Source of the DNA: Candidatus Borkfalkia stercoripullorum
GTDB taxonomy: Bacteria; Bacillota; Clostridia; Christensenellales; Borkfalkiaceae
DNA: 64,000 bases
Direction of reading: 5' to 3'
NCBI GenBank assembly: GCA_019119395.1
Contig: DWXC01000028.1
Location: 1-64,000 of the forward strand
Under the pieces are notes generated by a model. The model saw only the letters and a list, made by a program, of their open reading frames with translations, was not told the origin of the DNA and did not search any database. Positions 1-64,000 of this stretch are shown piece by piece (position 1 is the first letter of the stretch; every line of letters starts with the position of its first letter). The translations under genes and the position numbers were made by a program.

Positions 1-2361
1 GAGCCGCAAAAACTCGGCGGCGATGCAACGCAGTCGAGCATAAAACTATTCAATCCGCTGTTTGCGCTCCATTATTCCGCAACGCATAAAGACGTACACA
101 ACCTCGTGTACGTTCTCGACGCGCTGGACGCCTACCGCAAAAAACTCGTCAAAAAAATCGAGGTCAAGGGCTTTGAACTTCGCAATCTGCGTGGCACGGA
201 TGGGTTCGTGTACCTTTCGCAGATTTTGCTCGATCCGAAAAAGCCGCCGATCGCGCGCATGACGTTCGAGATTAATTACGCCAAGGGCATTAACCGCGAA
301 ACGCGGCTTTTAAGCGTAAACGACAACTTATATGCGATGTCTGCCGGGGCGAATATGCCGCCGCTCGAACAATATAAAAACGGCTATGTCGTAAAAGAAA
401 TAAACCCGATCAACAATACGGTCACGTTTTTGAACGGGCAGACGCTTTCCGTCGGAGAGGTGCGCGGCGATATTTCCGAACGGGATATGCGGCGCATTCA
501 GATACGCGAAACCATTCTTTCGCATTTTGAAAAGGAAGAAAAGCTGTTCAACATGGGCATCAAGTGCCTTTCGCTGTTCTTTATCGACGAAGTCGCGCAT
601 TACCGCCAATACGACGAGGACGGTAACGAACTGCTCGGCGATTTCGGAAAAATGTTCGAGCAGGAGTATATCAGCGTTCTCAACGACTATATCACGCTGA
701 ACGTCAGTCCGTATATCGAATATCTGAAAAGCATCGACGTAAAGGATACGCACAAGGGGTATTTTTCCATCGACAAAAAGACAAACCGCATTGTGAACTC
801 CGTCGAAAAGCGTGGCGTGTGCGACGATATTTCCGCCTACGATCTGATTCTGAAAAATAAAGAGAGGCTGCTCTCCTTTGACGAGCCGACGCGCTTTATC
901 TTTTCGCACTCGGCTCTGCGTGAAGGGTGGGACAACCCGAACGTATTTCAGATATGTACCCTCAAACAGAGCAACAGCGAGATCAACAAGCGGCAGGAAG
1001 TGGGGCGGGGTATGCGCCTCTGTGTCAACCGAGACGGCGACCGCATCGACGGGAGTGTATCCGGCATAAAAGTGCATGACGTCAATGTTCTGACCGTGAT
1101 CGCGAGCGACAGTTACAAGACGTTTGTCGGCGGTCTGCAAAAGGAGATCAAAGACACGCTTTACGACAGGCCGACCAAGGCGACAAAGGAGTATTTTGCG
1201 GGGAAAACGGTCAAAGTCGGCGGTTCTCTGCATGAAATCACCAAGCAGGAAGCGGCGATCATTGAGCGGTATCTCGGTTTCAACGGATATATCGACTATG
1301 ACGGCAACGTAACCGATGCTTACCGCACCGCACAAGAAACGGGCACTTTTGCGCAGTTGCCGCCGGAGATCGCGCCGATAGCGGAGGGAATACACAAACT
1401 TGTGCAGGGCATATTCGACGAAAAGGTGCTTTCGGAGATCATTGCGCCCGCCAACAAGCCGAAGATCACCGAAAACGAACTCAACGAAAATTTTGCGCGC
1501 AAAGAATTTCAAACGCTCTGGAACTATATCAATCACAAGTACGCTTATACCGTTTCGTTCGACAGCAACGAACTCATTGAAAAGGCGATCAGGGCGATCG
1601 ATGAGCAGATGTATGTTACCGAATTGACGTACGTCCGTACCGTCGGTTCGCAGGGGCACGACTCGCTCGATTTTACCGAGGGGAAAACAAAAACGACCAC
1701 CCTGCATAATACGGGCGGCTCGAATGTGGAATACGATTTAGTCGGCAAAATCAGTCAAGGCACGACGCTCACGAGGAAAACGGTCGTAAAGATATTGCAG
1801 GGGATCCGTGCTGATAAATTTGCCATGTTTAAGGCGAATCCCGAAGAATTTATTTCCAAGGCGATACGCTATATCAAAGAGCAGAAGGCGGCGGTTATCG
1901 TCGATGAAATCACTTACAATGTTACCGAAGAAGAACCGTACGGCAGCGATATTTTTACAATGGGCAAAGGCGTCGTCAATTTCGATAACGCCGTAAAAGC
2001 GGAAAGGCATATCACGCCGTGGGTGGTCGTCGACAGCGACACGGAAAAACAATTTGCGCGCGATCTGGATAAAGATGAAGGCGACGTATGCGTCTATGCG
2101 AAGCTGCCGCGAACTTTCAAAATTCCCACTCCCGTGGGCGACTACTCTCCCGACTGGGCGATCGCTTTTTACGAAGGGAAAGTCAAATATATCTATTTTA
2201 TAGCGGAAACGAAGGGGAGCATGGAATCCATGCAGCTCAAAAAAATTGAAGACGCGAAGATTCAATGCGCAAAAAAGCTGTTTTCAAAACTCAACGGCGG
2301 TATGGTACATTACGACGTCGCGGATACATACCAACATTTAATGGATATTATGAGCAGATGA
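1..2361 (+). CDS. Type III restriction enzyme Res subunit (helicase C-terminal part plus PD-(D/E)xK nuclease), 5' truncated by window
   Basis: Frame 1 is open from base 1 (EPQKLGGDATQSSIKLFNPLFALHYSATHKDVHNLVYVLDALDAYRKKLVKKIEVKGFE); helicase motif EVGRGMRL; C-terminal PDWAIAF...IAETKG matches PD-ExK. Confidence 0.9.
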   Translation, partial: EPQKLGGDATQSSIKLFNPLFALHYSATHKDVHNLVYVLDALDAYRKKLVKKIEVKGFELRNLRGTDGFVYLSQILLDPKKPPIARMTFEINYAKGINRETRLLSVNDNLYAMSAGANMPPLEQYKNGYVVKEINPINNTVTFLNGQTLSVGEVRGDISERDMRRIQIRETILSHFEKEEKLFNMGIKCLSLFFIDEVAHYRQYDEDGNELLGDFGKMFEQEYISVLNDYITLNVSPYIEYLKSIDVKDTHKGYFSIDKKTNRIVNSVEKRGVCDDISAYDLILKNKERLLSFDEPTRFIFSHSALREGWDNPNVFQICTLKQSNSEINKRQEVGRGMRLCVNRDGDRIDGSVSGIKVHDVNVLTVIASDSYKTFVGGLQKEIKDTLYDRPTKATKEYFAGKTVKVGGSLHEITKQEAAIIERYLGFNGYIDYDGNVTDAYRTAQETGTFAQLPPEIAPIAEGIHKLVQGIFDEKVLSEIIAPANKPKITENELNENFARKEFQTLWNYINHKYAYTVSFDSNELIEKAIRAIDEQMYVTELTYVRTVGSQGHDSLDFTEGKTKTTTLHNTGGSNVEYDLVGKISQGTTLTRKTVVKILQGIRADKFAMFKANPEEFISKAIRYIKEQKAAVIVDEITYNVTEEEPYGSDIFTMGKGVVNFDNAVKAERHITPWVVVDSDTEKQFARDLDKDEGDVCVYAKLPRTFKIPTPVGDYSPDWAIAFYEGKVKYIYFIAETKGSMESMQLKKIEDAKIQCAKKLFSKLNGGMVHYDVADTYQHLMDIMSR

Positions 2362-2466
2362 ACGGCATTTTTTGAGGTATTCAATATAAATTACTTGAAT
2401 CTTTAATAGTGCGCTATCTTTTCTTTTGCTTTCTCTATTTTATTCTATTTTTCTCTATTTTTAGTC

Positions 2467-2495
2467 TTGACAAAAAAGTAGAGAAAAGATATAAT
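2467..2495 (+). promoter_or_regulatory. Sigma-A-type promoter TTGACA-N17-TATAAT for the Schlafen/AlbA gene
   Basis: TTGACA 2467-2472, 17-nt spacer, TATAAT 2490-2495. Confidence 0.85.
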
Positions 2496-2515
2496 ACTGG
2501 CAAGGAGACAGAGAA

Positions 2516-3805
2516 ATGATAGAGAATCAGGAAACAGAATTCAAACGAGAATATACAGATGACTTAAAAAAGGAAGTCGTCGCGTTTTTGAATACGAATG
2601 ACGGAACGATTTATATCGGGATGAATGATGACGGAAGTATTTGCGGAATCGCGGATATCGATGTTACCATGCAGAAGATTTCCTCATCCCTTCGCAACGC
2701 CATACTTCCAGACTGTACAAGATTTTTCCATATGGAAGTTTGCGGAGAACAGGGGAAATATTATCTCCGCTTGAATGTTGTCAAAGGAACGCAAACACCT
2801 TATTATCTCAGCGAAAAGGGAATGCGTCCGAGCGGCGTATATATTCGCGTCGGGAATACGACGGTGCAGGCTTCCGAAGATATGATCCGGGAATTGGTAC
2901 GGGGAGCAAACAGCGAAAAATTCGAAGAGAAAAAAGCATACAGGCAAGACTTGACTTTTCAGGCTGCGCAGCATGTCTTTGACGAGCGGAAAGTGGAGTT
3001 CGGGCCACAGCAAATGCGAACGCTCGGATTGCTCGATGCCGAAGGTTTCTATACGAACCTTGCATTATTATTGTCCGATCAGTGCGAACACAGCATCAAG
3101 TGCGCTATATTTGAGGACACGACAAAAAAAGTCTTTAAGGACAGAAAGGAATTCGGCGGTTCTTTGTTCGAACAGGTCGACCGCGTTTTGGAGTATCTGA
3201 ATGTCTATAATAAAACAGCCTCGGTAATCGGAGATAAATTGCGTGAAGATGCGCGCGAATATCCGCCGACAGCGATCCGCGAGGCATTGCTGAATGCAGT
3301 CGTTCACAGAGAGTATTCATACAGCGGCAGTACATTCGTCAACCTGTACGAGGACAGATTGGAAATCATGTCGCTTGGCGGACTTCCCGACGGAATCTCC
3401 CTTGAAGCGGTGCGATTAGGAATATCGCAGCCGCGAAACCGCAATTTGGCAAACATCTTTTACCGGCTGAATTATATCGAGGCATACGGTACAGGGATAC
3501 CGCGTATTTACGGATATTACCGCAACACAGGGAAAGAACCGACGATTACGATCGTGAAAGGCGCGTTTCAAATTTGTTTGCCGAATTTATTGCATGCGGC
3601 AGCCGATCAAACAAAGCCTGGAAATTCGCATGAGCAAAAGATTTTAAAGTATCTTGAAGATCATGAAATGATTACAAAGGTGGAAGCGGCGGAATTGATT
3701 GGGACAAAAGAGCCTCGTGCCTATATTATATTGCGCACGATGGCGGAAAACGGATTGCTTTCCGTATCAAAGCAGGGGAAGAAATATATTTATACGAAGA
3801 AATAA
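2516..3805 (+). CDS. Schlafen/AlbA_2 DNA-binding domain ATPase with C-terminal winged helix (RecG-like/AAA_4 family)
   Basis: N-terminus ETEFKREYTDDLKKEVVAFLNTNDGTIYIGMNDDGSICGI; REALLNAVVHREYSYSG motif; C-terminal HTH-like segment. Confidence 0.85.
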   Translation: MIENQETEFKREYTDDLKKEVVAFLNTNDGTIYIGMNDDGSICGIADIDVTMQKISSSLRNAILPDCTRFFHMEVCGEQGKYYLRLNVVKGTQTPYYLSEKGMRPSGVYIRVGNTTVQASEDMIRELVRGANSEKFEEKKAYRQDLTFQAAQHVFDERKVEFGPQQMRTLGLLDAEGFYTNLALLLSDQCEHSIKCAIFEDTTKKVFKDRKEFGGSLFEQVDRVLEYLNVYNKTASVIGDKLREDAREYPPTAIREALLNAVVHREYSYSGSTFVNLYEDRLEIMSLGGLPDGISLEAVRLGISQPRNRNLANIFYRLNYIEAYGTGIPRIYGYYRNTGKEPTITIVKGAFQICLPNLLHAAADQTKPGNSHEQKILKYLEDHEMITKVEAAELIGTKEPRAYIILRTMAENGLLSVSKQGKKYIYTKK

Positions 3806-3811
3806 AAAACG

Positions 3812-3847
3812 AAAAACCGCGCAGGGGAAAGATCCTCTGCGTGGTTT
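3812..3847 (+). terminator. Intrinsic terminator
   Basis: AAAACCGCGCAGGGG-aaagat-CCTCTGCGTGGTTTT just after the stop at 3805. Confidence 0.75.
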
Positions 3848-4038
3848 TGCATGAAGGATGGATTGGGAAGTTTTTGGGAAGTACACTATTTGAAAGACGA
3901 TTTTTCGGAAGGAGAAAAAACCTTAAAAATTAGTGGTTTTTAATAGGTTTTTGCCTGTTTGCCTGCCAAAAACAGCAGTTTTTTAACAATTTTTCAGGCG
4001 CAAAAATTGCCCGATTTTCCCTCTCAAATACTTCCTCT

Positions 4039-4122
4039 GACTCCGTCATTCGTTGCTGACGCGACTGCGCCTGCGGCGAACAATCGCTATTCCGTTCCTT
4101 GCGAATCCAGCTACCCCAGCCA
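4039..4122 (+). pseudogene. tRNA-Gln-like 3' remnant interrupted by about 45 nt
   Basis: GACTCCGTCATTCGTTG (4039-4055) and GCGAATCCAGCTACCCCAGCCA (4101-4122) resemble tRNA-Gln anticodon-arm to T-arm and T-arm/acceptor/CCA segments; 5' half not recognisable. Confidence 0.45.
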
Positions 4123-4127
4123 TTACA

Positions 4128-4166
4128 GACCTAATCCGAACCACTATCGGGGTTAGGTCTTTTTTG
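4128..4166 (+). terminator. Intrinsic terminator downstream of the tRNA-like remnant
   Basis: AGACCTAATCCGA...TCGGGGTTAGGTCTTTTTTG stem with T-run. Confidence 0.7.
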
Positions 4167-4272
4167 TTATTCCGTAATCGCGTTTAAGGCTTAAAATCGG
4201 CGTTTTGCGGCGCGTGATTTGTCGGGGCGAGTTTCCCCGTTCAGCGAAAAGCGGCGGTTTATGCCGCAAAAG

Positions 4273-4414
4273 GCTCTTGACACGAGTCGGGGCGTGTTAG
4301 GCTGTTTCCGCCGAAAGGCAAACCAAAACCCCGTACCCAAACAGGGGACGGGGTTGCAGGGTTTCGCCCGTATTTGCCTTTTAACACGCCCCGAAAGAGG
4401 CTCGTGTCAAGAGC
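4273..4414. repeat. 142-nt nested inverted-repeat element
   Basis: Perfect arms 4273-4286/4401-4414 (GCTCTTGACACGAG), 4287-4299/4382-4394, 4314-4322/4373-4381, 4327-4334/4348-4355. Confidence 0.8.
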
Positions 4415-4457
4415 AACGTGGAATAAATAGCCGTTATGTTTCGACTATGAGATATCT

Positions 4458-4727
4458 TTATTTTTCGTCATTTTTCAGGTTTATAATTAACTCGTATAGT
4501 TTTGCTGCTTTGGGATATCCGATGCCGAGCTGTTTTTGAAGATCGGCTCTCGTAACGGTTTTCAGATGTTCGGTTTTGGAAATCGCCTCTTGCAGCAGCT
4601 CCGAGGAGATCGGAATATTGTCCGCCTCGGTTTCTTCGAGGCTGCATTGTTTGAGCAGCTTGCGGAGATTTTCCATTGAGTTGCACATTTCAGCGATTTT
4701 TTCGAGCGGAGTGTTGGAATCAAGCAT
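4458..4727 (-). CDS. Small stand-alone winged-helix protein resembling the FtsK gamma domain
   Basis: LLQEAISKTEHLKTVTRADLQKQLGIGYPKAAKLYELI compares well with FtsK-gamma (..RRFRIGYNRAARLID..). Confidence 0.55.
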   Translation of the reverse strand: MLDSNTPLEKIAEMCNSMENLRKLLKQCSLEETEADNIPISSELLQEAISKTEHLKTVTRADLQKQLGIGYPKAAKLYELIINLKNDEK

Positions 4728-4749
4728 AGTAAAACCTCGTTTTTCTTTT

Positions 4750-4799
4750 AAAATAACACAGGCAATGTACTATTTTCGGTGCATTGCTTGTGTTATTTT
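4750..4799. repeat. Near-perfect 18-bp inverted repeat (hairpin/operator)
   Basis: AAAATAACACAGGCAATG ... CATTGCTTGTGTTATTTT. Confidence 0.75.
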
Positions 4800-4832
4800 G
4801 TATACGATAAAATTATTTGTCAGAGGTTTTGT

Positions 4833-5450
4833 TATGTACGATTTCAGGAAAAATACCTGCGTTGTGGTTGAATTTGCGTTGTTGGATGGAGTTTTTACCG
4901 ATTTATATGACAGTAAAACAAAAAAAGATTGAATTTCGGCTGTTCTCCGCTTATAGAGATAGGGGCGGTGAAGATCGAAAAGGGCAAAATAGCGGAGCAT
5001 TATACAAATTTTATAGCGCTTGACGGTTTGCCGGCTGAAAACTTATCCAAGGAAGGAGACTGCGACATGTCGTATTACGGGATTACTCCTGCGCATCTGA
5101 TCGGGGCTCCTTCTTTGTGGAGGACGGTCGAAAGGTTTTATTATTTTGCGAAGGATTGTATAATTCTTGTGAGGCATAAGTCGTCTTTGTATAATACGCC
5201 GTTTGATATCTTTCAATGGTATGCAAAATCATTCGGTTATGTTTTGAATAACCCCGTATTGAGCATGACGGATAGAGTGCAGGCGGCAAAAATCAAAGAG
5301 CTGTTTGAATGTAAAGAAAAAAACGTCGATTATCGTGATGTTTTGAAGGTGGCGGCAAATCTTGATCAATTTTATAAATACGAATTGTCCGAAAAGAAAA
5401 AATGCTTTTATATTATCTGTCAATATCTGTCAGTCTTTTTATGTAAATGA
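4833..5450 (+). pseudogene. Frameshifted DEDDh (DnaQ-like) exonuclease
   Basis: MYDFRKNTCVVVEFALLDG.. stops at 4932; the rest is in another frame (PLIEIGAVKIEKGKIAEHYTNFIALD...GITPAHLIGAPS...HKSSLYNTPFDIF). Confidence 0.6.
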
Positions 5451-5978
5451 GAAATGAACTTGTTTTGAGGGTTCAATTATGGTACAATAAATTCGAAATT
5501 TGCGGAGCGCGTTTTCCAAAAACGGGCATTATTGCGACGATATGACGTTCAGCGGCGATTTTGGCGAGAAGGAAATCATCGGGCCGGCAGAAAATTCAAA
5601 GATACAAAAAAGTGTGTACCGGGTCAGGTGCGCATTTTTCTGTATGACAGAGAAAAATTGCCGATCCTCTCTTTGCGGGCGGAAGCTGAAAAGCCGAGGC
5701 GGGCGGTGCGGCCGGGCTTTATCTTATCGAGGAGCTTGCGCTCAACGCATTTGCGGTAAAGCGCGAAGTGATCGAAAGGGACGATTTTTTGCAGGCGTTC
5801 GGCGCTTGCTGAAAAAAAGGAGGGGATATGCGCATCAAAATCGACGGGGTGATCCAAAGCAAAGTTGAGAGTATTTATGAAACGGTAGCGGCGGAAACGG
5901 ATAAATATTATAAACTTGTCAAAACAGAAGATTTGTGTTAAACTGTAAATCGTAGTAAGCCGCAAAGGGGATGAATTT

Positions 5979-8900
5979 ATGGAAGGGTTCGGAAGGCGCT
6001 TGAAAGAATTGCGCCAGACGGCGAAAATCACGCAATCGGGGTTAGCGGAAAAATTGAATCTCCATCCGCAGACCGTTTCCAAATGGGAGAGAGGTCTGTC
6101 GGAACCGGACATATCGCAGTTGGGCGATTTGGCGGCAGCCCTCGGCATCACGCTTGAAAAACTGCTCGGGAAAGAGGAGCCCGAACAATCGTATATCGGA
6201 AATTTCCGTGCCGAAGCGTTCGGGAGAATGCTTTCCGAACTCCGCGCCGGCCGCGGGGAGAGTCAGGAAGAGCTGGCTGCCGCGATGTCCGCGTCGCCGG
6301 ATGCGATTTCGCGCTGGGAACGCGGCATCACCTGCCCCGATCTTGAAAGGCTTTCCGCATTGGCCGACCATTTTGAGATCCCCGCATCGAAATTGTATTG
6401 CGGGTATTCCGAATCGCCGGCGGCGGAAAATGTTGCGTATATCAAAAAGGGCAAGCGGATTTCTGCCGTCTTAATCGCCGCGGCCTCGGCGATCCTCCTT
6501 CTGATCGGCATATTGACGCTCGCTCTATGGCCGGGTCGGGGGGTGGGCCGAGAGCCGGGCCTGTATACCGTAACGCTCGACGGAAACGAAATTTCCGTCA
6601 GCGAAAACGATTGGTTTATGCCGCAAACGCCCGTGCGTGACGGGTACGATTTTATCGGCTGGGAGGACGGACGGGGAGAGGCCGTTTCTTTCCCGTGCAA
6701 GATCGCGGGCGATTGTTCCTTTACTGCGGTTTTTGCCCCGCACGAATATGCGATCGATTATTGGCTGAACGGAGGATATTTTCTGCAGACGCCCCAAAGC
6801 ACTTTTACGGTGGAAAGCGGTTTGCTGGAAATTCCTACGCCCGAAAAGGCCGGCGCGGTGTTTGAGGGCTGGTACATGTCGGCTGATTATTCCGGCGACC
6901 CGGTCGCGCAGCTCCGATGCGTGGGCGAAAGCATAAAGCTGTTTGCGAAGTGGAGCGACGCCGTGTACACCGTCCGTTATGAACTGAACGGCGGCGTTTT
7001 GCACGGAGAAGAAAACCCCGAAACCGTAACGGCGGGCAGTCAATACGAACTGAAAGCCCCCGTCCGCAAAGGGTATGTGTTTTTGGGGTGGTACGATCAG
7101 TCGTACGGAGGCGAAAAGCATGAAAGCGTCGGGGGAGATTGCGCAAAGAATGTGACGCTGTATGCGCTCTGGCAGAAATGCGACGATCTGTTTACGGTAT
7201 ACTACAATCTGAACGGCGGAGAACCTGAGGCGGAAAACCCTGTATCCGTCGGGGCGGGGGAAGTACATAAACTGAACGGGGCTTCCAAAACGGGATATAC
7301 CTTCCTCGGCTGGAATACCGAAAAGGACGGCAGCGGGGAATACGTCGAGTACCTTTACGGGGTGGACGACGCGCTGTATCTGTATGCGGTATTCGAGCCC
7401 AAGGCATATGTGATCCGCTACATCTTCGAGGGCGGGTACGAGGGCGAAGAAACCAACCCGAATACCATCGTTTTCGGAGAGAGCGTGACGCTGTTGCCCG
7501 TTGCACTGTACGGGCACGAATTTATCGGCTGGTACGACGCGGAGGAAGGCGGCAATAAGGTCGACGTCATCGACAAAACGAACATTCTAGCCGTAACCGA
7601 ACTGTATGCGCGCTTCGAGCCTCTCCGCTTTACGCTTACATTGCAGGCGGGCGGCGGAACGTTTTTGTCGGACGGCGAGAACAGAACGGAGCAAACGTTT
7701 ACGATTTGTTTCGGGGAGACGATGGCGCTGCCCGATTGCAGCCTGACGGGGCATGATTTCCTCGGCTGGAACGAAAGCCCGGACGGCAGCGGCGAATTTT
7801 ACAAGTCCTTTACGGGCATGGAAGGCGATCAGACGCTCTATGCGGTGTATGCGGCAAAAGAATACCTGATCCGCTACGAATACGAGGGTGTATACGAGAG
7901 CGGAAAGGTCAACCCGAATTATATCGTCTACGGAGACACGGTTACGCTGTATTCCGTCTATCGGACGGGGTATGAGTTTATCGGCTGGTTCGATTCGGAA
8001 GAGGGCGGCAAACTCGTCGAAGTCATCGACGGGAGCAATATCACGAAAATTTCCGTTTTGTATGCCCGTTTCGATCCTTTGAAATATGAGATCACGCTCG
8101 ATGCGGGCGGCGGTTCGTTTACCACTCCCGACGGGGCTGAAACGGTCTATACCTATGTATTGGAATACGGGCAAACGTTCTCCCTTCCGTTGTGTACGCG
8201 CGAAGGGTATGCGTTTTTGGGCTGGTTCGATGAAGGCGGCAACGAAGTAGAGGAAATCACTTCGATCAACATCAAAAACATGACGCTGACGGCGAGTTGG
8301 CTGCAAACGGGCGTGGAATATCGGATCGAATATATCCTTGACGGCGGCACGATGACAGCGCCGAACCCGGATACGGCGCTCTCCGACGTGAGCGCTTTGC
8401 TGCCCGAGCCCGTGCGCGAGGGATATGTGTTCCTCGGCTGGTACGACAATTCTGGCGGCATGGGCGAGCCGTATCTCTGCACGCCGTTCGGGAGGATGGA
8501 CGATCTGACGCTGTATGCGCTCTGGCAGGAAGTAAAGGTCAGCGGCAGCGCGGAATTTTTTGATTACGAAAAGACGAGCGGCGAGGTGACGATCACAGAG
8601 TATACGGGCCCCACGGGCGAAAACGTCGACGTGGTCATCCCGTCTGTCATAGACAGTTTGCCCGTAACGCAGATCGGCAGCGATACCGTAGCGCAGCACG
8701 GAGCCAATATGGTTCGGTACAGTATTTTCGGCGCGCCGGATTCCGCCAAAATCCGCTCTCTTACCATTCCCGAAGGAGTTTTGGTATTAGCAGAAAATGC
8801 CTTCCGCACTCTGAAAGTGTCGAAGCCTTTGCAACTGCCTTCCTCGCTCGAAAGGCTTGAAAGCGGCTGCTTTGAATATTTTGACGGGGAAGTAATTTTT

Positions 8901-9731
8901 TCAGAAAGCAGTAATCTGACCTATATCGGCAGATATGCGTTCCACGGTGTGCGGTTTGTCGGTACGCTCGTTATTCCGCACGGGGTAAAGACCATCGACA
9001 ACGGCGCGTTCTACGGGGTGAAGACGTGCGGCGTGATTTTACCCGATACGGTGGAAACCATCTTCGATTCCGCTTTTTATCAGCCGAACGGGTATCTGGA
9101 TAAGATATTTATTCCGTCTTCGGTAAAATATATCAGCTATCCGTCGGCGCACTGCGTGTATACCTCCTTTTCAGAAGAAGATGTAAAGGTCTTCGGCTCC
9201 GCCTGGGGCGGCGGAACTGCCGTCTATAACGTACGAAAGAGCACCGTAACGCTCTGCGACGGGGAAACGCGGCAGACGCTTTACGGCGAAGCGTTCGCCC
9301 TTCCGTCGCCGCAAAAGGACGGCTATACGTTTTTGGGCTGGCAGGACGAGAGCGGAAAATTTGTGGGGGATTGCTATATCCCGAACCGCGACGCAACGCT
9401 TGTCGCCGTGTATGAAAAGCGGTCGGAGAGCGACGGCAGAACGCCGGGCAGCGCCGCCGTGCTGGAAACGGATACAACTTACGAATTTACCCTTTTGGAC
9501 GGGCAGGCGTTTTATTTCCGGCCGAACGTATCGCAAACCTGCCGCATTCTTATCTCCGTAAACGGAGATTTTCGTTGGAACGTCTATCGCGTGCGGGGAA
9601 ACGCGGCGGAGCATGCGGGGCAGAACGGAAGCCCCATCGATTATCTTGTGGGCGACGTCTATTATGTGGAGACCGATCCCGTTCCGTCGGGGACGGCAAT
9701 GACCGTCAGGATCATACTTTTATCAAATTAA
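5979..9731 (+). CDS. Tandem XRE HTH domains + single TM + about 10 InlB/Flg_new-type repeats + BspA-like LRR segment
   Basis: Two HTH_3 units (RLKELRQTAKITQSGLAEKLNLHPQTVSKWERG; MLSELRAGRGESQEELAAAMSASPDAISRWERG), TM AVLIAAASAILLLIGILTLALWPG, repeated GYxFLGW...LYALW units. Confidence 0.85.
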   Translation: MEGFGRRLKELRQTAKITQSGLAEKLNLHPQTVSKWERGLSEPDISQLGDLAAALGITLEKLLGKEEPEQSYIGNFRAEAFGRMLSELRAGRGESQEELAAAMSASPDAISRWERGITCPDLERLSALADHFEIPASKLYCGYSESPAAENVAYIKKGKRISAVLIAAASAILLLIGILTLALWPGRGVGREPGLYTVTLDGNEISVSENDWFMPQTPVRDGYDFIGWEDGRGEAVSFPCKIAGDCSFTAVFAPHEYAIDYWLNGGYFLQTPQSTFTVESGLLEIPTPEKAGAVFEGWYMSADYSGDPVAQLRCVGESIKLFAKWSDAVYTVRYELNGGVLHGEENPETVTAGSQYELKAPVRKGYVFLGWYDQSYGGEKHESVGGDCAKNVTLYALWQKCDDLFTVYYNLNGGEPEAENPVSVGAGEVHKLNGASKTGYTFLGWNTEKDGSGEYVEYLYGVDDALYLYAVFEPKAYVIRYIFEGGYEGEETNPNTIVFGESVTLLPVALYGHEFIGWYDAEEGGNKVDVIDKTNILAVTELYARFEPLRFTLTLQAGGGTFLSDGENRTEQTFTICFGETMALPDCSLTGHDFLGWNESPDGSGEFYKSFTGMEGDQTLYAVYAAKEYLIRYEYEGVYESGKVNPNYIVYGDTVTLYSVYRTGYEFIGWFDSEEGGKLVEVIDGSNITKISVLYARFDPLKYEITLDAGGGSFTTPDGAETVYTYVLEYGQTFSLPLCTREGYAFLGWFDEGGNEVEEITSINIKNMTLTASWLQTGVEYRIEYILDGGTMTAPNPDTALSDVSALLPEPVREGYVFLGWYDNSGGMGEPYLCTPFGRMDDLTLYALWQEVKVSGSAEFFDYEKTSGEVTITEYTGPTGENVDVVIPSVIDSLPVTQIGSDTVAQHGANMVRYSIFGAPDSAKIRSLTIPEGVLVLAENAFRTLKVSKPLQLPSSLERLESGCFEYFDGEVIFSESSNLTYIGRYAFHGVRFVGTLVIPHGVKTIDNGAFYGVKTCGVILPDTVETIFDSAFYQPNGYLDKIFIPSSVKYISYPSAHCVYTSFSEEDVKVFGSAWGGGTAVYNVRKSTVTLCDGETRQTLYGEAFALPSPQKDGYTFLGWQDESGKFVGDCYIPNRDATLVAVYEKRSESDGRTPGSAAVLETDTTYEFTLLDGQAFYFRPNVSQTCRILISVNGDFRWNVYRVRGNAAEHAGQNGSPIDYLVGDVYYVETDPVPSGTAMTVRIILLSN

Positions 9732-9750
9732 CGATACAACGGCCAAGGCG

Positions 9751-9780
9751 AAAAGGCAGGGGATCATCCCTGCCTTTTTT
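9751..9780 (+). terminator. Intrinsic terminator
   Basis: AAAAGGCAGGGGATCATCCCTGCCTTTTTT. Confidence 0.85.
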
Positions 9781-9960
9781 GCCTGTTCTGGGCCGACTCA
9801 GCCGAAATCGCGGTAAATTCAGCCGAAATCGCGGGCTGTTCCGCGAATAAGGCTGAACAAAACCGCAAAAAGATATGCTATAATACAATCGTTGCAACGG
9901 GGCAGAGAGTGCCCGAACGAATACAGACGGCGCCGTCTGCTTGCAAGGAGAGCAGACATA

Positions 9961-10170
9961 ATGAAAACCGAATTGATCCTTTTGCTGTACGACGAATTTA
10001 TCGGCGGCAAAAAGATTTCGCGCGCAGAATTCTGTGCAGAGCATTCTATCGTCGAACGGACGTTTTACCGTTATCTTCGCGAAATAACCGTCTTTTTGCG
10101 CGCGCACAGGCCGTCGTATATCGTAGACGTTGCCGGGAGGGAAGGCATATATTTCCTTAAAAAAGCCTGA
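9961..10170 (+). CDS. Small HTH protein (WYL-type regulator N-terminal-like)
   Basis: RBS aaggagag; MKTELILLLYDEFIGGKKISRAEFCAEHSIVERTFYRYLREITVFLRAHRPSYIVDVAGREGIYFLKKA. Confidence 0.55.
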   Translation: MKTELILLLYDEFIGGKKISRAEFCAEHSIVERTFYRYLREITVFLRAHRPSYIVDVAGREGIYFLKKA

Positions 10171-10208
10171 AGCCGCGAGGGCGCCGACAGATGCTTGTCG
10201 GCGGCTTT
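10171..10208 (+). terminator. Intrinsic terminator
   Basis: AGCCG..CGCCGACAGATGCTTGTCGGCGGCTTT hairpin after the stop. Confidence 0.6.
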
Positions 10209-10307
10209 CATGATTTCGGATAAAAATAATGATATCATATTTCTATACAAGAGGGAGAACGGGGTCGCCGCGGCGTTACCGTTACAATATGAAAACGGGA
10301 GGTACTT

Positions 10308-11531
10308 ATGGAAGAAGTCAAAAAATGGAGGATATTACCGAAATTTTCCAAGGAAGATTTCCTGCGGAAAGTCTGGGAAGCGTTCGCCGACGAGGACGCG
10401 CCGGTCGAGTTGTTCAGGCAAGATCTCGGCGCCTTCAAAGAAAAGGAGTACGAGGTGCTTATCGACACGATATCCGCAGACGTTTCGTATAATGCGAGTA
10501 TCGGGTATGACAGGCAGGAGGCTTATATCGATTACGAGAGGTATTACGAAGAAGAGCCGTACCTTACCACCGAAACTTATTATGACTACAATACAAGGTC
10601 TCGCAGAACCAGGCAAGTTACAAAATATAAAAGGGTCGCCAAAGAGCGGCCGGTCACAAAATATAAAACCGTGACCGACTGGAGCCTGTTCAGCGATTCC
10701 CGCACCGTCAACAACACCACGGCATGCGTCACGAATAAAAATTATTCCGACTTTGACATGGAAACGTTCAGGGAATGTTATAAACAGACAGACCGCAGCG
10801 AATTTGCAGTGATTTCGGGGGGCGAAGCGGCGGCGTTCAACATCAGCAGAGCCGCAGACGCGAAAGCGGAAAAGAGGCACGGCAGCGCCATCCAGCGTTC
10901 CGTTGCGAACTCTCTGCCGGGCGACCGTTATAAAGATCTCGATTCCTCCTATTCGGTGACGGAGAGGACTTCCGCATTGTTCAAGTTGCCGATGTATGAA
11001 ACGTCCGTCAACTTTAACGGAAAAACATATACAAAATATGCCTTCCCGTTCGGAGACGAATTGAAAATATGCGGCGACCGAATAGAGAACGAGCAAAGCG
11101 TCGAGTCCGTGAAAAGCCAAACGTACGAAACGCTGGACAAAAATGCCCGGAAAAGAAGGGGCGAAATCAATGACCGCGTATGGAAAAAGACGGGTTTTGT
11201 GGAAGTTTTCACCATGCTTTTACTTGCGGCGTCTGTCGCGGTTTCGGTTCTGGCTTGCATTCTCAAGGAAAGTTTTCTGCACAACATGGCGGTGATCGGC
11301 ATTGCGATCGGCGCGGCGGCCGTATTCTTTGTGTTCAACTTTATCCTCGATAAACTGGTCGACAACAAAGAGACCCGCAAAGCGGAGGCGGAGATCCGTA
11401 AAGAAAAAGAAGCGGCAGACGAAAAGTTGGCGCATTTTAAGGAAAATCATCTTGCCGAATTGCAGGAAGCGTTGAGGAAAAAACTGAACGCGCTCGGCAA
11501 CGGACAAGCATCGAAAACGGGGTTGGAATAA
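10308..11531 (+). CDS. Uncharacterised protein: Tyr-rich N-terminal region, two predicted TM helices, C-terminal coiled coil
   Basis: Long ORF with start spacing gggaggtactt-ATG; TM VEVFTMLLLAASVAVSVLAC and MAVIGIAIGAAAVFFVFNFIL; charged K/E tail. Confidence 0.7.
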   Translation: MEEVKKWRILPKFSKEDFLRKVWEAFADEDAPVELFRQDLGAFKEKEYEVLIDTISADVSYNASIGYDRQEAYIDYERYYEEEPYLTTETYYDYNTRSRRTRQVTKYKRVAKERPVTKYKTVTDWSLFSDSRTVNNTTACVTNKNYSDFDMETFRECYKQTDRSEFAVISGGEAAAFNISRAADAKAEKRHGSAIQRSVANSLPGDRYKDLDSSYSVTERTSALFKLPMYETSVNFNGKTYTKYAFPFGDELKICGDRIENEQSVESVKSQTYETLDKNARKRRGEINDRVWKKTGFVEVFTMLLLAASVAVSVLACILKESFLHNMAVIGIAIGAAAVFFVFNFILDKLVDNKETRKAEAEIRKEKEAADEKLAHFKENHLAELQEALRKKLNALGNGQASKTGLE

Positions 11532-11537
11532 GCGCTT

Positions 11538-12068
11538 ATGAAAACAAAAGTTTTTAAGATCATAAACATTGTGCTGCTGGTTGCGGCGGTAATAGCGATG
11601 ATCGTCGGCCTTGTCATCGTCAGTTCGGACGATAAAAAAGCGGCGGAAGCGGCGGAAAAGGAGACTTTTTCCAGCGAATACATATCGATCGCGGCGACGG
11701 GCAAAACGGAATCCGTATCCGGGAGTTGGTATGTTTCAAAAATCACGTTCAACGTCCGCAACAACAGCATTCATACCGTTCAGCGCATTCAGGGCGAAAT
11801 GAAGTTTTATGACGGCGATACCGAATTCGGCAGCGGCAATATTTTTTTCGAAAGGGATATCGCGCCGTCGTCTTCCGAAACGATTACGATCACATTCGAA
11901 GGCTCTGCCAACGTCTATCGAAGGATATACGAAATACCGTACGAAGATCTGGGGATAACTTATAAGATCACGAGCATTGTGTTTGAAAAGGCGGACAGTT
12001 CTAGGATCGAGTGGACGTATAACAACGCCGCGGTAAAATGGCTGAAAACCGCAGCCTCCGGAAGTTAG
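11538..12068 (+). CDS. Uncharacterised membrane-anchored protein with FxLYD-like beta domain
   Basis: N-terminal TM IINIVLLVAAVIAMIVGLVIV; VSKITFNVRNNSIHTVQRIQGEMKFYDGDTEFGSG; 6 bp after the previous ORF. Confidence 0.6.
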   Translation: MKTKVFKIINIVLLVAAVIAMIVGLVIVSSDDKKAAEAAEKETFSSEYISIAATGKTESVSGSWYVSKITFNVRNNSIHTVQRIQGEMKFYDGDTEFGSGNIFFERDIAPSSSETITITFEGSANVYRRIYEIPYEDLGITYKITSIVFEKADSSRIEWTYNNAAVKWLKTAASGS

Positions 12069-12192
12069 GGAGAAAGGCGCGCCGCTGTATAGGCACGGCG
12101 GGACGGGGCGTCCCGCCGCGGAAATTTTTTGGCCCGTTCACGGAACGTGGATAAGAGACAATTTTTAAAACATATGAGTTTACATAAATCGG

Positions 12193-12229
12193 CACACGGG
12201 GCAGAATATTGTCTGCCCCGTGTGTTTTT
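12193..12229 (+). terminator. Intrinsic terminator
   Basis: CACACGGGGCAGA-atattg-TCTGCCCCGTGTGTTTTT. Confidence 0.8.
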
Positions 12230-12330
12230 ACGGCGCAGGGCCGAAGCGCGGCTCTGCGCGTTTCGCCCTGAAACCGAAACGGTTTCGCAAAAGAAGATTC
12301 AAAGCAAAACGAATGTCCGCGTTTGAATTT

Positions 12331-12375
12331 AAAAAGATTGCCGCCCGTCTGTTCCGGACGGGCGGCAATCTTTTT
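12331..12375. terminator. Bidirectional terminator hairpin
   Basis: AAAAAGATTGCCGCCCGTC-tgttccg-GACGGGCGGCAATCTTTTT, A- and T-runs on both sides. Confidence 0.85.
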
Positions 12376-12456
12376 AAAAAGCGGAAAGCCGCAAAGAAAA
12401 AGGCTCTGTCCCGTAAACCGATAAAAAGCAAAGCTCCTGCGCATCCGATCGGAAAC

Positions 12457-13296
12457 CTACTCCGTTTCATCGGGGGGGGGGGTAGATTTATGAGAATTTC
12501 TGGGCGTTTTCCCGTAGTATTTTTTGTATAACATGTAAAAATAACTTATATTGCTGAACCCCGCCATTTCGCAGATCTCTTCGATCGTATGATCGGTGGT
12601 GCTGACAAGCGAGTGCGCGTAAGTGATCCGGTTTTTATTGAAGTATTCCGTGATCGTCGTGCCGACGTATTTTTTGAAAGTATTGCAGATATAGGGCTTG
12701 GAGTAGTGGAAAGAACCGATCAACTCGTGCGGCGGAGTCGTAAAATTCAGGGGGCGGTCGAGTTCGCTGATCAAAGTGAGCAGCCAGTTGGGGTATCGGT
12801 TGGATTCTTTCAGCAGAGTCTGATTGATAAACGAAGAGATGAGGTTATGAATGATGAGATTGGTGACGGTATCGTTTTTCGGCCCGGTCGTATTGGAATA
12901 TTTGACAAAGAGGTTTTCGAGCAAAAACAATTCGTTGTTGGTGAACAAAATGTTTTTTTGAATTTTGTTTTGAAGGAATTCGCCGTACAAGTCCTGATAA
13001 TAACTTTGGCAAAGGTTTTTGAAATAAGAGGGCATGATCAAAATATCCCGATACATAAAATCGGAACTCATGCCTTCCCTTATGTGGTTGTGCACCTCTC
13101 CCGGGAAAAGGATGTAGGCGTCCCCGCTATGCAATCTCACGATTTCGCCCGCAACGGAATGGTCGCAGCTTCCGGACAGCACATAAAAAATTTCAATGAA
13201 TTCATGGGAGTGCGGTTTGTCGTGCCGCAAAGATTTGATGGCGGTATGGATGTTCTGGTTATAGGGGATGTATTGTTTGATCGATTTGATTTCCAT
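12457..13296 (-). CDS. AraC-family transcriptional regulator
   Basis: Cupin-like N-terminus (HSHEFIEIFYVLSG...LHSGDAYILFPGEVH) and AraC HTH (TIEEICEMAGFSNISYFYMLYKKYYGKTPRNS); start MEIKSIKQYIPYNQ. Confidence 0.9.
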   Translation of the reverse strand: MEIKSIKQYIPYNQNIHTAIKSLRHDKPHSHEFIEIFYVLSGSCDHSVAGEIVRLHSGDAYILFPGEVHNHIREGMSSDFMYRDILIMPSYFKNLCQSYYQDLYGEFLQNKIQKNILFTNNELFLLENLFVKYSNTTGPKNDTVTNLIIHNLISSFINQTLLKESNRYPNWLLTLISELDRPLNFTTPPHELIGSFHYSKPYICNTFKKYVGTTITEYFNKNRITYAHSLVSTTDHTIEEICEMAGFSNISYFYMLYKKYYGKTPRNSHKSTPPPDETE

Positions 13297-13326
13297 GGTT
13301 TTTATCCTTTTGCATAAGGGGATTTT

Positions 13327-13355
13327 ATTATATTTGAAAGAAATCGGGTTGTCAA
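13327..13355 (-). promoter_or_regulatory. Promoter for the araC-type gene (minus strand TTGACA-N17-TATAAT)
   Basis: + strand attata 13327-13332 and tgtcaa 13350-13355 with 17-nt spacer. Confidence 0.8.
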
Positions 13356-13441
13356 TATCTTTTTTATAATTTTTACAAATTGTGTATTTTGAAAGAAATC
13401 GAGCCGTCAATATCTTTTTTACAATTTTTACAAATTGTATA
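13334..13441. repeat. Two tandem copies of a 55-bp promoter-region repeat
   Basis: ttgaaagaaatcgRgYYgtcaatatcttttttaYaatttttacaaattgt at 13334 and 13389. Confidence 0.85.
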
Positions 13442-13483
13442 CAAGGACATTAACACAGCATAGTTTTTCGTTAATTTTCGACA

Positions 13484-13512
13484 TAGACAGGGTGATCGAA
13501 TCGTGATAGAAT
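13484..13512 (+). promoter_or_regulatory. Candidate operon promoter TAGACA-N17-TAGAAT
   Basis: TAGACA 13484-13489, TAGAAT 13507-13512. Confidence 0.5.
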
Positions 13513-13777
13513 TAAAAATGCAAAGCGAAATTTACGGGCCTGATTTTTGTAAGGAAAGTCAAAAAAATGATAAAGGAGAAAGGACGGGATGGAGTGAACG
13601 GCATGAAGGTTGGAGCGCCTTATTTTCCCTCCGCAGCGGAAATAAGATTCGCGCGCAAACCGCCGCTTACGGATCGGACAAAAAAGCGAAACATGTAAAT
13701 TCTTGTTGGCGGCAAAGTGCTGCGGACGCCGTGCAAAAGGAAAACAGCGGAAAATAATTAAAAAAAGAGGATGAAAA

Positions 13778-15103
13778 ATGAAAAAAATCAAGTCGGTTGT
13801 CAGTAAACTGCTCGTAACGGTATTGGCTGCGTCGTTTGCGCTGATGCTTCCCGGATGCGCCGATGCGGAAAGCGTGCTTCCGGAGTATACGGACGATAAA
13901 ACCATGACGCTCGGAGCGTGGGGGGCTCCTCCTCCCACGAAAGAAGGATACGAAACTTTTGCGGCGGCGGGGTTCAACTGCGCGTTTCAGGATTTCAGGC
14001 AGCTCACCTCGTCGGCGCTCCATGACGTCATGGTCTACGCCGAAGAGACCGGCGTCAAAATGTGGATACAGACGGGAAACGAAAGTTATAACCAGCCCGA
14101 TATTATACAGAAGGTATACGACGAAGAGTTGGATCAGTACGATTCGTTCGACGGGATCAATTTTTACGACGAGCCCGGTGCGGTGCGGTTTGAAGAAATC
14201 GCCGAACTTATACCCGATTTCGAGAAAAATTACTCTGACGGCATGTTCATCGTCAATTTGTTCCCGAGTTATGCGGACGGGTCTTATCTCGGGGCGGGCG
14301 GCTTCGAAGGGTATATAACCAATTATGTCGAAAAGGTACTGGGGCGCGTGAGCGGCCGCAAATTCCTCTCGTTCGACTATTATCCTTTGATGACGGAGAC
14401 AGACCCGTCGACGGGAAAATCCGAAAATTACGTTGCGGATACATGGCTGTCCGATCTCGACGTTGTTTCCAACGCGGCGAAATTTACCGACATAGAGACG
14501 CATTGTTTTTCGCAGACCCGCAAATTCGACAGCAACCGCGCACTGACTTCGGCCGCGGACGTAAGATTCCAATACGCGGTGTCGATGGCATACGGGTTTA
14601 AGGGCATTTCGGCGTTTATGTACAATGCGGCTGCGCGCCCGGACGGCAGCTGGGGCGAAGGCCTGGTGAACGGAAGCAAGATCAATCCCGAATACTATTA
14701 CGCCAAAGAAGCCAACGAAGAAGTGCTGAAATTCGACCACGTGTATCTGTCGTTCGACTACCTCGGCACAATGCCCGTTCAGGCTTCGTCCGGCACGAGT
14801 TGCCCCGCGTTCATGATGCTCCGCCACAAGTTGGACGAGGTGGACGGCGTCGATACCGTCGAGGCGGAAGAACCCGCTCTCGTCGGCTCGTTCAGGGACA
14901 AAGAGGACAATAACGGCTATATGATCGTGAATTATACCGAGCCTTCGGACAAGCTCTCCAACACCGTGACCGTAAATTTCGAAAAAGGCATTTCCAAGGC
15001 GCGCGTGTACCGCAAGGGCGTTCCCGAAGATGTTGAAATTAAAGACGGCACGCTCACTTTGGATCTGGAATCGGGAGAAGGTGCTTTCGTGATCGCGGTA
15101 TAA
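13778..15103 (+). CDS. Lipoprotein, glycoside-hydrolase-like TIM-barrel
   Basis: Lipobox LMLPGC; YDSFDGINFYDEPGAV; first gene of the ABC/GH cluster. Confidence 0.6.
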   Translation: MKKIKSVVSKLLVTVLAASFALMLPGCADAESVLPEYTDDKTMTLGAWGAPPPTKEGYETFAAAGFNCAFQDFRQLTSSALHDVMVYAEETGVKMWIQTGNESYNQPDIIQKVYDEELDQYDSFDGINFYDEPGAVRFEEIAELIPDFEKNYSDGMFIVNLFPSYADGSYLGAGGFEGYITNYVEKVLGRVSGRKFLSFDYYPLMTETDPSTGKSENYVADTWLSDLDVVSNAAKFTDIETHCFSQTRKFDSNRALTSAADVRFQYAVSMAYGFKGISAFMYNAAARPDGSWGEGLVNGSKINPEYYYAKEANEEVLKFDHVYLSFDYLGTMPVQASSGTSCPAFMMLRHKLDEVDGVDTVEAEEPALVGSFRDKEDNNGYMIVNYTEPSDKLSNTVTVNFEKGISKARVYRKGVPEDVEIKDGTLTLDLESGEGAFVIAV

Positions 15104-15132
15104 ACCCGCTTCGGTAAAAAGGTCGGACGAAA

Positions 15133-16044
15133 ATGAATGGAACGAGTTCGAAAAAGAATTTTCTGAATAAAAAAGCACGGAGCAATATATTCGTCATAAC
15201 CGCGTTGGCGATCCCCGTTGTCCATTTCGTTATTTTCTGGATACTTGTCAACTTTAATTCCATCCTGATGGCGTTTCAGAGGTTTGACACGGCAACGGGC
15301 AAAGAGTATTTCACTTTGGCGAATTTTGCCGATTTTCCCGTCGTTTTCAATAAATTCGGGAAAGCGCTCGAGGGATTGAAAAACACGGCGCTGACGTGGG
15401 CTTTCCAGCTGTTTTTCTTGCAGCCGTGGGGCTTTCTGCTGACGTTTTTCATCTACAAAAAAATTCCGATGAGCGGCGTATGGCGCACATATCTGTTTAT
15501 CCCCGCGCTGCTTCCGGCGGTCGCGATGACTTCGATATTCAGTTACATCACATTGTCGAGCGCCCCCGTCGGGCAATTTATAACCCAGGTCACGGGAACG
15601 CCGCATATGTTGCTGACCGACCCGAAGTATGCGAATACGACGGTGATCGTCTATGTGTTCCTGACCAATTTCGGCGGCCAGTTCGTGCTGTTTTCGGGCG
15701 CGATGGGGAGAATCCCCAAAGAACTTATAGAATCGGCGCAACTCGACGGGGCGACTTTGAAAACGGAACTGTTCAAAATCGTGCTCCCGCTCTGCTGGTC
15801 GACGATCTCCATGATCATCTTGCTGAACGTCGCAGGGTTTTTCGCCGTAGGCGGCCCGGTTCTGTTGCTGACGCAGGGCGAAAGCGGTACGTATACAATG
15901 GCGTATTACTTTTTTGCCGAAACAAAAAACAACGCGCTGTACCAGCCGGCGGCCGTCGGTATCGTATTTACCCTGCTTCTTTTCCCGATCGTGGTGACGG
16001 CGCGCTGGGGGCTCGGGAAAGTATATGCCGACGTGGAGTTTTAA
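15133..16044 (+). CDS. Carbohydrate ABC transporter permease (MalF type)
   Basis: Multiple TMs; EAA loop ...IPKELIESAQLDGATLKTELFKIVLPLCW. Confidence 0.9.
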   Translation: MNGTSSKKNFLNKKARSNIFVITALAIPVVHFVIFWILVNFNSILMAFQRFDTATGKEYFTLANFADFPVVFNKFGKALEGLKNTALTWAFQLFFLQPWGFLLTFFIYKKIPMSGVWRTYLFIPALLPAVAMTSIFSYITLSSAPVGQFITQVTGTPHMLLTDPKYANTTVIVYVFLTNFGGQFVLFSGAMGRIPKELIESAQLDGATLKTELFKIVLPLCWSTISMIILLNVAGFFAVGGPVLLLTQGESGTYTMAYYFFAETKNNALYQPAAVGIVFTLLLFPIVVTARWGLGKVYADVEF

Positions 16045-16045
16045 G

Positions 16046-17056
16046 ATGGAAAAGTTCAGTTTGATGAAAAATATACCCGTCCGCATTGCTGCTTCCGTGC
16101 TCGTTGCGGTCATAGGCGTCGTCGGGGCATGCCTGTTTTTTGCGGGGAAATACGCCGCAGGGACGCCCCTGGTGTTTGTGCCGCTGGCATATCTGATCCT
16201 GCTCGTCTTTTTGCGCGACAAGGATTCTTACGGCGCAAAAGCGGTTTATTCGGTCATGCTTGCCATCTTTTACGTGTATGCGATTCTGATCACGTACATG
16301 TTGGTTTGGGCGATCCTGCAATCGCTCAAAGCAGACCGCGAATTCAGCCAGGATCTGATCAGCCTGCCGAAAGATTGGCTGTTTTCGAATTACGCGACGG
16401 CGATCAAAACCGTTGAGTACCAGGACGTCTACTTTTTTGGCTTGTTTGTGAACAGCATTTGGTACAGCGTCGGGCTTACCTTTTTGACCGTGTTCATGAC
16501 GCTGCTTACGGGCTACGTCTTTGCGAAATACAATTTCCGCGGCAAAGAGATCGCTTTCAGTTTCATATTGCTCACGCTTTCCATCCCGATCGTCGGCAGC
16601 CTGCCCTCGGAGTACAAAATCATAAGGACGCTGGGCCTGAACGATTCGTTTTTGTACCTGATCACCGGCCTGGGCGGCTTCGGCTCCAACTTCCTGATAT
16701 CGTATGCGTTTTTTAAGGGGATAGACAAGGCCTATATGGAAGCCGCGCAGATGGACGGCGCGGGGCATTGGCGGGTGTTTTTGAGGATCATGCTGCCGCT
16801 CGCGTCGGGGCTGTTCATATCGCTGTTCATATTGGGTTTTATCAGCAAGTGGAACGAGTATGAAAAGCCGATGCTGTTTTTGGACAGAATGCCGACGCTG
16901 GCCGTAGGGCTGTATTATTACAGGAACGCGAACGCGGGGCATCCCGCGGAGTATCTCGCGGGCGTCATATTGTCGATGATCCCCGTGCTCGTTCTCGTAT
17001 CCACGTTCGGCAACCGCCTGATGAAGAGCATGACGGTCGGCGGCGTGAAAGGTTGA
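16046..17056 (+). CDS. Carbohydrate ABC transporter permease (MalG type)
   Basis: EAA loop FFKGIDKAYMEAAQMDGAGHWRVFLRIMLPLA. Confidence 0.9.
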   Translation: MEKFSLMKNIPVRIAASVLVAVIGVVGACLFFAGKYAAGTPLVFVPLAYLILLVFLRDKDSYGAKAVYSVMLAIFYVYAILITYMLVWAILQSLKADREFSQDLISLPKDWLFSNYATAIKTVEYQDVYFFGLFVNSIWYSVGLTFLTVFMTLLTGYVFAKYNFRGKEIAFSFILLTLSIPIVGSLPSEYKIIRTLGLNDSFLYLITGLGGFGSNFLISYAFFKGIDKAYMEAAQMDGAGHWRVFLRIMLPLASGLFISLFILGFISKWNEYEKPMLFLDRMPTLAVGLYYYRNANAGHPAEYLAGVILSMIPVLVLVSTFGNRLMKSMTVGGVKG

Positions 17057-17102
17057 TATTTTAATGCGAAAGCATCGAAATAAATTTAAACGGAGGATTT
17101 TT

Positions 17103-18743
17103 ATGAAGAAAGGCTTGGTAAAAGTTGCGTCGGTTTTATGCGCCGCAACTTTGGGCATGGGGCTTGCCGGCTGCGGCCTTAAGGCTCCCGAAGTCAAGGT
17201 GGAAGAGGGGACTGTCCGCATAGTCGTGCTCGACCGCGGGTACGGCAAACAGTTTGCTTACGATCTTGCGGAAGCGTTCAGCGCAAAATCGGCCGAAACG
17301 GGCTACAAAGCGCAGGTAACGTTCGATCCGACCGATACCGCCGCGATCAAGAACATGATGGAAATGGGGATAGATAACGAAGGCGACGTGTTTTTCTCGG
17401 AATCGTCGCCGGTATTCGAGTGGCTCGCCCGCAAGAATACTTTCGTGCCCGGTTATGACTATGGTCTCGCCGATATGGAGGACATTCTCGACGCTCCGGC
17501 AGACCCCGCTTACAAAGAGGTGCAGGAGAACCCTGACCTGACCAACCGCGACATCATCAACGCGTCCGTTCTCGATCAGCTCACCCTCGACGAAAACGGC
17601 AAAGTTTATGCCCTTCCGTGGACGACGGACATCACGGGCATCTATTACAACCACAAGGTTTTGACCGAACTCAACGAGGGGCTTTCCGATGCGGAAAAGA
17701 TAGAACTCCCCAAAACGACGGACGACATGTTCGACGTGATGGACAAGGTAAAAACGCTTCGCAAAGCCGATGAAGACCCGTATCCGTTCACGTTCGGCAA
17801 CCAGCACAACTATCTGGATAACTGCGCGTTCACGACATGGTGGGCGCAGTATGCCGGAGAGGATGAGTTGAATAATTTCCGCCAGGGCAAAGACGTGAAC
17901 GGCGAATATACGGCGCAGATCTTCAATACTCCCTCCAGGCTTGCCGCGCTTGAGGTCATGCGCGAGTTGGTGAATCCTGCCAACGGATATGCTGCCAGCG
18001 GCGATTACGACTTGCACGTGTTCATGTCGCAGGATCAGTTTTTCGAAGGCGAGGCGCTGTTCCACTTCAACGGCGGCTGGCTGGAAAGGGAACAGTCCGA
18101 AAAGTTTGAAACCAGCGAGTACGACGTGCGCTCTTTTAAGATGCCCGTCGTGAGTTCCATCGTCGATAAATGGCCGGAAGTGTTCACCGGAACGGATGAC
18201 GAAAAGGACGACCAGTTGAAGGCGGCGCTCGATTATATCGACGGCGAAGGCGAAAAGCCTTCTTTCCTGGAAGGGCACGACGACGTTCTCGAGAGCCTGA
18301 GGCAGGCGCGCAACACGATTTCCAGCAAAGGGGTACACATGAACACGTTCATCCCCGCCTGTGCCGAAAATCTGGATGGCGCGAAAGAATTCGTGAAATT
18401 CATGCTCAGCAAGGAAGGTCAGGAGATCATGATGAAAGGTTCGTGGGGGAATCTCTGCGGATTGGTCATCGATCCCACGCAGCTCGACTGTTATGCCACG
18501 GCGACCGAAACGCAGAAATCCAGGCTCGACGTATATTGCGATTCCGAAGTGGTGTTTGGCTTCGCCAAAAAGTATCCGATGGAGTATTTGAGCGGGCTTG
18601 TCCCTTATCGTGACGGTGCCAGCCCTCAAAAAACGTTTGCGACCACAAGCCCGGCTTCCGCGGCAGATTATCAGAAAGATGAGGTCTCGGATTATACGCT
18701 CAGATGGAATGCCATGCTGTCTCAGGCAGGCATCAAAAAATAA
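17103..18743 (+). CDS. Extracellular solute-binding lipoprotein (family 1)
   Basis: MKKGLVKVASVLCAATLGMGLAGCG lipobox; YALPWTTDITGIYYNHKV. Confidence 0.9.
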   Translation: MKKGLVKVASVLCAATLGMGLAGCGLKAPEVKVEEGTVRIVVLDRGYGKQFAYDLAEAFSAKSAETGYKAQVTFDPTDTAAIKNMMEMGIDNEGDVFFSESSPVFEWLARKNTFVPGYDYGLADMEDILDAPADPAYKEVQENPDLTNRDIINASVLDQLTLDENGKVYALPWTTDITGIYYNHKVLTELNEGLSDAEKIELPKTTDDMFDVMDKVKTLRKADEDPYPFTFGNQHNYLDNCAFTTWWAQYAGEDELNNFRQGKDVNGEYTAQIFNTPSRLAALEVMRELVNPANGYAASGDYDLHVFMSQDQFFEGEALFHFNGGWLEREQSEKFETSEYDVRSFKMPVVSSIVDKWPEVFTGTDDEKDDQLKAALDYIDGEGEKPSFLEGHDDVLESLRQARNTISSKGVHMNTFIPACAENLDGAKEFVKFMLSKEGQEIMMKGSWGNLCGLVIDPTQLDCYATATETQKSRLDVYCDSEVVFGFAKKYPMEYLSGLVPYRDGASPQKTFATTSPASAADYQKDEVSDYTLRWNAMLSQAGIKK

Positions 18744-18767
18744 ATCTGAAAAAGGAGATAGGGAAAA

Positions 18768-21716
18768 ATGAAGCGATGGACTAAAATCCTGCTGTTGGCC
18801 GTTTTTTCGGCCGTGCTGTTCGGGTCGGTCTTTTATTTGTCGGCATGCGGCGACAAAACATCGGCCGATGCGAGCGAAGTGATCGCCGCGATCGACGAAC
18901 TGCCTTCGGTCGAAGAGATCTCTCTGACGGACAGGCGCGCGGTTCAGGACGCGCGCAGCGATTACAACGCGTTGAAAAATGCTGATAAAGAACAGGTCAC
19001 GAATCTTGACAAACTCGCCGCGCTGGAAGAGCAGATCAAGACCTTGCTGGCCATCGACGGATTGACGATCAGCCTTGAATCCGAAGCCGCCATGCTGGTC
19101 AGCGAAACCTATACGCCCGAAATTGCGGGGTATGCGTATAACAATATCGAAACGACGGTCGTATACGCGATAAAGGACGCAGGCGAAACGGGCGCGGTTC
19201 TGAGCAACGGTACGATCACCGCTACGGACACTGGCGTTTTCACGCTGAGCGCTACGATCTCTTACAAAAACTGCAACATCACCAAGACGTTTGAAGATGA
19301 CATCGAAGTGGGCGTCGCCGTTACGGGAACGGTGTCGTATGCCGCAGGTCTCAACGCGGGCAACGACTATACGGGCGTGACGGTCACGATCGGAAATTAT
19401 ACCGTCGACGTCGAATCCGACGGTTCGTTCACGTCGGTCGCCCGTTACGGAGAGGTCGAAGTGAGCGTCGAGAGCGATCTTTATGTGGCGGAATCCAAAA
19501 CCGTTACCGTAAGCGAGGGGAATACCGATCTCGGCAATTTCGAACTCGCGATGTATAAAGTGGAAAACGCCGCGGGCATGGGCTTCCTCGGTTATGATTT
19601 TGAGAACAATACTTACAGAACGTCGATACGCGGTCAATTCAACGCGGTGTTCAGCGGATTAAAAGTACCCGCCGGCGAAGAATTTATGTTCTCCATCGAG
19701 ATCGCCGAAACGAACGGGGAATCCGGCCAGCGTTACGGCGCTTCGTTCAACGGCATCGGGTTGCTGCTCTTTACCGCCGACAATTACTCGAGATTCCAGT
19801 ATTTCAACCCGGTTACGAGCTATACCGATGCGGACAACGCGCACACGGACAGCCTTGACCCCAGCGGCGGTACGTTTGTGACCAGCCCCCGTCCCATGAA
19901 ACTTATTTACTACCGTGTGAAGGACGGCGATACTTTCCGCTGGTTTACGGCGATCGAAGTTGACGGCAACTTCTATATTGCCGAGGTCGACACCGCAGGG
20001 AGCGGCGCCAAACTCGGCGGCAAGGCTACGATGGCGACGCTCGACGCGGAGGAGATCTCTATCGGCGTCGGCGGGCCCGATTTGGACGACGGGCAGACCA
20101 CTTCCTGGAAAAACCCGACGCTCGTTATCGGGGAGGACGCCGTTGCGGATCTTACTTATTCTGCGCTCGTGAATCTGGTCAAAGACGACGGCGATACGGA
20201 TAGCACCGCGGTGGTTTCGAAACCGGATTTCGTTTACGGCGACGAAGTGACGCTTACGATCACGCCCAAGGCATCGGCAGACGGGGTCGTTTACGGCATC
20301 ACCGAAGCCAAGATGAACGGCCAGGACATTCTGGCGGAACTGCACAACGATCAGGCGGGAAATTATACCTACACGATCAACTCTAAAGCTGAATACCCCG
20401 ACAACAAGATCACGTTCGATATCAAAATCGAAGCGCTTGCGTCCAATCCCAAGCCGGTGATCAACGGCCCGGCAAAGGCCGCCTTTACCGCAGACGGTAA
20501 AGCGCATTCGGTCAAGTTCAATATTACGGGATTCGGGCAGGTCGAAGTCACGGCCGCATCGAACGACGGCGCGGCGGACTACGTGAGCTGGAACAGCGAG
20601 AGCGGTTCCCTGGATATCGCCGAGGGGCTGCCGAAGGGAACGTATTCCGTCACGATCACGGCGGATAACGGTTCGACGGACGGCAACGCCACGCACACGC
20701 TTGCGATTTATGTGGATACGCCTTATATGGACGACTCTCTCGAAGCCGATGAGTTGGGCGTGTTCGATACGGAAGAATATCTGCAGAACGCTGCAAACGA
20801 CAAATCATGGAACGATTTCCCCGTCACCGCGGAATTGGTGGACGATGCGAAAGCCAACGACGGCAAAGCCCTGAAAGTGGCCAGTGCGAGCGAAGGAGTG
20901 AATAACTACGTCATCCTCTATTTTGCGAGGCAGGACGTTCTGCGTTCGCAGGTCAAGAGCGTTTCCGTCAGGCTGCGCGGCGAAAACCTGAATCCGGCGG
21001 GGCAGAACGCGATATGGATCAGGTACGGCGAAAACCCTCAGCAGGTCTATCCCGCAGCCACTTTTGTCAGCGGCGAGTACGTCACGATCACGATAGACAA
21101 TCTTGCCGTGCTCAACGCCATGGCGACGGACGGCTACATGACGAAAATGTTTATACATTTTGCGGGCCCCAATAAAACGGGGACGCCCGCCATTTACGTC
21201 GACGAGATCACGTTTGCGGGCGGCCTCTATACGGACGATTCCCTCGAAGGCACGAACGATCTGATCGATTTCAATGCAGACAGTCTTGCGAACGTCGTGA
21301 ACGCGGGCCATTGGAACAGCAATATCTTTGCCGTAAGCAGCGAAATTTATGACGACAGCGCGAACGGGAATGATTCCGTGCTGAAAGTCACCCAGACCGT
21401 CAAGGATCACGGTTTTGTGCAGATCTATTTCTCGCAGAGCGGCGTGCTGCGTGAAGAAGTTGCGAGCGTCCAGATCACGCTGCGCGGCGTAAACATCACG
21501 GGCGTCAACGTCCGTACGACCGAAGCGAACAACGTCAAGTATACGGAGGCGAATGACGCCGAAGGTTATGTGACGATCACCGTTGAGGATGCCGCCGCGT
21601 TGAACAATATGGCGTCGAACGGTGTGATGACGGCGCTCGGCCTGCATTTCACGGGCACGGATGCGGAACTCTATATCAGCGATATTTCGTATACGCCCGT
21701 TTCCGCCGCCGAATAA
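18768..21716 (+). CDS. Large multidomain surface lipoprotein, likely carbohydrate binding
   Basis: Lipobox YLSACG; repeated C-terminal modules beginning YMDDSLE / YTDDSLE. Confidence 0.65.
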   Translation: MKRWTKILLLAVFSAVLFGSVFYLSACGDKTSADASEVIAAIDELPSVEEISLTDRRAVQDARSDYNALKNADKEQVTNLDKLAALEEQIKTLLAIDGLTISLESEAAMLVSETYTPEIAGYAYNNIETTVVYAIKDAGETGAVLSNGTITATDTGVFTLSATISYKNCNITKTFEDDIEVGVAVTGTVSYAAGLNAGNDYTGVTVTIGNYTVDVESDGSFTSVARYGEVEVSVESDLYVAESKTVTVSEGNTDLGNFELAMYKVENAAGMGFLGYDFENNTYRTSIRGQFNAVFSGLKVPAGEEFMFSIEIAETNGESGQRYGASFNGIGLLLFTADNYSRFQYFNPVTSYTDADNAHTDSLDPSGGTFVTSPRPMKLIYYRVKDGDTFRWFTAIEVDGNFYIAEVDTAGSGAKLGGKATMATLDAEEISIGVGGPDLDDGQTTSWKNPTLVIGEDAVADLTYSALVNLVKDDGDTDSTAVVSKPDFVYGDEVTLTITPKASADGVVYGITEAKMNGQDILAELHNDQAGNYTYTINSKAEYPDNKITFDIKIEALASNPKPVINGPAKAAFTADGKAHSVKFNITGFGQVEVTAASNDGAADYVSWNSESGSLDIAEGLPKGTYSVTITADNGSTDGNATHTLAIYVDTPYMDDSLEADELGVFDTEEYLQNAANDKSWNDFPVTAELVDDAKANDGKALKVASASEGVNNYVILYFARQDVLRSQVKSVSVRLRGENLNPAGQNAIWIRYGENPQQVYPAATFVSGEYVTITIDNLAVLNAMATDGYMTKMFIHFAGPNKTGTPAIYVDEITFAGGLYTDDSLEGTNDLIDFNADSLANVVNAGHWNSNIFAVSSEIYDDSANGNDSVLKVTQTVKDHGFVQIYFSQSGVLREEVASVQITLRGVNITGVNVRTTEANNVKYTEANDAEGYVTITVEDAAALNNMASNGVMTALGLHFTGTDAELYISDISYTPVSAAE

Positions 21717-21828
21717 GGCGACCTTAAAAACGGTACAGGAACAATGGAGAAAGCCTCGGAGAGCGATTTTCGAGGCTTTCATACCACAGGCGGCAGTTTG
21801 AATTTGTTTTAACCACAGGAGAGTTTAC

Positions 21829-24800
21829 GTGTTGAAAGGACTTAAAGTCGACAAAAAATCGTTTGCGAACCCTCCGTCGGAATACCGCGGAGCGCCGTTT
21901 TGGGCATGGAACGGGAAACTGAAAAAGGAAGAACTTCTGCGGCAGATCCGCATTTTCAAAGATATGGGTATGGGCGGCTTTTTCATGCACTCGCGCGCGG
22001 GGCTGCAGACCGAGTATCTGGGCGAAGAGTGGATGGAACTGATAAGGGTTTGCGCGGAAGAGGCCGCAAAACTCGGCATGAAGGCTTATCTTTATGACGA
22101 GGACAGGTGGCCGTCGGGCACGGCGGGCGGACTGGTCACGCAAAACCCGAAGTACAGGGAAAAATATTTTACCGCCCGAAAGATCGAAAAGGAAAAATTC
22201 TGCCTGCTCGATTACGGGCAGGAATATCTGGCGTCGTTTGCCGTAAAATTTGCGGATGCGGAAGGCGGGCGGGAAATGGCGGATTACTTCCCCGTTTGTT
22301 ATGCCGACGAGATCCCCGAAGGATATTCGGCGCTCGTTTTTACGGCGCACGAACGCCCGAAAGAGGGCTTTTTTAATGGGGCGACGGACGTAGACCGATT
22401 AAACCGGGAAGCGACGGACGAATTTATCCGCATCACGCACGAAAAATATAAAGCGGCGGTCGGCGACATGTTCGGCAAAGAGATCCTGGGCATTTTTGAG
22501 GACGAGCCGCACCGCGGATTCGTATTCGGCGGCCCGGATTCCGACAGAATGCCGTATACGTATACGCTTTTCGAAACTTTTGAAAAATATACGGGTTACA
22601 GCCTGAAAAGCCGTTTGCCCGAACTTATCTATAAAAAACAGGGGGCATCGTTCAATAAGACCGCTTACGACTATATCGACGTCCTTGACAGGATGTTTAT
22701 AGAAAATTTCGCAAAGCCGTATCATGACTGGTGCCGCAAAAACAAACTGGTGCTGACGGGGCACATCTGGCAGGAAAACAATCTTGTTTCGCAGACCAGG
22801 CTGACGGGGTCGGCGCAGCGGTTTTACGAATTTATGGACTATCCCGGCGTGGACGTGCTGAACAACGCGCTCGACAATTTCTGGATCGTCAAACAATGCT
22901 ATTCGGTCGCAAAACAGCTCAAAAAGCCGTTCGTGTTGAGCGAACTGTACGGCTGTTCCGGCTGGCAGACGCGCTTCGAGGATTATAAACGGATCGGCGA
23001 CTGGCAGGCCGTATTGGGCGTGAATCTGCGCTGCCACCATTTGTCGTGGTATACGATGGAAGGGGAGGCCAAGCGCGATTATCCCGCCAGTATTTTTTAC
23101 CAGTCGGCGTGGTGCGGCAAATTTCAGTACGTCGAAGATTATTTTTCGCGGCTGAATTGCGTGTTGAGCGCGGGGAAACCGACGACGGACGTCGCCGTGA
23201 TCAATCCCGTAGAGAGCGCCTGGGGCATGGTCAGGGCGAATTGTTTCGACGGCTATACCGCAACGTACCCCGATATGCGGGAACTGGAACAGGATTTTGC
23301 CGATACTTTCCATGCTCTGTCCGACGGCGGCGTCGACTTCGACTATGTGGACGAAGAGATTTTGGCCCGCCACGGAAAAGTGACGGGGAAGCTGCTGAAA
23401 GTAGGCGCGGCGTCCTATTCCGCCGTGATCGTTTCGGGCCTTGTCACGATCAGAAGATCCACGCTGGACTTTTTGGAACGGTTTGCGGCGGCGGGCGGCA
23501 AGGTCATCGTTTATAAACTTCCGAAACATATCGGGGGCATCCCCGCGGAAATCGACGGCACGAACTTCATCGTGGTGGAGGACATCGCTTCCGCGGTACG
23601 CGAGGCCGAAAAATTTACCGCGGTCAGGGTCAGCCATCCGAAGGGCGTCATGGCGCACGTCCGAAAAGTCGGGGCAGACTATTTCGCCGCCCTCGTCAAT
23701 ACGTCGGGGGAGGAGTGCCCCGAACCCGTCGAAATACGTTTCAATCTTCCCCGCAACGCCGAAGAATGGTGCCTCAGGGACGGAAGCGTGACGGGATGCG
23801 ATCATAAAAAAGACGGTGCGGGCGTGACGATCAGAACCTCGCTCGATCGGTACGGCGAACGCCTTTTCAGGCTTACCGAAGGCGCGGTCGTTCCGCAAAC
23901 GGCCGGAAAACCGACGGCGGGGCGGAAACTTCCCTCGTCCATGGCCTATGAATTGAGCGAGCCGAACGTTCTCGTCCTCGATATCGCAAAATATTACGTC
24001 GACGGCGCGTATGCGGGCGAAAACGAGATCTTGAAGATCGACAGGGCGCTGCGCGACAAATTCGGGCTCGAATACCGCGGCGGCGCAATGATACAGCCCT
24101 GGTTCAAGGAAAAATACTTCGGCGCGGCGACGGAAAAAACCGTATGCAGGCTGACTCTGGAATTTGAGGCGAACGTGCGCGATCTGCCCGAAGGCGATGT
24201 GATGCTCGCCATGGAGACCCCCGACAAATTTGAAGTGAAACTCAACGGCGTCGCCGTCGACAGGCGAACATGCGGAAATTATGTCGACAACTCCGTCTTT
24301 TGCATCCGTCTGCCGCACGGCGCGCTGCACGAGGGGCGGAACACGCTGCGCCTGGACTGCGATTACTCCGACGGACTGAACCTGGAAGCCGTTTACCTGC
24401 TGGGGGATTTCGGCGTAAGCGTAAAAGGACACGAATGCACGTTGACGGGGCTGCCCGGGGAATTGGATTCGCGCCCGCTTTACGAACAGGGCCTCCCTTT
24501 CTACGGCGACAAGATCAAATTGTTTACGGGTATCGCCGGCGGCGTGTGCAAACTGAAATTCCCGCAGATACGCGGCGCTTATTGCGAGGCCGATTTCGGG
24601 AAAGAAAAGGAGATCGTGGCGTTCGCGCCTTACGAGACGAAAACTCGTGAGGTGACCGGCGCGCTGACCTTTGCGCTGTGCCTGACGCGCCGCAATACGT
24701 TCGGCCCTCTGCATTACGTCAATACGGACGGAAATAAGTGGTACGGGCCGCGCGAATTCGTCACGGAAGGACAGAAATTTACTTTGGATTACGTTTTTGA

Positions 24801-24843
24801 CGACCAGGGTATCGACATTCCGACGGTATTTTTTGAAGAATGA
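21829..24843 (+). CDS. GH106-like (alpha-L-rhamnosidase-type) glycoside hydrolase
   Basis: PPSEYRGAPFWAWNGKLKKEELLRQIRIFKDMGMGGFFMHSRAGLQTEYLGEEW ... YDEDRWPSGTAGG. Confidence 0.75.
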   Translation: MLKGLKVDKKSFANPPSEYRGAPFWAWNGKLKKEELLRQIRIFKDMGMGGFFMHSRAGLQTEYLGEEWMELIRVCAEEAAKLGMKAYLYDEDRWPSGTAGGLVTQNPKYREKYFTARKIEKEKFCLLDYGQEYLASFAVKFADAEGGREMADYFPVCYADEIPEGYSALVFTAHERPKEGFFNGATDVDRLNREATDEFIRITHEKYKAAVGDMFGKEILGIFEDEPHRGFVFGGPDSDRMPYTYTLFETFEKYTGYSLKSRLPELIYKKQGASFNKTAYDYIDVLDRMFIENFAKPYHDWCRKNKLVLTGHIWQENNLVSQTRLTGSAQRFYEFMDYPGVDVLNNALDNFWIVKQCYSVAKQLKKPFVLSELYGCSGWQTRFEDYKRIGDWQAVLGVNLRCHHLSWYTMEGEAKRDYPASIFYQSAWCGKFQYVEDYFSRLNCVLSAGKPTTDVAVINPVESAWGMVRANCFDGYTATYPDMRELEQDFADTFHALSDGGVDFDYVDEEILARHGKVTGKLLKVGAASYSAVIVSGLVTIRRSTLDFLERFAAAGGKVIVYKLPKHIGGIPAEIDGTNFIVVEDIASAVREAEKFTAVRVSHPKGVMAHVRKVGADYFAALVNTSGEECPEPVEIRFNLPRNAEEWCLRDGSVTGCDHKKDGAGVTIRTSLDRYGERLFRLTEGAVVPQTAGKPTAGRKLPSSMAYELSEPNVLVLDIAKYYVDGAYAGENEILKIDRALRDKFGLEYRGGAMIQPWFKEKYFGAATEKTVCRLTLEFEANVRDLPEGDVMLAMETPDKFEVKLNGVAVDRRTCGNYVDNSVFCIRLPHGALHEGRNTLRLDCDYSDGLNLEAVYLLGDFGVSVKGHECTLTGLPGELDSRPLYEQGLPFYGDKIKLFTGIAGGVCKLKFPQIRGAYCEADFGKEKEIVAFAPYETKTREVTGALTFALCLTRRNTFGPLHYVNTDGNKWYGPREFVTEGQKFTLDYVFDDQGIDIPTVFFEE

Positions 24844-24889
24844 ACGGCGTCGGACGGTTGACCGGGATCGGGATTTTGAGGGATTTGCC

Positions 24890-25714
24890 ATGAAGATAAA
24901 ATTTTACGGGACGGCGGCGGTAGACGGAGTCCCCGCATTGTTTTGCAAATGCAGGGTGTGCGAAAAGACGCGGGCGGACGGCGGAAGGAACATCCGCACC
25001 CGCAGCCAGGCGTGCATCGACGATACGCTTTTGATCGATCTTCCGCCGGATACGTACACGCACGCAGTTTTCGGCGGGCTGCCGTTGCAGGATATCGAGC
25101 ATTGCCTGATAACGCATTCGCATTACGACCATTTCGTCCCCGAAGAACTCGATATCCGTACGGCATACTGCGTGGCGGAAGTCACGCACGGGTTTACCGT
25201 ATACGGCACGGAAAAAGTCATGGAAGCGTTGGGCGGGCGCGTGCGCGACGAAAAATTTACGGAAAGGGTCGGGTTTGCACTCATCGAGCCGTTCAAACCC
25301 TTTACCGCGGCGGGGTACAAGATCACGCCGCTTGCCGCCGACCACGACGCGGCCAGCGGGCCTGTCATCTTTTTGATCGAAAAGGACGGAAAAACCATCC
25401 TGTACGGCAACGATACCGGGTATTTCCCCGAAGACACGTGGCGGTATTTCGAAACGGCGCGCCCGAAGTTGGATATGGCGGTTTTCGATTGCACTTTCGG
25501 GAACAGGCCGGGTATGCGCAGGAATCACATGAATATACAGACGGTTATCGAAGTCCGCGAAAGGCTGGAAAAACTCGGCTGCATAGGGCGTGAAACGAAA
25601 AATTACCTGCATCATATCTGCCACAACAGTTGGACGACTTACGATGAATTTGCCGAAATAGCCGCCCCGTACGGTTTTACCGTCACGTACGACGGCTTCG
25701 AGGCGGAGGTTTGA
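24890..25714 (+). CDS. MBL-fold metallohydrolase (PhnP-like)
   Basis: KIKFYGTAAVDGVPALFCKCRVCEKTR; THSHYDHF; LYGNDTGYFPEDTW. Confidence 0.8.
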   Translation: MKIKFYGTAAVDGVPALFCKCRVCEKTRADGGRNIRTRSQACIDDTLLIDLPPDTYTHAVFGGLPLQDIEHCLITHSHYDHFVPEELDIRTAYCVAEVTHGFTVYGTEKVMEALGGRVRDEKFTERVGFALIEPFKPFTAAGYKITPLAADHDAASGPVIFLIEKDGKTILYGNDTGYFPEDTWRYFETARPKLDMAVFDCTFGNRPGMRRNHMNIQTVIEVRERLEKLGCIGRETKNYLHHICHNSWTTYDEFAEIAAPYGFTVTYDGFEAEV

Positions 25715-25757
25715 CGAAGCGCGGCCGCAAAACGGCCGTTCGCGCGCGGTGATCGCC

Positions 25758-27017
25758 ATGGACTTGAACTTGAAAAAGAAAATCGAAAAAAATTTTGAAA
25801 GGCTGTCGGAACCGCTTTATCAGATACAGAACATCTTTCAGCGGCAAAGTTACGAGTGGTACGGCGACTGGGAGGGCAGGGCGCTGCTTTCGTTCGTCTG
25901 CCAGTTCAAACTTACGGGGAAAAAGATCCCCTGCATGGATCTGATGTTCGGGCGTCTGCCCGAAAAGACGAACGGGTATCTGTATTTCGGCAAGCCGTAT
26001 GACGGCAAGGTCGCGGACGAGCAGCAATTGTCCGGCCACAGCTGGTATTTGCGGGCATTGGTCGCCTATGCCGGGGCTTTCGGAAGCGCCGAAGCGCTGG
26101 AAATTGCCCGAAGCACGGTGGAAAATTTATATTTGCCCGTTGCGGACAAATATGAGAATTATCCCGTCGAACGTGACGGCGGACAAACGGGCGGCGTCGG
26201 AGGGAACGCTTACAAAGTTCAGGACGGCTGGAAACTTTCCACGGACGTCGGCTGCGCCTTCATGCCGATCGACGGGCTGGCACATTATTACGCCGCGACA
26301 AAAGACGAACGCGTCGCCAAACTTCTGAGAACGATGATCGGCGCTTTCATGCGGATCGATAAACCGAAGATCGGAATGCAGACGCACGCGACGCTTTCGG
26401 CCGCGCGGGGGATCCTCGAATTTTACGCCGCCACGGGCGAGGAAAAATATCTTCAATACGCGAAAGATATTTTTGCGCTGTATGTCAGCCTCGGAATGAC
26501 GCTGAACTATGAAAATTTCAATTGGTTCGGGCGGCCGGACACATGGACGGAACCGTGCGCCGTCGTGGATTCCATGATCGTCGCGCTGAAACTGTTCCGC
26601 CTGACAGGTGAATCCGGTTACGGAACGTTGGCCCGCAGGATATGGTTCAACGGCTTGCAGTTTTGCCAGCGCTTCAACGGCGGGGCGGGAACGAATTCCT
26701 GTGTGACGGCGGAAAACCCCGTGCTTAAAATCAATTCTTACGAAGCGCCGTTCTGCTGCACGATGCGCTATGCGGAAGGATTGCTCTATGCGGCGGAAAA
26801 CAGTCCGCTGCTCATGCGGGACGACGGCGGCGAAATTTCGAAAGACCGGTACGGCCGCATTTTCATGGGAGACAAACTGCTCGCGGAGGATTTGAGCGGG
26901 CAGACAGAGGGAGAGCGTTATACCGCTTTCGGGAAAACTCTGGTCAGGATACCGTCTTTGACGGAGTATCCCCGTGCAACGGCCGAAAACATTAGACTGA
27001 AAATCATTTTTGACTGA
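25758..27017 (+). CDS. Putative alpha/alpha-barrel glycoside hydrolase (GH127/beta-L-arabinofuranosidase-like)
   Basis: Helical-repeat protein with YEAPFCCTMRYAEGLLYAAENSPLLM. Confidence 0.5.
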   Translation: MDLNLKKKIEKNFERLSEPLYQIQNIFQRQSYEWYGDWEGRALLSFVCQFKLTGKKIPCMDLMFGRLPEKTNGYLYFGKPYDGKVADEQQLSGHSWYLRALVAYAGAFGSAEALEIARSTVENLYLPVADKYENYPVERDGGQTGGVGGNAYKVQDGWKLSTDVGCAFMPIDGLAHYYAATKDERVAKLLRTMIGAFMRIDKPKIGMQTHATLSAARGILEFYAATGEEKYLQYAKDIFALYVSLGMTLNYENFNWFGRPDTWTEPCAVVDSMIVALKLFRLTGESGYGTLARRIWFNGLQFCQRFNGGAGTNSCVTAENPVLKINSYEAPFCCTMRYAEGLLYAAENSPLLMRDDGGEISKDRYGRIFMGDKLLAEDLSGQTEGERYTAFGKTLVRIPSLTEYPRATAENIRLKIIFD

Positions 27018-27047
27018 ATGTAACGACAACGAACAGGAGCAAACCGA

Positions 27048-27818
27048 ATGAATCAATATCAAAAAGTGATCGAACTCGTGCATTCCGCAAAGAAAATCAT
27101 ATTCGATTCGTCTTTAAGAGCGGATGTGCGGAAAATAGGAAACTCGGATTATGTCACGGCCGTGGATACCGCCGTCAGCGAATATTTGAAGAACGGTCTG
27201 AAAGAATTGTATCCCGATTTCGGGTTTACGAGCGAAGAAGAGACGTGCGTCCGATGCGGAGAGAAGCGCTGGATCTTGGATCCGATCGACGGGACGACGA
27301 ATTTGGTTTTCGATTATCATTTGAGTTCGGTGTCACTGGGCTTGCTTTGGAACGGGAAAGTCGTATTCGGAGTGGTGTACAATCCGTTTACCGAAGAAAC
27401 GTTTTCGGCGGAACTGGGAAAAGGCGCGTTCCTGAACGGAGAGAGGATCTTCGTCCGCAACCGCGCGATCGCCGACAGCCTCATCGAATTCGGATTCGGC
27501 GCCAGGAGGAAAAACGAATCAAAAAAAACATTTGAGACCGCGCGGGAAATTTTCACGGACTGCCTGGATATCCGGCACATATGTTCCTCGGCGCTTTCCG
27601 TCTGCTATATCGCCGCGGGGAGATCCGACGGTTTTTTGGAAAAACTGCTCAAGCCTTGGGATTATGCCGCGGCGTCGCTGATCCTGACGGAAGCCGGGGG
27701 CGTTATCTCCGATTGGGAAGGAAGATCGCTTCAGTTCGACGAGCCGTCCGCAGTGCTTGCGGCGACCCGCAACAGTTACGGATATTTATTGAAAAAGGTA
27801 TCTTCGGTCGGAGCGTGA
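27048..27818 (+). CDS. Inositol monophosphatase family protein
   Basis: DYVTAVDTAVSEYLKNGL, SEEE, WILDPIDGTTNLVFDYHLSSVSLGL, KPWDYAAASLILTEAGG. Confidence 0.92.
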   Translation: MNQYQKVIELVHSAKKIIFDSSLRADVRKIGNSDYVTAVDTAVSEYLKNGLKELYPDFGFTSEEETCVRCGEKRWILDPIDGTTNLVFDYHLSSVSLGLLWNGKVVFGVVYNPFTEETFSAELGKGAFLNGERIFVRNRAIADSLIEFGFGARRKNESKKTFETAREIFTDCLDIRHICSSALSVCYIAAGRSDGFLEKLLKPWDYAAASLILTEAGGVISDWEGRSLQFDEPSAVLAATRNSYGYLLKKVSSVGA

Positions 27819-27825
27819 CGGCGGT

Positions 27826-29451
27826 ATGAAGGATAACAGGATCATCGAGTATATCATGCCCGTGCGGATAAAAGCCGCAGAGGGCGGCATCGTCAACGTT
27901 CTGTCGCTTCTCCGCGAAAAGCCGCCGCAGATCGGGCTGAACGAAACGGAGTATGCCGAAACAGACGGCGGCGGATATCTGATTTTGGATTTCGGCCGCG
28001 AATTGAGCGGAGGCGTGCGCATCCTGACTTACAGGGCGGAAGGCGATGCGCAAGTCCGCCTGCGTTTCGGGGAATCTCTCAGCGAAACATGTTCCGAACC
28101 GAAAGGGATGCAGGAAGGCGCGACCGCGACGAACGATCACAGTCTCAGGGATTTTTACATAAAACTCGTGTCCCTTTCGGATATGCGTTTCGGGAACACG
28201 GGCTTCCGTTTCGTGCGGCTGGATTTTCCCGCGGGGAGCAAAATAAAGATCAAGAACATTTTTGCGGCGTTCGAACACAGAGACCTGAAAAGATCGGGGC
28301 GTTTCGAGTGCAGCGATCCCGCCGTAAACCGCATATTCGACACGGCGGCATATACCGTCGAACTTTGCATGCAGGGCATGCTTTGGGACGGCATCAAACG
28401 CGACCGCCTGGTCTGGATAGGGGACATGCATCCGGAAACGCTCGCCGTCATTTCGCTTTTCGGGGCGGATCCGTGTATCGAACAGGCGCTCTCGTTCGTC
28501 CGCGGCGAAACCCCGCTGCCCGCCTTCATGAACAATATACCTTCGTACTCTTTTTGGTGGCTGGCGATCATCGCGGATTATTACCTTCACAACGGCAATA
28601 TCGTTTTTCTTGAACGGGAAAGAGATTATATCACGTCCCTGGTGAGCCTGATCGACGCTCTCGTGGAAAAGGACGGGAGCATGCGGCTGCCCAGATATTT
28701 TCTCGATTGGCCCACCGCCGACGCCGAAGGCCGCGCGGGGACGTACGCGCTGTGCGCTTATGCGATGGAAAAGGCGAAGGTCATCTATCGTGCGCTGGGC
28801 GAGGACGAAAGCGTTTTGGACGGCATTGCGGGACGGATCGACCGCTCGTTGCGGGGCGGGGATTTCAAACAGGTGACGGCGATGCGCGTATTCGCGGGGT
28901 TCGACTCCGCGGAGGACGTCGTCGGCCGCCTGCTCCTGCACGGGGCGCACGGCATGTCCACGTTTATGAGTTATTATATCCTTTCGTCCGTTGCCATGGC
29001 GGGGCGGACGAAAGATGCCCTGCAAATGATGCGCGATTATTACGGAGGCATGCTCGAACGCGGCGCTACGACGTTTTGGGAGGATTTCGACCTTTCCTGG
29101 CTGGAAGGCAGCGGGAGGATAGACGAATTTCCGAAAAAGGGACAAAAAGACCTGCACGGGGATTTCGGCGCATATTGTTACAAAGGATTCCGCCACAGCC
29201 TGTGCCACGGTTGGTCGGGCGGCCCCGTTCCTTTCCTCATGCATTACGTTTTGGGGATCAGGGAGGCCGCTGCCGGTTGTAAAAAAATGCTGTTTGCGCC
29301 CGACCTGTGCGGTCTGAAATGGGCGCGCGGGACTTATCCCGTTCCGCAGGGGAACATAGAGATCTCCCTTACGGAAACGAGAAGCGGGGTAAAGGCCGAA
29401 ATAAACGCTCCCGCCGGGATCGAGATCGTTCGGCGGAAGGTTCGGCAATGA
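27826..29451 (+). CDS. GH78-like alpha-L-rhamnosidase
   Basis: DFGRELSGGVRILTYRAEGDAQVRLRFGESLSETCSEP; MLWDGIKRDRLVWIGDMHPETLA; GFRHSLCHGWSGGPVPFL. Confidence 0.8.
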   Translation: MKDNRIIEYIMPVRIKAAEGGIVNVLSLLREKPPQIGLNETEYAETDGGGYLILDFGRELSGGVRILTYRAEGDAQVRLRFGESLSETCSEPKGMQEGATATNDHSLRDFYIKLVSLSDMRFGNTGFRFVRLDFPAGSKIKIKNIFAAFEHRDLKRSGRFECSDPAVNRIFDTAAYTVELCMQGMLWDGIKRDRLVWIGDMHPETLAVISLFGADPCIEQALSFVRGETPLPAFMNNIPSYSFWWLAIIADYYLHNGNIVFLERERDYITSLVSLIDALVEKDGSMRLPRYFLDWPTADAEGRAGTYALCAYAMEKAKVIYRALGEDESVLDGIAGRIDRSLRGGDFKQVTAMRVFAGFDSAEDVVGRLLLHGAHGMSTFMSYYILSSVAMAGRTKDALQMMRDYYGGMLERGATTFWEDFDLSWLEGSGRIDEFPKKGQKDLHGDFGAYCYKGFRHSLCHGWSGGPVPFLMHYVLGIREAAAGCKKMLFAPDLCGLKWARGTYPVPQGNIEISLTETRSGVKAEINAPAGIEIVRRKVRQ

Positions 29452-29460
29452 AAAGGGGAC

Positions 29461-30111
29461 ATGTTGGAAGAGCTCAAATATCTGATCAGTATATTGATCG
29501 CCGTGGTTTTGGGGTTCGCGATCGGGTTCGAACGGAAATTGCGTTTCAAGGAGGCGGGTATCCGCACGCATACGATCGTATGCGTGGGCTCGGCGCTGAT
29601 CATGGTGGTTTCAAAATACGGGTTCGGCGATTCTCCGGATTACGACGCGTCGCGCGTGGCGGCGCAGATCGTTTCGGGGATAGGCTTTCTGGGCGCGGGG
29701 ATCATCGTATACCGCAAGCACGAAATACGCGGACTCACGACGGCAGCCGGCGTATGGGCGACGGCCGGCGTGGGAATGGCTGCGGGGGCAGAACTTTATA
29801 TTGTCGCGGCGGGGGCGGCGGTCATCATCATCGCCGTTCAGTGCCTACTCCACGCGAAGTGTAAATTGTTTCAGACAAAAAAATATACGCAGATCAAGAT
29901 ACGCTTTCAAAAGTACGGCGACGAGGACGAGAAAGTAAAGGAATTGTTTCAGGCGGACGCTTTTTGCAGGATGACGATGGAACGCAAAGGCGATAAGATC
30001 GTTTGCACGGCAAACCTGAATATCGATAAAGAAATATCGCGTCAGAGGCTGAACGAGATCATGTCGGAAAACCCGTTTATCCATTCGATAGAGTTCAGCG
30101 GAGAGGATTGA
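29461..30111 (+). CDS. MgtC/SapB family membrane protein
   Basis: AIGFERKLRFKEAGIRTHTIVCVGSALIMVVS...QIVSGIGFLGAGIIV...GLTTAAGVWATAGVGMAAG. Confidence 0.92.
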   Translation: MLEELKYLISILIAVVLGFAIGFERKLRFKEAGIRTHTIVCVGSALIMVVSKYGFGDSPDYDASRVAAQIVSGIGFLGAGIIVYRKHEIRGLTTAAGVWATAGVGMAAGAELYIVAAGAAVIIIAVQCLLHAKCKLFQTKKYTQIKIRFQKYGDEDEKVKELFQADAFCRMTMERKGDKIVCTANLNIDKEISRQRLNEIMSENPFIHSIEFSGED

Positions 30112-30122
30112 GGAAAAGACAG

Positions 30123-31403
30123 ATGGATTTTCGTAAACTGATAAAAGAATTTGAAAACTGCCCGTGCGGGCAGAAACATGAATGCGCGATCGGCAACATA
30201 CGGATCGGCAGCGGCATAACGGCGGACACGGGCGAGATCCTGAAAGAGAACAACTTTCCGAAAAAGATTCTGTTGGTTGCCGACAGGGTCACGTTGAAAG
30301 CGGCGGACGGGATCGAGGAAAGCCTTCGGGGGTTCGAAACGGAATTATTGATTTATGATACGCTGCGCGTGGCGACCATGGCAGACGTGAAGAGGATCGA
30401 AGGATATCTGGATCGGGGGATCGGCGGCGTGCTTGCCGTCGGGACGGGGTCGGTTCACGATATATGCCGCCTGGCATGCGCGAACCGCGGAAAACCGCTG
30501 TGCCTGTTCGCCACGGCGGCGAGCATGGACGGGTTCGCCTCGTACTCCGCGCCGATCGTCGACAACAATTTCAAGATCACGTATCCCGCAAAATGCCCGG
30601 AGGTCATCATCGCAGACACAAAAATTCTCGCCGCGGCGCCGAAAGCCCTCAAATCGGCGGGGTTCGGCGACATGGCGGCCAAATACGTCGCGCTGATCGA
30701 CTGGCGGGTGTCGAACCTGCTCTCGGGGGAAAGTTATTGCGAGCGCGTCGCCGCGCTGACCGAATACGCCGCAGACGCCGTCATGCGTATGGCGGATCAG
30801 ATCACGGCGGACGACGAAGCCGCCGCGGCAAAGGTTTTCGAAGGGCTGCTGCTGACGGGCATTGCCATGAGCTTTACAAAAACTTCGCGCCCGGGCAGCG
30901 GCTGCGAACATATCATGGCGCACTACATGGAATGCAAGGAGCTGCTCGAAAACAAGATCCCGAATTTCCACGGGGAGGACGTCGGCGTGACGACGCTCGT
31001 CATGCTCAAAATATACGGCGAGCTGTTGAAATTCCCGTCGGTAAAGTGCCATGCGGAGAAAAACGATTGGGAAAAAATCGAAAGAATGTACGGGCCGCTG
31101 GCGCAGGAAATGAAAAAACTGAACTTCCCCGAAACGATCACGTCCGATATCCCCGCAGGGCGTATCGAAGACAATTTTGCGAAGATTCAGGAAATCGTCC
31201 GCTCCGTACCCTCGTACGAGACCGTGAAAGACCTGATGCGGCGCGCGGGATGCAAGCTGACCCGTAAAGATATAGGAAAGAGCGAAGCGTTCATGAAGGA
31301 GTCGCTCATATACCATGTTTATATGCGCAGGAGACTGTCTCTGCGGCGCCTGATGAACATGATGGAGCTGAACGGGCTGATCGAAGAATTTACCTTCGAT
31401 TGA
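30123..31403 (+). CDS. araM: sn-glycerol-1-phosphate dehydrogenase (AraM/EgsA family)
   Basis: GVLAVGTGSVHDICRLA, ATAASMDGFASYSAPIVDNNFKITYPAKCPEVIIAD, PGSGCEHIMAHYME. Confidence 0.85.
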   Translation: MDFRKLIKEFENCPCGQKHECAIGNIRIGSGITADTGEILKENNFPKKILLVADRVTLKAADGIEESLRGFETELLIYDTLRVATMADVKRIEGYLDRGIGGVLAVGTGSVHDICRLACANRGKPLCLFATAASMDGFASYSAPIVDNNFKITYPAKCPEVIIADTKILAAAPKALKSAGFGDMAAKYVALIDWRVSNLLSGESYCERVAALTEYAADAVMRMADQITADDEAAAAKVFEGLLLTGIAMSFTKTSRPGSGCEHIMAHYMECKELLENKIPNFHGEDVGVTTLVMLKIYGELLKFPSVKCHAEKNDWEKIERMYGPLAQEMKKLNFPETITSDIPAGRIEDNFAKIQEIVRSVPSYETVKDLMRRAGCKLTRKDIGKSEAFMKESLIYHVYMRRRLSLRRLMNMMELNGLIEEFTFD

Positions 31404-31445
31404 ACGGCCCGTTCCGCATAAATATAAACGCATGTCCGTGCGCGT

Positions 31446-31488
31446 GTGAAGCCCGCCGGCGGGTTTAAGCTGCCTGCGGGCTTTTTTG
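31446..31488 (+). terminator. Intrinsic terminator
   Basis: GAAGCCCGC...TGCGGGCTTTTTT. Confidence 0.7.
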
Positions 31489-31601
31489 TCATTCGGCGCC
31501 GCCGCCCGTTGCCGGAGAAGAGGGGATTCCCAAAAAAGCATTTTAATTTCACGCAAAAATATTACTGTTCGGGTATTTTGTTTGACTTAAAAAGCCGATT
31601 G

Positions 31602-31617
31602 TGGTATAGTGATACCA
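31602..31617. promoter_or_regulatory. Palindrome TGGTATagtgATACCA overlapping the xpt -10
   Basis: TTGACT-N17-TATAGT promoter; palindrome covers TATAGT. Confidence 0.6.
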
Positions 31618-31636
31618 TATCACGCGAGGGAAACGA

Positions 31637-32212
31637 ATGAAGGCGCTGGAAGACAAAATTTTAAAGGAAGGGACCGTCCTGCCCGGCAACGTACTTAAAG
31701 TAGGAAGTTTTTTGAACCAGCAGATGGATTCCGACTTTATTATGGATATCGGCAGGGAGATAGCCCGTCTTTACGAGGGGGAACGCGTAACCCGCATATT
31801 GACGGTGGAGTCGTCGGGTATCGCCATAGCGGTCGCGGCAGGGATCGCCCTGCACGTTCCCTCGGTATTTGCGAAAAAGCATAAGAGCGCCAATATGCCC
31901 AAAGAGGTCTATACGGCGCCGGTATATTCGTATACCCATAAAGAGACATACGAGATCGCGGTCGCAAAAGAATACATAGGCAAGGGCGACAAAGTCCTGA
32001 TCGTCGACGATTTTCTTGCCAACGGCAACGCGGTGCGGGGGCTGATCGGTATCATCGAGAAAGCCGGCGCCGACCTCGCGGGCTGTGCGATCGCCATAGA
32101 GAAAGGATTTCAGGGCGCGGGGGACGAGCTCCGCGCGCAGGGGATCCGTGTAGACTCGCTCGCCATCGTGGATTCGATGGACGAAAGCGGGGTCATTTTC
32201 CGCGCGCAGTAA
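31637..32212 (+). CDS. xpt: Xanthine phosphoribosyltransferase
   Basis: MKALEDKILKEGTVLPGNVLKVGSFLNQQMD; ESSGIAIA; VLIVDDFLANGNA. Confidence 0.95.
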   Translation: MKALEDKILKEGTVLPGNVLKVGSFLNQQMDSDFIMDIGREIARLYEGERVTRILTVESSGIAIAVAAGIALHVPSVFAKKHKSANMPKEVYTAPVYSYTHKETYEIAVAKEYIGKGDKVLIVDDFLANGNAVRGLIGIIEKAGADLAGCAIAIEKGFQGAGDELRAQGIRVDSLAIVDSMDESGVIFRAQ

Positions 32213-32270
32213 ACGGCGCGCTTTTTGTTTCCGAAAGAATAATGCATTTTTATGCAGAAAGGAGAACGAT

Positions 32271-33461
32271 ATGAAAAAATTCTTGGCACTGTGTTTGACG
32301 GCTGTACTTGCCGTTGCGGGCATCGGCGTGCTTTCCGGCTGCGCCGAAGATGACGGCAAAATGAAAGTGGGACTGATCGCCCTGCACGACGAAAATTCCA
32401 CGTATGACAAAAACTTTATCCAGGCGTTCAAAGAGGCGTGCGGCAATAAAGACGTGACGGCGGTCATCAAAACGGACATCCCCGAAACAGATCGTTGCTA
32501 TCAGGCCGCCTGCGACCTCGTCGACGAGGGCTGCGACGTGATCTTTGCGAACTCTTTTTCGCATGAAGAGTTCGTCGTCAGGGCGGCAAAAGAATATCCC
32601 GACGTACAGTTCTGCCACGCCACCGGCGTTACCGGGCATACGGGCGAACAGAAAAATTTCCACAACGCGTTCGCGTCGATTTACGAGGGCAGGTATCTCG
32701 TCGGTGTGGCTGCGGGCATGAAACTTGCCGAGATGGATAAAAACAAAGAACTGAAAGCGTCCAATTACGACGCGGAAGGCAACATCAAGATCGGGTACGT
32801 CGGCGCACATCCGTATGCGGAGGTCATTTCCGGCTATACGGCTTTTTATCTGGGCGCGAAATCTGTGGTAAGCAACCTTGTAATGGACGTAAGGTTTACC
32901 GGTTCGTGGAACGACCAGACGAAAGAAATGGAAACGGCGAAAACGCTTATTTCGGAAGGCGCGGCGCTCATTTCGCAGCACGCGGACTCCCTCGGGGCTC
33001 CTTCCGCGTGTGAGGAACTCGAGGTTCCCAACGTCGCTTACAACGGAAATACGAGCAGCACCTGCCCCGAAACGTATCTCGCCGCAACGAGGGTCAACTG
33101 GGTGCCTTATTTTGAATACATGATCGACTGCGCCCTCAAAGGGGAGGAGATCGATTATGACTGGTGCGGCACATTGGAGACGGAGTCCGTCGTGGTGGAG
33201 GAACTCGGCAAGAACGCCGCCGAAGGCACCGCGGAAAAACTTGCGGAAGTTACCGCCAAACTCAAGAGCGGCGAACTGCATGTTTTCGATTGCGATACGT
33301 TCACGGTGAACGGCAAAAAAGTTGAGTCCTACAAAGTCGAAGGGGATATCGAAGTGGTCAAAGACGGGTACTTCCACGAATCCGACATTTCCCTGTACCG
33401 TTCCGCTCCTTATTTTACTATTGAAATAGACGGGATCACGGCATATAAAGACAAAGACTGA
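32271..33461 (+). CDS. BMP family (BmpA/PnrA-like) nucleoside ABC substrate-binding lipoprotein
   Basis: Lipobox VLSGCA; KVGLIALHDENSTYDKNFIQAFKEACG; followed by cognate ATPase and permeases. Confidence 0.9.
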   Translation: MKKFLALCLTAVLAVAGIGVLSGCAEDDGKMKVGLIALHDENSTYDKNFIQAFKEACGNKDVTAVIKTDIPETDRCYQAACDLVDEGCDVIFANSFSHEEFVVRAAKEYPDVQFCHATGVTGHTGEQKNFHNAFASIYEGRYLVGVAAGMKLAEMDKNKELKASNYDAEGNIKIGYVGAHPYAEVISGYTAFYLGAKSVVSNLVMDVRFTGSWNDQTKEMETAKTLISEGAALISQHADSLGAPSACEELEVPNVAYNGNTSSTCPETYLAATRVNWVPYFEYMIDCALKGEEIDYDWCGTLETESVVVEELGKNAAEGTAEKLAEVTAKLKSGELHVFDCDTFTVNGKKVESYKVEGDIEVVKDGYFHESDISLYRSAPYFTIEIDGITAYKDKD

Positions 33462-33539
33462 AAAAGCGAACAATGAAAACGCAAGACGGCGAAGAGTCTC
33501 TCTCCGCCGCTTGTTGTTTTCGGATAATTTTTACGAGGT

Positions 33540-35219
33540 ATGGCTGTGGACGGATCCGTCACTTTGGAATTGAAAAACATCAGCAAATATTTCGGTTCGG
33601 TCGTCGCGAACAAGGGGGTCGATCTTACCCTGCGCAAAGGGGAGATACTCGCTTTGCTCGGGGAAAACGGAAGCGGCAAAACCACGCTCATGAACATGAT
33701 CTCGGGGATCTACTATCCCGACGAGGGGCAGATCTTCGTCAACGGCCGCGAGGTTTCCATCGCTTCCCCGCAGGACGCGTTCCGCTATAAGATCGGCATG
33801 GTGCACCAGCACTTCAAACTCATAGATCTTTTTACCGCCGCCCAGAACATCGTTCTCGGGATAAAAGGCCGCTACAACATCAAACGCATCAACGAGGAAG
33901 TCAAAGATATCGCCGACAGGTACGGTTTTGCGATCGATCCGAAAAAGAAGATCTATGACATGTCCGTTTCCGAAAAGCAGACGGTGGAGATCATAAAGGT
34001 GCTTTACCGCGGCGCGGATATCCTTATCCTGGACGAGCCGACCGCGGTGCTCACCCCGCAGGAAACGGAAAAGCTCTTTTCCGTCATGCGGGCGATGAAG
34101 GCGGACGGGAAGTCCATCATCATCATCACGCACAAACTCCGCGAGGTCATGGAGATATCCGACCGCGTTGCAGTCCTTCGGAAGGGCGAATACATCGGCT
34201 GCGTGAATACGGCGAATACGGACGAGGCTTCTCTCACCGAAATGATGGTGGGCAAAAAGGTGGAGCTGAATATAGAAAGGCCGGTTACGCAGTTCGACAA
34301 ACCGCTTTTGGAGATACGTCATCTGTGCGTAAAGGGAGACGAGGGCAACCGCGCGACGGACGATCTGAGCTTTTTTATCCGCGGAGGAGAGATTCTGGGC
34401 GTCGCGGGCGTCGCGGGGTGCGGCCAGCGCGAACTTTGCGAGGCGATCGCGGGGCTTCGGAAGATCGAGTCGGGCGGGATCTATCACGAAGGCGAGAGCA
34501 TTGTCGGCCTTTCTCCGAAAGAGATCTCTCACCGGGGCATATCGATGAGTTTTATCCCCGAGGACAGGCTGGGGATGGGGCTCGCGCCCTCGCTTTCGAT
34601 CACCGACAACATGATGCTGAAAAATTATCAGGATCATACGTACGGCATCAAGCCGCTTGCCGTAGAGGAAGGCGACAGGTCGTTCAAAGCGAAAATGCGC
34701 CGCGCCGTCAACAAAACGGGCGCATGGCTGAACCGCCACTGTGTTTTCGTGAACCGCAAAGTCGCCCGCGCGGACGCGGAACGCGTCATAAAGGAACTGG
34801 ACATAGTTACCCCTTCCGCGGAAACGCCCGTGCGGAAACTTTCGGGCGGGAACGTGCAGAAGGTGTTGCTGGGAAGAGAGATCCTGACCGAGCCGAACGT
34901 GCTGATCACGGCATATCCCGTGCGCGGGCTCGACATCAATTCGTCTTATCTCATTTACGATATCCTCAACCGCCAGAAGAAAAGCGGAACGGGCATTTTG
35001 TTTATCGGGGAGGATCTCGACGTGATGCTCGCCCTCTGCGATAAGATCATGGTTCTTTGCCACGGCAGGCTGATGGGCGTCGTGCATGCGGAAAAAACGA
35101 CCAAAGAGGAGCTCGGGCTGATGATGGCGGGCGCTTTGGATCTTTCGGAAGAAAAGGGGAAACCGATGGGCATTGCCAAAGATTCGCAAATCGGGGAGGA
35201 ACGCACATGGGACGCATAA
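33540..35219 (+). CDS. Nucleoside ABC transporter ATP-binding protein (two ABC domains)
   Basis: Walker A GENGSGKTT; DEPTAVLTPQE; second domain GVAGVAGCGQRELCEAIAGL. Confidence 0.92.
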   Translation: MAVDGSVTLELKNISKYFGSVVANKGVDLTLRKGEILALLGENGSGKTTLMNMISGIYYPDEGQIFVNGREVSIASPQDAFRYKIGMVHQHFKLIDLFTAAQNIVLGIKGRYNIKRINEEVKDIADRYGFAIDPKKKIYDMSVSEKQTVEIIKVLYRGADILILDEPTAVLTPQETEKLFSVMRAMKADGKSIIIITHKLREVMEISDRVAVLRKGEYIGCVNTANTDEASLTEMMVGKKVELNIERPVTQFDKPLLEIRHLCVKGDEGNRATDDLSFFIRGGEILGVAGVAGCGQRELCEAIAGLRKIESGGIYHEGESIVGLSPKEISHRGISMSFIPEDRLGMGLAPSLSITDNMMLKNYQDHTYGIKPLAVEEGDRSFKAKMRRAVNKTGAWLNRHCVFVNRKVARADAERVIKELDIVTPSAETPVRKLSGGNVQKVLLGREILTEPNVLITAYPVRGLDINSSYLIYDILNRQKKSGTGILFIGEDLDVMLALCDKIMVLCHGRLMGVVHAEKTTKEELGLMMAGALDLSEEKGKPMGIAKDSQIGEERTWDA

Positions 35220-36460
35220 AAGAGCCGTTGATCCGCATAACGCGGAGAGAGGACATGCCTTGGTGGAAAAGCATGCTGATCCGATTGGGCGCGGTGGTCG
35301 CAGCGCTATGCGTAAGCGCCGCTTTCATTTCCGCGGCAGCGCCTTCCTCGAAAGGCTTTTTCGGTTATTTCGGATCGCTCTTTTCGGGTACGTTCGGCAC
35401 GGAGCGGAGGATTTGGATGCTGCTGCAAAACACGGCGCTGCTGCTCATGGTCGCGGTGGCGCTGGTCGTTGCGTTCAAAATGCGCTTTTGGAATCTGGGC
35501 GGGAACGGTCAGGTTCTGATGGGATGCCTTGCCAGCGCGGTGTGCATGTTTTACCTGGGCGGCAAACTGCCCGACCCCGTCGTATGGCTGCTGATGTTCG
35601 TTTCCGGCGTTTTGGCCGGGGCGGTGTGGGCGTGCATCCCGGCGCTTTTCAAGGCCTTTTTCAATACGAACGAATCGCTTTTCACCCTCATGATGAATTA
35701 TATCGCCGTGTGCCTGGTGGCGTTTTTCATATCGCTTTGGTATCCCGAAGGCACGGGCGCGATGCCTCCGCTCAGCGACGGCGCGCTGCCCTCGTTCGGG
35801 AGCGGCCAGATGGGAAGAACGCTCCCCATCGTCCTTGTGGCGGTTGTCATCACGGCGGCCATTTACTGTTATCTGCGTTTTCATAAGCACGGCTATGAGC
35901 TATCGGTTGTCAGCGACAGCAAAAACACGGCGAAATATGCAGGCATCAACGTAAAAAAAGTCATTATCCGTACGATGATCCTTTCGGGGGCGCTGTGCGG
36001 CATCGTCGGGTTCATACTCGTCGGTTCCGTCAACCACATGGTCAGCACGACGATGGACGACAACATGGGCTTTACCGGGATCATGGTCGCATGGATGGGC
36101 AATTTCAATCCTCTGATCATGGCGGCGGTCTCGCTGTTCATCATTTTCCTTTCGAGGGGAATGGCGCAGGTCTGCACCGATTTCGGCTATACCAGCGAAG
36201 CGCTTTCGGACACCGTTATAGGCATTATTTATTTCTTTTTTATCGGGTGCGAATTTTTTATCCGTTATAAAGTGCATATCAACCGCAGGAAACTGATGCG
36301 CATTTTCCACATCAAAAAAGGCGGTAAAGACGGCAGCGAGCCGGAGGAAAATCAAGCGCCCGAAATTTCCGAAGCGGAGCCCGCTCCCCAGGAGCAGGAC
36401 GGGCGATGCGAACCCGAATGCGAACGGGCCGTTCCGGAAACCAAAGAGGAGGTGAGCTGA
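35207..36460 (+). CDS. Nucleoside ABC transporter permease
   Basis: TM-rich ORF overlapping the ATPase stop; KMRFWNLGGNGQVLMGCLASAV. Confidence 0.9.
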   Translation: MGRIKEPLIRITRREDMPWWKSMLIRLGAVVAALCVSAAFISAAAPSSKGFFGYFGSLFSGTFGTERRIWMLLQNTALLLMVAVALVVAFKMRFWNLGGNGQVLMGCLASAVCMFYLGGKLPDPVVWLLMFVSGVLAGAVWACIPALFKAFFNTNESLFTLMMNYIAVCLVAFFISLWYPEGTGAMPPLSDGALPSFGSGQMGRTLPIVLVAVVITAAIYCYLRFHKHGYELSVVSDSKNTAKYAGINVKKVIIRTMILSGALCGIVGFILVGSVNHMVSTTMDDNMGFTGIMVAWMGNFNPLIMAAVSLFIIFLSRGMAQVCTDFGYTSEALSDTVIGIIYFFFIGCEFFIRYKVHINRRKLMRIFHIKKGGKDGSEPEENQAPEISEAEPAPQEQDGRCEPECERAVPETKEEVS

Positions 36461-37435
36461 ATGGATATGTTTTTTGCGAGCGCGATCGAATTCGGCGTGA
36501 TTTTTCTGTTCGGATGCGTGGGCGAAATACTTACCGAAAAGTCGGGCCATCTTAATCTCGGTATACCGGGCATCATGTGCGTGGGCGCCGCCGGCGGCTG
36601 TTTCGGCGCAAAACTGTGCCTTGCTGCGGAAAACCCGAGCGGAGTTCTTACCGTGTTCGTCGCGATTTTGTTCGCCATGCTGTTCGCATGCGCGCTGGGC
36701 GGGATATACGGCGTTCTCACCGTTTCTCTTCGCTGCAACCAGAACGTTACGGGTCTTGCCTGTACGATTTTCGGGGTCGGGTTTACCTCTTTCTTTCTCA
36801 ACAACGTCGTCCTGAAAGGCGATGCGAGCGCAAAACTTTCGCGCGCGGGACTCCGTTATTTTAACGCGGGGATCCCCGGGGCGGATAAACTCGGCTGGTT
36901 CGGTACGGTTTTCCTCGATCACGGCATATTGGTTTACCTGGCGGTAGTCATTGCGATTTTGGCTGCGCTGCTGCTCCGCTACACAAAAACAGGGCTGAAC
37001 CTGCGCGCCGTCGGGGAGGATCCTGCCGCCGCGGATGCCGTCGGCATAAAAGTGAATGCGTACAAATACGCGTTTGTCCTGATCGGCGCGGCGGTCGCCG
37101 GCCTTGGCGGACTGAGCTACATTATGGGATATATGAACGGCATCGTCGATGCGACCGTGGATCAGACGATCCAGGGGATCGGCTGGCTTTCCATTGCGTT
37201 GGTGATTTTCACGATGTGGAAACCCGGATTGGCGATACCCGGTTCCATCCTTTTCGGGGCGCTGTATATTCTGTCTACCAAGATCGCCGGAATATCGTTT
37301 GTTCAGGCGAGGCTTCTCGAATTGATCCCGTATGCCGTTACGATCGTTGTCCTTATCGTTACGAGCATAGCGGGCCGCAGAGAAACGCAGCCGCCCGCGA
37401 GCCTCGGGCTGCCGTATTTCAGAGAAGACAGGTAG
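36461..37435 (+). CDS. Nucleoside ABC transporter permease
   Basis: GEILTEKSGHLNLGIPGIMCVGAAGG; TGLNLRAVGEDPAAADAVGI. Confidence 0.92.
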   Translation: MDMFFASAIEFGVIFLFGCVGEILTEKSGHLNLGIPGIMCVGAAGGCFGAKLCLAAENPSGVLTVFVAILFAMLFACALGGIYGVLTVSLRCNQNVTGLACTIFGVGFTSFFLNNVVLKGDASAKLSRAGLRYFNAGIPGADKLGWFGTVFLDHGILVYLAVVIAILAALLLRYTKTGLNLRAVGEDPAAADAVGIKVNAYKYAFVLIGAAVAGLGGLSYIMGYMNGIVDATVDQTIQGIGWLSIALVIFTMWKPGLAIPGSILFGALYILSTKIAGISFVQARLLELIPYAVTIVVLIVTSIAGRRETQPPASLGLPYFREDR

Positions 37436-37458
37436 TTTGAACCGTTTGAAACGAAAGA

Positions 37459-37485
37459 TCCGGGGGCGTTTCCCCCGGGTTTTTC
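37459..37485 (+). terminator. Intrinsic terminator
   Basis: TCCGGGGGCGTTTCCCCCGGGTTTTT. Confidence 0.8.
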
Positions 37486-37598
37486 GTATACGCCGGGCGC
37501 GTTTCTTTTTTCGTATACGGCTTTCGTGCACGTCGGGCGCTTTTTTTCGGCGGTCGCGCCGCGTCGCGGCGCAACCGCCGAAACCGGCGTTCAAACGG

Positions 37599-37627
37599 TT
37601 GACTTGAAGGCTGTACGCTATTATAAT
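37599..37627 (+). promoter_or_regulatory. feo promoter TTGACT-N17-TATAAT
   Basis: TTGACT 37599-37604, TATAAT 37622-37627. Confidence 0.75.
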
Positions 37628-37705
37628 GATAGCGGCTTTTGAAACGGCGGGATATTCCGCCGGGAACAGAATAAATTATGCGAGAGGTTATACCAAAGAT
37701 AAAAA

Positions 37706-37936
37706 ATGTACATGAACGAAGCGCGGACAGGGAAAAATTATATCGTAAAGAAAATATCCCTGCCCTTTGAAACGGAACGAAGGCTGGAAGCGCTGGGAAT
37801 GACGCACGACGCGCCGGTCACCGTTCTGAACAGGAAAGGGAAAGGGATTCTCATCATAAAACTGCGCGGAACACGGTTCGCGCTCGGCTGCAACATTACG
37901 ACGAATATAGAGGTGGAGCCCGATGAGGAAAATTAA
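37706..37936 (+). CDS. feoA: Ferrous iron transport protein A
   Basis: LGMTHDAPVTVLNRKGKGILIIKLRGTRFALG; overlaps feoB. Confidence 0.88.
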   Translation: MYMNEARTGKNYIVKKISLPFETERRLEALGMTHDAPVTVLNRKGKGILIIKLRGTRFALGCNITTNIEVEPDEEN

Positions 37937-40016
37937 ACGAAAGGGGGGCTGCTGTTCCGCGGGGACGGAAGCCGACAGGAAGCCCGTCGATTCCGACATG
38001 ACGATCTGCTTCATAGGCAATCCGAACTGCGGCAAAACCACGCTGTTCAATGCATATACGGGCGCGAACCTGAAGGTGGCAAACTGGCCCGGGGTCACGG
38101 TGGAAAAGGTCGAAGGCACATATAAATACAAGGACGAAAAGATCAGGCTGGTAGATCTTCCGGGGACTTACAGCCTTACGTCCTATACGATGGAGGAGAC
38201 GGTCTCCCGTAATTACATATTGAGCGGCGACGTGGACGTTGTCATAAACGTTGTGGACGCGTCTTCCCTTGAGCGCGGGCTGTATCTTACCCTGCAGTTG
38301 TTGGAGCTGGGCAAGCCTGTCGTCGTGGCTTTGAACATGATGGACATCGTCATGAAGCGCGGGATGGAGATAGACCTGCACCGCCTTCCCGAAATGTTGG
38401 GCGCGCCCGTCATACCCGTATCGGCACGCAAACGTACGGGGTTGGATATCCTTATTCATGCGGCGATCCACCATAAAGACAGCAAGGGGCCGGACCCGCT
38501 CATACACGAGCATAAAGAGGTTTCCCGTCACGGGCATGACCATCACGCGGAATATACGATGGTGTATTCCGATGAGATCGAGGACAAGATAGACGAAGCG
38601 GAATCGGCACTTTCGCAAAAGTATCCCGATTTGCAGAATCTCCGCTGGCATGCCATAAAAACTTTGGAGAACGATAAAGCCGTTACGGAAAAATATCCGA
38701 TAGACATGCCGTCCGATGCGGAAAATTATGAGTCGAGGATCATCAACGAAAAGTATCAATTCATCGGAGAGATCATAGACGAGGTGATGGTTCACAAGCA
38801 GCGGCAGGACAGGCTGACGGACAAACTGGACGGCGCGTTCACGCATAAAATATGGGGCATACCGATTTTTCTCGGGGTCATGGCCGTCGTGTTTTTTCTC
38901 ACGTTCTTTGTGGGCGATCTCCTGAAAAGCCTTTTGGAGACGGGGATAGGCGCTCTTTCGGACGCAGTTTCCGGAGGCCTCGCTTCCGTCAACGCAAGCC
39001 CCGTGATCATTTCCCTTCTCGTGGACGGCATTATCGGCGGGGTGGGAACGATAGTCACCTTTCTGCCGAATATATTCATCCTCTTTCTCGCGCTCGCTTT
39101 TTTGGAAGACAGCGGATACATGGCAAGGGTCGCATATGTCATGGAAGGGGTCATGAGCAAGATCGGGCTTTCAGGCAGGGCTTTCATTCCCATGCTCCTC
39201 GGCTTCGGATGCACCGTCCCGGCGATCATGGCTTCGAGAGCTCTTGAAAACAAGCGCGACCGTTTCAAGGTCATGCTGGTCACGCCCTTCATGAGCTGCA
39301 GCGCCAGGCTTACGATATATATTCTGTTTGCCGAAATGTTTTTCGCCGAATATGCTTTCGTGGCGGCGTTTTCGATGTACCTTCTCGGGATTTTGGTAGC
39401 CATAGGCGTTTCGGCGGTACTGCATCTGATCGACCGCAAAAAGGAAGTCAATTACCTTTTGATAGAGCTGCCCGAATATAAAATGCCGGACGCGCGGACA
39501 GTCGGCATATATGTATGGGAAAAGGTCAAAGATTATCTCGTAAAAGCGGGCACGACCATTTTTATTGCGACGATCGTCATATGGGCGCTGTTGCATTTCG
39601 GCCCTTCCGGCTATGTGGACGGGGAGGCGATGGGCGGCAGCTTTGCGGGATATATAGGAAAATTTCTCGTCCCGGTATTCGCGCCCGTAGGGCTGGGGTT
39701 CTGGCAGATCGTCGTGGCGCTGATAGCGGGCGTGTCCGCGAAAGAAGTCGTCGTTTCGAGTTGTGCCGTTCTGCTCGGGGCGGCGCAGGGTTCAGCGGAG
39801 TTTATGGGCGCTCTCACCGCTATCGGGTTCGGTTCTCTCAATGCGGTCTGCCTCATGGTGTTTTGCCTCTTGTATATTCCGTGCGCGGCAACTTTGGCGA
39901 CCATCCGAAAAGAATCGAAAAGCTGGAAATGGACGGGCTTTGCCGCATTTTTTCAGCTGGCGGTGGCATGGGTCGTCACGTTGATCGTTTATCAGATCGG
40001 CTTGCTGATCGTATGA
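37923..40016 (+). CDS. feoB: Ferrous iron transport protein B
   Basis: G1 GNPNCGKTTLFNAYTG, DLPGTYSLTSYTMEE, Gate domains GFGCTVPAIMASRALENKRDR. Confidence 0.97.
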   Translation: MRKIKRKGGCCSAGTEADRKPVDSDMTICFIGNPNCGKTTLFNAYTGANLKVANWPGVTVEKVEGTYKYKDEKIRLVDLPGTYSLTSYTMEETVSRNYILSGDVDVVINVVDASSLERGLYLTLQLLELGKPVVVALNMMDIVMKRGMEIDLHRLPEMLGAPVIPVSARKRTGLDILIHAAIHHKDSKGPDPLIHEHKEVSRHGHDHHAEYTMVYSDEIEDKIDEAESALSQKYPDLQNLRWHAIKTLENDKAVTEKYPIDMPSDAENYESRIINEKYQFIGEIIDEVMVHKQRQDRLTDKLDGAFTHKIWGIPIFLGVMAVVFFLTFFVGDLLKSLLETGIGALSDAVSGGLASVNASPVIISLLVDGIIGGVGTIVTFLPNIFILFLALAFLEDSGYMARVAYVMEGVMSKIGLSGRAFIPMLLGFGCTVPAIMASRALENKRDRFKVMLVTPFMSCSARLTIYILFAEMFFAEYAFVAAFSMYLLGILVAIGVSAVLHLIDRKKEVNYLLIELPEYKMPDARTVGIYVWEKVKDYLVKAGTTIFIATIVIWALLHFGPSGYVDGEAMGGSFAGYIGKFLVPVFAPVGLGFWQIVVALIAGVSAKEVVVSSCAVLLGAAQGSAEFMGALTAIGFGSLNAVCLMVFCLLYIPCAATLATIRKESKSWKWTGFAAFFQLAVAWVVTLIVYQIGLLIV

Positions 40017-40055
40017 CCGAAAATACACCCCGCGGCGGGGGCGGGAGGATTGCGC

Positions 40056-40220
40056 ATGATCGCGACAGTTATTGTTTCTTGCGTTATAGCCGTCTGCGCG
40101 GCCGCGGCGGTCGTTGCCGCTGTGAGGATGAGAAAAAAACGCAGGGGCAAATGTTCCGGTTGCCCGTACGGCTGTTCCGGCAAAGATTGCCGCAAAGATA
40201 TGAAGGACAAACGGGGCTGA
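40056..40220 (+). CDS. FeoB-associated Cys-rich membrane protein (54 aa, below ORF-track cutoff)
   Basis: MIATVIVSCVIAVCAAAAVVAAVRMRKKRRGKCSGCPYGCSGKDCRKDMKDKRG; RBS gggagga; directly after feoB. Confidence 0.85.
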   Translation: MIATVIVSCVIAVCAAAAVVAAVRMRKKRRGKCSGCPYGCSGKDCRKDMKDKRG

Positions 40221-40334
40221 TCCCGATCGGTGACCGCATGGGCGGTCGTTTTTAAAGGCGGCGCCCGGAAAACGGTTTTTTGCAAAGAATGATCCCGTAC
40301 CGGATGTCTTTTCGGCGCGGAGCATCGCAAACAA

Positions 40335-40364
40335 AGCGGCACGCCCGAAAGGACGTGCCGCTTT
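40335..40364. terminator. Bidirectional hairpin between convergent genes
   Basis: AAGCGGCACG-cccgaaagga-CGTGCCGCTT. Confidence 0.7.
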
Positions 40365-40371
40365 GTCCGTA

Positions 40372-40818
40372 TTATTTTTGGCGGTCACCGTTTTGCAGAT
40401 TGGCGATCAGCCTGTCGAGACATTCGATCGCGCCGTCCAAAGTTTTCTCGCCGATCCCTTTGAACGCGGGGGCAAGGATCTCTTCCCCCGCGTCTTCGTT
40501 TTGACGGAGAAATTCTTCCGCCGTCGGCGTGAGGGAGACGATAACGCCGCGTTTGTCGGCGGGGGAAGCGGAAATTTCGGCAAATCCCTTGGCGGCCAAT
40601 GCGTCCGCAAGCTGTTTTGCGTTTTGCCTCGTCCCGCCGAAAGCGTCCGCAAGCTGCGAAAGGCCCGCTTTTTTATCGGGTAACCCGTAAAGAGAAGTGA
40701 GCAGCATATACTGCCGCAAAGTCAGGCCGTTCAGCGCCTTCCCGCTCTTTTGCTGCAATAAATTCGCCGCCGTAAACAGCTGTGCCATGACGCGCTGCTT
40801 TTTTTTGGATTTTTTCAT
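40372..40818 (-). CDS. MarR family transcriptional regulator
   Basis: LTLRQYMLLTSLYGLPDKKAGLSQLADAFGGTRQNAKQLADALAAKGFAEISASPADKRGVIVSLT. Confidence 0.85.
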   Translation of the reverse strand: MKKSKKKQRVMAQLFTAANLLQQKSGKALNGLTLRQYMLLTSLYGLPDKKAGLSQLADAFGGTRQNAKQLADALAAKGFAEISASPADKRGVIVSLTPTAEEFLRQNEDAGEEILAPAFKGIGEKTLDGAIECLDRLIANLQNGDRQK

Positions 40819-40836
40819 TTTTTTCCTCCGAGACCG

Positions 40837-40878
40837 TAATATATTGCATATTATACTCGGCCGAACCGCTTTTGTCAA
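40837..40878 (-). promoter_or_regulatory. marR promoter with palindromic operator TAATATattgcATATTA over the -10
   Basis: Minus strand TTGACA (40873-40878)-N17-TATAAT (40850-40855); palindrome 40837-40853. Confidence 0.75.
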
Positions 40879-40948
40879 GCGAAAGGAAGCGGCAGGCAAA
40901 ACCGTCGGGCAGGGGAAAGGGCGGCCGCTTTTTTATGCGGCCGCCGGG

Positions 40949-42097
40949 TCAATCTTCGTCATCGTCGTCTTCGTCATCGTCGTCGTATCGGCCCTGGTCT
41001 GAAGAAGATCCGTCCGAAAAAGCGTAATGGTATCCGTTTTCGCGGATATAAACGGTAAAGCGGATGCGTTCTCCGCCGATCGTTCCGCTCGCAAACAGAA
41101 CGTTTTCCCCGTTTTCCCTGCCGTTCCTGAATTGCAGGGCCTCGCGCACGCCGTCCTTTTCGATGGTCAGCAGCAGTTCGAGTTCGCCCTCTTCCGATTC
41201 GTATTCCGCCGTTGTGCGCTCAACGAGTTCTCCGCGCTCGTAAACAGAATATACGTATTCCTGTTCGGTTTCCGTTTCGTTTCCTTCGCTTTCGTTCTCG
41301 TATTTCTGTTCCACTTCGATGCAGGACGAGCCCGAATCGTCGGTGAACGCCTTGAAGTACAGTTCGCTTTCCTCCTCACCGTCTTCCGATTCGGTCTGGT
41401 AATTGCCCTCCACGGCGTACTCGCCGCCGCCCGTCGACAGTATCCCGACGATCGCGTAGCTTTCTTCGCGTTCGTCGCCGTCCGACTCTCCGCTGCGGAA
41501 AATTTTGTCGTAGTAAAGGGTATACGCCGCGCCGCCGCCGAGCAGGTCGTTGAGTTTTACGGTCATGCCGAATTCATAGCCGAACCCGCCCGCGGCGCTC
41601 TCGGCAACGATGCTCCCCTCGCTCAAAAGCCCCTCGACGAGCGTCATATACCGGTTGAGCGTTTCCACGCGCGCGTCGTCCGCTTCCGATTTTGCGTCCG
41701 CGACGGCGCGGACGGAAGAGAGCGCTTTTGACTGTGCGGTTGCGGTATCGCCCGAAGAGGCGAGCAGCGAACCGACGGAAGCCGCCCCGTAGGCATAGAA
41801 CGAATCTGCGTCCGTGATTTCCGCAAATTTGTTGCCGCCCGGGTTCAGGCCGCCGCTTCCTTTCCCGAGGAATATGGGTAAAAATATGCAGAGAAAAAGC
41901 GCGATCGCGAGGAGGGCGGCCGCCGCGGGAATGAGTATCTTGCGTTTGTCGCGCAGGCGCATCCCGCCTCCGTGCGCGGGTGCGAGAACGGCTTCCTTTT
42001 CCTGCAGGCCGAGTTCGCGCATCACTTTTTGTTTGACCTCTTTGTCCGGCAGAACGGCGTCGGCCTGTTCGGACAACAGTTTTTTGATGTTTTTCAT
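40949..42097 (-). CDS. Anti-sigma-like single-TM protein with large extracellular domain and acidic C-terminus
   Basis: MKNIKKLLSEQADAVLPDKEVKQKVMREL; TM ILIPAAAALLAIALFLCIFLPIFL; overlaps the ECF sigma ORF by 4 nt. Confidence 0.75.
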   Translation of the reverse strand: MKNIKKLLSEQADAVLPDKEVKQKVMRELGLQEKEAVLAPAHGGGMRLRDKRKILIPAAAALLAIALFLCIFLPIFLGKGSGGLNPGGNKFAEITDADSFYAYGAASVGSLLASSGDTATAQSKALSSVRAVADAKSEADDARVETLNRYMTLVEGLLSEGSIVAESAAGGFGYEFGMTVKLNDLLGGGAAYTLYYDKIFRSGESDGDEREESYAIVGILSTGGGEYAVEGNYQTESEDGEEESELYFKAFTDDSGSSCIEVEQKYENESEGNETETEQEYVYSVYERGELVERTTAEYESEEGELELLLTIEKDGVREALQFRNGRENGENVLFASGTIGGERIRFTVYIRENGYHYAFSDGSSSDQGRYDDDDEDDDDED

Positions 42098-42621
42098 GCG
42101 CCGTCCTCCTTTTCGATTATTTTTTTGAGTTTTTTGAGCGCCTCGTTGTTCTTCCATGTGACCGTGCCGATCGGCATGCCGAGCATTTCGGCGACTTCCC
42201 TCCGTTTGTAGCCGGAAACCTGGCAAAGCATGAGTATTTCATATTCGTCCTCCGCCAGAACGCGCGCCGCGAGATCGAAAATATAGGGGATCTCCGCTTC
42301 GCCCGAGCCGAATTTATAGGCGTCCGCCTCGAAGTCGGTGGGGATCTCGCGTTTGTATTTTTTGACGTGGTTGAGCGCCAGCGATTTTGCGATCGTGCAC
42401 AGCCATGCGGTGAAATTCGTGCCCGCCGTATATTGCGGGAGAGAGGCGACCGCCTTCACGAACGTTTCCTGCAACAAGTCTTCCGCATACATTTTATCCC
42501 GCACGATGTACAGGATCGCGAAGTATGCCGAACGGTGCGTATGTTCGTAAATGTAATCGAAGGCGGAACCGTCTCCTTGTCGGAGCGCGGCGATCTTCCG
42601 CTCCAGCTTATCCTTTTTCAT
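42094..42621 (-). CDS. ECF RNA polymerase sigma factor
   Basis: MYAEDLLQETFVKAVASLPQYTAGTNFTAWLCTIAKSLALNHVKKYKRE; sigma4 RREVAEMLGMPIGTVTWKNNEALKKLKK. Confidence 0.92.
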   Translation of the reverse strand: MKKDKLERKIAALRQGDGSAFDYIYEHTHRSAYFAILYIVRDKMYAEDLLQETFVKAVASLPQYTAGTNFTAWLCTIAKSLALNHVKKYKREIPTDFEADAYKFGSGEAEIPYIFDLAARVLAEDEYEILMLCQVSGYKRREVAEMLGMPIGTVTWKNNEALKKLKKIIEKEDGA

Positions 42622-42631
42622 ATTCCGTCCA

Positions 42632-42673
42632 TAATATAAACAATCGGCGCGTCCGGATTGTTGGAAAAAAATT
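42632..42673 (-). promoter_or_regulatory. Bipartite motif AATTTTTTTCCAACAA-N18-TTATATTA upstream of the ECF sigma gene
   Basis: Reverse complement of 42632-42673; same architecture as the motif at 42753-42794. Confidence 0.65.
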
Positions 42674-42752
42674 GATTTTTTAAAATGATAACAGCAAACG
42701 CGCGTTCCGTCAAGACATTGGGCGGAAAAATCCGCTTTCCGAAAAAAATTTT

Positions 42753-42794
42753 AACTTTTTTCCAACAAAACGCGGCGGATGCGGTGTTATATAA
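42753..42794 (+). promoter_or_regulatory. Bipartite motif AACTTTTTTCCAACAA-N18-TTATATAA upstream of the lipoprotein gene
   Basis: Direct reading; matches the divergent copy at identical spacing. Confidence 0.7.
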
Positions 42795-42853
42795 GTGAGG
42801 CGGGAAAAATTCCGGATATTCCCTCCCGAAAACGGATTTAGGAGAATACGAAA

Positions 42854-43822
42854 ATGAAAAAATTATTGACTGCAACGATATTGGCTTCCGCGCTCGCGCT
42901 TACGCTCGGGATATCCGCCTGCTCCGCAGGGGAAAAAGCTCCTTCGGGCGGGAAGTTCGACGATCTGACCACGGCAGAGTCTGTATACGGTTTCAGCGCG
43001 GCTTCCGCGGGGATGCTCATCTCCGCCATGGACGGCGGCAAGGCTTCCGCTTCGGTGAAATCGTTCGCGTCCTCCGCGGCGGAAAACGCGCCCGAAGGAG
43101 AGACGCCCGCGGAAACGCCGGGGACGTCGGACGATCTGTCCCGCCTGGACGGATATATGGCATTGGTGGAAAGCCTTGTCAGCGACGGCGGGTTCGGCGT
43201 GGACGTCGCTTCGTCCGACCGCGAAGGCTATACCGAAAAGATGACGGTCAGTTACCGCGATATGGACGGCGCTTCGCATCAATATACCATGTATTACAAC
43301 CGCATCGCCGTTCCCGACGATGACGACGATGATGATTGGGACGACCGCTTCGACGATGAACAGGAAGAAAACTACGCGCTCGAGGGCGTCCTTTCGGTAG
43401 AAGGAGCCGATTACGCCGTTTACGGCACCCAGAGCAGCGAGAGCGAAGGCGGCGAGTCGGAAAGCGAAACAGAGTTCCGCGTAACGCTCGGGGAAAACCG
43501 TTATATGTACGTCGAACAGAGCAGCGAACGGGAAGACGGCGAAAACGAGCAGGAATACGAGTATACGGTGCGGGAAAACGGGCAGGTCGTGGAGCGCAGC
43601 ACATTCTCTTACGAGACGGAACGAGGCGAAACCGAACTGAAAATGACCTCGTATAAAGACGGCGCGTCGGAGACGTTCTACTTCGAACGCGAAACGTACC
43701 GCGGACAGGAAGTCGTTTTCGTGCGCATCGGAAACGGTCAGTCCTCGCAGGGTTATATCGTCGACACGGTGACGGACGAAAACGGCACGCGTTACGAATA
43801 TACGCCCGTCAGCCGCCGCTGA
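42854..43822 (+). CDS. Lipoprotein paralogous to the extracellular domain of the adjacent anti-sigma-like protein
   Basis: Lipobox LGISAC; shared order: TAESVYGFSAASAGMLIS / DADSFYAYGAASVGSLLA, LDGYMALVESLVSDG / LNRYMTLVEGLLSEG, YTMYYNRI / YTLYYDKI, ENGQVVERSTFSYETERGETEL / ERGELVERTTAEYESEEGELEL. Confidence 0.8.
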   Translation: MKKLLTATILASALALTLGISACSAGEKAPSGGKFDDLTTAESVYGFSAASAGMLISAMDGGKASASVKSFASSAAENAPEGETPAETPGTSDDLSRLDGYMALVESLVSDGGFGVDVASSDREGYTEKMTVSYRDMDGASHQYTMYYNRIAVPDDDDDDDWDDRFDDEQEENYALEGVLSVEGADYAVYGTQSSESEGGESESETEFRVTLGENRYMYVEQSSEREDGENEQEYEYTVRENGQVVERSTFSYETERGETELKMTSYKDGASETFYFERETYRGQEVVFVRIGNGQSSQGYIVDTVTDENGTRYEYTPVSRR

Positions 43823-43890
43823 CGGTTCAGAGCGGTTTTATTCGGATAAAAAAGGCGGCTTTTCCCGAAACGGGGAAAGCCGCCTTGCGT

Positions 43891-44541
43891 TTACTGCATG
43901 AATTTTGCTTTTTTAAGTTTTACGTTGCGGCGTTCTATCTCGATCAGCCCCTCGTCCGTCATGCGCTTGAGCTCGCGCACCATTGCGCTCCTGTCCACGC
44001 AGATATAGTCCGCAAGGCTCGTCTGCGAAAAGGGAAGGGTAAAATACGAACTCTTGCTCTTTGCCGATATCATCGTAAAATAGGCGAGCAGCTTTTCGCG
44101 CGTGGTGCGGCGGCTCAAAATTTCCAGATGTTCGGAAAGCGCCTGCGTCTTTTCGCTCATGAGTTTTACGAGGTTTGAAACGACGGTGCTGTGATGCGCG
44201 CACGCTTTCGCGCAGCGTTTTACGATGTGTTCGTAATCGATGTACAACACGTCGCTGTCCTCTTCCGCGATGAGGAAGAAGCTTGCGTCCGCCCAGGAAT
44301 AACCCAGCACGTCGCCGAAAACGCCGCCTTCGCGCAGTTGTTCGAATATTGTGCGCACGCCGTTGATATCCGTTTTGATCAGGCTGACGAACCCCTTCTG
44401 CACAACGGCAACGCGGTCGTGCGGCATGGGGATCTCTTCGCCTTTGCGATAAGTTTTCGTCACCGTTTTGAAACATACGAGCATCGCTTCGTATTCGTCT
44501 TCGGCGACCCCGTCGAACAGTGAAGTCGCGGTATTTTCCAT
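43891..44541 (-). CDS. Crp/Fnr family transcriptional regulator
   Basis: cNMP-binding-like N-terminus (KGEEIPMPHDRVAVVQKGFVSLI) and C-terminal HTH (LPFSQTSLADYICVDRSAMVRELKRMTDEGLIE). Confidence 0.85.
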   Translation of the reverse strand: MENTATSLFDGVAEDEYEAMLVCFKTVTKTYRKGEEIPMPHDRVAVVQKGFVSLIKTDINGVRTIFEQLREGGVFGDVLGYSWADASFFLIAEEDSDVLYIDYEHIVKRCAKACAHHSTVVSNLVKLMSEKTQALSEHLEILSRRTTREKLLAYFTMISAKSKSSYFTLPFSQTSLADYICVDRSAMVRELKRMTDEGLIEIERRNVKLKKAKFMQ

Positions 44542-44554
44542 GGCAAAGTCTCCT

Positions 44555-44568
44555 GTTGCATTTGCAAC
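44555..44568. promoter_or_regulatory. Palindrome GTTGCAtttGCAAC-type operator candidate near the Crp/Fnr start
   Basis: gttgcatttgcaac directly upstream of the ATG. Confidence 0.5.
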
Positions 44569-44699
44569 ATAAATATACCGCAACCGTGTAAAAAAGTCAA
44601 ACGTATCCGCATGATTTTCACAGAGTTCTTATGTAAAAAAATTATGCATTTGCGCGCGGATGTGCTATAATTTTATGGGAATAAAAACGGAGAACGCCG

Positions 44700-45188
44700 A
44701 TGATAGAATTTTACGGAGAGATATCCATGCCCTGCAAAAGGGCGGTCAACAAAAGGAAAAAACGGTATTACGCCGTTTGGCTGTGCGTTTTGTCGGTCAT
44801 CGTCGCGGGGCTGGCGGTATATGCGGGTATTGACGGCGGAGGAAAAGGCAGGGATTTTATCGTGTTTACGGTGTTTGCCGTTCTTCTCGCGCTCTTTACG
44901 GCGTATCTGTTTGCGGCGCCCGTTCCGCGCTCGCTCGAGGGCGAAAAGTGGCTTTTCCGCGTGCAGATCGAAGGGGAGGAACTTCTGTTTACTCAATACC
45001 TTACGGGGCGCGAGATCGTCAAAAAACGTCCTCTGTGCAAGGTAAAAAAAGTCGTGAAAACGAAGTACGGATACCTGCTGTACGTCCCGAACGGAAGCAG
45101 CATAGTCGTCTGCCAGCGCAATCTTCTCAAAAAAGGAACGTTCGATCGGTTGGAAGCGCTGTTCGGCGGTAAATTGAAGGAAGAATAG
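44700..45188 (+). CDS. Uncharacterised 2-TM membrane protein
   Basis: TM YAVWLCVLSVIVAGLAVYAG and FIVFTVFAVLLALFTAYLFAA then soluble C-terminal domain. Confidence 0.65.
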   Translation: MIEFYGEISMPCKRAVNKRKKRYYAVWLCVLSVIVAGLAVYAGIDGGGKGRDFIVFTVFAVLLALFTAYLFAAPVPRSLEGEKWLFRVQIEGEELLFTQYLTGREIVKKRPLCKVKKVVKTKYGYLLYVPNGSSIVVCQRNLLKKGTFDRLEALFGGKLKEE

Positions 45189-45270
45189 CGCGCCGCTCCC
45201 GCGCGAACCTCCGCGGGAGCGGCGTAAATTTTGTCGCGGCGGTTCCCCGTAAAAGGCGGGAGTGCGGGAT

Positions 45271-45311
45271 CAAAACGGCGCGCCGCCCATTACGGGCGGC
45301 GCGCCGTTTTG
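45271..45311. terminator. Bidirectional perfect GC-rich hairpin terminator
   Basis: CAAAACGGCGCGCCGCCC-attac-GGGCGGCGCGCCGTTTTG. Confidence 0.85.
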
Positions 45312-45315
45312 AAAT

Positions 45316-45816
45316 TCAAATAAAATGTACCCGCTCTTCGTCGTAAAAACCTTTGGCGGGGGGATCTTCGTCGGGAACGCCCACCGCCACGACGGCAACG
45401 GGCACGCCGTCGCAGCCGATTACCTTTTTCACCTCGTCGGTGCGCGGCTGGGTGGGGTAGCATCCGCACCAACAGGCGCCGAGGCCGAGCCCCTTTGCGG
45501 CGAGCAGAATGTTCTCGATCGCCGCGCCGCAGTCCTGCGGCCAATAGTTGTGGCGGGGCTGCAGGTCGGGCCTGCCGCACACGACGATCGCCCAGCTCGC
45601 CGTTTCCAGCATACGGCTGGCGGGGTGCGCCGCCATGAGCGCCGCCTTTACTTCTTCTTTGTCCGTGCAGTAAAATTCCCACGGGCGGCTGTTCACCGCG
45701 CTGGGGGCGTGCATCGCCGCATCCAATAGTTTTTGAATGCTCTCTTTGGCTACGGGCGCGCCCTTTTTGTATTTGCGCACGCTGCGGCGCGCATAGATCG
45801 CTTCGAATACGTCCAT
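45316..45816 (-). CDS. Nitroreductase family protein
   Basis: MDVFEAIYARRSVRKYKKGAPVAKESIQKLLDAAMHAPSAVNSRPWEF; LGLGACWCGCYP. Confidence 0.92.
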   Translation of the reverse strand: MDVFEAIYARRSVRKYKKGAPVAKESIQKLLDAAMHAPSAVNSRPWEFYCTDKEEVKAALMAAHPASRMLETASWAIVVCGRPDLQPRHNYWPQDCGAAIENILLAAKGLGLGACWCGCYPTQPRTDEVKKVIGCDGVPVAVVAVGVPDEDPPAKGFYDEERVHFI

Positions 45817-45953
45817 TTTGTTTTTCTCCCTTTTTTCGTTCTCATACTTATTATAAACGGCGGAGCGCTCTTTGTCAACGGGTAAAAAGGATTGAATTTT
45901 GCCTCGGTTTATGGTATGATGGTAAAGAAAATATCCGCACAGGGAGGGAAGGC

Positions 45954-46631
45954 GTGCTTAAAGAGGGCGAATCGGTCGAGGAACTGCTCGAGGGGGATCT
46001 GAAGATCATACAAAACGCGTCGCTCTACCGCTTTACGAGCGACGCCGTGCTTCTTTCGCGCTTCGTCAAGGGCAAAAAGCGCGACGTTGTGGCGGACTTC
46101 TGCGCGGGCAGCGGCATTGTCGGGCTGCATTTTTATGCGCTCAACCCGCACGTTTCTTCCGTAACGCTGTTCGAAATGCAGGAAGAGCTTTCCGACATGA
46201 GCGCGCGCTCCGTTCTGCTCAACGGGCTGAAAAATTTTACCGCTGTATGCTGTAAAATACAGGACATCGGGCGGGAGTACGACGACAAATTTTCCCTCAT
46301 CCTGTGCAATCCGCCGTATGAAACGGGCGGGTTCGAAAACGACGATTACAAAAAGGCGATCTGCCGGAAGGAGATCACGGTCACCCTTTCCGAAATCGTC
46401 GACGCCGCCTATAAAAAACTCAAATTCGGCGGCAGGCTCGCGCTCGTGAACCGCGCCGACAGGCTCGCCGAAGTGCTTTACGCGATGAAGGCGCGCGGCA
46501 TCGAGCCGAAACGCCTGCAATTCGTGCGCGGAAGGGCGGGCGCAAAACCGTATCTGATCCTCGTCGAAGGCACGAAAGGGGCAAAAGAAGGTATAGAGAT
46601 CCTGCCCGACGCCGTAAACGTAAAAAATTAA
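45954..46631 (+). CDS. tRNA1(Val) (adenine37-N6)-methyltransferase-like
   Basis: TSDAVLLSRFVKGKKRDVVADFCAGSGIVGLHF; LILCNPPYETGG. Confidence 0.88.
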   Translation: MLKEGESVEELLEGDLKIIQNASLYRFTSDAVLLSRFVKGKKRDVVADFCAGSGIVGLHFYALNPHVSSVTLFEMQEELSDMSARSVLLNGLKNFTAVCCKIQDIGREYDDKFSLILCNPPYETGGFENDDYKKAICRKEITVTLSEIVDAAYKKLKFGGRLALVNRADRLAEVLYAMKARGIEPKRLQFVRGRAGAKPYLILVEGTKGAKEGIEILPDAVNVKN

Positions 46632-46668
46632 AGGAGAGAGCCGCCGCTTTGCGGCGCGCCGCACTGTT

Positions 46669-47481
46669 ATGGTCACATTTGTCGCCACGCCGATCGGAAA
46701 TCTCGGCGATATCACCCTCCGCGCGCTCGACGCGCTCAGGGAAGCGGACGTTATTTTCTGCGAAGACACCCGCCATACCCTTAAATTGCTCAATTATTTC
46801 GACATTAAAAAGCCGCTGTTTTCCTGCCATAAATATAACGAACTTACGGCGGCGGAAAAGGTAGCCGAACTCGCCGCCGGGGGCAAAAACGTTGCGGTCG
46901 TCACGGACGCGGGCACGCCCGTCATTTCCGACCCCGGGAACGTCCTCGTCAACGTACTGCGCGAACGGGGCATACGATACACCCTCGCGCCCGGGGCGTG
47001 CGCCTTCGTGGCGGCGCTCGTCTTGTCGGGCTTCCCCGCCGACAAATTCGCCTTTTTAGGATTTTTGCGCGGAAAAAGAGGGGACAAGAAGGCGCTTTTG
47101 CAGGAATATGCCGATTTTCGGGGGACGCTCGTATTTTATTCCGCCCCGCAGGATACGGATGCGGATATCGCCCTGCTGTACGAAACGCTCGGCGAACGTG
47201 AAGCCTGCGCCGTGCGCGAGATCACGAAGATGCACGAAAGCACGGAATATTTTACGCTTTCCGCGGGGCTCGCGGGCGAAAAGCGAGGAGAATACGTTTT
47301 GCTCGTAAAGGGGGCGCAAAAACGGGAAAATCCGCTCAATTTGCTGCCGGAGCGCGACCATATCGCGCACTATAAATCGCTCGGCATGAGCGAAAAGGAT
47401 GCGCTCAAAGCCGCCGCTAAGGATCGCGGCGTTTCCAAAAGCGAATTGTATAAATTCACGATCAGGGACAATGAGCGGTGA
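46669..47481 (+). CDS. rsmI: 16S rRNA (cytidine1402-2'-O)-methyltransferase
   Basis: VTFVATPIGNLGDITLRALDALREADVIFCEDTRHTLKLLNYF; SDPGNVLVN; FLGFLRGKRGDK. Confidence 0.96.
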   Translation: MVTFVATPIGNLGDITLRALDALREADVIFCEDTRHTLKLLNYFDIKKPLFSCHKYNELTAAEKVAELAAGGKNVAVVTDAGTPVISDPGNVLVNVLRERGIRYTLAPGACAFVAALVLSGFPADKFAFLGFLRGKRGDKKALLQEYADFRGTLVFYSAPQDTDADIALLYETLGEREACAVREITKMHESTEYFTLSAGLAGEKRGEYVLLVKGAQKRENPLNLLPERDHIAHYKSLGMSEKDALKAAAKDRGVSKSELYKFTIRDNER

Positions 47482-47579
47482 ACTTCCTTTTCAGACAAAT
47501 TTTGCAAACCGGTTGACAAACCGGTTTTTCTGCCTATATAATGATGGTGAGGATCGTTTCGATCCCGAAGGAGGTTATC

Positions 47580-48002
47580 ATGAAGGAAGTTTGGTCAAAA
47601 AGTTGGAAAAAGGTGCTCATCTGGGCGTGCGGCTTTGTCAGCCTTATCGCCTTTGCGGTCGCGGGCGGCTATGCGATCGTCAAAGGGGAAGACGAAAGCG
47701 TCAAACGCGTGGCAAAGCAATGTTTCGTCGTTACGCTCATATTTTTGGCGGCGAACGCGCTTATCAGTATTTTAAGCAGCATTGCCGGGCTCGCGGCTTC
47801 GGCGGGGCTGGCGGAAGTACTGCAGTGGCTGAATTTTATTCTGCTCATCGCAAAGATCGGCATTTATGCGGCGGCGATCGTCATGACGCTCCTTTCGGGC
47901 AAAAACGAAACTTCCGCGCCGCAGACGAACACGGAAGTAAAGGCTGAAACCGCTGAAACGGGATCCTCCCGAACGGAAGGGAAAGACGAAACGGCGGAAT
48001 AA
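47580..48002 (+). CDS. Uncharacterised membrane protein (3-4 TM)
   Basis: RBS aaggagg; MKEVWSKSWKKVLIWACGFVSLIAFAVAGGYAIV; promoter TTGACA...TATAAT upstream. Confidence 0.65.
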   Translation: MKEVWSKSWKKVLIWACGFVSLIAFAVAGGYAIVKGEDESVKRVAKQCFVVTLIFLAANALISILSSIAGLAASAGLAEVLQWLNFILLIAKIGIYAAAIVMTLLSGKNETSAPQTNTEVKAETAETGSSRTEGKDETAE

Positions 48003-48051
48003 GCGCCGCAAGCGGCCCGCGGGAATCCGCGAGGCAAAACATTGATAAGCA

Positions 48052-48098
48052 AAACCCGCGCGGAGCGCTTGGCAAAGGCGCTCCGCGCGGGTTTTTTT
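48052..48098. terminator. Terminator hairpin
   Basis: AAAACCCGCGCGGAGCGC-ttggcaaag-GCGCTCCGCGCGGGTTTTTTT. Confidence 0.85.
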
Positions 48099-48115
48099 AT
48101 GAATCGTCTTCGGTT

Positions 48116-48940
48116 TTATAATTCTTCTTCGATCTGTCTGCCGCGTACGGGCAGGGTGACGTGCGTAAAGCCGATTTTTTTGAGCGCTTCGGAAACGGTT
48201 TCCCGCTTTTCGCCGATGCGCGTTTCGTCGTGCGCGTCGGAAGAAAAAAGAACTTTTCTTCCGCCCAGGCCGAAATATCTCTGCAAAATATCGGTATCGG
48301 GGATAAAGGGGCTTCCCGCCGTTTTGGCGGAGGTGTTTACCTCTAAAATTTTATTTTTAGCGATGATCTTTTTGAGGATCGCGTCCAAAACGTCCGAAAA
48401 GTCCCGGTAGCGCAGTTTCGGGTCGGGGTACTTCGCGTTTCGCGAACAGTAGCCGATGTGCGCGACGATGTCGTAAGGGTAAGGCGCGTCCAGGCTTTCC
48501 AGAATGCGGAAAAGGTAAGCGTTATAGGCGAACTCTTTGCTCTTTCCCGCAAAAAATTCGGGGAAATAGCAGTCTCTCCCGAGACAGGTGTGTACGCTGT
48601 TGATGATAAAATCGGGGGAATATTTTTCGGCCGCTTCGCAATATTTTTCTTGCGCGCGGGAAGAATCGTCATAGGCAAATTCCGCGCCGACAAGGTAGCA
48701 TATTTTCCCTTTGTACTCGTTTTGCAAGGCGCGTCCGCGCGAAAAGTAGGCGTCTGCATCGATTTGCCGCACTTCCTTGCCGCCGATTTTTACATGTTTG
48801 GCCACATAATCGTAATCGAAGTGTTCGCTCGTGCCATAATATTTAAATCCGAGCGAGATCGCCTTTTCAAGCATAACGCGCATATCCTGCCGTCCGTCTG
48901 CAGAGAAAAAAGTATGTGTGTGAAGATCGGTTCGTATCAT
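48116..48940 (-). CDS. PHP-domain histidinol-phosphatase family protein
   Basis: MIRTDLHTHTFFSADGRQDMRVMLEKAISLGFKYYGTSEHFD; FSSDAHDETRIG. Confidence 0.88.
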   Translation of the reverse strand: MIRTDLHTHTFFSADGRQDMRVMLEKAISLGFKYYGTSEHFDYDYVAKHVKIGGKEVRQIDADAYFSRGRALQNEYKGKICYLVGAEFAYDDSSRAQEKYCEAAEKYSPDFIINSVHTCLGRDCYFPEFFAGKSKEFAYNAYLFRILESLDAPYPYDIVAHIGYCSRNAKYPDPKLRYRDFSDVLDAILKKIIAKNKILEVNTSAKTAGSPFIPDTDILQRYFGLGGRKVLFSSDAHDETRIGEKRETVSEALKKIGFTHVTLPVRGRQIEEEL

Positions 48941-49042
48941 GAAAGTTCCCTCAAATTTATTTCATGATAGTACTTTTCGTGGAAAAAGTCAAGCGTGAAA
49001 AGAGGGGGGAGAGTTTGCCTCTTCCCCCTCTGCAAAACAGAG

Positions 49043-51234
<2,192 letters not shown>

Positions 51235-51367
51235 CCTTGTTCTTCATCCGTGTTTCATTTGCGGGGCGTATTAGTGCCCGTATTTACATAATATGCATTT
51301 TTTTTTGCGGAAGGTGATTTTTTTCTTTGTAATTTTTAAAAAACTCTGCTATAATAGTACGGTAAAC

Positions 51368-51442
51368 ACACTCGTAGTATAACGGATAGAACGGTGGCCT
51401 CCGGAGCCGCAGATCCGAGTTCGATCCTCGGCGAGTGTACCA
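51368..51442 (+). tRNA. tRNA-Arg(CCG)
   Basis: Acceptor ACACTCG/CGAGTGT, anticodon loop CTCCGGA, T-arm CCGAGTTCGATCCTCGG, encoded CCA. Confidence 0.95.
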
Positions 51443-51470
51443 TGATTCGCGGTGAAAAATGCTGCGAGTT

Positions 51471-51515
51471 AAAAAAGCATTGAAAAACTTACTGTTTTTC
51501 AATGCTTTTTTGCTT
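51471..51515. terminator. Terminator downstream of tRNA-Arg
   Basis: AAAAAAGCATTGAAAAAC-ttact-GTTTTTCAATGCTTTTTT. Confidence 0.8.
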
Positions 51516-51599
51516 TTTAACGGGTAAAAACAGACCTTTGGCAGCATTTAGTTGCTGTGTCTTTTTATTCTGATTTTTTAACGTTATTTCAAAAATCGG

Positions 51600-52070
51600 G
51601 AAACGAACTCGCATGATCTCAGTAAGAGATTAGGGGATGTTTGCGCACTTATTGACAGCAACGGAAATGTTGTGGTACAATATAAGTACGATGCGTGGGG
51701 CAATCATGCGGTACTGTATTTGAACAAAGTAAACGACAAAGAGCAATACAGTGAAGCGGAGGATGCGGCGTTTGATGAAAATTATGCCAAAAATAAAACG
51801 CTTGCCGAACTGAACCCGTTCCGTTATCGCGGATATTACTATGATACGGAAACGGGCCTGTACTACCTGAAATCCCGCTATTACGACCCTGAAGTCGGCA
51901 GGTTTATAACGATAGACGACATCTCCTATATCGATACCGAAACGATAAACGGCCTGAACCTCTATGCCTATTGCGGGAATAATCCTGTGATGCGTATTGA
52001 CTCGAAGGGAAACGATTGGAATAGTTTTTGGTCAGGAGTAGGCAAATTGGTTTGTCGGAGTCGGAAATAG
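51600..52070 (+). pseudogene. 5'-truncated Rhs core C-terminus, then frameshifted from its tip
   Basis: LGDVCALIDSNGNVVVQYKYDAWGNH...ELNPFRYRGYYYDTETGLYYLKSRYYDPEVGRFITIDD...NGLNLYAYCGNNPVMRIDSKGND; no N-terminus after the tRNA. Confidence 0.85.
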
Positions 52071-52563
52071 TATAGGAAATTTCTTTACTCGTGATATACC
52101 TAATTGGTGGAATAATGATGTTGTGCCATTTTTCACTCGAGATATACCAAATTTCTTTACTAAAACAATACCTGATTGGTGGAATGGTTCAGTAGTTCCT
52201 TGGTGGAATAATGATGTTGTGCCATTTTTCACTCAGGATATACCAAATTTCTTTACTAAAACAATACCTGATTTTTTTGTAAATACTTTTTGGAATGATT
52301 GGATTGTAGACAAACTTTGGAATCAATTTATAGTGGGAATTATTTGGCAACAAGGCCTTTTGCCTGCATGGAATTGGCTTAAAGACAATTGGAAAACATT
52401 ACTTGATGGGATTTCGGCTGTTACCAGTATAGGCGGGGGAATTGTTGGGCTATTAGGTACATTAGGTGTTTTCAGTATTCCCGTGGTAGGTCAAGTAATA
52501 TTGGCTATTGTCTCTACCGGATTTGGCATATATGGATTAGGACGAGCTTGTAAATGGTGGTAA
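52061..52563 (+). CDS. Rhs C-terminal tip (candidate toxin) with aromatic octapeptide repeats and hydrophobic C-terminus; no good independent start codon
   Basis: FFTRDIPN WWNNDVVP FFTRDIPN FFTKTIPD WWNGSVVP WWNNDVVP FFTQDIPN FFTKTIPD ... GGGIVGLLGTLGVFSIPVVGQVILAIVSTGFGIYGLGRACKWW; frame +1 relative to the Rhs core. Confidence 0.7.
52105..52272 (+). repeat. 96-bp period tandem DNA repeat in the Rhs tip
   Basis: tggtggaataatgatgttgtgccatttttcactc... starts at 52105 and 52201. Confidence 0.85.
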
Positions 52564-52569
52564 AGTTTT

Positions 52570-52752
52570 ATGAGAATAATTAATATTTTAATAGTAATAA
52601 CTTATTTAATTTCTATTGTTTTTATACCGATTGCTTTATTTTGTATTTCGCTCGAAACTGTTTTTGGAGCGATAGGCTATAGCGCTTTAATTTTAGGTGG
52701 ATTACTTACGTTAATAAAAATAATTTTAACAAAAAGAGCTGGAAGAAAGTAA
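52570..52752 (+). CDS. 60-aa 2-TM protein, candidate immunity protein
   Basis: MRIINILIVITYLISIVFIPIALFCISLETVFGAIGYSALILGGLLTLIKIILTKRAGRK; 6 bp after the tip stop codon. Confidence 0.6.
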   Translation: MRIINILIVITYLISIVFIPIALFCISLETVFGAIGYSALILGGLLTLIKIILTKRAGRK

Positions 52753-52838
52753 TAGAAAATCTAGTTTTTCGGTGAATTGTTAAACTTAATGTAGAAATTC
52801 TGCAACACAAATTGGAAGAATATAAGGTAGAACAAAAT

Positions 52839-52878
52839 TAAAATAAGCAGCAGAGATAATTCTCTGCTGCTTATTTTA
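52839..52878. terminator. Perfect 18-bp-arm hairpin
   Basis: TAAAATAAGCAGCAGAGA-taat-TCTCTGCTGCTTATTTTA. Confidence 0.85.
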
Positions 52879-53016
52879 ATGAAAAATTTTTAATTATAAA
52901 AAAGGGATGGAAATTCTACACGGAAAGCGAAGTAGCGGAGAACGGGCAGGCGATAATATTTGTTTTTCTGATACCGCCCTTTCAAAATGGTGATAATTTA
53001 AAATCTTTTCCGCAGA

Positions 53017-53045
53017 TTGACAGCGCGTTCGCGTTATGATACAAT
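53017..53045 (+). promoter_or_regulatory. asnB/T-box promoter TTGACA-N17-TACAAT
   Basis: TTGACA 53017-53022, TACAAT 53040-53045. Confidence 0.75.
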
Positions 53046-53059
53046 TTGCCCATCCGATA

Positions 53060-53337
53060 AAGAAAAACGCAGAGACCGGGAAAAGTAACGGAACAAAATC
53101 CCTTCAAAGAGAGCGGCGCGCTTTGCTGAAAGCGCCGCAGGGGGCGTTCCGCGAAGAACACCCGCGAGCGGCGGCGGCGAACGTTTTTAACTATTAGCCT
53201 CCGACGGGCGGCCCGTTACAGCCGAAGCCTTTGCAAGAAGGCGGAGTTGCTCCCGCGCATTTCGGGAGATAAATCAGGTGGCACCGCGAAACGACAGCCT
53301 TTCGCCCTGAAATACAGGGCAAAAGGCTGTTTTTGTT
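53060..53337 (+). promoter_or_regulatory. T-box leader with terminator upstream of asnB
   Basis: T-box AGGTGGCACCGCG at 53276-53288; terminator ACAGCCTTT..AAAAGGCTGTTTTTG; AAC (Asn) triplet at 53189-53191. Confidence 0.88.
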
Positions 53338-53375
53338 TGTCTGCGCGCCGCGGGCGCGCGGAAGGGAGAGCTGTT

Positions 53376-54959
53376 ATGTGTTCTATTTTTTGCTGTACGA
53401 GCAGGGAAGTCGACTACAAAGCCATGACGGAAGGGTTTTACCGCACCGTGTCGCGCGGGCCGGACATGAGCCGCATCGAACGCACGCCCACGGGGTATAT
53501 CGCCTTTCACCGCCTCGCCATCATGGGGCTGAACGCGGCGGGGATGCAGCCCTTTTCCATGGGGAAAGACAAGCTCGTGTGCAACGGCGAAATTTACGGC
53601 TTCCGTCCCGTTAAAAAGAGGCTGGAAGAGCTGGGGTATGCCTTTTTATCGGACAGCGACTGCGAAATTTTGCTGCCGATGTACCGCGAATACGGGCTGA
53701 AAATGTTTTCCATGCTCGACGCGGAATTCGCGCTCGTTTTATATGACGGGGAAAGGGGGGAATATATCGCCGCGCGCGACCCCGTCGGCATACGCCCGCT
53801 GTATTACGCATATCTCGAAAACGGCGCGATCGTGTTTGCGAGCGAGCCGAAAAACCTCGTCGGCTGGACGCAGGGGGACATCATGCCCTTCCCGCCCGGG
53901 CATTACTATTATAAGGGGAAGTTTCATAAATTCTGCGATATAGCGGAAGTCAGGGAAGTGTGCAGCGACTCACTCGATGCAATCTGCCGCAACATCCGCG
54001 AAAAATTGACCGAAGGCGTTCGGAAACGCCTCGACGCGGACGCGCCCGTGGGGTTCTTGCTTTCGGGCGGGCTTGACAGTTCGCTCGTGTGCGCCATAGC
54101 GGCGAAGATCCTGCGCCGCCCCGTCAAGACGTTCGCCGTCGGCATGGACAAGGACGCGATCGACCTCAAATACGCAAAGGAAGTCGCCGAATACATCGGC
54201 AGCGAACATCACGAAATATATATGACGAGGGAAGAGGTGCTCTCTTCCTTGGAAACGGTCATCGCCGCGCTCGGCACCTTCGACATCACGACCATCCGCG
54301 CGTCGATGGGGATGTATCTCATCTGCAAGAAGATACACGAAATTTCCGACGTGCGCGTGCTTCTGACGGGCGAGATCTCCGACGAACTGTTCGGCTATAA
54401 ATATACCGACTTCGCGCCCGACGCCGCGGCATTCCAAAAGGAATCGCAAAAGCGCGTGCGCGAACTGCACATGTACGACGTTCTGCGCGCCGACCGCTGC
54501 ATTTCCGTCAACTCCATGGAAGCACGCGTGCCCTTCGGCGACCTCGATTTCGTAAAATACGTCATGAGCGTCGACCCCGAAAAAAAGATGAACGTCTACG
54601 GCAAGGGGAAATACCTCCTCCGCAAGGCGTTCGAAGGGGACTATCTGCCCGAAAATATTTTGTGGCGCGAAAAGGCGGCGTTTTCGGACGCGGTTGGGCA
54701 CTCCATGGTGGACGATCTGAAAGAGTACGCCGAAGAAAAATACGGCGCGGATTGGAAAAAGACCGCGCAAAAGTATGCCTATCACGCGAAGCCGTTCACG
54801 AAGGAAAGCCTTTTGTACCGCGAAATTTTCGAAAAGTACTATCCCGGACAGGCGAAAATGGTCAAAGCTTTCTGGATGCCCAACAAAAAGTGGGAGGGCT
54901 GCAACGTGAACGACCCGTCCGCGCGCGTCCTTTCCAACTACGGCGACAGCGGGAAATAA
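53376..54959 (+). CDS. asnB: Asparagine synthase (glutamine-hydrolysing)
   Basis: MCSIFCCTSRE (Cys2 nucleophile); GFLLSGGLDSSLVCAIA; LLTGEISDELFGYKY. Confidence 0.95.
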   Translation: MCSIFCCTSREVDYKAMTEGFYRTVSRGPDMSRIERTPTGYIAFHRLAIMGLNAAGMQPFSMGKDKLVCNGEIYGFRPVKKRLEELGYAFLSDSDCEILLPMYREYGLKMFSMLDAEFALVLYDGERGEYIAARDPVGIRPLYYAYLENGAIVFASEPKNLVGWTQGDIMPFPPGHYYYKGKFHKFCDIAEVREVCSDSLDAICRNIREKLTEGVRKRLDADAPVGFLLSGGLDSSLVCAIAAKILRRPVKTFAVGMDKDAIDLKYAKEVAEYIGSEHHEIYMTREEVLSSLETVIAALGTFDITTIRASMGMYLICKKIHEISDVRVLLTGEISDELFGYKYTDFAPDAAAFQKESQKRVRELHMYDVLRADRCISVNSMEARVPFGDLDFVKYVMSVDPEKKMNVYGKGKYLLRKAFEGDYLPENILWREKAAFSDAVGHSMVDDLKEYAEEKYGADWKKTAQKYAYHAKPFTKESLLYREIFEKYYPGQAKMVKAFWMPNKKWEGCNVNDPSARVLSNYGDSGK

Positions 54960-55066
54960 TAGGAGCGCCCCGCCCGCGGTTTGCCGCGGGCGGGGCATCC
55001 GTATAATATTTTGCCGAAGAGGCGTTCTCCCTTGTATTTTTGCCGCGTTTGTGGTACAATAGCGGC

Positions 55067-55693
55067 ATGAACAAGCCCGATTTCAATCAAAAAATGAAAC
55101 AACTCATGGCGGAAGCGGGGCAGGGAGAACGGCTCCTTTTGCACAGCTGTTGCGGGCCGTGCTCGTCGCGCTGTCTCGAAGCGCTCAAAGACAAATTTTC
55201 CGTCACCGTATTCTATTATAACCCGAATATCACCGACCCCGCCGAGTACGAAAAACGCAAGGGCGAACAGCTCCGACTGCTTTCCGAAACGGATTGGGCG
55301 GGCTTTTTGGACTGCGACTATGCGCCCGAAGAGTTTTTCGCCGCCGCGAAGGGCCTGGAAGGGGAAAGGGAAGGGGGCGCAAGATGTTTCGAGTGCTACA
55401 AGCTCCGCCTGGAACGCACCGCGATCGCCGCGAAGGAAAAGGGCTTCCGTTGGTTTTGTTCCACCCTTTCGGTCAGCCCGCACAAGAACGCCGCCTGGCT
55501 GAACGGGTTGGGGGAATCATTGCAGGAAAAGTACGGGGTGCGCTGGCTGTACAACGATTTTAAAAAGGAAAACGGCTATCTCCGTTCGGTGCAACTTGCC
55601 GAAGAGCACCGCCTGTACCGTCAGAATTACTGCGGCTGCATCTATTCCGATTGGCGCATAAAGAAGGATGCCGCGCCGCCAAAAACCGAATGA
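55067..55693 (+). CDS. queH: Epoxyqueuosine reductase QueH
   Basis: LLLHSCCGPCSSRCLEAL...FYYNPNITDPAEYEKRKGEQ...NYCGCIYS. Confidence 0.95.
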   Translation: MNKPDFNQKMKQLMAEAGQGERLLLHSCCGPCSSRCLEALKDKFSVTVFYYNPNITDPAEYEKRKGEQLRLLSETDWAGFLDCDYAPEEFFAAAKGLEGEREGGARCFECYKLRLERTAIAAKEKGFRWFCSTLSVSPHKNAAWLNGLGESLQEKYGVRWLYNDFKKENGYLRSVQLAEEHRLYRQNYCGCIYSDWRIKKDAAPPKTE

Positions 55694-55747
55694 AAGGCTT
55701 CTTCAGGTCAAAATGAGAGGCCGCTTTCAGGTCAAAAACAAATCGAG

Positions 55748-55785
55748 CGCCGCGCCCGCAAGTCTGCGGGCGCGGCGCTTTCCGT
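55748..55785. terminator. GC-rich hairpin
   Basis: GCGCCGCGCCCGCA-agtc-TGCGGGCGCGGCGC. Confidence 0.65.
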
Positions 55786-55841
55786 CCTTTATGCTTGCTT
55801 CCCTCCGCGGCGAATCCGTCGGGGAGAGGCGCAAATTTTTG

Positions 55842-56213
55842 TCAGGGTTCGCTCTTTTCCTCTTTTTCCGTGCGGTTGAGCGGCGAGTGCGCATACACGT
55901 TCGCGGTGTCGTACACCAATTTTTTGAGGTCTGCGCTGAGCGAACGGTATACGGCGAGCAGTTTCTGTTCGTCTTTGGGCGGGGCGTATGTTTCCGCGCA
56001 AAACATTCCCGCGTCGTCCGTTCGGCCCGTCAGATAATCGAGGCTGCACCCGAAAAAATCGGCATAGGCGATCAGGCTGTATAATTGCGGTTCGTGCGTG
56101 CCGTTTTCGTATGCGGCGACGGTCGTCTGCCCGACGCCGAGTTTTTTTGCCAATTGATGCTGCGTCAGCCCGCTCTCCGTGCGCAGATATTTGAGCTTTT
56201 CCTGAAGTTTCAT
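55842..56213 (-). CDS. XRE-family HTH regulator
   Basis: MKLQEKLKYLRTESGLTQHQLAKKLGVGQTTVAAYENGTHEPQLYSLIAYADFFGCSLDYLTGRTDD. Confidence 0.92.
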   Translation of the reverse strand: MKLQEKLKYLRTESGLTQHQLAKKLGVGQTTVAAYENGTHEPQLYSLIAYADFFGCSLDYLTGRTDDAGMFCAETYAPPKDEQKLLAVYRSLSADLKKLVYDTANVYAHSPLNRTEKEEKSEP

Positions 56214-56233
56214 AGCATTCTCCTGTGATTATA

Positions 56234-56311
56234 TTAGCACGATACTGCTTAAATTTGTTGGCATAGCATGATAATGCTGATATAATACATTTATTAGCAG
56301 CTTTATGCTAA
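56234..56311. promoter_or_regulatory. Three phased inverted-repeat operators TWAGCA-N6-TGCTNA around a consensus promoter
   Basis: TTAGCA-N6-TGCTTA (56234-56251), ATAGCA-N6-TGCTGA (56263-56280), TTAGCA-N6-TGCTAA (56294-56311); promoter TTGGCA (56258)-N17-TATAAT (56281-56286). Confidence 0.85.
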
Positions 56312-56340
56312 AATATGCGGAAACGGGAGCAGAAAGAGGA

Positions 56341-56532
56341 ATGACAGGGGAATGCTTGGGCGCGCCGGCGGCGTGCGCGGCGGTTGCCGTCCTTTCGGCC
56401 TCCTCGGCTCTGGCGGTTTGGCGGTCGGAGAGCCGCGGGGGAAGGGCTCGCGCCGCAGGGGCGGCGCTCGCGCTCCTTTTTCTCGTGCTGATCGCGGCGG
56501 TTGTGTGGCGGGGCGGCGTTCTTCCTCTTTAA
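56341..56532 (+). CDS. 63-aa small membrane protein (2 predicted TM)
   Basis: RBS agaaagagga; MTGECLGAPAACAAVAVLSASSALAVWRSESRGGRARAAGAALALLFLVLIAAVVWRGGVLPL; downstream of the operator-promoter. Confidence 0.55.
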   Translation: MTGECLGAPAACAAVAVLSASSALAVWRSESRGGRARAAGAALALLFLVLIAAVVWRGGVLPL

Positions 56533-56669
56533 AATACGGCAGAAAAGCGGCAAAGCGCCGCTTTTTTCTTTTAAATCCGAAATTATCATGCAAAATGTTT
56601 GACAGAAGCGCTTCCATCCGCTATAATAATTGCAACTTATTTGGTTGCAATTAAAGGAGAAATAAGAAC

Positions 56670-57152
56670 ATGCGTCTTTCATCCAAATCGCAGTACGGGT
56701 TAAAAGCGTGCTTTATTTTGGCGCAGAATTATCCCGATCGGTGCGTGAGCGCTTCGCACCTCGAAAAGGAGATCGCCGTTTCAAGCAAATATATCGAAAA
56801 GATCATGCGCATGCTCTCGGGCGCGGGCATTGTGGCGGCGGAGCGGGGCGTTTCGGGCGGGTATAAACTGCGCCGCGACCCTTCCCGCATTACGATCGGC
56901 GACGTCGCGCGCGCCCTTGAAGACAATATGGAGATCGCCGACTGCATCACGTCTGCCTGCGAAAAGTGCGCCTCGGGCGAGGTGTGGCGCAAGTTGTACG
57001 CGGGTATCAACGCCGTGCTCGATTCGATGACCTTGCAGTCCGTTCTCGACGACAACGGCGAAGTGCGCGCCTGCAAGTGCAACGCGGGAGAAAAGGGCAA
57101 GGAACACTGCGAGCCCGCCTGCGGCTGCGGATGCGGCGCGGAAGCGTTGTAA
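56670..57152 (+). CDS. Rrf2/IscR-family regulator
   Basis: MRLSSKSQYGLKACFILAQNYPDRCVSASHLEKEIAVSSKYIEKIMRMLSGAGIV; followed by nifS-nifU. Confidence 0.93.
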   Translation: MRLSSKSQYGLKACFILAQNYPDRCVSASHLEKEIAVSSKYIEKIMRMLSGAGIVAAERGVSGGYKLRRDPSRITIGDVARALEDNMEIADCITSACEKCASGEVWRKLYAGINAVLDSMTLQSVLDDNGEVRACKCNAGEKGKEHCEPACGCGCGAEAL

Positions 57153-57169
57153 AGGAAGGTTGGAACATT

Positions 57170-58366
57170 ATGGATAAAAGAATTTATTTCGATCACGCGG
57201 CGACGACGCCCGTCGATCCCCGCGTTTTGGACAAAATGCTGCCCTATTTCACGCAAAAATTCGGCAACCCCAATTCACAGCACGCCTTCGGGCGGGAAAC
57301 GGTTTGCGCCGTCGACGACGCGCGCGACGAGATCGCCGCTTGTATCGGGGCAAAACCTTCGGAAATTTATTTTACCTCGGGCGGAACCGAGGCGGACAAC
57401 TGGGCGCTGCGCGGGGCGGCATATTCTCTGGCAAACAAGGGCAAACACCTCATCGTGAGCGCGGTAGAGCACCCTGCCATGATCGCCACGGCGAAAGAAC
57501 TCGCCAAGAAGGGATTCGAAGTCACCTTTGCCGAAGTGGACGAATACGGCGCCGCAGACCTTGAAAAACTGGAAAAGGCCATCCGCCCCGACACGGTTTT
57601 CGTCGGCGTGATGACGGCAAACAACGAGGTGGGCACGATACAGCCCGTAAAAGAGATCGCCGCGCTCTGCAAGGCGAAGGGCATCGTGTTTTTCACCGAC
57701 GCCGTACAGGCGGCGGGCGCGATACCGCTGAACGTAAAGGAGATCGGCGCGGACATGCTCTCCTTTTCGGCGCATAAGTTTTACGGCCCGAAGGGGATCG
57801 GCGTGCTGTATATCCGTTCTGGGCTGAAAATAGAAAAGCTCGTCAGCGGCGGGCATCAGGAGCGCAGCATGCGCGGCGGCACCACGAACGTTCCCGCCGT
57901 CGTCGGCATGGCGGAGGCTCTTCGCATCGCAACGCAAAACCTTGACGAAAATGCGGCGTACGTTTCCGCGATACGCGACCGTTTTATACACAGAGTATTG
58001 CGCGAAATACCCTATGTAAAGCTGAACGGGCATCCCGAAAAGCGCCTGCCCGCAAACGCGAATTTTTCCTTCCGCTATATCGAAGGGGAATCGCTGCTGT
58101 TCAGCCTCGACTTGAAAAATATCGCCGTGTCCAGCGGTTCGGCGTGCTCGTCCGGCTCGCTCGAACCTTCGCACGTCCTGCTCGCGATGGGGCTGCCCGA
58201 AGGGCTCGCGCACGGTTCTATCCGCTTTTCCTTCGGCAAAGACAACACCATGGAAGAGGCGGATTATGCAGCGGACGCGCTCAAAGAGATCGTCGTAAAA
58301 CTGCGGGCGCTTTCGCCGCTCTTTCCCAAAGAATTAAAAAACGAAGTTTATCCCAAGGAGCAATGA
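57170..58366 (+). CDS. nifS: Cysteine desulfurase
   Basis: MDKRIYFDHAATTPVDPRVLDKMLPYF; SFSAHKFYGPKGIGVLYIR; SSGSACSSGSLEPSHVLLAMG. Confidence 0.97.
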   Translation: MDKRIYFDHAATTPVDPRVLDKMLPYFTQKFGNPNSQHAFGRETVCAVDDARDEIAACIGAKPSEIYFTSGGTEADNWALRGAAYSLANKGKHLIVSAVEHPAMIATAKELAKKGFEVTFAEVDEYGAADLEKLEKAIRPDTVFVGVMTANNEVGTIQPVKEIAALCKAKGIVFFTDAVQAAGAIPLNVKEIGADMLSFSAHKFYGPKGIGVLYIRSGLKIEKLVSGGHQERSMRGGTTNVPAVVGMAEALRIATQNLDENAAYVSAIRDRFIHRVLREIPYVKLNGHPEKRLPANANFSFRYIEGESLLFSLDLKNIAVSSGSACSSGSLEPSHVLLAMGLPEGLAHGSIRFSFGKDNTMEEADYAADALKEIVVKLRALSPLFPKELKNEVYPKEQ

Positions 58367-58367
58367 T

Positions 58368-58739
58368 ATGTATACGCAAAAAGTAATGGAAGCGTTTCAG
58401 AACCCCAAAAACGTCGGGGAAATACAGGACTATGACGGCATGGGCATGATCGGCAGCGAAGCCTGCGGCGACATCATGCAGGTATTCATCAAGGTGAAGG
58501 ACAACGTCATTGCCGACGCGAAGTTCAAAACATTCGGCTGCGCGGCGGCGATCGCCACCTCTTCCACCGCTACCGAGATGATCAAGGGCATGACGGTGGA
58601 CGAGGCGCTGGAAGTGACGAACAAAAAGGTCATCGAAGTTCTGGGCGGCCTGCCCCCGCAGAAAATACACTGTTCGGTGCTTGCCGAACAGGCGATCAAG
58701 GCGGCGATCGAGGACTATAAAGCCAAAAAAGCGGAGTAA
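58368..58739 (+). CDS. nifU: Fe-S scaffold protein NifU/IscU
   Basis: MYTQKVMEAFQNPKNVGEIQDYDGMGMIGSEACGDIMQVFIKV; KIHCSVLAEQAIKAAIEDY. Confidence 0.96.
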   Translation: MYTQKVMEAFQNPKNVGEIQDYDGMGMIGSEACGDIMQVFIKVKDNVIADAKFKTFGCAAAIATSSTATEMIKGMTVDEALEVTNKKVIEVLGGLPPQKIHCSVLAEQAIKAAIEDYKAKKAE

Positions 58740-58743
58740 GTTT

Positions 58744-59229
58744 ATGCGCAAAGCGGAACGGGAAGTGAAGGACGTAAAAGGGAAGTTCGCGGCGCTCATG
58801 CGCTGCCCGTACATCGTGCTCGCGGCAAACGGAGAGCGCGCGCCCTATCAGGTGCCGCTCAACTTCGGCGCGGCACTGCGCGAAGAGGGGCTCGTCCTGT
58901 ATTTTCACTGCGCGAAGGAAGGCAAAAAGCTCGAGCTGCTCCGCAGAGACGGGGAAGTTTCCTTCTGCGCGGCGAATATGCTGCGCGTGTTCAACAAGGG
59001 CATTGCGCCCTGCGGCTACACCACCGACTACGAGAGCGTGTGCGGCAGGGGAAGGGCGGAAATTTTGCGTGAAGAAGCCGAACGGCTGGAGGGGCTGAAA
59101 GTGCTCATGGAGCATTATACGGGCGAGGCGTTTTCCGACCGCTCGTTCGACGCGCGCGCCCTCTCTTTGACGGAAGTCGTAAAGATAACCGTATCCGAAT
59201 GGACGTGCAAGCGGCTGGTGCGGGGGTAA
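58744..59229 (+). CDS. Pyridoxamine 5'-phosphate oxidase-like FMN-binding protein
   Basis: PYIVLAANGERAPYQVPLNFGAAL...LVLYFHCAKEGKKLELLRRDGEVSFCA. Confidence 0.85.
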   Translation: MRKAEREVKDVKGKFAALMRCPYIVLAANGERAPYQVPLNFGAALREEGLVLYFHCAKEGKKLELLRRDGEVSFCAANMLRVFNKGIAPCGYTTDYESVCGRGRAEILREEAERLEGLKVLMEHYTGEAFSDRSFDARALSLTEVVKITVSEWTCKRLVRG

Positions 59230-59303
59230 TCGGCCCGAACGGAATATAGGAACAAACTTTCCGGTAAAACCGCCCGCCGCAATATTGCGGCGGGCGGACG
59301 TTT

Positions 59304-60137
59304 TTAATTTTTCAGTTCGTAAATTTTGTCGGAGAGTTCGGCGAGCTGCTCGGGGGAAAGCGTTTCGCCGCGCGCCTTGTCGGGTATGCCCGCACTGCGG
59401 AGAAGTTCGGCGGCCGCCCCGCGCGGCAGGGAAAAGGCGTTCATCAGGTTGTTTTCCAAAGTTTTCCTGCGCGATAAAAACGCTGCGCGCACCGTGTCGC
59501 GGTAGGTCTTGGCGCTCTTTACGGGTATGCGCCCTTCGCGAAAAGTGAGCTTTACGACCGCGCTGTCTACGTTGGGCACGGGGTAAAACATCTTTCGCGG
59601 CACATATTTTACGATCTCCGCGTCCGCCCGCCGTGCGATCGCCGCGGTGATCGCCCCGTATTCGGGCGTGTCCGCCTTCGCGCAAAAGCGCTTTGCGACG
59701 TCGTCCTGTACCATGATGACGAGTTTTTCCGCCTTTTCGCTCTCTTCCACGAACTTCATCACGAGGGGGGAAGTGATGTAATAGGGCAGGTTCGCAACGA
59801 CCGTATAGGGCGGCGTCTCCCTTTCCAATGCCTTCATGTCCTCTTTTAAAAAGTCGCGGAACACCACCTCGGTGTTTTCGCAGCCTGAAAGGGTTTCCGC
59901 AAGCACGGGCTGCAGGTTTTTGTCGATCTCGTATCCGACGACCGATTTTGCCGCGCGCGAAAGCTCGCGCGTGAGCGTGCCCGCGCCGCAGCCGATCTCC
60001 AGAACCGCCGTATCTTTATCCACGCCCGCAAGGGCCACGATGCTTTTGAGCAGGTTGGTGTCCGATATAAAGTTCTGCCCGAACTGCTTTTTGAAGGAAA
60101 AGCCGTGGCGGGACAGGATCAGGCGCATGTCTTCCAT
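59304..60137 (-). CDS. rsmA: 16S rRNA (adenine1518/1519-N6)-dimethyltransferase
   Basis: FSFKKQFGQNFISDTNLLKSIVALAGVDKDTAVLEIGCGAGTLTREL; VANLPYYITSPLVMKFVE. Confidence 0.96.
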   Translation of the reverse strand: MEDMRLILSRHGFSFKKQFGQNFISDTNLLKSIVALAGVDKDTAVLEIGCGAGTLTRELSRAAKSVVGYEIDKNLQPVLAETLSGCENTEVVFRDFLKEDMKALERETPPYTVVANLPYYITSPLVMKFVEESEKAEKLVIMVQDDVAKRFCAKADTPEYGAITAAIARRADAEIVKYVPRKMFYPVPNVDSAVVKLTFREGRIPVKSAKTYRDTVRAAFLSRRKTLENNLMNAFSLPRGAAAELLRSAGIPDKARGETLSPEQLAELSDKIYELKN

Positions 60138-60442
60138 AATTTGTCTCCGGGGGTGAAAGTATAAACCGCTCGCCTGCGGGCATACTGTCAGCGTAAACCT
60201 TTTCATGTCCGAGCGAACGGAAGTTTTTTACGAAACGAAAGTTATGCCAAGACGGGCGGAATGGGTTGAACAGGGTATTTTTATATCCTTACAAATGATA
60301 GGGAAAGTCGTAATTTATGAGTTCCGTTTTTTATTGAAACGTTACATCGTGAAAGACGGCTTTCTTTTTTTACTAAAAAGATGTGCGCCGCGCGGATAAG
60401 GCTGCCGCCGTTCGGGAGCGGGCCGTGCGCCCGCAAGCCGCG

Positions 60443-61045
60443 TCATTCGATGAAGGGGCGCACCCGCAACGTGACGCCGCAGTTTTTTGCGATCTCGCGG
60501 CATTGCCGTATTTTTTCTTCCCCGATGACGTCCACGACGGAAAACCAGGTGTTTATGCCCTTTTCGGCGCATTTTTTCGCGAAGTCCTGCAAGCCCGCGA
60601 AAGCCGCTTCGCCGAAGGCGGGTTTGCACAGTTTTACATAGTCCTGCGCGTTCGCCTCGTTCAGGCTGACGTTGATTTTGTCTATTACGGCGGCAAGTTC
60701 GCCCGTAACGTCGCGTTTCCAGATCATGTTCGCCTGCCCGTTGGTATTGACGCGCGTCGTGCCGCCGCGGCGTTTGATCTCCTTTGCCGCTTCCAAAAGC
60801 ACGGGCAGTTTGATCGTCGGCTCGCCGAACCCGCAAAAAACATACTCCTTGTAGCGGGCGATGTCTTCGGGAAGGCGGGCGATCACTTCCTCTGCGGAAG
60901 GCTCGCGCGCGAGCCACAGCTTGTGCCCGAAGTAATCCGCCTTTTCGTTGCGCACGCAAAAAGTGCAGTCGTTCGTGCATTTGCTCGTCAGGTTGATGTA
61001 TAAATTGCCGTCCAGTTCATAAGTGAAATTTTCGTATTTTTCCAT
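60443..61045 (-). CDS. Radical SAM protein, TatD-associated
   Basis: CTNDCTFCVRNEKADYFG (CxxxCxxC); adjacent to tatD. Confidence 0.9.
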   Translation of the reverse strand: MEKYENFTYELDGNLYINLTSKCTNDCTFCVRNEKADYFGHKLWLAREPSAEEVIARLPEDIARYKEYVFCGFGEPTIKLPVLLEAAKEIKRRGGTTRVNTNGQANMIWKRDVTGELAAVIDKINVSLNEANAQDYVKLCKPAFGEAAFAGLQDFAKKCAEKGINTWFSVVDVIGEEKIRQCREIAKNCGVTLRVRPFIE

Positions 61046-61046
61046 A

Positions 61047-61844
61047 TCAATGCCTCTGTGTGTCGGGGATGAATCTGAGTTTCGGGAACAGTTCGTGCGC
61101 GTTGTTCCAAATACTTTCGGCAAGCTCTTCCAGGGGTTCTCCGCGAAGGATTGCCAGTTTTTCGTATACCTTTACGACGTTTTTGGGCGTGTTCAGGGTG
61201 CCGCGGTAAGGTTCGGGCGCAAGGTAGGGGGAATCCGTCTCCGCAAGGATACGCTCTTTCGGCACGATCTTTGCGACTTCGTCCAGCCGCCGCGCGTTTT
61301 TGAAGGTAACGGGCCCCGCAAAGGAGATGTACAGCCCGAGTTTTAAATACTCTTTCGCCGTTTCGGGGCTGCCCGAAAAACAGTGCATCACCCCGCCGCA
61401 TTTGATTTTTCCGCGGTTGTCTTTCAGGATCTTCAGCGTGTCGGCGGCGGCGTCGCGGCTGTGTACGCAAAAGGGCAGACGCAGCGCGTCGGCAAGTTCG
61501 AGCTGGGCGGCGAACATCTTTTTCTGCGCCGCCTCGTCCGTCCCTTCATAATGGTAATCCAGCCCGATCTCCCCGACGGCGACGCCCTTGGGGGAAGAGA
61601 GGAGCGCGGCGAGCCTTTCGAGGTCTCCCTCTTTATATCCCGCGACGTCGGAAGGGTGGAATCCCGCCGCAAAGTACAGCGATGGGTATCTTTCCGCCTG
61701 CTGAGCGGCGAGCGCGGACGAGGCGAGATCCCATCCGACGCCGATCACCTTTTTTACGCCCGAGGCGGCGATCTCCGCAACGAGCGCGCCCGTGTCGCCG
61801 TATTTGTCTTGATAGTTCAGATGTGCGTGCGTGTCGATGTACAT
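61047..61844 (-). CDS. tatD: TatD family hydrolase
   Basis: MYIDTHAHLNYQDKYGDTGALV; AVGEIGLDYHYEGT; LAETDSPYLAPEPYRGTLN. Confidence 0.95.
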   Translation of the reverse strand: MYIDTHAHLNYQDKYGDTGALVAEIAASGVKKVIGVGWDLASSALAAQQAERYPSLYFAAGFHPSDVAGYKEGDLERLAALLSSPKGVAVGEIGLDYHYEGTDEAAQKKMFAAQLELADALRLPFCVHSRDAAADTLKILKDNRGKIKCGGVMHCFSGSPETAKEYLKLGLYISFAGPVTFKNARRLDEVAKIVPKERILAETDSPYLAPEPYRGTLNTPKNVVKVYEKLAILRGEPLEELAESIWNNAHELFPKLRFIPDTQRH

Positions 61845-62055
61845 GGTTTTCTCCGTTTTCCCGAATATTGTATACTTTTTTTGCCGTTCCGTCAACTCAT
61901 TCGCGGTGCGCGCGCGGGCCTTGAAAGACATGGAAAGCAGAAAAAGCAACATCATTGAGCAAAAAAAAATATTGCAAAAAGAAAAAGCGGAAGTATAATA
62001 AGAGCATAGGCAATGGCTGCGGGGCGGATGTCGCCCTGCGGCGGGAGGAATGAGC

Positions 62056-62910
62056 ATGAAAGTATGTCTGAGCGCGTTTGCCGACGAGGCGGCGCAGGAT
62101 TTTTCCGGGCAGATCGCGGCGCTCAAAGAAGAGCGCATCCCGTATATCGAGCTGCGCGGATTGGACGGCAAAAACGTATCCGAGATCACATTCGACGAGG
62201 CAAAGCGCTATAAAGAGATGCTGGACGAAGGCGGCATCTCCGTTTGGTCGGTCGGTTCGCCTTTGGGCAAAATCGGCGTTCGCGACGATTTTGCGGAGCA
62301 TCTGAAAAAGGCGGAACACATATTCCGCCTCGCCGGGATCTTCGGCACGCAGAAGGTGCGCGTATTCTCTTTTTATACCGGCGAGCCCGAAAAAGACGAA
62401 GCGGAAGTGTTTTCGCGCATGCGGCGGCTCGTCGCCCTGGCGGAGGATTGCGGCGCGGTGCTGTATCACGAGAACGAAAAAGAGATCTACGGCGATACCG
62501 CGAAGCGTTGCGTAAAACTTCTGGACGCGGTGCAGGGGCTTCGCTGCGTGTTCGACCCCGCAAACTTCGTTCAGTGCGGCGAGAATGTGGAAGCGGCGCT
62601 CGGGCTTTTGCAAAGCAGGGTCGGCTATTACCACGTTAAAGACGCGCTCGCGGACGGCACGGTCGTGCCCGCGGGGGAAGGAGTCGGGTATTTATCCCGC
62701 ATGGTCGCGGGGATACGTGGCGATACCGTTCTCACGCTCGAGCCGCACCTTGCGGTGTTCGAAGGGTACGCCGCGATCGACCGCACGGAGTTGAAAAACA
62801 AATACGTATTCGATTCTCCGCGCGCCGCATTCGGGGCGGCGGCAAAAGCGCTCCGTAAAATTTTGGAAGAAAATTCATTTCTGGAGGAAAACGGAAAATG
62901 GATAAAGTAA
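62056..62910 (+). CDS. Sugar phosphate isomerase/epimerase (xylose-isomerase-like TIM barrel)
   Basis: MKVCLSAFADEAAQDFSGQIAALKEERIPYIELRGLDGKNVSEIT; FDPANFVQCGE. Confidence 0.88.
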   Translation: MKVCLSAFADEAAQDFSGQIAALKEERIPYIELRGLDGKNVSEITFDEAKRYKEMLDEGGISVWSVGSPLGKIGVRDDFAEHLKKAEHIFRLAGIFGTQKVRVFSFYTGEPEKDEAEVFSRMRRLVALAEDCGAVLYHENEKEIYGDTAKRCVKLLDAVQGLRCVFDPANFVQCGENVEAALGLLQSRVGYYHVKDALADGTVVPAGEGVGYLSRMVAGIRGDTVLTLEPHLAVFEGYAAIDRTELKNKYVFDSPRAAFGAAAKALRKILEENSFLEENGKWIK

Positions 62911-64000
62911 AATTCGGCATCATCGGCGTAGGCAACATGGGCAGCGGGCATCTCGGCTTCTTTCAGTCGGGCAAGGTGAAAAACGGCGTGGTCACGGCGA
63001 TCGCCGACCTCGACGAAAAGAAACTGGAATCTGCGCGGAAAAAAACGCCGGGGGATTACGAATGCTATCGTTCGGGCGATGAGCTCATCGACAAGGCGGA
63101 CGTGGACGCGGTCATCGTCGCCGTGCCGCATTACGATCATCCGAGGCTTTCGATCCGCGCGCTCGAAAAGGGACTGAACGTCATCTGCGAAAAGCCCGCG
63201 GGCGTGTATACCAAGCAGGTCAAGGAAATGAACGCCGTCGCCGAAAAGAGCAAGGGGCTGTTCACGATGATGTACAACCAGCGCACCAACCCGCTCTACA
63301 TCAAAATGCACGAGATCGTCAAGAGCGGCGGGATCGGCGAGATCCGCCGCGTCAACTGGATCATCACCAACTGGTTCCGCACGCAGTTCTATTACGATTC
63401 GGGTTCGTGGCGCGCGACCTGGAAAGGGGAGGGCGGCGGCGTCCTTCTCAATCAGTGCCCGCACCAGCTCGATCTTTTGCAGTGGATCTGCGGCATGCCG
63501 AACAAAGTGCGGGCTTTCTGCCATTTCGGCAAATGGCACAACATCGAAACGGAGGACGACGTGACCGCATACCTCGAATTCCCCAACGGGGCGACGGGCG
63601 CGTTCATCACCACCACGGCGGACTCGCCCGGTACGAACCGCTTCGAAGTGCTGGGTTCCCGCGGCAAACTCGTCTGCGAAAAGGACACGCTCACCGTCAG
63701 CCGCCTCGATTGCGATCTGCAGGAATTCCTCATGACGGCGAAGGAAGGGTTCTCGCAGCCGAAGTATAAGGAAGAGGTCATCCCGCAGGGCGGCGAAAAT
63801 CCTCAGCACGTGGGTATCCTCAACAACTTCGCCAACGCCGTTCTGGGACTCGAACCGCTGTATGTGGACGGCAAGGAGGGGCTGCACTGCGTCGAACTCA
63901 TGGACTCGATGCTCCTTTCCGCATGGGAAAACAGGGAAGTCGCGCTCCCGATCGACGACGACCGTTATTACGGCGAACTGCAAAAGCACATCGCGCAGTC
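62898..64000 (+). CDS. Gfo/Idh/MocA family oxidoreductase, 3' truncated by window
   Basis: MDKVKFGIIGVGNMGSGHLGFFQSGKVKNGVVTAIADLDEKKLE; CEKPAGVYTKQVKEMNAV; frame open to window end. Confidence 0.92.
   Translation, partial: MDKVKFGIIGVGNMGSGHLGFFQSGKVKNGVVTAIADLDEKKLESARKKTPGDYECYRSGDELIDKADVDAVIVAVPHYDHPRLSIRALEKGLNVICEKPAGVYTKQVKEMNAVAEKSKGLFTMMYNQRTNPLYIKMHEIVKSGGIGEIRRVNWIITNWFRTQFYYDSGSWRATWKGEGGGVLLNQCPHQLDLLQWICGMPNKVRAFCHFGKWHNIETEDDVTAYLEFPNGATGAFITTTADSPGTNRFEVLGSRGKLVCEKDTLTVSRLDCDLQEFLMTAKEGFSQPKYKEEVIPQGGENPQHVGILNNFANAVLGLEPLYVDGKEGLHCVELMDSMLLSAWENREVALPIDDDRYYGELQKHIAQ

Follow-up and report, generated by a model that had tools for sequence, protein, structure and literature searches.

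A candidate orphan Rhs toxin–immunity module with a putative membrane-acting tip at a variable tRNA-Arg site in Candidatus Borkfalkia stercoripullorum

Orphan rhs-CT/rhsI modules have been described by Poole et al. 2011 (PMC3150448) and consist of a remnant of the Rhs core, a variable tip and a small downstream immunity gene, with no delivery part; an orphan Rhs immunity protein is able to protect (PMC10539506). Tse5 of Pseudomonas aeruginosa is an Rhs-delivered pore-forming toxin (PMC10684867, PMC9637101), in which a hydrophobic C-terminal toxin of about 16 kDa acts on the membrane. Among Bacillota, TelE and EsxX (PMC10434224, PMC12744356) have a hydrophobic C-terminal toxin end, which needs a glycine zipper, and are delivered via the LXG/T7SS route; the immunity proteins of EsxX include membrane proteins, and TipE is soluble. 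CDI ionophore toxins (PMC11630599) are delivered by CdiA and combine a variable entry part with a membrane-spanning end, which is a five-helix ionophore domain with a zipper motif; their immunity is polymorphic.

The locus studied here lies in a 64,000-nucleotide stretch of the genome of Candidatus Borkfalkia stercoripullorum (the window). Like the orphan rhs-CT/rhsI modules, it has an Rhs core upstream of a variable tip, a conserved small gene downstream and no N-terminal delivery part. It differs from them in that it belongs to Bacillota, occupies a variable site adjacent to a tRNA-Arg gene, carries a tip family without described relatives, and has its core and tip out of frame. The reading that we consider fairly probable is an orphan Rhs-CT/immunity module whose tip would act on the bacterial membrane.

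The tRNA-Arg (CCG) gene at 51368–51442 (plus strand, ARAGORN) forms the conserved left flank of the site, and its neighbour is the same glycosyltransferase gene in most of the genus members that were examined. The glycosyltransferase gene is also adjoined by a gene on the minus strand (49043–50158) for a 371-aa collagen-like protein with Gly-x-Thr repeats (Pfam Collagen, E 1e-26). The nearest relative, G010, is syntenic with the window over the glycosyltransferase gene and tRNA-Arg as far as 51634, and again from 52957 onwards through the conserved right flank (52957–54959, plus strand), which comprises a T-box leader (53063–53312) and an asparagine synthase-like gene (asnB) matching Asn_synthase. 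Between the same breakpoints, G010 has about 7.3 kb of unrelated genes. Because synteny breaks at 51634 and resumes at 52957, the cassette is taken to span 51635 to about 52956, within a variable site bounded by tRNA-Arg and T-box/asnB. Its G+C content is low (0.30–0.45 versus 0.55 around it), and its right end carries a perfect 20-bp inverted repeat resembling a terminator (52837–52880, z -8.1). The whole stretch from tRNA-Arg (CCG) to T-box/asnB differs completely between the window (51443–52956) and G010 (C3, 41470–48930): the former holds the orphan Rhs tip, and the latter genes for a multidrug exporter-like protein, a P-type ATPase and a MerR-type regulator.

The initial annotation placed the Rhs sequence and tip at 51600–52563. 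This extent stands from 51635 onwards; positions 51600–51634 are host backbone shared with G010 and were dropped as Rhs sequence, which begins at about 51633–51635, as judged by the start of Rhs homology and the end of synteny with G010.

The 3' rhs fragment at 51635–52067 (plus strand, frame 51600) includes the end of the YD repeats and the Rhs-associated core, which matches Rhs_assc_core (TIGR03696) with E 1.8e-22, confirming the core end that had been recognised ahead of the tip. A stop codon follows at 52068–52070. The tip is encoded in frame 51601, which is open only downstream of the stop codon at 52039–52041, and forms an open frame of 173 aa at 52042–52563 (plus strand; stop codon 52561–52563). 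Hence, the core was correctly seen to precede the tip, but the two are one base apart in frame and no single frame joins them, so that core and octads cannot be one protein as assembled. The offset may be due to a mutation or to an assembly error. The core fragment has no start codon of its own and no N-terminal Rhs part, as host synteny reaches to 51634. Since the N-terminal part and a core start codon are missing and core and tip are out of frame, this copy is predicted to be silent. Designation of the tip as an orphan was borne out by the missing N-terminal part, by the cassette boundaries and by the assembly having a single Rhs_assc_core match.

A second Rhs fragment was found in the same genome (G000) on contig C19 at 35640–35993, minus strand (locus L116), which led us to drop an earlier view of the genome as otherwise free of Rhs sequence. 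This fragment is 93% identical to window positions 51633–51770 over 138 bp, and for this reason the cassette core appears to be of the same lineage as the resident rhs. It is itself cut by the contig end and continues in frame into a class II fructose-bisphosphate-aldolase-like gene (identified by eye), of which it is joined to the C-terminal part; the junction is either a genuine rearrangement or a chimera of the assembly. As C19 breaks off within the rhs fragment, a full-length rhs gene may lie in the assembly gap at its end. Rhs cores occur in 29 of the 121 relatives, often with several short tips in a row, and orphan tips are thus ordinary in this group. Short orphan fragments tend to begin at nearly one codon, around QGNxxALID just before the core (window 51633, L003 at about 5690 and 6768, L059 at about 2165, and L019), which may be a preferred recombination point.

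Scanning with the tip across 84,980 species genomes revealed one true relative, L003, from an uncultured member of the Clostridia (CASDRK010000006.1), and profile searches of 398 genomes of the family, 396 of the order, 391 of the class and 300 of the phylum gave no further relative of the tip. Weak matches to the tip profile at L004, L007, L008 and L038–L041 were inspected and rejected, as they derive from proteins of other kinds, for the most part ordinary membrane proteins (typed by eye as MurJ-like, CAAX-protease-like, BCCT-like and MraY-like). Comparison of the tip and its partner with Pfam, NCBIfam, PHROG and PDB sequences gave nothing above the cut-off, in agreement with the original remark that the tip resembles no recognised nuclease or deaminase tip; DUF4781 was seen in L003 with E 0.0038, below its gathering score. 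There was no match to PDB chain sequences by phmmer of the tip at E up to 1, none to phages and plasmids by tblastn, and none in viral_contigs with the tip and immunity profiles. The tip was proposed initially as a new toxin class. It is a new, rare and undescribed Rhs tip family with no match to a known domain, but its general kind, an orphan Rhs-CT/RhsI with a membrane-acting tip, is already known.

The L003 tip (6010–6456) is read in the same frame as its core, has the same KWW end, and is followed directly by the partner gene. The tips of the window and L003, which belong to separate genera, end at the same residue and are followed by the partner gene 6 to 12 bp after the stop codon. Their C-terminal 104 residues (52249–52560, plus strand, in the window) include a Trp-rich segment, two hydrophobic segments and the KWW end, and share 69% identity with dN 0.21 and dS 1.31, the window and L003 being the only two sequences that carry the tip largely whole. 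The tip C-terminus is under amino-acid constraint. The glycine-rich hydrophobic segment noted originally after the octads is present in this region, which ends at 52563.

The nine aromatic octads were found exactly as first listed (FFTRDIPN-WWNNDVVP-FFTRDIPN-FFTKTIPD-WWNGSVVP-WWNNDVVP-FFTQDIPN-FFTKTIPD-FFVNTFWN), at 52081–52296 on the plus strand, with eight residues each and a 24-bp DNA repeat. Their periodicity is beyond chance: 22 identities were counted at lag 8 over 64 positions, as compared with a best value at any lag of 19 (mean 10.9) in 10,000 shuffles. At lag 32, 23 of 40 positions are identical, and a 96-bp unit is duplicated with 97% identity over 74 bp, the two units having two base differences in 72. 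The array as such is missing from L003, whose linker contains FFVEDVYG and then FFSDTIPD-FFVNTFWN, corresponding to window octads 8 and 9, and the ninth unit, FFVNTFWN, already belongs to the conserved C-terminal domain. Given this absence and the conservation of the C-terminal 104 residues, the octads look like a lineage-specific tandem expansion of an aromatic linker before the conserved domain. The conserved unit appears to be the Trp-rich, hydrophobic C-terminus and not the octads, which are not supported as the defining toxin domain. The search for Rhs proteins with octads, suggested at the outset, yielded a relative of the tip in frame with its core, but one without octads.

That the array is a functional, copy-number-variable module for membrane insertion, built of FF/WW..(I/V)P units, is decidedly improbable. 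If true, the octads would grow or shrink by 24-bp recombination, tuning engagement of the target membrane or of the immunity protein by the tip, and the array would be a repeat-based toxin element without a described counterpart. A comparison with phage tape-measure families, made in view of the aromatic repeats, gave no significant match (best PHROG tape-measure E 0.28).

The partner gene at 52570–52752 (plus strand) encodes 60 aa with two hydrophobic helices and a basic C-terminus, and its product is 45% identical to that of L003 6472–6678. The partner proteins have 60–73 aa and are hairpins, each with two hydrophobic segments and a tail that is basic. Use of the partner protein as a query revealed two further loci, in G042 and G074. 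The G042 locus comprises, in a row, an Rhs start, a decayed and frame-broken tip remnant (GVFAAAGIMSSPVAGQIV... and VGFGIYTSGNVF; sum E 7e-5) and the partner gene in intact form. The partner gene of G074 is solitary: the 16 kb examined have neither Rhs nor toxin sequence. The two partners differ by dN 0.20 and dS 0.62, and dN/dS is well below 1 for both tip and partner. The assignment of 52570–52752 as a candidate immunity gene for the tip is supported, since adjacency is kept in L003, toxin debris accompanies an intact partner in G042, and G074 has a solitary partner. An immunity gene is expected to be kept when its toxin has been lost, as the partner is here, and G042 and G074 would be sequence-level examples of immunity outliving its toxin. 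A pair of genes for a MerR-type regulator and an adhesin-like protein lies beside the decayed Rhs module in G042 (L058/L059) and beside asnB in G010 (L110), the two being of different genera.

These data also bear on whether the whole cassette is a product of decay, with no toxin or immunity function anywhere and with repeats arisen by slippage in unconstrained DNA. The frame offset, the missing 5' part, the lack of a start codon, and the presence elsewhere in this genome of another Rhs fragment, joined to an aldolase gene, are all consistent with decay. It is nevertheless very unlikely in view of the low dN/dS in tip and partner, the keeping of the partner without an intact toxin in G074 and G042, and the close similarity of the two 96-bp units.

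The tip contains 16 Trp and 17 Phe in 173 aa and is arranged as a Trp-rich stretch, two hydrophobic segments separated by a Pro-Val-x-Gly-Gln turn, and KWW. Hydrophobic segments are >1.6 KD in both tip and partner. AlphaFold2 gave low-confidence helical models for 173 and 104 aa of the tip (pLDDT 42 and 53, respectively, from a two-sequence alignment). The composition, the topology and the membrane-embedded partner make it plausible that the tip is membrane-active, as suggested initially. As to pore formation, the other part of that suggestion, the tips of the window and L003 have no GxxxGxxxG glycine zipper, and no homology of the tip to a characterised pore-former was detected. A depolarising toxin of the glycine-zipper type was considered and dropped, as the motif, (G/A/S)xxxGxxxG or GxxxGxxx(G/S/T) in the C-terminal helix, is absent or at chance level (one conserved small-xxx-small-xxx-small motif in the tip, shuffle mean 1.5).

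As in Tse5, a hydrophobic C-terminal tip follows an Rhs core, with a membrane action that is presumed for the window tip, but the sequences do not match, and Tse5 belongs to a Gram-negative T6SS and has no aromatic octads. The window tip shares its hydrophobic end with TelE and EsxX of Bacillota, but not their glycine zipper; as for EsxX, a membrane protein is the candidate for immunity. With the CDI ionophore toxins it shares the two-part idea, and no sequence link was found.

In Rhs tips of the family, the core is commonly followed by a glycine-rich hydrophobic stretch, in many of them ahead of the remaining tip sequence; such a stretch could serve translocation. The hydrophobic C-terminus may accordingly be viewed as a translocation or pre-toxin segment from which an enzymatic toxin was lost, the cassette being a truncated remnant without activity of its own. 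This is quite improbable: two separate genera have the same KWW end with the partner close behind the stop codon, and a small membrane partner suits a membrane toxin better than an enzyme.

The Trp-rich part around TIPDFFVNTFWNDWIVDK, with 11–12 of 13 residues identical between the window and L003, is more conserved than the hydrophobic part. This would fit a toxin–immunity module whose tip, instead of making a pore, binds or blocks an integral membrane protein involved in transport or in synthesis of the cell wall, the octads being docking repeats. In CDI ionophore toxins, entry does depend on a distinct domain which binds receptors in the membrane (PMC11630599). However, there is no known receptor, the octads are not conserved, and the hydrophobic length of the C-terminus is sufficient for insertion by itself; blocking of such a protein is thus unlikely.

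For the favoured membrane-acting tip, the following course is proposed. The tip would be carried by a full-length Rhs protein, enclosed in its YD-repeat shell, until cleavage at the core end freed it for delivery into a neighbouring bacterium. There, the stretch rich in Trp and Phe would come to lie at the interface of the cytoplasmic membrane, into which the hydrophobic hairpin of the C-terminus would insert, with depolarisation or permeabilisation as the result. Protection would come from the adjacent two-helix membrane protein of 60 aa, which would neutralise the tip within the membrane, and the octads would be a tandemly expanded aromatic linker rather than the active unit. We infer toxicity, the membrane target, neutralisation, the octad role and pore formation from the sequences. 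Membrane-acting Rhs tips have been described from a few Proteobacteria (Tse5), and the candidate pair would extend this mechanism to uncultured Bacillota; the tip and its two-helix membrane immunity protein make a small, testable toxin–immunity pair from an understudied lineage.

In L003, the first toxin–immunity pair is followed directly by a second orphan Rhs tip (6765–7637) with a basic C-terminus ending in GPHFHPNVNKNSPYYHDHYF. This is possibly another undescribed tip type; the tip of L011 has a similar end, GPHIHP.
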